This document shows, one piece after another, positions 1 through 34,768 of a stretch of 34,768 nucleotides of DNA (its first letter is position 1; every line of letters starts with the position of its first letter). The DNA is from Bacillota bacterium (GTDB taxonomy: Bacteria; Bacillota; Limnochordia; Darwinibacteriales; DTU012). The notes under the pieces were generated by a model. It saw nothing but the letters and a program-made list of their open reading frames with translations. It had not been told where the DNA came from and did not search any database. The position numbers and the translations under genes were made by a program. The stretch covers positions 1-34,768 of the forward strand of contig JAAYNP010000067.1 in assembly GCA_012520795.1 (NCBI GenBank), in the 5' to 3' direction.

Positions 1-402
1 ATGAGCGTAGCAATACCCTTTCTTTTCATATCTGGAGCAATTACAAAACAAAAAACCGATTTAACTTTGATGCCAGAGTCAGGTTCCTCGATTGGTACAT
101 GCTTCATAAACCTTCGCCAGCTGGCGCACTTCAGACAATCCGCTTTAGTGTTGGCATTGCACCATCCCACGACTCTGTCACCGCTATAAGCAAGGTAGCC
201 TTGAATGTTGTTACCTTTCACGTACCGCAATGCATATGCTCTTCTCTCCTGTGGAGAAGTCCTTGCCTTCAAAATCGTCGTTGCACCAACACACACAGTA
301 GCACTTATGTTCATCAACATTATCATCGTGTGGTGTTGAATCAAAAAAGTGGATGTAGTCTTCTGTAAGCTCAGGTGTCACCTTGCGAATTTTAATATTC
401 AT
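1..402 (-). pseudogene. Frameshifted GNAT acetyltransferase, cut by left edge
   Basis: This is a paralogue of the intact GNAT at 3981-4574. It shares the Cys-rich N-terminal stretch (DEHKCYCVCWC) and, after a frame change, the same acetyl-CoA-binding region (VKSVFCFVIAPDMKRK). The ATG at 402 follows an AGGG-type SD and matches the start chosen for the intact copy. Near 247-252 the sequence is 5 nt shorter than the paralogue, which has GAGAACAGGAGAGCA where this copy has GAGAAGAGCA. The first frame therefore stops at 211 after about 63 residues, and the rest of the protein continues in another frame to the window edge. The acetyl-transfer substrate of this family is unknown. I am confident of the homology and of the frameshift as the sequence is written; a sequencing error is the only simple alternative. 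Confidence 0.8.
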
Positions 403-414
403 GAACATCCCTGC

Positions 415-963
415 CTATCTTTTGTTCCATTCTTTAAATTGGTATTCCAAAACATCCCATCCATATCCGACAATGGTGTGGAAGCGATCGCCTATCTTCA
501 TTTCCTTGGTGCCGACCAGCTTCCCACCTAGACTTTCATAAAACCTGATCGCATTATTGTTTTCTCTCAACACCCAAATGATCATTGATGCGATCCCTGC
601 ATCAAAAAGGTGCCCAACCGCTGCAGACATCAATCTCCGGCCGATTCCCATCCTTTGATAGTGTTCCAGGATATAAATGGCTCCAATTTCTCCTTCAAAT
701 TTGTCAGCACTGTCCCTAGAGCGGCCACCTGCTGCAAATCCCGCAATCTCGTTCCCATCACATGCCACTATGATAAAGTCTTCACTAGTCTGTTTATTGG
801 AATCGATTACCTTCGCCCACATCTGCTCCCGGCTTTCATACGAAAGGCTGTCAAGGTATTCGTTGGAAACCAATCCCCTATAGGTTGACTTCCACGCATC
901 AACATGCACCCGGGCAATGCCTTTTGCATCACCAGCTGTTGCTTTCCGAATCTTTACCTCCAT
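415..963 (-). CDS. GNAT family N-acetyltransferase
   Basis: This is a 182-residue protein with a full single GNAT domain. It begins with the usual beta1 strand (VKIRKATAGDAKGIARVH). The acetyl-CoA pyrophosphate loop is YQRMGIGRRL at about residues 103-112, and the C-terminal NNNAIRFYESLGGKLVG is the family's last helix-strand pair. An AGGAGGG SD sits about 8 nt before ATG. It should transfer acetyl from acetyl-CoA to an amine in the cytoplasm; the substrate cannot be told from sequence. It is closely similar to the GNAT at 17391-17924 (both carry ARVHV, STYRGL or TTYRGL, and GGRSRD), so the two are paralogues about 16 kb apart. It lies just upstream of the frameshifted GNAT at the left edge. 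Confidence 0.9.
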   Translation of the reverse strand: MEVKIRKATAGDAKGIARVHVDAWKSTYRGLVSNEYLDSLSYESREQMWAKVIDSNKQTSEDFIIVACDGNEIAGFAAGGRSRDSADKFEGEIGAIYILEHYQRMGIGRRLMSAAVGHLFDAGIASMIIWVLRENNNAIRFYESLGGKLVGTKEMKIGDRFHTIVGYGWDVLEYQFKEWNKR

Positions 964-1027
964 AAGATCGCCCTCCTGTATACCCAGCGCCCTGATTCTG
1001 ATGCCGCTTTAGCGAAGTATTCTTTGG

Positions 1028-1510
1028 TTATCTATCGACTGACCTCCTCACATGTGGCATCATAAAACCGGTCCGAGATTTATACTTTTCCCATTCACTC
1101 CCAAATTTGGTTGTTAACGCCTTCTCTTCAGATTTTGCCCGATAAATCTCACTGGGGAGAAAGAAAACAAACACCCCAAGCAATCCAAGCCAACTTCTAA
1201 AAGCAATAGTAAGCCCTATTAAAGCAATGGTCATTCCCAAATAAACCGGATGGCGGACAAACCTGTAGGGGCCGCTCGTAATTAATACATCCATTCTCGG
1301 TTCAACTTCTCCATGAAATGCGCCTTCTAGATGCCTCGCAGACCAGACAACAAGGGTCATGCCTGTCAACACGACAGCCAACCCAAGTAATCTGGCAACC
1401 GGTGGGAGTATAGGGATCCTTATGTCCACAAGAAAGCTGATGATCAGAACTCCTATACCTGCCATTACATAAAGTGTTGTTGGTAAGAACTCATTCGTGT
1501 ATCGAGCCAT
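1028..1510 (-). CDS. Isoprenylcysteine carboxyl methyltransferase (ICMT)-family membrane protein
   Basis: This is a 160-residue membrane protein with hydrophobic segments near residues 10-30, 38-56 and 95-120. It carries the signature of the ICMT/phospholipid-methyltransferase family: GPYRFVRHPVYLG at about 80-92, and a later EE-(x)n-FG.EW..Y block (EEKALTTKFGSEWEKY). In this family these residues bind S-adenosylmethionine at the membrane face. Bacterial members have no known prenyl-cysteine substrate, so the reaction is only inferred to be a SAM-dependent methylation of a lipid or small molecule. The ATG at 1510 follows GGGGGG. A short relic resembling its LPPVARLLG segment occurs at 13456-13521. 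Confidence 0.85.
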   Translation of the reverse strand: MARYTNEFLPTTLYVMAGIGVLIISFLVDIRIPILPPVARLLGLAVVLTGMTLVVWSARHLEGAFHGEVEPRMDVLITSGPYRFVRHPVYLGMTIALIGLTIAFRSWLGLLGVFVFFLPSEIYRAKSEEKALTTKFGSEWEKYKSRTGFMMPHVRRSVDR

Positions 1511-1528
1511 CCTTGACCCCCCAAACGT

Positions 1529-2113
1529 TCATGACGTCACAACCCTTGATGTGAACTCCCGTAACATAGGTATCAATTCCTGTTCGAACCACGGATTACG
1601 TTTGAACCAGCCAATATTCCGTGGCGATGGATGAACCAATGGCAAGTACTCCGGTAAGTACTCTCTAAAACTTCTCACAGTTTCCGTCAGAGTTTCCTTA
1701 CGTCTTTCGCCTAAATAATACTTCTGGGCATAACCCCCGACAAAAAGCATTGTTTCAACCTTTGGCATTTCTGCTAATAACCGGGGGTGCCATTTTTCCG
1801 CAAACCCTTTACGAGGGGGATTGTCACCTGATTTACCCTTTCCCGGGTAGTAAAAATCCATTGGTATATGGGCAATGTACTTCGATTCATAGAACTGTTT
1901 ACGGGTTATCCCCAGCCAATCGCGTAAACGGTCCCCACTAGGATCGTTCCAAACTAAGCGTGTTTCTTGTGCTTTGCGTCCAGGTGCCTGCCCAACTACT
2001 ACAATGCGAGCATCTTTAGTTGCTTTAAATAAGGGTGGAATTCCTTGCTCGGTATAGGCTCGATTCATTGGGTCAGCCATGATTTCAGCACGGATCTTTT
2101 CAAATATTGTCAA
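1529..2113 (-). CDS. Uracil-DNA glycosylase family protein
   Basis: This protein of about 194 residues belongs to the uracil-DNA glycosylase superfamily. The N-terminal motif VVVGQAPGRKAQE corresponds to the catalytic/water-activating loop, and the C-terminal HPSPRN is the DNA-intercalation loop motif. Glycosylases of this type remove uracil or deaminated bases, though members close to this one (a QAPG motif, short protein, no visible Fe-S cysteine set) are poorly characterised. I chose TTG at 2113 because AGGGGAG lies 7 nt upstream. The open frame runs on to a TTG at 2173 that overlaps the GrpB stop, so a longer N-terminus is possible. The family is fairly sure; the base specificity is unknown. 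Confidence 0.8.
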   Translation of the reverse strand: MTIFEKIRAEIMADPMNRAYTEQGIPPLFKATKDARIVVVGQAPGRKAQETRLVWNDPSGDRLRDWLGITRKQFYESKYIAHIPMDFYYPGKGKSGDNPPRKGFAEKWHPRLLAEMPKVETMLFVGGYAQKYYLGERRKETLTETVRSFREYLPEYLPLVHPSPRNIGWFKRNPWFEQELIPMLREFTSRVVTS

Positions 2114-2169
2114 ATGGGTCACTCCCCTGCATTGAATTTTCTCAGCAAGCAACGTCTCCTTGACACTGA

Positions 2170-2742
2170 TCAACCCAAGAATCGCTTTGAACCAGCCCAG
2201 CGGTTGGCGGCCTTAATTATCACTGCGATATAATCCTGCTTGCCTTTGTGGTAGCCGGAATAATCATTTTTATATTTCTTTTCCAACCGCATTTTAAGCG
2301 TTTCATACTCAGAAGCAACGGCAGGATGTTCGTTCATGTAGTCACGGAAATTGATATAGTTGTCCCACTGCCGGCTGCCTGCCTTTACAATATGGATATA
2401 ATGAGTCAACAAACGCATATCTTTTTCTTCTGGTATATACTCGCCGCATTGAAATACGGGTTGCCTGTCCTCCTTTCCCTCCCAACCGCGAAAAATGAAC
2501 CCTCCCTTTTCCAAAGCAGGAGTTAGCGCCAATACCTCCTCAAAATTCCGTACCAATACAGCGATATCGATTACTGGTTTGGCTTTGATATGCCGTATCG
2601 CTGTACTGCCTATATGCTGAATGTCTATTGCCGCTGATCCTAAAATGCTCCGCAGCCGTTTGATAGTATTAACTGCGTTTTCTTCCCATTTCGGGTCGTG
2701 ATCCACAATTTCCACCATGCCTGCTTTCAATCCTAGTGTCAT
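2170..2742 (-). CDS. GrpB family protein (UPF0157, nucleotidyltransferase fold)
   Basis: This 190-residue protein matches the GrpB/UPF0157 family. It has VEIVDHDPKW near the start, IQHIGSTAI at about residues 41-49 (the nucleotidyltransferase-like GS motif), and KPVIDIAV, with the paired acidic residues expected of a minimal nucleotidyltransferase. The biological role of the family is not established. ATG 2742 follows GGAGG with 8 nt spacing. The 5' end overlaps the 3' end of the Nudix gene by about 74 nt in another frame, which suggests translational coupling or a recently displaced Nudix stop codon. Confidence 0.85.
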   Translation of the reverse strand: MTLGLKAGMVEIVDHDPKWEENAVNTIKRLRSILGSAAIDIQHIGSTAIRHIKAKPVIDIAVLVRNFEEVLALTPALEKGGFIFRGWEGKEDRQPVFQCGEYIPEEKDMRLLTHYIHIVKAGSRQWDNYINFRDYMNEHPAVASEYETLKMRLEKKYKNDYSGYHKGKQDYIAVIIKAANRWAGSKRFLG

Positions 2743-3211
2743 TTTGCCAGCCTCCGCACTTAAGTAATAGTGCTGTTACCGCCAAGCGAATCATTTCCGC
2801 TTTCTTGATACTGTCTTTGAGGTAATACGGGGCTTTATCACTTGCTAGTATATCGTCGAGTGATAACCAAGAGACTCCTGCGACTTCTTCCTCGCTAAGA
2901 GATACTGGTTCCCCGCTTTTATACCTGCACAGGAAAACAATATCGATAACCTGTTCTCCACTGTTTATGGTGAAAGATTTGCTTTCTACATAGAAAACAT
3001 CATCAAGCACTTCAATCCCGACTTCTTCTTTGATTTCGCGCTTTATTGTCTTTTCCAATATTCCAGGTGTATCACTTTCCACTTCAACCTTTCCGCCCAC
3101 CAATGAAAGTACTCCCGGGGCATGTTCTTCTTTTTCGCTTATCTTTATGATCAGCCATTTATCCGACCTAAAAATTGCAGCTTCAACATTGACAATGAAC
3201 TTATTGTATAT
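2669..3211 (-). CDS. Nudix hydrolase, non-canonical or damaged start
   Basis: A Nudix box is readable: GGKVEVE, then LEKTIKREIKEEVGIE, fitting G-x5-E-x7-REUxEExGU with two extra residues after the first glycine block. Such enzymes hydrolyse nucleoside diphosphate derivatives using Mg2+. The first GTG in frame is at 3103, but that would delete the first beta strands. Reading upstream, the frame encodes plausible Nudix residues (FIVNVEAAIF, KWLIIKISEKEEH, APGVLSLVGGK) back to about 3211 with no ATG, GTG or TTG before 3106, and it closes at a TGA at 3239-3241. A GGAGGTG SD sits 6 nt before an ATA codon at 3211. Either ATA is used or a 1-nt frameshift near 3205 separated a normal start. The C-terminal tail overlaps GrpB. 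Confidence 0.7.
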   Translation of the reverse strand: MYNKFIVNVEAAIFRSDKWLIIKISEKEEHAPGVLSLVGGKVEVESDTPGILEKTIKREIKEEVGIEVLDDVFYVESKSFTINSGEQVIDIVFLCRYKSGEPVSLSEEEVAGVSWLSLDDILASDKAPYYLKDSIKKAEMIRLAVTALLLKCGGWQNDTRIESRHGGNCGSRPEMGRKRS

Positions 3212-3282
3212 TCGGGCACCTCCACCACAGTACTGTTCTCATATGGCTGGGAAAGACATCCCAGTCAGAGTTAACAGGGAAC

Positions 3283-3918
3283 TCACTGTACAAATGAATG
3301 GCTGTAAATATAGAACTCTTCCTGGCTTGATTGGTATTTTTTCTCCCAACGTTCAAAACCCTCATCGAAACGTTCGGCTTCTTTTTCGTCTATCTCAAAT
3401 ACAGAACTTTGATAGTAAATCCATCTCCTTCCATCCAAGGCGCCGGGTTTGAGCTCTTTTACCAGCATTGCTGTGGGATATCGCCCATTCTCAAGGCAGA
3501 CATTGTACTTTTTACAACTCTTAAAACCAAGGCCGACATAGTTACCGGGGTTTCCAAATATTACAACCACATCGTAACCAAGGGCAGCCGCTTTTTCAAA
3601 GGAATACCCGATTAGCTTTTTCCCGTACCCTTTTCGTTGGTATTCCGGCAAAATGCAAACCGGGCCAAAGGTCAGAATCGCTTTTTCCTCGCCGGAATCA
3701 TCAACAAGTTTTGCTTTCGTATACATGATATTGCCGATGATTTGGTCATCAACCTCGATCACAAAATCCAACTCCGGCAGAAAATCTTTGTGGGAACGCA
3801 TGATATGAACCAAGTAGTGTTCATTACACCCCGGAGCGTATATATTCCAAAAAGCTTTTCTTGTGATTTCTTCCACCTTTCGAAAATCCGTTTCTCTTTC
3901 ATTCCTAATCCTAATCAT
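3283..3918 (-). CDS. GNAT family N-acetyltransferase (YhbS-like)
   Basis: This is a 211-residue acetyltransferase. The beta1/alpha1 region reads IRIRNERETDFRKVEEI; beta4 and the acetyl-CoA loop read FGPVCILPEYQRKGYGKKL at about residues 84-102; GNPGNYVGLGFKSC is typical of the YhbS/COG3153 group, in which this segment replaces the usual FYxxxGF. The C-terminal part (DGRRWIYYQSSVFEID) is the extension seen in the same group. The substrate is unknown. ATG 3918 is preceded by a weak AAGGG. It lies between the Nudix gene and the Cys-rich GNAT, and the gap to the latter is about 60 nt. Confidence 0.88.
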   Translation of the reverse strand: MIRIRNERETDFRKVEEITRKAFWNIYAPGCNEHYLVHIMRSHKDFLPELDFVIEVDDQIIGNIMYTKAKLVDDSGEEKAILTFGPVCILPEYQRKGYGKKLIGYSFEKAAALGYDVVVIFGNPGNYVGLGFKSCKKYNVCLENGRYPTAMLVKELKPGALDGRRWIYYQSSVFEIDEKEAERFDEGFERWEKKYQSSQEEFYIYSHSFVQ

Positions 3919-3980
3919 TTGCCCTTACGAGCCTCCCATGCTATCGTATTCCTATTTTCAATTATTGAGCTCCAACATGC

Positions 3981-4574
3981 TCAAAGTCTTAATGGCTTTC
4001 TCATAATCAGCCCGTGTTCCGTCTTAAGGTATACATGGAACCCACATTTTTCGTACATCGCGACATAGCCGCCAAAGTCCGATGACAGATAAGACCCCTC
4101 TTGATAAGGGTATGCTTCCACAAAATCGAAACCTTCCTCCGCCGCATCCTTGCAGACACGGTCCAGGAGAAGCGAAGCTATTCTCTTTCTTTTCATATCC
4201 GGGGCGATAACAAAACAAAACACGGATTTCACCTTGGTGCCGGACTCAGGTTCTTCTACCGGCACATGTTTCATTAATCTTCGCCAACTGATGCATTTCA
4301 AGCAATCTGCTTTAGTGTTGGCGTTGCACCATCCCACGATTCGGCCGCTGCTGTAGGCAAGATAACCTTGGATGATGCCGTTTTTCACATACTGCAAGGC
4401 CAGTGCTCTCCTGTTTTCTCTTGTGGAAAAGTCCTTGCCTTCACTATCATCGCTGCACCAGCAGACACAATAGCACTTGTGCTCATCAACGCCCTTGTCG
4501 TGCGGTGTTGTGTCAAAAAAATGGACATAGTCTTCTGCCAGCTCCGGTGTCAGCCTGTGGATCTCAATGTTCAT
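3981..4574 (-). CDS. GNAT N-acetyltransferase with Cys-rich N-terminus
   Basis: This protein of about 197 residues has the GNAT core in its second half. VKSVFCFVIAPDMKRKRIASLL is beta4 plus the acetyl-CoA loop, and GGYVAMYEKCGFHVY is the closing segment. The N-terminal third has a conserved DEHKCYCVCWC cluster, which may bind metal or be structural. Arg replaces the usual Gly in the loop (KRKR-I instead of the KRKG-I of the left-edge paralogue). ATG 4574 is preferred over the upstream ATG at 4580 because GGCAGGG then has 6 nt spacing, identical in layout to the paralogue at 1-402. The start lies inside the tail of a 38-residue ORF, suggesting coupling. Confidence 0.85.
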   Translation of the reverse strand: MNIEIHRLTPELAEDYVHFFDTTPHDKGVDEHKCYCVCWCSDDSEGKDFSTRENRRALALQYVKNGIIQGYLAYSSGRIVGWCNANTKADCLKCISWRRLMKHVPVEEPESGTKVKSVFCFVIAPDMKRKRIASLLLDRVCKDAAEEGFDFVEAYPYQEGSYLSSDFGGYVAMYEKCGFHVYLKTEHGLIMRKPLRL

Positions 4575-4680
4575 AATCATCCCTGCCTGCTCTTGTAGAG
4601 CCGATTTTGAATAAACCCTTTCCAATTTCGTAATACTCTTCTTTGGTCATCAATTGGATCTCAGCAGATCGTGTTTCCAT
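4564..4680 (-). CDS. Possible 38-residue ORF coupled to GNAT
   Basis: An ATG at 4680 preceded by GGAAGGAG (10 nt spacing) opens a 38-codon frame (beginning METRSAEIQL, ending GRDDYEH). Its stop overlaps the start of the downstream GNAT by 11 nt. I do not recognise a domain. It may be a small translated leader peptide that couples expression to the GNAT, or the remnant of a longer gene, because the same frame stays open upstream into the DUF3795 gene. The evidence is only the SD and the tight overlap. Confidence 0.3.
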   Translation of the reverse strand: METRSAEIQLMTKEEYYEIGKGLFKIGSTRAGRDDYEH

Positions 4681-4706
4681 CGGCTGCAAACTCCTTCCCT
4701 GCAATA

Positions 4707-5066
4707 TCACCGTAGAATTGACATCAAGTAATCCATGGCCTGTTTGTGATGCTCGTAATCTCCCACCCATTTTTTGTACTCATCGCAGGGGAAGCCGCCG
4801 CATTCGCCGCAGTGGTTGAACTGCCGGCCCTCACAGCACTTGAGCAGATGGCAGTCGCTGCACCAGTGGACACCGGTCTTGTTCCAGCAGCCGTTGCAGT
4901 ATGGTGCCTTTTGCATTATCGCTTCCACGCCCTCGTCTTTGCCAATCCATCCCTGCCTTTTGAACCATCTGGCAAGCGATTCTGCCGCTTTCCTGTCAAA
5001 CGCCGCTTTGTAGATGTCGCATTCATTGCAGTCAATGCCGCAGGCGGCAAGTTCCAGCTTCTCCAT
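4707..5066 (-). CDS. DUF3795 domain-containing Cys-rich protein
   Basis: This 119-residue cytoplasmic protein has the DUF3795 arrangement. It begins with AACGIDCNECDIYKAA and has paired cysteines throughout: CNGCW at about 57-61, WCSDCHLLKCC at about 68-78, and HCGECGGFPCDEY at about 85-97. These are likely zinc or Fe-S ligands. The domain is widespread in anaerobes and its function is unknown. ATG 5066 follows AGGAGG with ideal spacing. It is the first gene of the run that continues into the small ORF and the Cys-rich GNAT. Confidence 0.88.
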   Translation of the reverse strand: MEKLELAACGIDCNECDIYKAAFDRKAAESLARWFKRQGWIGKDEGVEAIMQKAPYCNGCWNKTGVHWCSDCHLLKCCEGRQFNHCGECGGFPCDEYKKWVGDYEHHKQAMDYLMSILR

Positions 5067-5094
5067 TGGTTGGTCCTCCTTTCTGTTTCAATCA

Positions 5095-5286
5095 TCAGAG
5101 TTTCCCAATCATGGTTGTATAAAGCTGTTCCATCCTATTGCTTCTATAGAACTCTATCCCCGCAGTATTGTTCACGGAGGTGAACACAGTGCAATCCTTA
5201 ACTCCCATTTCATTGAAGAAATCGATTGCCTCAGCAAGCAGCTTTTCAGCGCCAGTTCTCTCATATGCTCTTGATCTATTCTCTAT
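5095..5286 (-). pseudogene. C-terminal remnant of a GNAT acetyltransferase
   Basis: An open frame without a good start, closed upstream by a stop at 5287-5289, encodes RTGAEKLLAEAIDFF, DCTVFTSVNNTAG and IEFYRSNRM, ending in QLYTTMIGKL. This is the last helix and strand of a GNAT domain (AxxFYxxxGF-like: GIEFYRSNRM). The N-terminal half, including the acetyl-CoA loop, is missing. It sits between the end of trpA and DUF3795, so it is best read as a decayed gene. Confidence 0.6.
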
Positions 5287-5330
5287 CTATACAGCTTTTT
5301 CCTATAATTCCAGCATTTTTAGAGGCTGTT

Positions 5331-6131
5331 TCAACCGCATCCGAGCTCAATGCGGAGTGCTCTAATGAAACTTGAGACTTGTTCCACCACTTCGTCCTTG
5401 GTTGCCGCGTTTTCAATCATCTTCACCAAGACGCTGCCAAGGATCACCCCGTCAACAAGGTGTTTAATTCGGGCCACAGTTTCCACATCGCCGATACCGA
5501 AGCCAAGGGCGATGGGAAGATTGGTCGCAGCCCTGATCTGCCCGATGAAGCTCTCCAGATCCTCCGCAAACTGCTTTCTAACACCGGTAACCCCTTTTGA
5601 AGAGATAGCGTAAACGAACCCCGTCGCCCCCGCAACCACTCTGCTGATCCTTTCTCCTGAAGTTGGCGCGACCAAGGGGATTAGGTCGAGGGGACAGCTT
5701 CTGTCTTCCAGGGTCCTCTGCAGCTCTGTCCTTTCTTCCAGCGGCAGATCCGGAATGATCAGCCCAGTGACCCCCGCAGCCGCGCACCTGGCAATGAAGT
5801 TTTCAATCCCGTACTGATAGACCGGGTTGAAATAAACCAGGAGTGCCCAGGGGGCTTTTATCCTTCCCTGAAGTGACTCAACCAGGTCAAGCACTTTGTG
5901 TATGTTTGTTCCCGCCTCGAGCGCCCGCTGGAAGGCCCGCTGAATCACAATACCATCTGCCAGCGGATCGGAATACGGGACACCCAGCTCAATGATATCC
6001 GCCCCGGCTTGATCCATCGCCAGGACGGCCGCTTCCGTAACCGCAAGATCCGGATCCCCGGCGGTGATGTATGGTATCAGCGCTTTTTTGCCGCTGCTGA
6101 GCAGCGCTTCGAACACCTGATGAATTCTCAC
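5331..6131 (-). CDS. trpA: Tryptophan synthase alpha subunit
   Basis: This 266-residue TIM barrel converts indole-3-glycerol phosphate to indole and glyceraldehyde 3-phosphate and passes indole through the tunnel to TrpB. Both catalytic acids are in their expected contexts: [17 protein letters not shown] (Glu at about 48) and [10 protein letters not shown] with its preceding strand; the phosphate-binding [13 protein letters not shown] is at about 206-218. The length is normal. The start overlaps the trpB stop by 4 nt (ATGA), so the two are translationally coupled. It is the last gene of the trp operon, and I found no strong terminator hairpin directly behind it. Confidence 0.97.
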
Positions 6132-7354
6132 TCCAAATCACCCGCTTTCATGTTTTCAGCTTCAGACTGTCCCGGTTTCATTGCCTCCGCAGCCGTGTAC
6201 ACATCCTTGTCTCCGCGGCCAGAGAGATTAACCACGATCAGAGCATCCTTGCTCGTTTTCGGCGCAAGTTTCTGCACATAGGCGATGGCGTGGGCGCTTT
6301 CCAGTGCCGGAATAATCCCCTCTGTCCTGGCGAGAAACTCAAACGCATGCAAGGCCTCGTAATCAGTAACCGCCGCATACTGGGCCCTTCCCGTTTGATA
6401 AAGGTAAGCATGTTCAGGGCCTACTCCCGGGTAATCAAGGCCGGCGGAAATGGAATGCACCGGCAGAATCTGCCCTTCCCCGTTCTGCAGAAGCAAAGTC
6501 ATCATCCCATGAAGCACACCTGGTGAACCTTTGCAGATACTGGCGGCGTGCTTGTCAGTATCCAGGCCCAGCCCGGCGGCTTCCACGCCGCAGAGTTTGA
6601 CTCCCGGTGCATCGATGAACGGGTAGAACAGGCCCATGGCGTTGCTGCCGCCGCCGACACAGGCCACCAGATAATCCGGCAGGCACCCCTCCAAGGCCAT
6701 GATCTGTTCTTTCACTTCATCTCCTATGATCCGCTGGAAGTCCCTGACCATTGAGGGATAGGGATGGGGCCCCACAACAGAACCGATGACATAGAAGGTA
6801 TCATCAACGTTGGCAACCCAGTCCCTGATCGCTTCATTGGTTGCATCTTTCAGCGTCCTGGTGCCGGAATTTACGGGGTTGACCTTTGCCCCCAACAGCT
6901 CCATCCGGAACACATTCAGCTCCTGCCTCTTCACATCTTCGGCACCCATGTAGACCTCACACTTCAGGCTCATCATGGCACAGATAGTTGCAGTTGCCAC
7001 TCCATGCTGCCCGGCACCGGTTTCGGCAATAATCCGCTGTATGCCCATGCGCTTAGCCAGTAAGACTTGCCCGATCACGTTGTTGATCTTGTGGGCACCA
7101 GTATGATTGAGGTCTTCCCGCTTCAAATAGACCCGGCCGCCGCCAAGAGCCTTGGTCAAATTCGCGGCAAAATACAATGGTGTTGGCCTGCCGGAATACT
7201 CCCGCAGGTAGTACTGGTATTCAGCCCAAAACTCCGGGTCCACCAGGCATTTCTTGTATTCGTTCTCCAGATCAATCAAGGCATTCATCAGAGTTTCGGG
7301 GACATACTGCCCGCCAAACATACCGAACCTGCTTTCTCTAACCACAGTACTCAC
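6128..7354 (-). CDS. trpB: Tryptophan synthase beta subunit
   Basis: This 408-residue PLP enzyme condenses indole with serine. The PLP lysine lies in [11 protein letters not shown] (Lys at about 92), the phosphate-binding loop is GGGSNAMG at about 236-243, and the C-terminal LSGRGDKD motif is present. [11 protein letters not shown] around 113-123 identifies it as a TrpB1-type, TrpA-associated subunit rather than TrpB2. It overlaps trpF upstream by about 17 nt and trpA downstream by 4 nt. The C-terminal tail is slightly longer than usual and ends within the trpA start region. Confidence 0.97.
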
Positions 7355-7988
7355 GTAATCCCCTCACATTCTCAATAAATTGTTTGATCTTCAAGAAGTC
7401 TTTTACTCCACCGGTCTCAACGCCGCTGCTCACATCCACTGCATGAGGCCTTACTATCCCAATTGCCCGGGCCACATTTTCCGGATTCAACCCCCCTGCC
7501 AGAATCAAAGGGTAAGGCACGTTCAATCCCCTGGCAAGGTTCCAGTCAAATGCTTTGCCAGAGCCTCCGCCTGATGAATCAAGCAGCAGCCCGTCTATTC
7601 CCGAAAACAAACCGGCATGCGTCAAGTCATTCCTGTTGTTTACCGACAGTGCTTTCCAGACCGGTTGGGCAAACCCCTGCCAATAACCGTTTGCTTCAGC
7701 GCCGTGAAACTGCAGGATGTCGAGGCTGCATTCCGATGCCGCAGTGCTGACAAACTCACGAGGGGCATCGGCAAAAACACCCACCTTCTTGATCGCCGGG
7801 TTTAAATCTAGGGCCATCTTCTTGGCTTCCTCCAGCCGCACCTTGCGCCTGCTTTCGGCAAAGACAAAGCCGACATAATCCGGAAGAAGTTTATTGACCA
7901 GATCAATATCTTTCTTCCGAGTCAAGCCGCAGATTTTGACCTTAATTTCGAGGGTTGGAAAACCTCGTCCGGCTGTTTTGTTACCCAC
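7338..7988 (-). CDS. trpF: Phosphoribosylanthranilate isomerase
   Basis: This enzyme performs the Amadori rearrangement of phosphoribosylanthranilate to CdRP. The signature KVKICGLTR carries the catalytic Cys. [17 protein letters not shown], the catalytic Asp in [16 protein letters not shown], and [13 protein letters not shown] (phosphate site) are all present. The homologous core begins at KVKICG, but the only usable starts are GTG/TTG codons 14-17 residues upstream, inside the trpC 3' end. I prefer GTG 7988 because AGGGGTGA precedes it; GTG 7997 and TTG 7991 are alternatives. The overlap with trpC suggests coupling. Confidence 0.95.
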
Positions 7989-8775
7989 CAAGCTCACCCC
8001 TAAGCTCTTTGAGTTTTTCGGAAACCGACGATGCCCGCATCAGGCTTTCACCAATCAGGACTCCGTCCACCCCTGCCTCCTCCAAAAGCAGCATATCTTT
8101 TCTCGCTGTAATCCCGCTTTCGCTCACCACCACTATCTCTTTGGGAATCAAGAGCGCCAGCTCCAGGGTGGTTCGCAAATTCGTTTCAAAAGTATTGAGA
8201 TCCCGGTTGTTAATCCCAATAAAACTTGGCTCCGACTTGATTACCCGTTCCAGTTCCGCTTGGCTGTGAACCTCAACCAGGCACTGAAGCCCAAGCTCTC
8301 CAGCAAGTTCCTGGAAACCGGCCAACTCAGAATCAGTCAGTATTGCAGCAATCAGCAGGATGCAGTCTGCCCCAAGCAGCCTTGATTCGTATATCTGGTA
8401 AGGATCGACGATAAAGTCTTTGCGCAAAACCGGAAGGGAAACGGCAGCTGAAATCTCACTCAAGTATTCATCTTTGCCAAGGAAGTATTTTGGCTCTGTT
8501 AGTACAGAGATGCCTGCTGCATTGTTTGCCTCATACTCTTTGGCGATCGCCAGCGGTTGGAAATCCCGGCGGATTATACCCTTCGATGGCGATGCCTGCT
8601 TGATTTCGGCAATTATACCCAAACCACTGGCCTGCCTGACAGCTTGGATCAAGTCGCGGCAAGCCCCGGGCCTGTGCCCTTGTTCAACAGCCCTAATGAG
8701 CTGCTCGATCGGCTGCGTCTGTTTCAAGGCTGCAACTGCTCTTTTCCTCTCTTGCACAATCTTCTGCAGAATCAT
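7981..8775 (-). CDS. trpC: Indole-3-glycerol phosphate synthase
   Basis: This 264-residue barrel closes the indole ring of CdRP with loss of CO2. Visible family motifs are IIAEIKQASPSKG (catalytic Glu/Lys) near residues 54-66, SVLTEPKYFLG, LRKDFIVDPYQIYE (catalytic Lys) near 116-129, LVEVHSQAELE, IGINNRDLNTF, and VVSESGI near the C-terminus. The length is typical of the monofunctional enzyme. The ATG at 8775 overlaps the trpD TGA by 4 nt, and the 3' end overlaps trpF. Confidence 0.97.
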   Translation of the reverse strand: MILQKIVQERKRAVAALKQTQPIEQLIRAVEQGHRPGACRDLIQAVRQASGLGIIAEIKQASPSKGIIRRDFQPLAIAKEYEANNAAGISVLTEPKYFLGKDEYLSEISAAVSLPVLRKDFIVDPYQIYESRLLGADCILLIAAILTDSELAGFQELAGELGLQCLVEVHSQAELERVIKSEPSFIGINNRDLNTFETNLRTTLELALLIPKEIVVVSESGITARKDMLLLEEAGVDGVLIGESLMRASSVSEKLKELRGELGG

Positions 8776-9794
8776 GACACCGCGAACTCCCGGGAAAGTT
8801 TGACCCAGCTTGCCAAAGTCTGATAGGCTACCCCGCTGTCAATGATCTCCGCAGCCAGCTCAATACCTTCTGCAAAACCTGAAGCTTTCTTGCCAACATA
8901 CAAGGCAGCCGCGGCGTTTAGAAGCACTATGTCTCTCTTCGCCCCTTTTTCTCCCTGCAAGATGTTTGTAATAATCCTTGCGTTCGCTTCCGCATCACCA
9001 CCGGCGAGTTCCGACTTGTGGGCATACGCCAGCCCAAACTGGGGCGGGTCGATGCAGTAAGTCTCGACACTGCCGTCTTTCAATTCTGTGATCTGTGTCT
9101 GGGCAGTGATTGTAATCTCATCCAAACCATCCAAACCATGGACCACCAATGCCCGTTCACAGCCAAGCGCTTTCAAGGCATGGGCCAGGGTTTCCGTCAA
9201 TCCCGCTGCAAACACCCCCAGCACCTGGCCTCTGACCCGTGCCGGATTTGTCAAAGGGCCGAGAACATTGAAAATGGTTCTAACTCCCAACTCTTTCCTC
9301 GGTTTGACCACATTGCCCATCGCCTGGTGGAACATTGGGGCAAACACAAAACCAATATTCACATGGCTGACACAGGCTTTCACCTGATTGGGGCCTAGGT
9401 CAATTTTGACCTCAAGCTGTTCGAGGACATCGGCGCTGCCGCATCTGCTGGACACTGACCGGTTCCCGTGCTTGATCACCGGCACTCCGGCAGCAGCAGT
9501 AATAATCGCCACCGCTGTGGAAATGTTGAACGTGTTGGCGCCGTCCCCTCCTGTTCCACAGGTGTCAATGGCGTAGAGATCCTCGGTGTTGATAGCTACA
9601 GCCTTATCACGCATCACCCGCGCCCCACCAGTTATTTCGGTGCTGGTCTCTCCCTTGATCCGCAGCCCCATTAAAAACGCGCCTATTTGCGTTGGTGTCA
9701 GTTCTCCGTCCATAATCTTGGTCATGATCTGGACCATTTCCGCCTCAGTCAGGTTTTCTTTGTTGGCCAGCTTGTTAAGGACCTCAGGCAACAC
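8772..9794 (-). CDS. trpD: Anthranilate phosphoribosyltransferase
   Basis: This protein of about 340 residues joins anthranilate to PRPP. The PRPP/Mg2+ motifs are intact: IDTCGTGGDGANTFNIST (near 80-97), KHGNRSVSSRCGSADVLE, and NVLGPLTNPA. A longer frame begins at TTG 9809, but GTG 9794 has GGAGGTG 6 nt upstream and gives the usual family N-terminus (LPEVLNKLANKENLT), so I chose it. The start lies inside the end of trpG. Nothing in the enzyme looks damaged, in contrast to the neighbouring trpG. Confidence 0.96.
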   Translation of the reverse strand: MLPEVLNKLANKENLTEAEMVQIMTKIMDGELTPTQIGAFLMGLRIKGETSTEITGGARVMRDKAVAINTEDLYAIDTCGTGGDGANTFNISTAVAIITAAAGVPVIKHGNRSVSSRCGSADVLEQLEVKIDLGPNQVKACVSHVNIGFVFAPMFHQAMGNVVKPRKELGVRTIFNVLGPLTNPARVRGQVLGVFAAGLTETLAHALKALGCERALVVHGLDGLDEITITAQTQITELKDGSVETYCIDPPQFGLAYAHKSELAGGDAEANARIITNILQGEKGAKRDIVLLNAAAALYVGKKASGFAEGIELAAEIIDSGVAYQTLASWVKLSREFAVS

Positions 9795-10377
9795 AGCTTC
9801 CACCTCCAAGCAAATTGTGATTTAGAAAATTGTGCAAAAGCTGTTTACCGCATTCTGTTGCAATTGATCCGGGACAAAACTGCAGGCCGAATACCAAATG
9901 CCGGCGGTGGCGGATCGCCATTACCTCAGCCTCATATGTGACAGCCAGTACCTGCAGTTCATCAGGGAGCGACTGGGGATCGACAACCAGTGAATGGTAG
10001 CACATAACCTCAAGAGGGCTTTTGATCCCATGAAAGATTTGATCCCCTTGATGATAAATAAGCGTGCATTTCCCGTGGATCACTCTTTTTGCCGGCACTA
10101 CCGCACAACTGAAATGTTTGGCGATCGCCAAATGCCCAAAGCCTACTCCCAGAATTGGGACCTTCCCGGCGAAGGCAGTCACCACGTGGTTGGAGGCCGC
10201 CTTATCCTCAGGCAACTCTGCTCCTGAACAGAGGACGATACCGCTCAGGGGAAGTTTTTCCAGTTCTTGAACTGTAACCGTGTCACTGCGGATCACCACA
10301 ATATCCGGGTCGGCCTCGCCAAGGTATTGATAGAGATTGTACGCAAACGAACCATGGTTATCAATAATCACGATCAT
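9784..10377 (-). CDS. trpG: Anthranilate synthase component II homologue lacking the glutaminase triad
   Basis: This 197-residue class I amidotransferase-fold protein sits in the trpG position between trpE and trpD. Its fold markers are clear: IIDNHGSFAYNLYQYLGE at the start, ILGVGFGHLAIAKHF around the nucleophile elbow, HGKCTLIYH, CYHSLVV, MAIRHRRHLVFGLQF. All three catalytic positions are changed. The nucleophile Cys of GVCLGH is Gly79 (GVGFGH), and the His and Glu of FHPES are Cys168 and Gly170 (FCPGS). The oxyanion segment SPGPG is also lost (CSGAE). It therefore cannot release ammonia from glutamine by the known mechanism. The reading frame is intact and follows trpE directly, so it is probably kept as a structural partner of TrpE. 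An active PabA/TrpG could be encoded elsewhere. Confidence 0.9.
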   Translation of the reverse strand: MIVIIDNHGSFAYNLYQYLGEADPDIVVIRSDTVTVQELEKLPLSGIVLCSGAELPEDKAASNHVVTAFAGKVPILGVGFGHLAIAKHFSCAVVPAKRVIHGKCTLIYHQGDQIFHGIKSPLEVMCYHSLVVDPQSLPDELQVLAVTYEAEVMAIRHRRHLVFGLQFCPGSIATECGKQLLHNFLNHNLLGGGSCVA

Positions 10378-11865
10378 TCAACACACCTCCGCTTGCCTGA
10401 TTGCTTCCAATAAGGCTTCGGTTTTCCGCAGAGTCTCGCCATACTCGGCTGCAGGATCGGAATCGTAAACGATTCCTGCCCCAGCCTGGACAAAGGCTGT
10501 TTTGCCTTTAAAGAGAATTGTGCGGATTGCGATGCAAAGATCCAAATTGCCGTTGAACCCGAGATACCCGACTGCACCTGCATAGACACCCCGTTTTTCG
10601 GGCTCCAGCCGATCAATAATCTCCATCGCTCTCATCTTTGGTGCGCCGGAAACAGTGCCCGCCGGCAGGCAGGCGATTAGTGCATCAAACATCGTAGCCT
10701 CCTGTTTCAGCCTGCCCGCCACATTGGTTGCCAGGTGCATAACATGGGAGTACTTCTCCACATGCATCAGGTTTCTGACCTCAACTGTACCGAATTCAGC
10801 AACTCTGCCAATGTCATTGCGGCCCAAATCCACCAGCATCAGATGCTCAGCCACCTCTTTCTCATTGTCGAGCAAGTCTTCGGCGTAGGCCTGATCTTCA
10901 GCAGGGGTCCTTCCCCGGGGGCGGGTTCCCGCAATCGGGCAGGTCTCCACTAAGCCATCTGTCACTTTGACCAAAAGCTCTGGGGAAGCCCCAACCAGCT
11001 GGTACTCCCCAAAATCGATGTAGAAGAGGTACGGCGACGGATTGAGCGACCGCAGCATCCGGTAAACACTAAAGGGATCTGCCTCGGTATGGAGTGTCAG
11101 CCGCTGTGAGAGGACAACCTGAAAGGCTGCCCCTTTCTCAATCAGGTTTTTTACCTGCTCCGCCTTGTGAATGAAACTGCTTTTGCTCTCAGTACTGGAG
11201 CTCCAGGCTGTCTCGCCGGTTATCTCCTGCGCATCAGCAAAGGCCCCTGTTCGCGTAGCGTAATTACCGTTTCCAATCTCAGCCTGGATCGCTTTCAGCC
11301 TGGCAACCGCCTTTTCGTAACAAATTGCAGGATCATTACCGTGGACAGCATTGACTACGAGCACAATCTTCTGCTGCACATGGTCATACACGATCACTTC
11401 ACTGGTTAGAAGCAGGTGGATGTCAGGCATGTTCAGAGTGTCAGCCTGCCTGTTTTTCATTCTCTCACCGCTGCGGGCAACGTCATAGGCAAAGTACCCG
11501 ACTGCGCCTCCGAGAAAATCCGGCAGATCGGCTGTTTTGGCAATTGCAAATCCTTCCATGATCTCCCTGATGATCTTCAAAGCATTGCCGTGTTTTTCAG
11601 TGATTGAATTTTTCTGAACATCAAATACACTCACCATATTGCCCCTTGCTGTGATAACCAAAAACGGATTGCGGCCGATGTAGGAGTAGCGAGCCCAGCG
11701 GCGGCCGCCCTCCACACCTTCCAGCATATAGCTGTTCTCACCCCGCCCAAGCTTCATGAACAAGCTGATGGGCGTTTCCACATCGCCGGCTACTTCCATA
11801 GCCACAGGTACCATCTTACCAGTCAGGCTTAACCTGACAAACTCCTCGTAACTCGGGTAAACCAA
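10378..11865 (-). CDS. trpE: Anthranilate synthase component I
   Basis: This 495-residue chorismate-utilising enzyme makes anthranilate from chorismate and ammonia. The C-terminal catalytic domain has VVLSQRL, YLFYIDFGEYQLVGASPE, PIAGTRPRG, LVDLGRNDIGRVAEFG, SGAPKMRAMEIIDRLE and GAGIVYDSDPAAEY, all standard chorismate/Mg2+ residues. The N-terminal regulatory motif usually reading LLES is MLEG here (about residue 49), with the rest of the pocket (GRRWARYSYIG) normal, which may alter Trp feedback. The TTG start at 11865 has AAAGGAG 8 nt upstream. It is the first gene of the operon, behind the T-box leader. Confidence 0.97.
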   Translation of the reverse strand: MVYPSYEEFVRLSLTGKMVPVAMEVAGDVETPISLFMKLGRGENSYMLEGVEGGRRWARYSYIGRNPFLVITARGNMVSVFDVQKNSITEKHGNALKIIREIMEGFAIAKTADLPDFLGGAVGYFAYDVARSGERMKNRQADTLNMPDIHLLLTSEVIVYDHVQQKIVLVVNAVHGNDPAICYEKAVARLKAIQAEIGNGNYATRTGAFADAQEITGETAWSSSTESKSSFIHKAEQVKNLIEKGAAFQVVLSQRLTLHTEADPFSVYRMLRSLNPSPYLFYIDFGEYQLVGASPELLVKVTDGLVETCPIAGTRPRGRTPAEDQAYAEDLLDNEKEVAEHLMLVDLGRNDIGRVAEFGTVEVRNLMHVEKYSHVMHLATNVAGRLKQEATMFDALIACLPAGTVSGAPKMRAMEIIDRLEPEKRGVYAGAVGYLGFNGNLDLCIAIRTILFKGKTAFVQAGAGIVYDSDPAAEYGETLRKTEALLEAIRQAEVC

Positions 11866-11892
11866 CTCGCCAACTCCTTTCTTTTGGGTAAT

Positions 11893-11929
11893 AAAAAAAG
11901 CATTTCGCTCACTCTAGAGACGAAATGCT
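11893..11929 (-). terminator. Second T-box terminator
   Basis: AGCATTTCG (11929-11921) pairs perfectly with CGAAATGCT (11907-11899) and runs into seven U residues. It competes with the second antiterminator at 11950-11936 and ends 28 nt before the trpE start codon. Confidence 0.9.
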
Positions 11930-11998
11930 TCCATTCCGCGGTGCCACTCTAGTTAGACAGTACTCTCACTGCCGCTGTTTGATGCGCCTGCCCGGAAA

Positions 11999-12030
11999 CA
12001 AAAAACTTTCGCCCATGTTAGGACGAAAGT
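11999..12030 (-). terminator. First T-box terminator
   Basis: ACTTTCG pairs with CGAAAGT around a short loop and is followed by a run of U. It competes with the upstream antiterminator AGGTGGCAACGCGG and is the first decision point of the trp leader. Confidence 0.88.
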
Positions 12031-12297
12031 CTCCTTCCGCGTTGCCACCTAAATTAGATAGTGATCCACTATCTCCCTCTTTCGGGTACCATCATACCCT
12101 ATCCCTGTAACGGGGGAAACCCGGCCTACTGCTACTCTTGCACTGCTTCCGCAGCCAATTTCGCAGTGCCTCTCCAGGACCCATTCAATAAGCACTCCGG
12201 GCCGGGCTCCCACCATCTCCGGCTCGCTTAACCTTCGCAGCTTACCTACTCGCTCCTGTCATCGAGTTTGCGCTGTGTTGTTGGTAATATTACAAAT

Positions 12298-12326
12298 ATC
12301 TTACTCACAGGATGCGGTGTTGTCAA
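12298..12326 (-). promoter_or_regulatory. trp operon promoter (sigma-A type)
   Basis: TTGACA (12326-12321) and TAAGAT (12303-12298) are separated by exactly 17 nt. The predicted transcript start lies about 30 nt before T-box Stem I, consistent with this driving the whole trpEGDCFBA unit. Confidence 0.88.
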
Positions 12327-12370
12327 GAGGAATTTTTTTCATAGCGGCTTCAGCAAGGTAACCACTAAGG

Positions 12371-12715
12371 TCACAGCCCTCCGAAATAGTTCTCCGGCGT
12401 GACTTCGATGATGCAGCAAATGATATCGGACGGGCCGACCTGAGTGTGTTTGTTAATCAGGGCGCTGAGTTTGTCGCAAAGGGTTTGCTTCATTTCTTGA
12501 GTCCTGCCCGGGTACATGGTGATTTCCACAAAAACAAAATCTTGTTCCCTGCTTGCGTGAATGCTCCTAAATTCGGCCGGAGTCTTGTAAAGCATGACTT
12601 GGCCGATGTTTTCCTTGATTCCCAATACCTCAACCAGGGTACTGCGAATCTCTTCGACCAGCGCATGCTCGTCGGTTTTGGTCACTTGGGACATGTGGAT
12701 CTTTACTTGGGGCAT
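12371..12715 (-). CDS. Tautomerase (4-oxalocrotonate tautomerase/MIF superfamily)-like protein
   Basis: This 114-residue protein begins Met-Pro (MPQVKIHM); the N-terminal proline is the catalytic base of the tautomerase superfamily once Met is removed. FVFVEITMYPGRTQEMK and the following LCDKLSALI helix resemble the beta-alpha-beta unit, and the length suggests two fused units rather than the 62-residue 4-OT. ATG 12715 has GAGGTGAT at good spacing; the longer frame start at 12724 would bury the proline. The substrate is unknown. It is transcribed toward the trp promoter, ending about 45 nt from the -35 box. Confidence 0.78.
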   Translation of the reverse strand: MPQVKIHMSQVTKTDEHALVEEIRSTLVEVLGIKENIGQVMLYKTPAEFRSIHASREQDFVFVEITMYPGRTQEMKQTLCDKLSALINKHTQVGPSDIICCIIEVTPENYFGGL

Positions 12716-12785
12716 GATCATCACCTCTTGGATTTTGGTTTACAAGCCGATCAAAGGATACATTGGAACTTGAGTCTGCTTGTAA

Positions 12786-12998
12786 TCATGACAGTATTCC
12801 AAGCAAAATACTCAATCCAAGAGCTCCCAGCCAGGAAATCTCGCCCCTGATATAGCCTTCTTCAACAACCCTGGGAAAGATATACGGGATGACCAAACCC
12901 CATAGAAACTTGATGAGCAAAGTATTGATCACCACGATCAAAATGATCGTCATCCAGTTCACCCCCATCAGCGCTCCTAGTTTTGGTGCTGACAACAT
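12786..12998 (-). CDS. Small membrane protein
   Basis: This 70-residue protein has two clear hydrophobic segments, about residues 16-37 (MTIILIVVINTLL, then a Trp-Gly-rich turn) and 52-68 (WLGALGLSILLGIL), separated by a charged loop (RVVEEGYIRGE). ATG 12998 is preferred over the TTG 24 nt upstream because AAAGGAG then sits 10 nt before it. I do not recognise the family. It precedes the tautomerase gene by 70 nt. Confidence 0.6.
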   Translation of the reverse strand: MLSAPKLGALMGVNWMTIILIVVINTLLIKFLWGLVIPYIFPRVVEEGYIRGEISWLGALGLSILLGILS

Positions 12999-13057
12999 TT
13001 TCCACCGTCTCCTTTCTAACAAATTGTCTTCCTAAATAATCTGCTCGAGCAATTGCT

Positions 13058-13460
13058 TTACTGCTGCAATTCTTTCTTCCCCAGTTCCCGGTGGCAGATG
13101 GTCTCGAAACCCACCGTGTAGTAAAACTCTGGAACGCCGCCATAGCAGGCATAATCCCCATTTGAAGCCTTAATCACTGTGGTCAGGTCTTTGCGGAAAT
13201 TGGGGCTGCTCTGCATCAGCATGCGGGAGTCCCGATCGTCATCGGGATTATCTCCGTGATTGAAGCCCTTCCAGAGGCAAGCGTGGATTTTCCCATAATC
13301 ATTCTCTTCTGCGAGGGAAATCGCTGTAAACCCCTGGGGAGGTTTGACCCCAGGAAAGGGTTTGTGATAGGGGAAAACCCGCACCGGCGTACTCAAAAAA
13401 CGGCGGCAGCAGATAGCTGTTCAGGGTATCAAGACAATATATCTCTGTTAAGAAGCTATG
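13058..13460 (-). pseudogene. Decayed GNAT acetyltransferase with internal deletion and frameshift
   Basis: The readable 3' frame (13058-13396) encodes GVKPPQGFTAISLAEEN, KIHACLWKGFNHGD, SPNFRKDLTTVIK and NGDYACYGG, then jumps straight to VPEFYYTVGFETICHRE. In GNATs, about 40 residues holding beta4 and the acetyl-CoA loop lie between YACYxG and PEFYxxxGF, so the cofactor site is deleted in frame. Upstream, plausible protein continues in another frame (DTLNSYLLPPFFEYAGAGF), and the 3' frame has a stop just before, so there is also a frameshift near 13375. It cannot bind acetyl-CoA as written. Confidence 0.6.
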
Positions 13461-13521
13461 CACCAGTAGCAAACCCCAGTAATTTGGCAACCGGTGGAAG
13501 AAACAAAACCCACTTCGGCAT
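13456..13521 (-). pseudogene. Short relic resembling ICMT-family methyltransferase N-terminus
   Basis: A 21-codon frame encodes VLFLPPVAKLLGFATG, resembling the ILPPVARLLGLAVV segment of the ICMT-like gene at 1028-1510. About 25 of 29 nt also match locally. It then hits a stop and runs into the GNAT relic. Weak but positioned in an obviously decayed stretch. Confidence 0.3.
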
Positions 13522-13682
13522 GCATGCTTCGTTATTGGATAACCAATTCCACCAAATGCAGCATTTTCCTTCACCTTTTAAGTGAACAAGGATTATGCCG
13601 GTCTGTTATCATAGCAGTGGAGGAAATGTTTTTGCATGAAACTAAATGTATACTGAAACCACCGTGCGGGAGGAGGGACACC

Positions 13683-14981
13683 ATGCATTACTCGGACGTG
13701 ATCAAATCAGCGCTGACATATATCGAGCAAAACCTCAAAGCCGACATCACGGCGGAAGAACTGGCGCAGATGGCAGGCTATTCAACCTATCACTATTACC
13801 GTCTGTTCTCAGCTGTGACGGGGTCATCCATTGCGGCCTATATCCTAAAAAGACGCCTTGACCATGCTCTGGCCGAAATCGCTGAAGGCCGTAAAGCCAT
13901 CGATGTAGTGCTCGAATACGGCTTTGATACATATTCCGGGTTTTACAAGGCCTTTGTCAAGATGTATGGCTGCTCCCCGCGGAAGTATTTGAATCTTTAT
14001 CCCGGACACAAACCAACAAAACCGGAGGTGGCATTCATGTATAGCGAAAGCCTGCTGCGCAAGTCATTGGAGAACTGGAATATCGATCTATCTCTGCCCA
14101 TCAGTGACCTCTACTTGGCCAACGGGGCAAAGGTTTCGGGAAATGTCTGGCAAGTCGGTGATGAGTATATTCTCAAAACCGGCCCCCGGGAGAAGCTCCT
14201 CAAAGATCTGACGATATCCGAAGCTCTTCACTCCCAAGGCTTCAATGCTTCAACACCGGTCCTCACCAAGGCAGGGCAAAGATACTTGGAAGGCAAGGAC
14301 ATTTTCGTCTTGACCCGGGGCATTAAAGGTAGCCCGCTCTCTCACGCCGACAGATTTGGCAAGCAGCGGGTTAAGTTTGCCGAACAGTACGGCCGTGCCA
14401 TTGCCAAGTTGCACAAAGCGCTAAGAACCATCCAGGACGACATACTCCCTGATGAGGTGAACCTCTATCAAAATGTGCTTGACTGGTCTCTACCGAGTGT
14501 TCAGCGCCAGAACATCCAATGGAACATGGGCCTTGCCGACAGTTTCTTTGCTGACTATACCGACACTTTTGGCAGACTCTACGGCCAACTGCCCAAACAG
14601 CTGATCCACCGGGATCCCAATCCCAGCAACATACTCTTTCACAACGGCAAGGTTAGCGGGTTCATTGACTTCGAACTGAGCCAGATCAACATCCGATTGT
14701 GGGATGTCTGCTACTGTGCAACGGGGATTCTTTCTGAAGGCAGCCGGGAAGCGTACGGGAAATGGCTGGAGATACTCGGCGGCCTTCTCACTGGGTATGA
14801 CCGTGAAGAAGGGCTGACTGCGGAAGAAAAGCAGGCGGTATTCTACGTCATCTGTTCCATTCAGATGATCTGCATTGCCTATTTCGAAAGCCATGACAAA
14901 TACCGGGAACTTGCCAAGACAAACCGGGAAATGCTGCAGTATATAGCTGAGAACAGAAAACATATTGAGGCGGCCGTTTGA
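13683..14981 (+). CDS. AraC-type HTH fused to aminoglycoside-phosphotransferase-like kinase
   Basis: This 432-residue fusion starts with an AraC/XylS DNA-binding domain at about 1-105. Both HTH units are visible: ITAEELAQMAGYSTYHYYRLF and AIDVVLEYGFDTYSGFYKAF, then CSPRKY. From about 140 to 400 is an APH/choline-kinase fold: Lys165 in YILKTG, HRDPNPSN at 309-316 as the catalytic loop (Asp311, Asn316), and FIDFE at 328-331 for the metal-binding Asp. The key residues are present, so kinase activity is plausible; the substrate (aminoglycoside, amino sugar or other small molecule) is unknown. ATG 13683 follows GGGAGGAGGG; an upstream open frame from 13494 lacks family sequence. It is convergent with the MFS gene. 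Confidence 0.88.
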   Translation: MHYSDVIKSALTYIEQNLKADITAEELAQMAGYSTYHYYRLFSAVTGSSIAAYILKRRLDHALAEIAEGRKAIDVVLEYGFDTYSGFYKAFVKMYGCSPRKYLNLYPGHKPTKPEVAFMYSESLLRKSLENWNIDLSLPISDLYLANGAKVSGNVWQVGDEYILKTGPREKLLKDLTISEALHSQGFNASTPVLTKAGQRYLEGKDIFVLTRGIKGSPLSHADRFGKQRVKFAEQYGRAIAKLHKALRTIQDDILPDEVNLYQNVLDWSLPSVQRQNIQWNMGLADSFFADYTDTFGRLYGQLPKQLIHRDPNPSNILFHNGKVSGFIDFELSQINIRLWDVCYCATGILSEGSREAYGKWLEILGGLLTGYDREEGLTAEEKQAVFYVICSIQMICIAYFESHDKYRELAKTNREMLQYIAENRKHIEAAV

Positions 14982-14992
14982 CCACGGCCGCC
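14969..14992. terminator. GC-rich hairpin between convergent genes
   Basis: GGCGGCCG and CGGCCGCC form a perfect 8-bp stem with an 8-nt loop spanning the stop codon of the AraC-APH gene. It has no U-run on either strand, so it is only a possible weak or bidirectional terminator. Confidence 0.45.
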
Positions 14993-15001
14993 CAACTGGA
15001 G

Positions 15002-16210
15002 CTACCCTGAGCCTCCGCTTAGTTTCTTGTCGTTGTGCTGTTCTATCAGGTGTTTTGATGTCGCTAAGAAATATACTAAGAACGCAAAACAAATCAGCGA
15101 GATGAACCCATATCCGCCAAAAACATCATGTCTTGAAGAGAAAAAGCCAAAGCCTAACCCAACAATGATCAACACTGCCTCTAGTCCCAACGACCGAAAC
15201 GAATCAATGGTCGCTCTCATCGAGGAATCGATATTATGATGAAGGTATCCAGCAATCAAAGGCTCCATAATACCAGATACAGTGCCAATCAGAAAAATCA
15301 CTGCGAGGCTGGTATATCCCATGACCGCAGACAAGTACAGCATCCCCACAGCAAAGATAAGTACCACTCCAAAGATCAAGACCCTGTAGCTGATCTTGTT
15401 TTTAAGCTTATATGCAAGTATGTTCCCAGGCAGCCTTAAGAGACTGAGGCCCGCTGAAAAGAGGCCGAAATAGATGACAGGAACACCGATCCTGTTGATG
15501 TACAGCTGCCAAAACTCATCGATGAAGTTCATTGCTGCACCAACAACCATCCCGGAGAGCAGTACAAGGCATAATCCCGGACTCCGCTGAAAGAAGCGCA
15601 CCGAAGCGGTTACATATTCCTTAACGGCAATCGGCCGTTCCGTCTTACTCTTCATTTCCGGCTCAACCAGTGTAAGCGAAATCAGCAGAGAAACAGCCAT
15701 CCCGGCAAACGATACCCAATAATTCAGCTCGAAGCCGTGCCAGTTGGCCATCAAGCTCCCACTCAATGCTGCCAGCATTGCCGCTGAAAAATCCAAGGCA
15801 CTTAACCTGCCAAAGCATTTTTCAAAAGAACCAGCATTGCCGTGTAACAGCAGCGAATCGTAGAGCAGTGCATTCTCAGCCCCGCTGCCGGCTGAACGCC
15901 CGATCCCTGCCAGGAATATTGCTGCAGCAAAATGCCAGAAACTAGACGCAAATAACAGGATCAAGAATTCACAGCAGCCCATGAGGGCACTTACAATCAT
16001 CATCTTTTTCCGACCCCATTTGTCAGCAGCGATGCCGGAAGGCACCTCAAACAGAACTATCGTAGCGGCATAGATGATCTCTGTGAAGACAACCAGCTGG
16101 ATTGTCATGCCTCTTTGTTCCCAAAACAACCTTTCAATTACATAGGCAGGGATCAGATTGTGGAAGAAACGGATACCATAAAGCTTCCAGACGTTTTGGC
16201 TATAGTTCAT
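15002..16210 (-). CDS. MFS transporter
   Basis: This 402-residue integral membrane protein has about 12 hydrophobic segments. The MFS loop 2-3 motif is seen as GIAADKWGRKK at about 59-69, preceded by VLFEVPSG, which is common in drug- or solute-exporting MFS proteins of Bacillota. A long cytoplasmic loop with KSKTERP lies near the middle, between the two six-helix halves. The substrate is unknown. ATG 16210 is used; a near-perfect 15-bp inverted repeat lies 34 nt upstream and may be its regulatory site. It is convergent with the AraC-APH fusion. Confidence 0.88.
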   Translation of the reverse strand: MNYSQNVWKLYGIRFFHNLIPAYVIERLFWEQRGMTIQLVVFTEIIYAATIVLFEVPSGIAADKWGRKKMMIVSALMGCCEFLILLFASSFWHFAAAIFLAGIGRSAGSGAENALLYDSLLLHGNAGSFEKCFGRLSALDFSAAMLAALSGSLMANWHGFELNYWVSFAGMAVSLLISLTLVEPEMKSKTERPIAVKEYVTASVRFFQRSPGLCLVLLSGMVVGAAMNFIDEFWQLYINRIGVPVIYFGLFSAGLSLLRLPGNILAYKLKNKISYRVLIFGVVLIFAVGMLYLSAVMGYTSLAVIFLIGTVSGIMEPLIAGYLHHNIDSSMRATIDSFRSLGLEAVLIIVGLGFGFFSSRHDVFGGYGFISLICFAFLVYFLATSKHLIEQHNDKKLSGGSG

Positions 16211-16243
16211 TTCCAGGCTCCCGTAATATACTCAATAGAAACC

Positions 16244-16282
16244 TACACTCCACTACCAAAACAAATGTGGTATGGGAGTGTA
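16244..16282. repeat. 15-bp imperfect inverted repeat upstream of MFS gene
   Basis: TACACTCCACTACCA (16244-16258) and TGGTATGGGAGTGTA (16268-16282) pair with two mismatches around a 9-nt A-rich loop. It could be a repressor site or an RNA hairpin in the MFS leader. No U-run follows on the minus strand, so a terminator is less likely. Confidence 0.55.
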
Positions 16283-16300
16283 GGAACATGGATGCTTGCT

Positions 16301-16320
16301 AAGGTTTAGTAAGGTTTAGT
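16301..16320. repeat. Two tandem 10-bp repeats
   Basis: AAGGTTTAGT occurs twice head to tail, one helical turn apart, just upstream of the inverted repeat in front of the MFS gene. The one-turn spacing would suit a regulator binding one DNA face. Confidence 0.5.
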
Positions 16321-16375
16321 CTCGAAACAAATCTGGCAGTATGTTCCAGATATACTGATTGACCCAGGGCGGTTT

Positions 16376-17026
16376 TCACCAAACTCTGGCCACTGCCCGC
16401 AACAACGCAGCTTCAGCTTTTACTTTGAGCGGAAAGGCGATGACTTCAAAGTTTCTAACACCCAAGAGAAGATTCAGGCTCGTCAAGTTTTCCATAATCA
16501 GGATATCTGCTTGTAAAAGGATTCTGTGAATTTCAAATGGTTCTCTATCAGGTGAGGGAAGATCCATCCCTACCATTTTGATCTTTTTGGCTGCAAAAAA
16601 CTCTGCAAGCCTTTGATCAACAACGGGATGATCGGTAAAATAGCTATCACTTTTCAAATGCCGGCCAAACCCAGTAAACAACAGCACAATGTCATTTTCC
16701 TGGACATTGGTTTCATACTCCGGCTTCATGTCGATCACCTGCTCGTTGCGTACATCAAGCAAGCATCCTGTGCCGGCAAACCTCTCCACGGCCAATTGAT
16801 CAACCGATACGTTCGAATCCAAAAAGTGGGAAGGCAGATCAAGATGTGTGCCTGCATGCATTCCCGTCTCCAACCTGGAATTGTTGGAACCATCCTTGTC
16901 CAAAAATCTGTCTTGGTAAAGCTTTACTCCACCGTCCCCGGGATACACCGGCATCCCGTCCTCGATCGTGTGGCTGAGGTCTATGTATTTATACACGGCT
17001 CCAAGAGTTGGTTCAGGGTACTTCAT
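16376..17026 (-). CDS. Cyclase family protein (kynurenine formamidase-like hydrolase)
   Basis: This protein of about 216 residues carries the metal-binding motif HAGTHLDLPSHF (HxGTHxDxPxH) at about residues 57-68, and YIDLSHTIEDGMPVYPGD at the start, both diagnostic of the Mn2+/Zn2+-dependent cyclase/formamidase superfamily. GMDLPSPD near the C-terminal third is also typical. Members hydrolyse N-formylkynurenine or related amides and lactones, but the substrate cannot be assigned. ATG 17026 gives the natural N-terminus; GTG 17038 is possible and would overlap the nucleosidase fragment. Confidence 0.85.
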   Translation of the reverse strand: MKYPEPTLGAVYKYIDLSHTIEDGMPVYPGDGGVKLYQDRFLDKDGSNNSRLETGMHAGTHLDLPSHFLDSNVSVDQLAVERFAGTGCLLDVRNEQVIDMKPEYETNVQENDIVLLFTGFGRHLKSDSYFTDHPVVDQRLAEFFAAKKIKMVGMDLPSPDREPFEIHRILLQADILIMENLTSLNLLLGVRNFEVIAFPLKVKAEAALLRAVARVW

Positions 17027-17031
17027 TGCGC

Positions 17032-17379
17032 TTACCACTCTCCTCTACTCTTACTAAGAAGCTCGACAACCTTAAACGAGTTCCTGGATGCCAAATCGCA
17101 GTACTTGGCAAAGTTCTCTTGGCCGCTGTTCTCTTCCGTATCTGATATGGACCTGACCGCAGCAAAAGGAATCTTGTTAACGTAACAGACATGGGCTACA
17201 GCGGCTGTTTCCATGTCAGCGCACAAGGGTTTGAACCTTTGGTTGATCAGTTCCCTGCCTTCATGTTCTATAAATGATTCGCCGGTGACTATTTCGCCAA
17301 AATAGACGGTTTGCGGCAGTTGAGCCTCTGCAAGCCTCTTTTCAAATACGGCAAGCAAACCTCTGCCACACCTTCTCAA
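17032..17379 (-). pseudogene. N-terminally truncated MTA/SAH nucleosidase-like protein
   Basis: The 115-codon frame matches only the C-terminal half of the nucleoside phosphorylase/MTAN fold. VYFGEIVTGESFI is a core strand-turn. CADMETAAVAHVCYVNKIPF carries the ribose-binding Met-Glu of the family, and VRSISD holds the catalytic Asp. A full enzyme is about 230 residues; the first half with the ribose/purine entry strand is absent, and the frame closes at a TAA just upstream of the TTG at 17379. The break is about 11 nt from the neighbouring GNAT stop, so a deletion probably joined the two. Confidence 0.75.
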
Positions 17380-17390
17380 TGCTTAAGCAG

Positions 17391-17924
17391 TCATCGGGAA
17401 AAGGCTTGGAGATCATCCCATCCATACCCGATTACTGTGTAAAACTTGTTGCCGACCTTCCTTTGCGTTGTGCCAATCCGTCTGCCGCCCAAGCGTTCAT
17501 AGAACTTGATCGCATTGTCGTTTCCTTCCAATACCCAGATACTCATGGATGAAACACCCGCTTCAAGCAGCCGCGAGACAGCCGCATTCATCAACCGCCG
17601 GCCAAACCCCATTCTTTGATACTGCTTGAGAATGTAGAGTCCTGTGACTTCTCCTTCAAACTCCCAACTATCATCTCGTGAACGGCCGCCGGAAACAAAC
17701 CCCACTATCTCGTCATCCACAGATGCCACAAATAAGAATCCCTGTTTAGTCTCTTCGTAAAAGTTAATGAGCTTCGCCCATAATTGTTCACGGTCAGCAT
17801 AGAAGATGCTGTCAATATACTCATCGGCTATTAATCCCCTATATGTTGTCTTCCATGACTCAACATGCACCCGGGCGATGCCTCTTGCATCGCTGGCCGT
17901 TGCTTCGCGCAATATGATCTGCAT
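17391..17924 (-). CDS. GNAT family N-acetyltransferase
   Basis: This 177-residue GNAT has beta1 IILREATASDARGIARVHV, the acetyl-CoA loop YQRMGFGRRL at about 103-112, and the closing NDNAIKFYERLGGRRIG. It is a paralogue of the gene at 415-963, with similar length and shared GGRSRD and GYGWDDL/GYGWDVL. ATG 17924 follows AAAGGG; a longer frame from 18044 adds 40 residues with no family match, so I rejected it. The substrate is unknown. Confidence 0.88.
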   Translation of the reverse strand: MQIILREATASDARGIARVHVESWKTTYRGLIADEYIDSIFYADREQLWAKLINFYEETKQGFLFVASVDDEIVGFVSGGRSRDDSWEFEGEVTGLYILKQYQRMGFGRRLMNAAVSRLLEAGVSSMSIWVLEGNDNAIKFYERLGGRRIGTTQRKVGNKFYTVIGYGWDDLQAFSR

Positions 17925-17946
17925 TGCCTTACCCTTTCTTGCTTTT

Positions 17947-18270
17947 TTACTGCTTCTCCTTTTTTCTTTTATAATCAAAAAGAGTGCGTAGTACCCGGGA
18001 AAAAACAAACCCTTCGTATATGTATGTCGGATACCAAAAACCAATTATTACCAATGAAGTTACCAACCAGCGCCATTTGTTGGTGTTCGCAAACCGATAG
18101 TCTGTCCTGACACGTATATTACTGCGCTTCCTGCTTATGAGGAGGTAGCAGATAAGCAAAAGGGCAGTTATGTGAAAAACTGGCGCCAGGCAACGGCCAA
18201 TCCCACTTCCATAAGCTACCTGGATTTTATCAAATGCTCTGCCGAATTCCGCCGGGCTTAATCCGGCCAT
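17947..18270 (-). CDS. Hypothetical two-helix membrane protein (weak)
   Basis: This 107-codon frame has hydrophobic segments at about 27-46 (LAPVFHITALLLICYLL) and 68-84 (WLVTSLVIIGFWYPTYI) and a basic tail (YKRKKEKQ). Its start overlaps the end of the upstream ORF by about 40 nt and no convincing SD is visible. I do not recognise a family. The membrane pattern and positive-inside tail make a real gene or gene remnant more likely than chance. Confidence 0.4.
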   Translation of the reverse strand: MAGLSPAEFGRAFDKIQVAYGSGIGRCLAPVFHITALLLICYLLISRKRSNIRVRTDYRFANTNKWRWLVTSLVIIGFWYPTYIYEGFVFSRVLRTLFDYKRKKEKQ

Positions 18271-18619
18271 CTTTCTCGCTCTTCACCATATAGAGCAGGA
18301 TGGCGAACTCGCCCATCCAAAAACACAGGTACTGCTTTGTCTTTTCTTCAGGCTTGCTCAGCATTCCGGAATCATCTGCCCTTGTTAGTGCCGCTGGCAC
18401 AACGCCAAAGAGACAGCTGCCTGTCACTGCTGAGTCCAACTCTTTGTGCAAATAGGCAGGGACCGCTGCCATTAGCATTTGGCGTGTTCTTTGATAGATT
18501 GCTTTGGAAGTGTCAAAAACCTCATCATACAGCTCAAGGGCAAGCATCTCCAATTCGCTGATCTGGTCAACATGGATAAATGGAAACGTAAGTTGAGAAT
18601 CATCAGCGTTTTTCACCAT
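18230..18619 (-). CDS. Hypothetical protein, possibly frameshifted at 5' end
   Basis: This 129-codon frame has a protein-like composition (ISELEMLALELYDEV, MLMAAVPAYLHKEL) but no domain I recognise. A second ORF upstream, ATG about 18771 after AGGAGAGGA, encodes RLVIGINGCPGNDG, resembling a nucleotide-binding beta1-loop. Near 18650 one extra or missing base would join the two (SLTA to ALAKGIQHGY). The pair may be one gene broken by a frameshift. The evidence is modest. Confidence 0.4.
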   Translation of the reverse strand: MVKNADDSQLTFPFIHVDQISELEMLALELYDEVFDTSKAIYQRTRQMLMAAVPAYLHKELDSAVTGSCLFGVVPAALTRADDSGMLSKPEEKTKQYLCFWMGEFAILLYMVKSEKDGRIKPGGIRQSI

Positions 18620-18864
18620 GTAACCATGCTGAATCCCTTTTGCCAGCGCTTGCTGTTAAAGAAAACGGGGACCCGTCATTTCCCGGACAACCATTTATAC
18701 CGATCACCAACCGCCCCGGATCAAAACTTCCTTCACCGTAGTTCCGCATTTCATCCATTCCTCTCCTATTTGATCCCCTTGTTGATAGCTCTCACAAATA
18801 TAGTGCTGCAAAGGCCGGTACGGTTGGAAAATCAAAACTCAAGCGATTGTCTCCTGATTGATTG

Positions 18865-19800
18865 TTACGAAACATACACATTCTCATTATGCCACTGGAT
18901 AAACTCTCTCGAAGGAAGTTCCATCCTGTTTTGCGGCAGAACCAATAACGATTTCCCATGCATTTGGTAGTACTCCCGCCCATTACCGTAGTCTTCTTTG
19001 ATCCGCTTGCTGACCTCTATTTTGTACTCTTCGGTAATTGTCATATAACCCCGGTCGAAGAGAGTGTGCAGATCTTTTCGCAGCAACAGGCCATTGTCAA
19101 TACTGTGGGGCCCTCCTTCGGCATATGGTTTGATGTGCGAAGCATCCAGAACCGGCAGTACCTTTTCTCCGGTAATTGCACACCTGCGGTTGTAAGCTTC
19201 AGTAACAAGCACACGAAAGGCACCCTGCCCTAGGCGGGGGCAGATCAAGTACTCAGAGCCATAGCGCTCTCGGACCACAAAATCTGCTGCCTTGTTACCA
19301 GCTAAGGCAGGTGCCGCCTTAAGCCTTACTCGCACTTCTTCCCAAAGCCGGGCACCCTCAGGGCTTTCCGTGGCGTATGTCTTACCTTGAACAATGTTGG
19401 GACTCCAATCATGTGGAACCGGTATCCACTGATCTTTCGGGAGGAAAAACGGATCTGTAAGGATGATACAGCCAATTACCGGATCACCGTCACCATCCCT
19501 GCCGCTTCGTTCCCTATACTTCATGATCGCAGTTCTAAACGTCAAATAATCGGGAGCTCCATTCTTCTGTTGAAAGCTTTCCCAAGCGATGGAAAGGGGT
19601 AAAAACGAATGTCGGACAAAGAAGCCTCCACCAACGATGAAATTGTACGGGCTGTGGAGTTTGAACAGAAAAGGTGCATATTGATCAACGGCTCTAAAGA
19701 CCATCGTGCCTCCAGGTTGCCAAAAATTCACCTCATCCGGCTGCAGCTGCGCCAGATATGCATACCACTCGTTATCTGTAACACCCACATAGAACCTCAT
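18865..19800 (-). CDS. HNH endonuclease domain protein
   Basis: This protein of about 311 residues has a C-terminal HNH domain. CAITGEKVLPVLDASHIKPY carries the Cys and the first catalytic His, then GGPHSIDNGLLLRKDLHTLFDRG supplies the Asn and last His in the order expected of the HNH_2 group. The N-terminal 190 residues are a partner domain (FYVGVTDNEWYAYL, YATESPEGARLWEEV) common in putative restriction endonucleases. ATG 19800 has AAGGCGGTGATCC upstream, one mismatch from a full anti-SD match; the longer frame to 19866 is not needed. No methyltransferase gene is next to it, so a role as stand-alone defence or modified-DNA nuclease is inference. Confidence 0.85.
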   Translation of the reverse strand: MRFYVGVTDNEWYAYLAQLQPDEVNFWQPGGTMVFRAVDQYAPFLFKLHSPYNFIVGGGFFVRHSFLPLSIAWESFQQKNGAPDYLTFRTAIMKYRERSGRDGDGDPVIGCIILTDPFFLPKDQWIPVPHDWSPNIVQGKTYATESPEGARLWEEVRVRLKAAPALAGNKAADFVVRERYGSEYLICPRLGQGAFRVLVTEAYNRRCAITGEKVLPVLDASHIKPYAEGGPHSIDNGLLLRKDLHTLFDRGYMTITEEYKIEVSKRIKEDYGNGREYYQMHGKSLLVLPQNRMELPSREFIQWHNENVYVS

Positions 19801-19953
19801 ATGGATCACCGCCTTCGGGTTTTGCTGCAAGCGGTTTACTACAGACAAATACCACAAAAACAGCAAGCTTATTTGTGAAAAAGCAAGCCCTGCAGCATGT
19901 CGTCCAAGTCAATGCTGAAGGCCTGCTTAACTCAATGATCTGCAGCAATGATA

Positions 19954-20817
19954 TTACCGGAATACCCATCCCTCTGACAAGGTGTCGCTCGCTCCATCAG
20001 CCACAACATCTATCTCGCCATTCGTTGTCCTGATATCGACAAATGGCTCTGATCCCAGAACTACGTTCGCATAGCCTTCTTGCGAGATAGTCTCGCTTCC
20101 AAGGTAAAAATTGATCTTTCCATTTCGAGCCTGCATGTTGAATGTACCCGATGTACTGGCAGGCATCTTGAGATGAATCCGGCCGTTGGAGGTCTCGAAC
20201 AAGAACCTGCCTGTACTGGGCAGTGCAACTGAGCCCTCGATCCGGCCGTTGGAAGTCCTGAACGAACTGGAGCCAGTCAGCCTAACCCCGCCCAGCCTAA
20301 TTCTGCCGTTGGATGTAATGGCATCAACTTCACCTACACCGGATGCCAGAATGATCGATCCGTTACCTGTCGTTAGGCCAAGGTAACCGTTAAAGCTGGC
20401 GTCAATTTGAATAGCACCATTGTTCGTTTGCCCAAAAAAGTGGGTAATCCGTTCGGGTGGTGCATAGACAGTAAACCGGACCGAAGCGCTTTGCACGCCG
20501 GACCGGTGTTTAGGCTGGACTGCCTGGAGAATCACTTCGATATCAGAACTGTAGTCCTCGATGAGAATTTCGTCCATATACTCTTCCATTGCCTCAATAT
20601 CACTGCCGTATACTTCTTTCAAAATTTCTATCCTTGGCTGCTCATTCGCCCTTACAGAAGCCCAGCGCATCTCACCATTGTAGCCCATCAGGTCAATGAC
20701 TTCGATACTCTGGCTCAAGGGGTATTCTTCTTGTTCAGAGATCGTTAATGTACTGCACCCGCTTACTGTCAGCATCAACATAACAATGACCGCCACAGCC
20801 CCGGTTTTCCTAAACAC
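19954..20817 (-). CDS. DUF4097-family beta-repeat lipoprotein
   Basis: This protein of about 287 residues starts with a lipoprotein signal (AVIVMLMLTVSGC, lipobox LTVSGC, Cys about 21). The rest is a series of short beta-turn repeats around T-S/T-N-G: QTNNGAIQ, TTGNGSIIL, TSNGRIRLG, TSNGRIEGS, TSNGRIHLK, ARNGKINF, TTNGEIDV. This is the DUF4097/DUF4098 right-handed beta-solenoid, usually on the outer face of the membrane; the function is unknown. GTG 20817 follows GGAGGTG with 5 nt spacing; the frame from 20859 would misplace the signal peptide. Confidence 0.88.
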   Translation of the reverse strand: MFRKTGAVAVIVMLMLTVSGCSTLTISEQEEYPLSQSIEVIDLMGYNGEMRWASVRANEQPRIEILKEVYGSDIEAMEEYMDEILIEDYSSDIEVILQAVQPKHRSGVQSASVRFTVYAPPERITHFFGQTNNGAIQIDASFNGYLGLTTGNGSIILASGVGEVDAITSNGRIRLGGVRLTGSSSFRTSNGRIEGSVALPSTGRFLFETSNGRIHLKMPASTSGTFNMQARNGKINFYLGSETISQEGYANVVLGSEPFVDIRTTNGEIDVVADGASDTLSEGWVFR

Positions 20818-20929
20818 ACAAACACCTCCAGAGATCACCATTGTGGGAACCAACGACAAAGCTTACTCCTCATACTACAGCAATTCGTCCGGCCGCCTGA
20901 AAAAGTGTCTCCCGAACCAAAATCACATG

Positions 20930-21238
20930 CTACTCCAAGTCATCGACCCGGCTTTCCAAGTTGTCTACACGGCTTTCCAATTCATCGATCCGGTCATCAA
21001 TCTCATCCTCGAGTTCTTCCAAGCCCTCCAACTGCTCCCTAAACTCTTCCAGTTCTTCTACTTGATCCTTGAGAAGATCAATCTCATCCTCGATTTCCAA
21101 GTCAATTCTATCTTCCAGATCACCGAGGCGGTTTTCTAATTGTTCAATCCCCAATTTCAGTTCTTCAATGGCCTCAAGTTTGGCTTCAACAGCAGACAGC
21201 CTTTCCAGTAAGCTTTCTATAGCCTGTTCCAAACTCAT
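20930..21238 (-). CDS. Acidic coiled-coil protein
   Basis: This 102-residue protein is almost entirely heptad repeats: LLERLSAVEAKLEAIEEL, LEELEDEIDDRIDELE, and the near-identical C-terminal LESRVDNLESRVDDLE. It is rich in Glu, Asp and Leu with no membrane segment or signal. It could act as an oligomerisation or scaffold protein; no catalytic function is indicated. ATG 21238 follows GGGGGAG, while the frame from 21307 adds unrelated sequence. It lies between the hydrolase and DUF4097 genes with short gaps and may be cotranscribed. Confidence 0.75.
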   Translation of the reverse strand: MSLEQAIESLLERLSAVEAKLEAIEELKLGIEQLENRLGDLEDRIDLEIEDEIDLLKDQVEELEEFREQLEGLEELEDEIDDRIDELESRVDNLESRVDDLE

Positions 21239-21328
21239 AAGCACTCCCCCTTTCAAAGTGGATACATATATAATCCTACCATCGCCTGTAAAAATCCTCC
21301 TTGGCAAGATAAAAGATGATTCTCTGGC

Positions 21329-22219
21329 TTATCTCTTAATAAATGCCTCTACTTCAGCCCAGGCTGCATTCGCCTCGGGAAGTTCCGGAAACAGAATTTG
21401 GAAGACGTGGAACATACCGGGATAAGTTGTCTGCTGCACATCAACCCCTGCTGCTTTTGCTTTTTGGGCTACAGCAATCGTATCGTTCAACAGCTGTTCG
21501 CCTCCCCCTACCTGCATCAACAGCGGTGGAAGCCCGTGATAATCCCCATAAATGGGGGAAATATAGGGATTGTCGGCACTGGCAGTACCTACATACTCCG
21601 GAGTCCACGATCTGTAATTGAGATTGGTCCAGGCAGACATGGTAATCAGCGCCGCCGGCAAAGGCATGTCGTGATCCCGAAGATAAAAGGCAGTAGCCAG
21701 TGTCAGGCCGCCTCCCGCTGAGTCCCCGGCAATAATTACCTGTTCCGGCAGATATCCCTGGCCCAACAGCCAGGTGTATGCCAGAACAGCATCCTCCAGC
21801 GCCGCTGGATAGGGATGCTCCGGTGCCACCCGGTAATCCACGGTCAAAACTGCCCCTTGGCCCAGCCTGGCATATTGCAGCGCCGCCCGCCGGTAAGTGG
21901 CCCCACTATCCTTAAGCGAAAGGATATAAGCCCCTCCGTGCAGCTGGAGGATCACCCGATCGGGTTCCACATCCCTGGGCTTTAGCCATTCCATCTTAAT
22001 CCCGTCAATTTCAATGATTTCCAGGCTGTAATCATCAGGCAAATTCCAACTTGCATTAAGCTGGTCCACGTTTTCCCCACCTCCAACACCTGAGAGATTC
22101 TGCCAGTGCTCACCCTGTATGCCGCACCCGGTTAACCACATAAGCACCCCAAGCAGAAACCCGTATAGGCAAACCACAGTCAACCGTCGTCTGGATCGTC
22201 TGCCGCCGCTGCTATCCAT
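21329..22219 (-). CDS. Alpha/beta hydrolase (HSL/esterase type), lipoprotein
   Basis: This protein of about 296 residues has an N-terminal signal with lipobox LTGC and then a hormone-sensitive-lipase-type fold. ILQLHGGAY is the oxyanion HGG, GDSAGGG the nucleophile elbow, DYRVAPEHPYPAALEDA the usual following stretch, and the C-terminal FHVFQ supplies the catalytic His. It should be an exported, membrane-anchored carboxylesterase acting on short acyl esters. ATG 22219 overlaps the marR stop by 8 nt after GGAGA, so it is coupled to the MarR regulator, which probably controls it. Confidence 0.9.
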   Translation of the reverse strand: MDSSGGRRSRRRLTVVCLYGFLLGVLMWLTGCGIQGEHWQNLSGVGGGENVDQLNASWNLPDDYSLEIIEIDGIKMEWLKPRDVEPDRVILQLHGGAYILSLKDSGATYRRAALQYARLGQGAVLTVDYRVAPEHPYPAALEDAVLAYTWLLGQGYLPEQVIIAGDSAGGGLTLATAFYLRDHDMPLPAALITMSAWTNLNYRSWTPEYVGTASADNPYISPIYGDYHGLPPLLMQVGGGEQLLNDTIAVAQKAKAAGVDVQQTTYPGMFHVFQILFPELPEANAAWAEVEAFIKR

Positions 22220-22691
22220 CACCGTTTCTCCCTTCTTCACCCAGAATCTCTGTGTACACCTGGGCCAGTCTATTCAACAGCTGAATCAGCCTTTCCGTGT
22301 CAGGCTCTCCTAACGCAGCCACAATTCGATTGGCCACCCGTAAAATTGTATCGTTTGCTTGATTAAGCTCGGCAGCTCCGGCAGCAGTCAGATCAATTCT
22401 AACGCTTCTCCGATCCTTTGGATCGATACTGCGGGTAATCAACCCTCTCGCTTCCAGGTCATTGAGTATGCGGGTGATTGCAGGCCGGGGCCTTTCCAGC
22501 TGTTCAGAGAGCTCTGCCGCCTTGATCGTCCCTTCCCTGCCGGCATTTTCCACAGCTCTTTCGGCAAGCCACATGTGCCGCAGAACAAGGTACTCACCTT
22601 GCGTTAGACTGCCGAACTCTGCCAGCCTGTTCAGCTGCCTGCGCATATTTAAGCTGGCCTGCAGCAGGCGCAGCCCCAAATGTTGGCTCAT
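22212..22691 (-). CDS. MarR family transcriptional regulator
   Basis: This protein of about 159 residues has a winged helix with AAELSEQLERPRPAITRILNDLEARGLI as the recognition helix region, then the wing RSIDPKDRRSVRIDLT, which is diagnostic of MarR. The flanking helices (LTQGEYLVLRHMW and the C-terminal LIQLLNRLAQVYTEIL) make the dimer. ATG 22691 has a G-rich SD 8 nt upstream; ATG 22697 is an alternative. A TTAAT-AATA-ATTAA palindrome overlaps its own -10 region, suggesting autorepression. It is the first gene of a unit with the esterase. Confidence 0.9.
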   Translation of the reverse strand: MSQHLGLRLLQASLNMRRQLNRLAEFGSLTQGEYLVLRHMWLAERAVENAGREGTIKAAELSEQLERPRPAITRILNDLEARGLITRSIDPKDRRSVRIDLTAAGAAELNQANDTILRVANRIVAALGEPDTERLIQLLNRLAQVYTEILGEEGRNGDG

Positions 22692-22740
22692 TCGCATTAC
22701 CCCCCTTGTTTTCGGTTGTCATCTGCAATTGTTTTCTATG

Positions 22741-22775
22741 TTAATTATTATTAAGGCAAACTGACCTAGTGTCAA
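22741..22775 (-). promoter_or_regulatory. marR promoter with overlapping palindrome
   Basis: TTGACA (22775-22770) and AATAAT (22752-22747) lie 17 nt apart. The palindrome TTAATAATAATTAA (22754-22741) covers the -10 box and is a plausible MarR operator. Confidence 0.65.
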
Positions 22776-22899
22776 ATGTATTTATGGGCAAATGGAAAAG
22801 GGAAACAAGGAGATTCTGTGTAATTCTAGGTCATAAGCTATCCGCCGTTTCCTGCAGAAGAATATTGATTCGGCTTAAGGCATGGAAGGAGAGACGAAC

Positions 22900-23097
22900 A
22901 TGCTCAAAAAGATTGGCCATTTCCTCAAGATTACAACACTGGCTTATATTATCTACAGCCTGATGATAAGCGCGTTTAATATCACCAGGTTTAGCGTCCG
23001 GGAGTTCAGCCTGACCAGCCTGGTGCTTGATTTTGCCGTCTGGGTTGTTGCCTGGATCATCAGTTCCTTTTTCCTGGAACGGTGGTGGAAAAAGTAG
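22900..23097 (+). CDS. Small membrane protein
   Basis: This 65-residue plus-strand protein has two hydrophobic segments, about 11-27 (TTLAYIIYSLMIS) and 41-57 (LVLDFAVWVVAWIIS), with a basic end (ERWWKK). ATG 22900 follows AAGGAGAG by 9 nt and is favoured over ATG 22882. The family is not recognised. It has its own strong terminator and stands alone between divergent and convergent genes. Confidence 0.65.
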   Translation: MLKKIGHFLKITTLAYIIYSLMISAFNITRFSVREFSLTSLVLDFAVWVVAWIISSFFLERWWKK

Positions 23098-23100
23098 CGT

Positions 23101-23142
23101 AAAACGGGCTTCGGCAGTCTTGATGCCAGAAGCCCGTTTTTT
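23101..23142 (+). terminator. Intrinsic terminator behind small membrane protein
   Basis: The stem AAAACGGGCTTC (23101-23112) pairs with GAAGCCCGTTTT (23129-23140), followed by TT. The A-run on the opposite side could also terminate the convergent ATP-grasp gene. Confidence 0.88.
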
Positions 23143-23188
23143 CGCGGCACTTCAATCAAGGCCGCCATTTTGTCCAGATCTGCATTGA

Positions 23189-24466
23189 TCACAGCAATTC
23201 CTTGCCGGATACCAAACCACCCCTCAGTGCTTCCACATGAACAACTTCTTTCCGAAACTCCGCTTCGTTGAAGAGGAAGTGTTCCAGGAATACTTCGCCC
23301 CCTTCCGGGCTGAGCAGCCGGCCAACATTCCGGAGCAGAAAGGCCCAGAGAGCGAACCAGGGTTTGATGTCCCGAATGCTTTCGATATCGAGGTGGGTGG
23401 GCTCTCTTTTGGCCCAGGTACGGAAACAGGCCCATTTTTCCTTACCGGACAGGGTCTTATCCGTAAGATTGTACAGCAGCCAGCCTAAGTCCAAAAAATG
23501 AAGTTTGGAACGGACGCCGATTTTCTGTCTGGGCAAACGCTCGATCTCTTTGCCGTTGATCAGATCCACAAAGGCGCCTATCAGATCCACGCCGGCATAA
23601 TATCCTAGAATCACACCAGGTGCAATGCGTGGATTGCAGTCGATGAGAAAAACCTGGCCCGTGGCTTCATCTTCCATGTAATCAAAACTGATAAAGCCTG
23701 TCCAGTTCAGATGCTTGATGATCCGGGCGTCAAACAGCTCCGCTTCAGGAGAGTCGACTGTGATCCGGTAGGTGCTGGTACCACCGCTGGTAGGCACTGT
23801 ACGCAGGGCACGGAAGGCGACATTGCCCTTTACTTCTCCGTTCACAGCCAGATTGACTGTGGAGATCAGCGAGCCCTTGATGTACTGCTGGATCAGGGGC
23901 GGCTCCTCCTCAAGTTGATACTTCTTTACGATTTGCGCGTACTCCCAAGCAGCGCTGTCCAGCTCTGTTACGATTTTCTGCCCATGGGCGTTGCAAGCGA
24001 CGCGAAGTTTGACCACCACGGGCGAATGCAGTTCTTCCAGCAGTTTGAAGCCGTCTTGAACCGAATCGGGCGCCTCAGTGTGGGGTGTTCTCACACCCGC
24101 CGCCTTGGCATACTCGCGCATGGCGTTTTTGTTATGGGCATAGGTGATCTCCTCAAAGGACATGGAGATCATCTTTGTATGCTGTCTAATGATGTCCCTG
24201 TAATAGGACATTAAAAAACCGCACTCCAAAACGGGGAAATAGAAGCTGTAACCGCCCTTCTTGAGCTCCTCAATCACCGCTTGGGCAAAACCCTGGGGAT
24301 TGTACCGGAGCGAAGAGGCCAGGATGCGTTTATCCACCGCGTTGGAATACGATACAAAACTGCGGCTGTGGGAATCAATCACTGTTACTCTGTAACCCAG
24401 TTCTTTTAAACGGCGCACCACAAAGAGACTGGTTGGTGAGGCGGGTGTCGTCACTAGTGCTTTCAT
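23189..24466 (-). CDS. ATP-grasp domain protein
   Basis: This 425-residue enzyme starts with a pre-ATP-grasp Rossmann-like domain (LVVTTP-type start KALVTTPASPTSLFVVRRL, then VTVIDSHSRSF). The ATP-grasp core follows: VVVKLRVACNAHG (ATP-binding Lys, near 149-161), EEPPLIQQYIKG, and FLIDCNPRIAPG (Mg2+-binding Asp/Asn, near 283-294). Such enzymes ligate a carboxylate to an amine or thiol using ATP. A C-terminal 100 residues follow the core. It is 72 nt behind the GNAT-like gene and in the same direction. AGGAGG precedes ATG 24466. The substrates are unknown. Confidence 0.85.
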   Translation of the reverse strand: MKALVTTPASPTSLFVVRRLKELGYRVTVIDSHSRSFVSYSNAVDKRILASSLRYNPQGFAQAVIEELKKGGYSFYFPVLECGFLMSYYRDIIRQHTKMISMSFEEITYAHNKNAMREYAKAAGVRTPHTEAPDSVQDGFKLLEELHSPVVVKLRVACNAHGQKIVTELDSAAWEYAQIVKKYQLEEEPPLIQQYIKGSLISTVNLAVNGEVKGNVAFRALRTVPTSGGTSTYRITVDSPEAELFDARIIKHLNWTGFISFDYMEDEATGQVFLIDCNPRIAPGVILGYYAGVDLIGAFVDLINGKEIERLPRQKIGVRSKLHFLDLGWLLYNLTDKTLSGKEKWACFRTWAKREPTHLDIESIRDIKPWFALWAFLLRNVGRLLSPEGGEVFLEHFLFNEAEFRKEVVHVEALRGGLVSGKELL

Positions 24467-24538
24467 TGTACTTGCCTCCTAGGAATTGTCAGTTTGGTAG
24501 TCCAGCTTCTCTAACTATGACAGGTCAATTCCCAGCCT

Positions 24539-25582
24539 TTAGAGATAGCACACATCAAAATAGGTAGGGGGCTTAGGCAAAGGAATGCCGTCCTTGAGCG
24601 GCATGGCAAACAGATTGTATCTGGGCTTCACCCATGCCTTTCTTGCTGCTTGTTCGTAACCTCTGTCGTCTGGGCCCAAAGTGACCACCAGGTAATGGAT
24701 ACCTTTTCCCGCTGCATCCTGCCTCACCTTTTCCAAGAGGGGGTTTAGGTCTTCGTACTGATCCAATACCAGGTCAAAAAGCTGCCACACTTTGATCTCT
24801 TCGCCAAAGCCGGGAATATGGGGCAGGGGCCATATTTTGGATCCAATCCGAAAGATGGGGCGGGCCAGCTTAAACAGGGTCGGGATGTTCAAAACACGCT
24901 GGGTGTATTCCTCAGTTGTATCCCAGACGTTTACAGATGAGTCTTTATAGCTGAATCTGCCAAACAAATACCGTTCCCTCTGCTCGCGCGTGGCCTCCCG
25001 CTGGGCCAGATCCGGGTAAAGATCGAGACAGCTGAAACTGTCGGTAGCTTTGCTTTCAAGTTCCGCTTCCGGCTTATGGGTATACGTGGCCTTCTCCACT
25101 TCGGCTCCATTACAGCAGAAGCTGGCATGTACCGGTATGGTCAGGAAATCCTTTCCTTCCACCACCTGCGCTCCGGATCTGGTGATGATGCTGATCGAAC
25201 GCTCGTTATCCTCTTTGACATAGCCGAACAGGAAATCCAAATCCCTGCGGACGATTTCGCTGTAGGCAGCCTGCCAAAGCCGGAACATGTGCCGGGGGAG
25301 CCCTTTTTTGATCAGAGGGTTTGAGCGCCAATCGAAAACCAAGCCAGCCCGGCGTATTTCGTTGTTCAACCTTACCGTCACAGGGCCTACGCCCATGATA
25401 CCCAGAATCATGTCTTCGGCTTCATCTTCGACAACCAAAAAAATGGGGTCAGCAAACTTTTTGGCACGGAAGAAATAATCCTTTCGTTCGCTGACCAATC
25501 GAATCTGTCCACCCTGAGGTGTTAGTTTTTCAATCGCAATCAGTTTTTCATTATCGGCGTCCGTGGCCGGCCGTACGCGCAA
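24539..25582 (-). CDS. GNAT-like acetyltransferase-fold protein
   Basis: This protein of about 347 residues looks like a long GNAT-fold protein. The N-terminal LRVRPATDADNEKLIAIE is a GNAT beta1. GPVTVRLNNEIRRAGLVFDWRSNPLIKKG resembles the acyl-CoA-binding region but lacks a clear Q/RxxGxG/A loop. A second, weaker half follows, ending near FDVCYL. TTG 25582 follows GGAGGGTG by 6-7 nt, whereas the ATG-like frame at 25624 does not. A strong promoter lies at 25694-25722. It may supply an acylated or aminoacylated substrate to the ATP-grasp partner; this is inference from their pairing. Confidence 0.7.
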   Translation of the reverse strand: MRVRPATDADNEKLIAIEKLTPQGGQIRLVSERKDYFFRAKKFADPIFLVVEDEAEDMILGIMGVGPVTVRLNNEIRRAGLVFDWRSNPLIKKGLPRHMFRLWQAAYSEIVRRDLDFLFGYVKEDNERSISIITRSGAQVVEGKDFLTIPVHASFCCNGAEVEKATYTHKPEAELESKATDSFSCLDLYPDLAQREATREQRERYLFGRFSYKDSSVNVWDTTEEYTQRVLNIPTLFKLARPIFRIGSKIWPLPHIPGFGEEIKVWQLFDLVLDQYEDLNPLLEKVRQDAAGKGIHYLVVTLGPDDRGYEQAARKAWVKPRYNLFAMPLKDGIPLPKPPTYFDVCYL

Positions 25583-25693
25583 CTGATCACCCTCCTTATC
25601 CCCGCAAAAGCCAGTTTTCCTCACAAAATATGTTATTTAGGTAAACTATTGCCCTATAATCGTTTAGAAAATATAAAATATGAACCTGCGCAG

Positions 25694-25722
25694 ATTATTA
25701 CATATATATAACTGGCTGTCAA
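25694..25722 (-). promoter_or_regulatory. Promoter of the GNAT-like/ATP-grasp unit
   Basis: TTGACA (25722-25717) and AATAAT (25699-25694), 17 nt apart with an AT-rich spacer, precede the TTG start by about 110 nt. That leaves a long 5' leader in which I see no recognised riboswitch. Confidence 0.7.
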
Positions 25723-25749
25723 GAACAACTTTACTCTGCAATTTGGCAA

Positions 25750-27603
25750 TCAAGGCCGCGGCGGCTGCACCGGCATGCCCCAGGGCGCTTGCTGCCCCGG
25801 CTGCCATGGCTGGCCCGCTCCAGGGCCTTGACCCGGCCATGCACCCCGGGCTTGGCTGACACTTACCGTGCCAATCTGCATGCCTGGAGCGTATTCACCA
25901 TCAACAAACAGCCCGTCCATTTCTATGCCGCTGTGGCTGCCGCCGCGGTAGACAGCATAACTCTGCCCAGTCTCGATCAACGGCGAAGACACCACCAGCG
26001 ATTGATAAGCCTTGCTGGATCGGAATGTGATGATCGGTTCATTGTCACTTGAGGCAATATGCACCAGCTCGCGGGCAGGGACGTTGCTAAAGGTGATCAT
26101 CAGCGACTGCTGGCTTGATCCGGCACTTGGCGCCATGGCCATCCCGGCACTCCCGGCCGCTACTACCAGCCCACCATCAATGATGAAACTTCTGTTGTAA
26201 TCCAAAGCGCTGTTGCCAAAACCCGTGGGGCCATGAACAATCACCGTACCGCCAGTCATGGTGATATCACCATTGCAGTCGATCCCATCGCCCTCGGCGC
26301 TGACAAAAACATAACCTCCGTTAATAATCATTTCGCCATATGCTTCAGATCTAAACCGGTTCTGACCAACCCGGCCGCGAAGCGCCGATTCATCCACTCC
26401 TCCGGCTGCATTAATACCGTCATCCCGCGCTCCAACAACCCGAATAGTCCCGCCGTTAATTGTGATGGATGTACTTTCCAACCCTTCATAGCAGCTTGAA
26501 ATACTGATGCCGCCATTATTGATGATCAGGCCGGAGTCGGCATGAATTGCATCATCACCGGAACTGATCCTGATGGAACCTCCGTTAATCAAGATCTGAT
26601 CATTGGCTTGGATGGCATCGTCCGATGAATCAATGTCAATACTGCCTTCGTCGATTACTATGCTCTCCCCGGCTTTTAACCCTTTGGCACTGGGAGAATC
26701 CTGTGCGCCTGCTTGACTTGCCGGCATCCACATCTCTCTCCCCCACATGCCCCATGTTGGGAGATTGCTGGAAACTGCACTGCCCCCGCCGGATTTGATC
26801 GTGAGCGACCCGCCCTTAATGTATATATTAGTTTCCGCCTGGATTCCATCCAATCCAGCGGTAATGTCAATAACGCCATCTTCGAAATATATGAAACCTC
26901 TGCCGGGATCGACATCGTTGTTGGACTGCATTCCATCCTGCTGCGCATTGACAATAATCCGGCCGGCCTTGACTGCAATCATGTCCCGGCCTTTAATCCC
27001 ATCTCCCACAGCGGTGACTTCCACCGTACCGGCAGCTATTTTCAAATCATCTTTGCTGACAATGCCGTGGCGGTAGCTGCCGTTGACAATCAGAACCCCT
27101 GTGCCATTGATAGTCAGATCATCCCTGCTGAAAATGGCGGCATTGACATCATCTGCATCAAGTTCACCTGCCGGTGCAGGGCCGTCGGTTATAACGTTGA
27201 CCGTCTCCGGGGCCAGGGTAAGGAGCACCTTGTCGGCATTTAGTACATAAACTGCCGCAGCCGTGGATGATGTCAGATTGACACCATTTAGGACAATCTG
27301 CACATCATCGTTGTCACCAGCATTGACGAGCAGCTTCCCATCGGGCAGTGTACCCTGGATTAGATAGGTGCCGGCAGCGTTTATAATTACAGCTCTGCCG
27401 GCGGCCACCGCACCGGAACCTGTGACGCTGATCCCATCGGCGCTGAGGGTGATCGCTGCGGCATTGACAGCATCATAGCCTGCATCGAGGTCTTTCTTGG
27501 TGAAGCTGGCTGGTGCGTTGGACGTGCTGTTTGCCGCTGCACTGGCAGCAAGCAGCAGTGGAAGTATGATAGAAGTGACAATCAGCGCTGTAGACTTTCT
27601 CAT
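25750..27603 (-). CDS. Secreted beta-helix carbohydrate-binding-domain protein (DUF4353-like)
   Basis: This 617-residue protein has a signal peptide (IVTSIILPLLLAASAAA, cleavage near 24). The body is a right-handed beta-helix-like series of I-x-I/GG/D-G-I turns: GVLIVNGSYRHGIVSKDDL, GIKGRDMIAVKAG, GLDGIQAETNIYIKGG, SDDAIQANDQILINGG, GDDAIHADSGLIINNGG, GDGIDCNGDITMTGG. This matches the calcium- and polysaccharide-binding DUF4353/Cthe_2159-type family. The last 40 residues are rich in Gly, Pro, Gln and Trp and may be a linker or wall-associated tail. It is the last gene behind the ABC-2 permeases, 40 nt away. Confidence 0.88.
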   Translation of the reverse strand: MRKSTALIVTSIILPLLLAASAAANSTSNAPASFTKKDLDAGYDAVNAAAITLSADGISVTGSGAVAAGRAVIINAAGTYLIQGTLPDGKLLVNAGDNDDVQIVLNGVNLTSSTAAAVYVLNADKVLLTLAPETVNVITDGPAPAGELDADDVNAAIFSRDDLTINGTGVLIVNGSYRHGIVSKDDLKIAAGTVEVTAVGDGIKGRDMIAVKAGRIIVNAQQDGMQSNNDVDPGRGFIYFEDGVIDITAGLDGIQAETNIYIKGGSLTIKSGGGSAVSSNLPTWGMWGREMWMPASQAGAQDSPSAKGLKAGESIVIDEGSIDIDSSDDAIQANDQILINGGSIRISSGDDAIHADSGLIINNGGISISSCYEGLESTSITINGGTIRVVGARDDGINAAGGVDESALRGRVGQNRFRSEAYGEMIINGGYVFVSAEGDGIDCNGDITMTGGTVIVHGPTGFGNSALDYNRSFIIDGGLVVAAGSAGMAMAPSAGSSQQSLMITFSNVPARELVHIASSDNEPIITFRSSKAYQSLVVSSPLIETGQSYAVYRGGSHSGIEMDGLFVDGEYAPGMQIGTVSVSQARGAWPGQGPGAGQPWQPGQQAPWGMPVQPPRP

Positions 27604-27643
27604 GGATTGAAGCCTCCCTCATTTTGCATAGCCCGGGCACGCC

Positions 27644-28435
27644 CTAATAGTCCGCTCTTCTCAAGAACAGCCTGTAGGCTGCGGCCAACAACAACAGGTT
27701 ATACGCCGCTCCAATCAGCAAGTACACCGAGTAGCTCAAATCGGCACTCATGGTTATTGGCATAAACTTGACCAGCATGCCTTTGATTGCCCAGAAGTTG
27801 GGAAAGATCCCCAACACATACTGCAGCCTTCCCTGGAATGTTTCCAAAACCATCAATGCAGGGACAAGCGCCAGCATCCCTGTGCCCTTGATCATGGCAA
27901 AACCTTCCACCTTGTTTTTGGCAAAGGCTCCCTGAAGCAAGGCCAAAGCCGGGGTGAACAGGCTGTTGACCGCCGCAAAGGCAATAATGTGCCCCAAGCC
28001 TATGCTGTTAAAAACCGAGACGCCCATGATCGAATATTTGTCGCCGGCCAGAAGCTTCGTACCAACAAGGATCACAACAACCCCCACAACTGACATCAGG
28101 TAGATATAGGCCATTTTGAACCTGAGATAACCGGAAGCCCCCACAGGGGTGACGGCAATGGTACTCAGCGTGGATTCATCCTTGTGGTCCAGCAGGAGAA
28201 AGGCAGCCATGGCCGCCAGGAAAAAAGGCCCAAATGCCAGGATGATCACAATCAGAAGCAGCATTGTCACCTTGAGCACGGTTTCCTGCATGGGAACTAT
28301 TGACTCAAAAATCATGGGAAAGACAAAGGACGACAAGGCCAAGATGATGATCGGAAACAAACACATATAAATATTAATCGGATCACGAATAATGGTTTTG
28401 ACCTCATACCTGAATAAAGACAGGTATTTGCCCAC
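27644..28435 (-). CDS. ABC-2 type transporter permease (fluoroquinolone-exporter type)
   Basis: This protein of about 263 residues has six hydrophobic segments (CLFPIIILALSSFVF, VTMLLLIVIILAFGPFFLA, and four more). The N-terminal FRYEVKTIIRDPINIY is the amphipathic cytoplasmic helix of ABC-2 permeases. It pairs with the next permease and the ATPase upstream, resembling the three-gene exporter group typified by Mycobacterium Rv2686c-Rv2688c. GTG 28435 follows GGGGGTAA, and the stop of the preceding permease is 4 nt away. The substrate is unknown. Confidence 0.85.
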   Translation of the reverse strand: MGKYLSLFRYEVKTIIRDPINIYMCLFPIIILALSSFVFPMIFESIVPMQETVLKVTMLLLIVIILAFGPFFLAAMAAFLLLDHKDESTLSTIAVTPVGASGYLRFKMAYIYLMSVVGVVVILVGTKLLAGDKYSIMGVSVFNSIGLGHIIAFAAVNSLFTPALALLQGAFAKNKVEGFAMIKGTGMLALVPALMVLETFQGRLQYVLGIFPNFWAIKGMLVKFMPITMSADLSYSVYLLIGAAYNLLLLAAAYRLFLRRADY

Positions 28436-28439
28436 ACTA

Positions 28440-29159
28440 TTACCCCCTTGCCGCGTTGTCCTTGAATTCGGGATAAACCGCAAATCTGAGAAGCACTGCG
28501 GCTAGAACTGCAAGATAGATACATCCGCCAACGGCCATGCCAAACTGGTACTCCCCAGTTACGGCGGATGAGATGAGATGGCTGGCTGAATGGGACGGTG
28601 AAATCATGAACAGAAACTCGTACTTGGCATCAATAATGCCAAGGCTTAAGAATATTGAGGGCATGACGAAGACAAGCATGTACAGCATCAGCATACCAAG
28701 CATGGTCGTGAAGTCTCTGCTGTTTAAGGAAAGGATAAAACCAATAGCTGCATGAGCTGCACCGGCAATGACTACAAACAAGAGCAGCAGAAAATAGTTG
28801 AAGGTAACTCTATGGATTATATACAACGCAGCAGCGGTAACCACAGCTGACTCCAGGGCAAGCGCCATGGAGGCAATGGTTTTGGCTGTAAGGATTTGCC
28901 CCATGGATACAGGCATCACCATCATGGTCCGAATTGTACCGTCCTGCTTTTCAAGGTGGTGGGATGCACCAAGAAGCAGGATCGACATGGCCGCGACATC
29001 GACAAAGATTACCAGCGGAGCAATTTCCCGGGCTTCCTCGGCGGAGATGAATAAAAACAACCCGATCCAGATAACTGCCGTAACCAGGCTTACAGGGAGG
29101 ATCTTGTACTTCAGCAGCCTGTTAAATTCACCCTTAATCAATCTGGCCAGCTTGTTCAT
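28440..29159 (-). CDS. ABC-2 type transporter permease
   Basis: This 239-residue permease has six hydrophobic segments, with IKGEFNRLLKYKILP as the entry helix. HHLEKQDGTIRTMMVMPVS is the charged elbow typical of these exporters. It overlaps the ATPase stop by about 26 nt and the next permease follows 4 nt after its stop, so the two membrane subunits are tightly coupled and likely form a heterodimer. Confidence 0.85.
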   Translation of the reverse strand: MNKLARLIKGEFNRLLKYKILPVSLVTAVIWIGLFLFISAEEAREIAPLVIFVDVAAMSILLLGASHHLEKQDGTIRTMMVMPVSMGQILTAKTIASMALALESAVVTAAALYIIHRVTFNYFLLLLFVVIAGAAHAAIGFILSLNSRDFTTMLGMLMLYMLVFVMPSIFLSLGIIDAKYEFLFMISPSHSASHLISSAVTGEYQFGMAVGGCIYLAVLAAVLLRFAVYPEFKDNAARG

Positions 29160-30015
29160 GGAGCTCCACTCCTGTCACAATAATGAAGATCTCTTCCATC
29201 GTTGTCTCTCCGCTGTGGATAGTCTCGATGTTTGCAGTCTTCAAGAGATTGTGGAAATCTTCGTTAAACCCGATCCCATCCAGGGGAAAGACAGCGCTGG
29301 TCAAAACTCCGTTGTCCCGGTACTCAACCTTGACTTCCCGCTTGCCGTATTTCAATTTCAGATCCCTTGGCGTGGAAATCTCAACAAGTTCACCCTCAAC
29401 ACAAAAGGCTACCCGGTCGCAAAGCTGCTCCACATCGTTCATCAGGTGGGTGGTCAAAAACACCGTGCCGCCTATATCTCTGTATTCAGCAATCATATCC
29501 TTGATTATCCGTGCATTCTTAGGATCAAGACCGTTGGTTACTTCATCAAGGAACAAGACCTGGGGGTTGTTGAGCATGGCTCGGACGAAGTTTAAGCGCA
29601 CCTTCATCCCCTTGGAGTATTCACCAACCCTCATATTACGATATTCCCAAAGCCCCACCCTTTCCATCAGTTCCTGGATATTGGCGGTGCTCTTGTAGAA
29701 GCCGGCAAAAAACTGCATGTTCTCCAGGGCTGTAAGTTTTGTAAAATGCACCGGTACCTCAAAGCCAACACCAATCTCTTCATAGAAAGAATGGTTCATA
29801 GCCTTCAAATCCTGCCCAAAATACCGGATGCTGCCCCTGTAATCCTCGAGCAATTTCACCAGTATTTTCTGCATAGTGGATTTTCCTGCACCGGACGGGC
29901 CTAAAAGCCCGAATATTTCACCTTCCAGCACATCAAAGGAAATGCCCTTGATCACATCGCCGCTGGAAGACGGATAGCGGAAGTGCAGGCCTTTGACACT
30001 GAAGGCTGTTCCCAT
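29134..30015 (-). CDS. ABC transporter ATP-binding protein
   Basis: This 293-residue ATPase has Walker A GPSGAGKST at about 39-47, a Q-loop near GVGFEVPVHF, a signature region GEYSKGMKVRLNFVRAML (the degenerate LSGGQ common to ABC-2 exporters), Walker B VLFLDE with NGLDPKN, and the switch His in LTTHLMND. A C-terminal extension of about 80 residues follows, as in drug-efflux ATPases. ATG 30015 follows AAAGGAG. It lies 23 nt after the TetR gene, so all four export genes and tetR form one operon. Confidence 0.92.
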   Translation of the reverse strand: MGTAFSVKGLHFRYPSSSGDVIKGISFDVLEGEIFGLLGPSGAGKSTMQKILVKLLEDYRGSIRYFGQDLKAMNHSFYEEIGVGFEVPVHFTKLTALENMQFFAGFYKSTANIQELMERVGLWEYRNMRVGEYSKGMKVRLNFVRAMLNNPQVLFLDEVTNGLDPKNARIIKDMIAEYRDIGGTVFLTTHLMNDVEQLCDRVAFCVEGELVEISTPRDLKLKYGKREVKVEYRDNGVLTSAVFPLDGIGFNEDFHNLLKTANIETIHSGETTMEEIFIIVTGVELHEQAGQID

Positions 30016-30038
30016 GACCTTTCTCCTTTCTTTAGCTT

Positions 30039-30707
30039 TTAAAGCTGCCTTCGATCCTGATGCTGATCGGAAGCCGGGTGCTTCCGGGATATCCCATATT
30101 GGACAACGTCAATTACCTGGATGGCGGTCTCAAGCAGATATTCGGGTTCTCCAGACGAAACCAGTTTATGGATATTTGCAAACGTAACCTCGATCAGTTT
30201 CACCACAAATCCAGGGGGGTAGCGGCTGTCTATCTGCCCTGACTGCACAGCTTGGTAAACCCATTCGTTAAAGGATTCGTAATAGTTTACGCCAAAAATG
30301 CCGAACAAGCGGCTGCGGAAACCGTCATCTTCCTCCATTAGCCTGCTGGAGAGATGCTGCATCCGCTCATCGTCCAGCATGAACTCAGTGGTTGCTTTTA
30401 TAGCAACTTTAAGGGTGCCGAAAAAATCTGTGGTATCAAGTTTCTCCTGCATAAGCGGATAGAAGTAGGACAGCTTCTTCTGGGTAACGATGTCCATCAC
30501 GGCCGCATATAGCCCGAATTTCCCGCCGAAATGGTGATAGAAGCTGCCTTTGCTTATGCCTGCTTTCTTGAGGATATCATTGAGAGACGCATCGTCATAC
30601 CGCTTTGCGGCGAACTCATCGATCGCCGCTTCTTTAAGCTCTGGGTAGCGCAAGAGCGGATTGCTTTCACCTATGAGGGCATTGTAGTCGAAAGTGCGGT
30701 TTTTCAA
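30039..30707 (-). CDS. TetR family transcriptional regulator
   Basis: This protein of about 222 residues has an N-terminal HTH: ELKEAAIDEFAAKRYDDASL, then NDILKKAGISKGSFYHHFGGKFGLY, the standard TetR helix 2-3 and Y.HF block. The C-terminal ligand-binding domain is diverse. TTG 30707 is chosen because GAGGTG precedes it by 6 nt; GTG 30716 or the frame from 30740 are alternatives. It is the first gene of the exporter operon, and its own promoter carries the palindromic operator, so it probably represses itself and the exporter until a ligand binds. Confidence 0.88.
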   Translation of the reverse strand: MKNRTFDYNALIGESNPLLRYPELKEAAIDEFAAKRYDDASLNDILKKAGISKGSFYHHFGGKFGLYAAVMDIVTQKKLSYFYPLMQEKLDTTDFFGTLKVAIKATTEFMLDDERMQHLSSRLMEEDDGFRSRLFGIFGVNYYESFNEWVYQAVQSGQIDSRYPPGFVVKLIEVTFANIHKLVSSGEPEYLLETAIQVIDVVQYGISRKHPASDQHQDRRQL

Positions 30708-30738
30708 TCGTAACACCTCGTGGATGAGAGTAAAGCGC

Positions 30739-30774
30739 AATTAGACCAGGCAGTCTAAACCACCTGGTCTAATT
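30739..30774. promoter_or_regulatory. Operator of the TetR/exporter operon
   Basis: AATTAGACCAGG (30739-30750) and CCTGGTCTAATT (30763-30774) are perfect 12-bp inverted arms. Inside them TTAGAC-CAGGCA-GTCTAA (30741-30758) is a second palindrome. The site abuts and overlaps the -10 box, a normal place for TetR repression; two dimers may bind. Confidence 0.85.
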
Positions 30775-30801
30775 GTAGCACACATATTCAGCGGGTGTCA
30801 A
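30772..30801 (-). promoter_or_regulatory. Promoter of tetR-ABC operon
   Basis: TTGACA (30801-30796) and TACAAT (30777-30772) are 18 nt apart. The operator begins within the last bases of the -10 element, so repressor binding would block initiation. Confidence 0.82.
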
Positions 30802-30834
30802 TATATGATCATTATTATAATATGGCTGCGTATA

Positions 30835-31733
30835 CTATATCCCATCTCGTGAATAATCGATCAATTCCATGGTCAAATATTCTATACCATGGTAATAATT
30901 CGTAACCGAGTTTGCGTAGACCAGACCAATGTACGGAACAAATTTGATTAATATGTCCTCATCGTTTTGGACAGCGACAAAAATGTAACAGCAGTGTTTT
31001 CCGAGGGAGGGACTATATGGAGTTGGCACCTAGTGCAGCTTGGGTTTATCAAGTTACAAGTAGATTTGAAGAACCTGGTGGATCCACTATGGAGGATCAA
31101 GGTGAGGGAACCCTTGATGTGATTAATTTAGAAATCAAGGAGGACCAAACTGTTTATGAAATGAAGTCAACGTTCAGGTTGGATGAATCAGGAGAACGCG
31201 TAAGCTTCTTCCAATATGTGAAGTTACCTGACTATCGCTACTTCGAGTGGGATGAAGATGATAATCCAAAACTGGCCTTGCAGGCGCCTCTGGATATCGG
31301 GGCCGATCTCATGGGTGGTATTGTGACTGGACAAGAGAAAGTCGATACTCCAATCGGCACCTTCGACGCATGGGTTGCGGAAAGCAGCCCGATTGACGCT
31401 GCCGTTCAGATCGCCCTCCCAGTGGCTGAAAGCCCAGTCCATATCCGGAACAGCTGTTCATATTCTTTGACACTTTCTACTTTTACCATAACTTCCTGAT
31501 CCACTGTTCCATGGCCAATCGTGACAACTACAGTTTATAAACTTTCCTGATTATATCTGTTACAGCAACACCTAAGCCGCCGCTGAAGTTTAGTTTCACA
31601 TCAGGTATTCCGACTCCATTGCTATCAACAACTTGTCCTGATACAGAGTAGACTTCTTTGCTCCTCCCACACAAGCGGTCAATACCATGGACAGCACAAT
31701 CAATACAACAAAACCACTGTTGCTCTTTTTCAT
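30835..31733 (-). pseudogene. Decayed lipoprotein with inverted central segment
   Basis: On the minus strand, ATG 31733 opens a lipoprotein signal (GFVVLIVLSMVLTAC). After a frameshift come YSVSGQVVDSNGVGIPDVKL (carboxypeptidase-regulatory-like) and VTIGHGTVDQEV, then WAFSHWEGDLNGSVN, the first half of an InlB-type divergent repeat. The second half, LDSDKNVTAVFSEGG, is on the plus strand from about 30961. It is followed there by LAPSAAWVYQVTSRF and VDTPIGTFDAWVAES, ending near 31388. The C-terminal end (FVPYIGLVYANS, YLTMELIDYS, stop at 30835) is again on the minus strand. The parts fit one ancestral protein if roughly 30961-31390 is flipped. There are several frameshifts, so it is dead as written. 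Confidence 0.7.
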
Positions 31734-31843
31734 GTAAGCAGCCCCCTTCTTCACATCGCTTTTGTATGTTTCTCACACAACTTGGATAAAGCGGTTTTTA
31801 TTGTTTTTACCGATATTTTCGAATAATTCCTTTAAACAGAATA

Positions 31844-32764
31844 TCACCGCACCAAATTGTCCAAATCGTAGGGAGTCACCTGGTACACATAGTAATTAAG
31901 CCAGTTGGAAAACAAAAGATTGGCATGGCTGCGCCACAGCACCAGCGGCAGCCGATTGGGATCATCCTGTGGGTAATAGTTCTTGGGAATCTCGATCGGC
32001 AGCCCCTTGCTCGCATCCCGCTGATACTCGTTCTGCAGCGTATGGGGATCGTATTCGGCATGGCCGGTGACGAAAATTTGGCTTCCGTACTTGTCGGCCA
32101 CAATGCACACACCCACTTCCTCCGATTCGGCAAGAATCTCCAAGTCCTCGACTTTCTCGATATCCTTCCGCCGGATTTCCGTGTGCCGGGAATGGGGCAT
32201 GAAAAAGCGATCGTCAAAACCGCGAAGCAGCGGAACGTTGGGACGCAACGCATAATGGCTGAAGACACCGAATTGCTTTGCCGGAAGCTGATACTTCGGG
32301 ATCCGGTAGTGGTGGTAGAGCCCGGCCTGAGCCCCCCAGCAGATGTGCAGGACGGAAGTGACGTTCTTCTTGGACCACTCCATGATTTGAGTCAACTCAT
32401 CCCAATAGGCCACTTCTTCAAACTCCATCTGCTCAACGGGAGCCCCGGTAATGATCATCCCGTCAAAGCGCTCGTTCTTGATGGCGCTGAACGTTTTGTA
32501 AAACCGGGACAGGTATTCCGCAGGCGTATTCTTCGCTTGATAAGTCTCGGGATGAAGCAGGACTATTTCCGCCTGCAATGGATTGTTGCCTATTAGGCGC
32601 AGCAGCTGAATTTCGGTTTCTATCTTCGTGGGCATCAGATTCAAGATAATGATCTTCAAAGGGCGGATATCCTGGCTGAGCGCCCTGCTCTCATCCATGA
32701 CGAAAATGCCTTCCCGCTTGAGGACATACTTCGCCGGCAAATCGTTGGGAACCTTGACTGGCAT
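31844..32764 (-). CDS. metA: Homoserine O-acetyltransferase (MetA family)
   Basis: This 306-residue MetA-fold acyltransferase activates homoserine for methionine synthesis. The acyl-enzyme Cys142 lies in [12 protein letters not shown], and His235 and Glu237 in GHAEYD complete the triad. Residue 111 is Glu (ITGAPVEQ), the residue known to select acetyl-CoA; succinyl-specific enzymes have Gly there. This fits the adjacent O-acetylhomoserine sulfhydrylase. ATG 32764 follows AAGGGGG; the frame to 32785 is unnecessary. It is 35 nt behind metY and shares its riboswitch. Confidence 0.95.
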
Positions 32765-32799
32765 ACCGTATTGCCCCCTTTCCAATCCTTCGATTCGAT

Positions 32800-34086
32800 C
32801 TAGCTTCCGCTTTTGGTCAAAGCCTGATCCAGATCGGCGATCAAATCCTCCGCATCTTCAATGCCGATGGACAAACGGATCATATCCGGTGTCACGCCGG
32901 TGGCCCGCTGTTCCGCTTCCGACAGCTGCGCATGGGTTGTGCTGGCCGGCTGAATGACCAAGGACTTGGTATCCCCCACATTGGCCAAGAAGGAGAAGAG
33001 CTCCAAGTTTTCCACAAACTTCTTCCCCGACTCCAACCCGCCCTTGATGCCAAAGGAGAAAATGGAACCGGCACCCTTCGGCAGGTATTTTTGGGCCAAA
33101 TCATAATACTTGCTGCCTTCAAGGCTGGGGTACTTCACCCAGGCAACATTGGGATGGCCGCACAAGAACTCGGCGATCTTTTTGGCATTGGCCACATGCT
33201 TCTCCATCCTCAGAGAAAGGGTTTCTAAACCTTGGATAAACAAAAAAGCATTGAAAGGGCTTAAGCAGGCTCCTGTATCCCGCAAAAGCTGTGCCCTGGC
33301 CTTGACAATATACGCAGCCCTCCCGAAGGATTCGGTGTAGCGAAGCCCATGGTAAGAGGGATCCGGTTCAGTAAGCCCCGGGTATTTGCCGCTTGATTCC
33401 CAGTCGAAATTTCCGGAATCGACAAGCGCACCGCCGATTGAAGTACCGTGGCCGCCAATGTATTTGGTGGCAGAATGTACAACTAGATCAGCGCCGTGTT
33501 CAATTGGGCGGCACAAATAAGGTGTGGCAAAGGTATTGTCCACAATCAGGGGGATGTTGTGCGCATGGGCGGCTTCCGCCACCGCCTGAAGGTCAACAAC
33601 ATTCGCTTCAGGATTGCCGATGGTCTCCACAAACACAGCTTTTGTCCTATCAGTGATTGCGTCGGCGAAGTTGCCCGAATCATCCGGATCAACAAAAACT
33701 GTTTTGATCCCAAGTTTGGCCAGGGTGGCAGCAAACAGGTTATATGTACCGCCGTAGATGGTGCTGGCGGAGACAATCTCATCACCGCAGCTGGCGATAT
33801 TCAAAACCGCATACAGGATGGCTGCGGAACCGGAGGCCGCAGCCAATGCCCCTACTCCCCCTTCCAGCAGAGCCATTCTCTTTTCAAAGACATCGATGGT
33901 GGGATTCGAAATTCTGGTATAGATATCGCCCGGTTCTTCCAAAGCAAACAGCCTGGCGGCATGATCTGCGTCTTGAAAGACGTAGGAAGTCGTCTGGTAG
34001 ATCGGCACTGCCCGGGATCCGGTGGTTGGATCGGGAGCGGCGCCTCCGTGTACCTGCAGTGTGTCAAATCCAAGGTTCTTTTTCAT
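32800..34086 (-). CDS. metY: O-acetylhomoserine sulfhydrylase (PLP)
   Basis: This 428-residue cystathionine-gamma-synthase-family enzyme replaces the acetyl group of O-acetylhomoserine with sulfide to give homocysteine. The PLP Lys208 is in [15 protein letters not shown]; the cofactor Asp is in [22 protein letters not shown] is the family N-terminal active-site strand; and [18 protein letters not shown] is the usual C-terminus. The length and the [15 protein letters not shown] start identify the MetY subgroup. ATG 34086 follows AAAGGAGG; the frame to 34185 runs into the riboswitch and is not coding. It is first in the metY-metA unit. Confidence 0.95.
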
Positions 34087-34120
34087 GATGTTCCTCCTTT
34101 GATGCGAGATATGGGGTAAA

Positions 34121-34148
34121 CAAAAAGCCTCTCCTTGGATGGAGAGGC
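34121..34148 (-). terminator. SAM riboswitch terminator
   Basis: GCCTCTCC and GGAGAGGC form an 8-bp stem with a 4-nt loop followed by a U-run, directly upstream of the metY SD. Confidence 0.92.
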
Positions 34149-34282
34149 ATCTGGTAATCGGTTTTCGCCACCTCTCATCTTCCAAAGCGACATGGCTTTG
34201 CTGGAATTGGCACCTTCTCAGTCAAAAGACCGCCGGTTGCCGGGCGTCATCGGGCCAGTCCCTCAGCCTCTCTGGATAAGAG
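34121..34282 (-). ncRNA. SAM-I riboswitch (S box) of metY-metA
   Basis: Minus-strand reading: P1 CTCTTATC (34282-34275) pairs with GATGAGAG (34179-34172). Inside are the conserved AGAGAGGCTGAGGGACTGGC, the GATGACGCCCGGCAACC block and a GGTGCCAATTCC segment, all S-box hallmarks. The 3' terminator GCCTCTCC...GGAGAGGC followed by five U lies at 34121-34148. High SAM should terminate transcription. Confidence 0.96.
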
Positions 34283-34310
34283 TATTCAATATTTGGTTTA
34301 TTTAAGCCAA

Positions 34311-34339
34311 ATAGTAGCACAGGCTGCAGATAAAGGCAA
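34311..34339 (-). promoter_or_regulatory. metY-metA promoter
   Basis: TTGCCT (34339-34334) and TACTAT (34316-34311), 17 nt apart, place the transcript start about 20-25 nt before riboswitch P1. Confidence 0.75.
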
Positions 34340-34414
34340 GTTTAGTTTTTGTAAATTTTATCTGAAATATGGATCTATATAAGTAATCACAAATTCAGAT
34401 TAAGTCTATATAAT

Positions 34415-34495
34415 GGTGTAAAAAGAAGTTGAGCCAAGGCTCATACCTCGGTAAAATATAGTTGCTAACAAATACAAAACCGAGGAGGATGAACC
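34415..34495. mobile_element. Putative left end and leader of IS256-family element
   Basis: From about 34415, GGTGTAAAAAGAAGTTGAGCC resembles an IS256-family terminal end. A GAGCC-AA-GGCTC palindrome (34431-34442) follows. CCTCGGT (34446-34452) and ACCGAGG (34479-34485) are exact inverted repeats, the latter merging into the AGGAGG SD. The exact IS boundary cannot be fixed without its right end. Confidence 0.5.
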
Positions 34496-34768
34496 ATGGC
34501 TCAGTTTAATATTACTATAACCGAAGAACTTTTGCACGGATTATTTTTATCAAATGGGAAGGAAGTATTTTCCAAAATGTTGGAGAAAATCTTCAACCAG
34601 ATACTTTTAGCTCAATCTACAGAGCAAATAGGTGCTGAACCCTATGAGCGCACTGAAGAAAGAACCGTATACCGCAATGGCTTCTACGATCGAGGGCTTA
34701 CAACCCGGGTGGGAACGCTAGATTTACGTGTCCCCCGTCACCGTGACGGCAACAAATTTAGCACCGAA
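34496..34768 (+). CDS. IS256-family transposase, N-terminal part
   Basis: The open frame from ATG 34496 runs off the right edge (91 codons). It reads AQFNITITEELLHGLF, EQIGAEPYERTEERTVYRNG and YDRGLTTRVGTLDLRVPRHRDG, the standard mutator/IS256 transposase N-terminus (the YERTxxRxxYRNGxxxRxLxTRVG block). The DDE catalytic residues lie beyond the window. GAGGAGG gives a good SD 6 nt before ATG. Confidence 0.9.
   Translation, partial: MAQFNITITEELLHGLFLSNGKEVFSKMLEKIFNQILLAQSTEQIGAEPYERTEERTVYRNGFYDRGLTTRVGTLDLRVPRHRDGNKFSTE

Follow-up and report, generated by a model that had tools for sequence, protein, structure and literature searches.

In-place inversion of the centre of a decayed lipoprotein gene in a Limnochordia bacterium

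Terminal inverted repeats, typically of 10-20 nt, delimit the known invertible DNA switches (PMC5903667), and in one study all spontaneous bacterial inversions that were confirmed experimentally had short inverted repeats at their endpoints (PMC3411829). Further literature on bacterial microinversions and intragenic invertons offered general background only. Here we analysed a stretch of DNA of 34,768 nucleotides (the window), which makes up contig C19 in the draft genome of a member of the Bacillota (2.37 Mb, 154 contigs, 99% complete). The middle ~426-431 bp of a minus-strand lipoprotein gene in this window was confirmed to be reversed in place, as a first-pass annotation made from the letters alone had claimed. 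On translation of both strands every gene fragment listed by that annotation was found at its place and on its strand (Table 1), and the lipobox LTAC could be located by inspection at 31671-31682 on the minus strand. The inverted segment contains the end of an InlB-type repeat and most of a DUF3108-like domain.

Table 1. Features of the lipoprotein gene, its fragments and the repeat arms proposed by the first-pass annotation
Feature	Coordinates	Strand	Basis or remark
Whole decayed lipoprotein gene (pseudogene)	30835-31733	minus	translation, homologue and domain searches
Start codon and lipoprotein signal peptide, MKKSNSG..LTACVGG	31662-31733	minus	sequence
Start of CarboxypepD_reg-like domain, YSVSGQVVDSNG..	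31555-31653	minus	frame differs from that of the signal peptide
InlB-type repeat, first part, two frames	31392-31531	minus	profiles, translation
InlB first part, one frame, VVVTIGHG..KEYEQ	31454-31531	minus	translation
InlB first part, other frame, TAVPDMDWAFSHWEGDLNGSVN	31392-31457	minus	translation
Inverted segment, best joint fit	30959-31384	plus	profile grids, Pfam InlB model
InlB repeat, second half, IVLDSDKNVTAVFSEGG	30961-31011	plus	followed by frame change to DYMELAPS
DYMELAPSAAWVYQV...FDAWVAESS	from 31011	plus	translation
PIGTFDAWVAESS	31350-31388	plus	translation
Final ~40 residues of DUF3108-like domain, DEDILIKFVPYIGLV...IDYSRDGI-stop	30835-30963	minus	homologues, profile, translation
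Left 'inverted repeat' arm	30969-30980		codes DSDK, within the flipped segment
Right 'inverted repeat' arm	31393-31403		codes GSVN, outside the flipped segment

The gene lies between a homoserine O-succinyltransferase gene (31844-32785, PF04204) and a gene for a TetR-type regulator (30039-30740, PF00440), both recognized by Pfam search, and the minus strand of the ~1.1 kb between these neighbours lacks any long open frame. No second copy of the lipoprotein gene was found in the genome, and in four congeners neither the whole gene nor its C-terminal domain was found to have a homologue; the InlB stretch was the only part matched there, inside another protein. In congener G003, 6.7 kb containing other genes separates the two neighbours, and synteny comparison showed the lipoprotein gene to be absent from the corresponding neighbourhoods of G003 and G004; therefore the ancestral order is seen in no congener. 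The first-pass annotation had pointed to the orthologous locus in relatives for comparison: the neighbourhoods in these two congeners hold no such gene, and it is intact homologues elsewhere that carry the C-terminal domain contiguously. A perfect 13-bp inverted repeat (CAATTAGACCAGG-12-CCTGGTCTAATTG, 30738-30775) was also observed where the TetR gene starts; it overlaps a sequence resembling a strong promoter (30801-30772, minus strand), has a similar stretch adjoining the TetR gene of G003 (86% over 36 bp) and is probably a TetR operator. Elsewhere in the window a 495-aa ORF (13494-14981, plus strand) combines two domains in a pairing that looks uncommon, a DNA-binding domain of AraC type (PF12833) and an APH phosphotransferase domain (PF01636).

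A phylum-wide search yielded relatives of the C-terminal domain, of which L011 (E 8e-10), L012 (9e-10) and L014 (6e-7) are intact and align without a break over the second junction once this has been restored; the motif GxFxA...P-x-GxV is common to the rejoined sequence and all three. When the sequence was left as observed, L012 matched two pieces separately, on opposite strands. L011 (a 302-aa ORF) and L014 (343 aa) also have the same lipoprotein head (YSVSGKITDADGKGIGG...), with a signal/lipobox, a YSVSG-type first domain and a C-terminal domain with DYxG, GxFxA and Px-GxV motifs, but in both the InlB repeat is missing and the gene is uninterrupted. Both resemble CarboxypepD_reg and DUF3108_like in Pfam, L011 reaching the DUF3108_like cut-off (27.0 of 27). 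In the window, CarboxypepD_reg (PF13620) scored 16.4 bits (E 0.012) against a cut-off of 32.3, with half of the domain missing, and DUF3108_like (PF21347) scored 14.5 bits against 27; the CarboxypepD_reg part is 49% identical to L011 over 41 residues. The plasmid, viral-contig, PDB and genome-contig scans produced no closer relative.

A head composed of CarboxypepD_reg and InlB (PF18998) was found in L002, L003, L083 and L084, subtilisin-like and other lipoproteins of the genus or order, which are intact and differ from the present gene in having other C-terminal domains. The head of L002 matches that of the window down to FSHWEGDLxGSxN, and the two halves of its TAVPETGWVFSHWEGDLQGSANPAVLTIDSPQEILAVF correspond to the two InlB pieces that lie on opposite strands here. 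Within the genus, this head seems to act as a swapped module. In congener G004, the lipoproteins with this type of head and another C-terminal domain (L083, 4456-5430, and L084, 4424-5392) each lie immediately downstream of a large gene, which by eye resembles an FAD-dependent oxidoreductase.

The inversion could be quantified with a C-domain profile built from homologues in other genomes, the window being left out. The observed sequence scored 42.3 bits (profile positions 2-127), and re-inversion in silico raised this to up to 63.8 bits (positions 2-174). When 2000 inversions were placed at random in the region, only one reached this range, with 61.2 bits at 30982/31388, beside the inferred breakpoints. 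Similarly, the joint score of InlB and the C-domain increased from 75.4 bits as observed to 108.7 bits at 30959/31384, the random median being 66.5, with an optimum that forms a plateau at p 30952-30965 and q 31379-31391 (p+q about 62343). At this joint optimum the InlB repeat has its full length (GSVNRAVIVLDSDKNVTAVF), and the Pfam model PF18998 goes from 11.7 bits as found to 24.6 bits rejoined, above its cut-off of 23.6. GC skew changes sign with the change of strand, from +0.21 at 31000-31399 to -0.31 at 31400-31799. The first-pass annotation had suggested that flipping would restore the InlB repeat across one junction and the reading across the other, and that re-inversion followed by a homologue search should improve the alignment; both junctions and the search bore this out, with breakpoints close to the ones it gave.

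The frameshift decay that it had reported is equally evident. Frame changes were found at about 31654-31661 (between signal peptide and first domain), at about 31454-31457 (within the InlB repeat) and, on translation, near 31011, several of them away from the junctions, and the CarboxypepD_reg-like domain lacks its second half, about 40 codons, when compared with its relatives. Neither orientation gives an intact gene, the frame changes and the deletion outside the segment being present in both, and the lipoprotein gene is a pseudogene that is functional no longer.

The locus is very likely a secreted-lipoprotein pseudogene in which the central ~426-431 bp underwent a single, in-place inversion, either non-homologous or by template switch. 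The ancestral gene would have encoded, in this order, a signal peptide, a CarboxypepD_reg-like domain, an InlB-type repeat and a DUF3108-like C-terminal domain. Rejoining after a double-strand break (non-homologous end) or replication template switching may then have flipped the segment without the use of repeats, presumably as a one-time event, and the gene would also have gained its at least three frame changes and its internal deletion of ~40 codons. As a minor variant, the breakpoints may be placed at a 4-bp inverted microhomology (ATCG at 30961-30964 and CGAT at 31390-31393); a join there disrupts the reading frame at both junctions and matches the profiles more poorly.

It is unlikely that the inversion is an artefact of assembly or amplification, with the segment uninverted in the real chromosome. 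The genome is indeed a draft in 154 contigs, but the junctions carry no inverted repeat of at least 12 bp that could mislead an assembler, such an error would need two matching, unaided chimeric joins, and frame changes that have nothing to do with the flip disrupt the gene as well.

We consider it very improbable that the segment served, or in other strains still serves, as a reversible intragenic switch whose recombination sites are highly degenerate, or that the flipped piece has turned into a new 160-aa ORF that is expressed from the opposite strand; an ORF of this size (31017-31499, plus strand) is created by the flipped segment. In a former phase switch, a recombinase acting on inverted repeats would have switched expression of the lipoprotein by flipping the segment, before the locus decayed. 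Such a switch, which the first-pass annotation had suggested, has hardly any likelihood left, even though the size of ~430 bp and a surface lipoprotein as target fit such switches and the other orientation must once have existed for the gene. The letters of the two short inverted repeats that it reported near the junctions are indeed present, but they are no better than chance: around the junctions the local inverted-repeat score is 7.0, and random positions in the window average 7.95 (P 0.86). Since one arm lies inside the segment and the other outside, re-inversion turns them into direct repeats beside a single junction of the restored gene (GGCAGCGTCAA...GGACAGCGACAA); the arms could not mediate a reversible flip, because a pair of recombination sites must stay inverted in both states, and on this evidence the left arm is no recombination site. 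A crossover at the inner edges of these arms was considered, with which both junctions can be read in frame, and was rejected, as this would cost InlB ten conserved residues (N..IVLDSD), whose occurrence on the plus strand would have to be put down to coincidence. The breakpoints themselves have a symmetric score of 4 (null mean 4.6, P 0.91), and no inverted repeat of at least 12 nt was found to flank the segment. A search of the genome for serine recombinases (PF00239) detected none, while the same search was positive in 10 of 14 control genomes, and the only tyrosine recombinase genes (PF00589) are two on another contig, C124, with none on the contig of the window. They encode proteins of 311 and 322 aa, the usual size for Xer proteins. 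A switch would also leave neither orientation intact, given the lesions elsewhere in the gene. The switch reading is thus not supported. That the locus consists of two separate decayed genes, the 160-aa ORF being an independent gene inserted in another pseudogene, is barely credible: this ORF has an ATG preceded by GGGAGG, but the pieces are complementary to within a few residues at both ends without overlap or duplication, homologues carry both C-domain pieces contiguously in a single protein, and the last ~35 codons of the ORF are antisense to the InlB half.

The in-place inversion described here is a clean and quantifiable example, within a bacterial pseudogene, of a small inversion that no repeats flank, and it teaches that apparent inverted repeats near an inversion call for a check of whether they fall on one side of the breakpoints. 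It represents ordinary genome decay with a tidy rearrangement, and its wider consequence is small. With the invertible DNA switches that act by conservative site-specific recombination (PMC5903667) the locus has in common that a few hundred bp are flipped inside a surface-protein gene, whereas terminal inverted repeats, a nearby candidate invertase and an intact state are absent here. In the confirmed spontaneous bacterial chromosomal inversions (PMC3411829) inverted repeats are present at the endpoints and none is visible here; therefore, either such repeats have decayed or the event was repeat-free or followed another mechanism, and what the locus would share with these cases is a one-off inversion in a clone.
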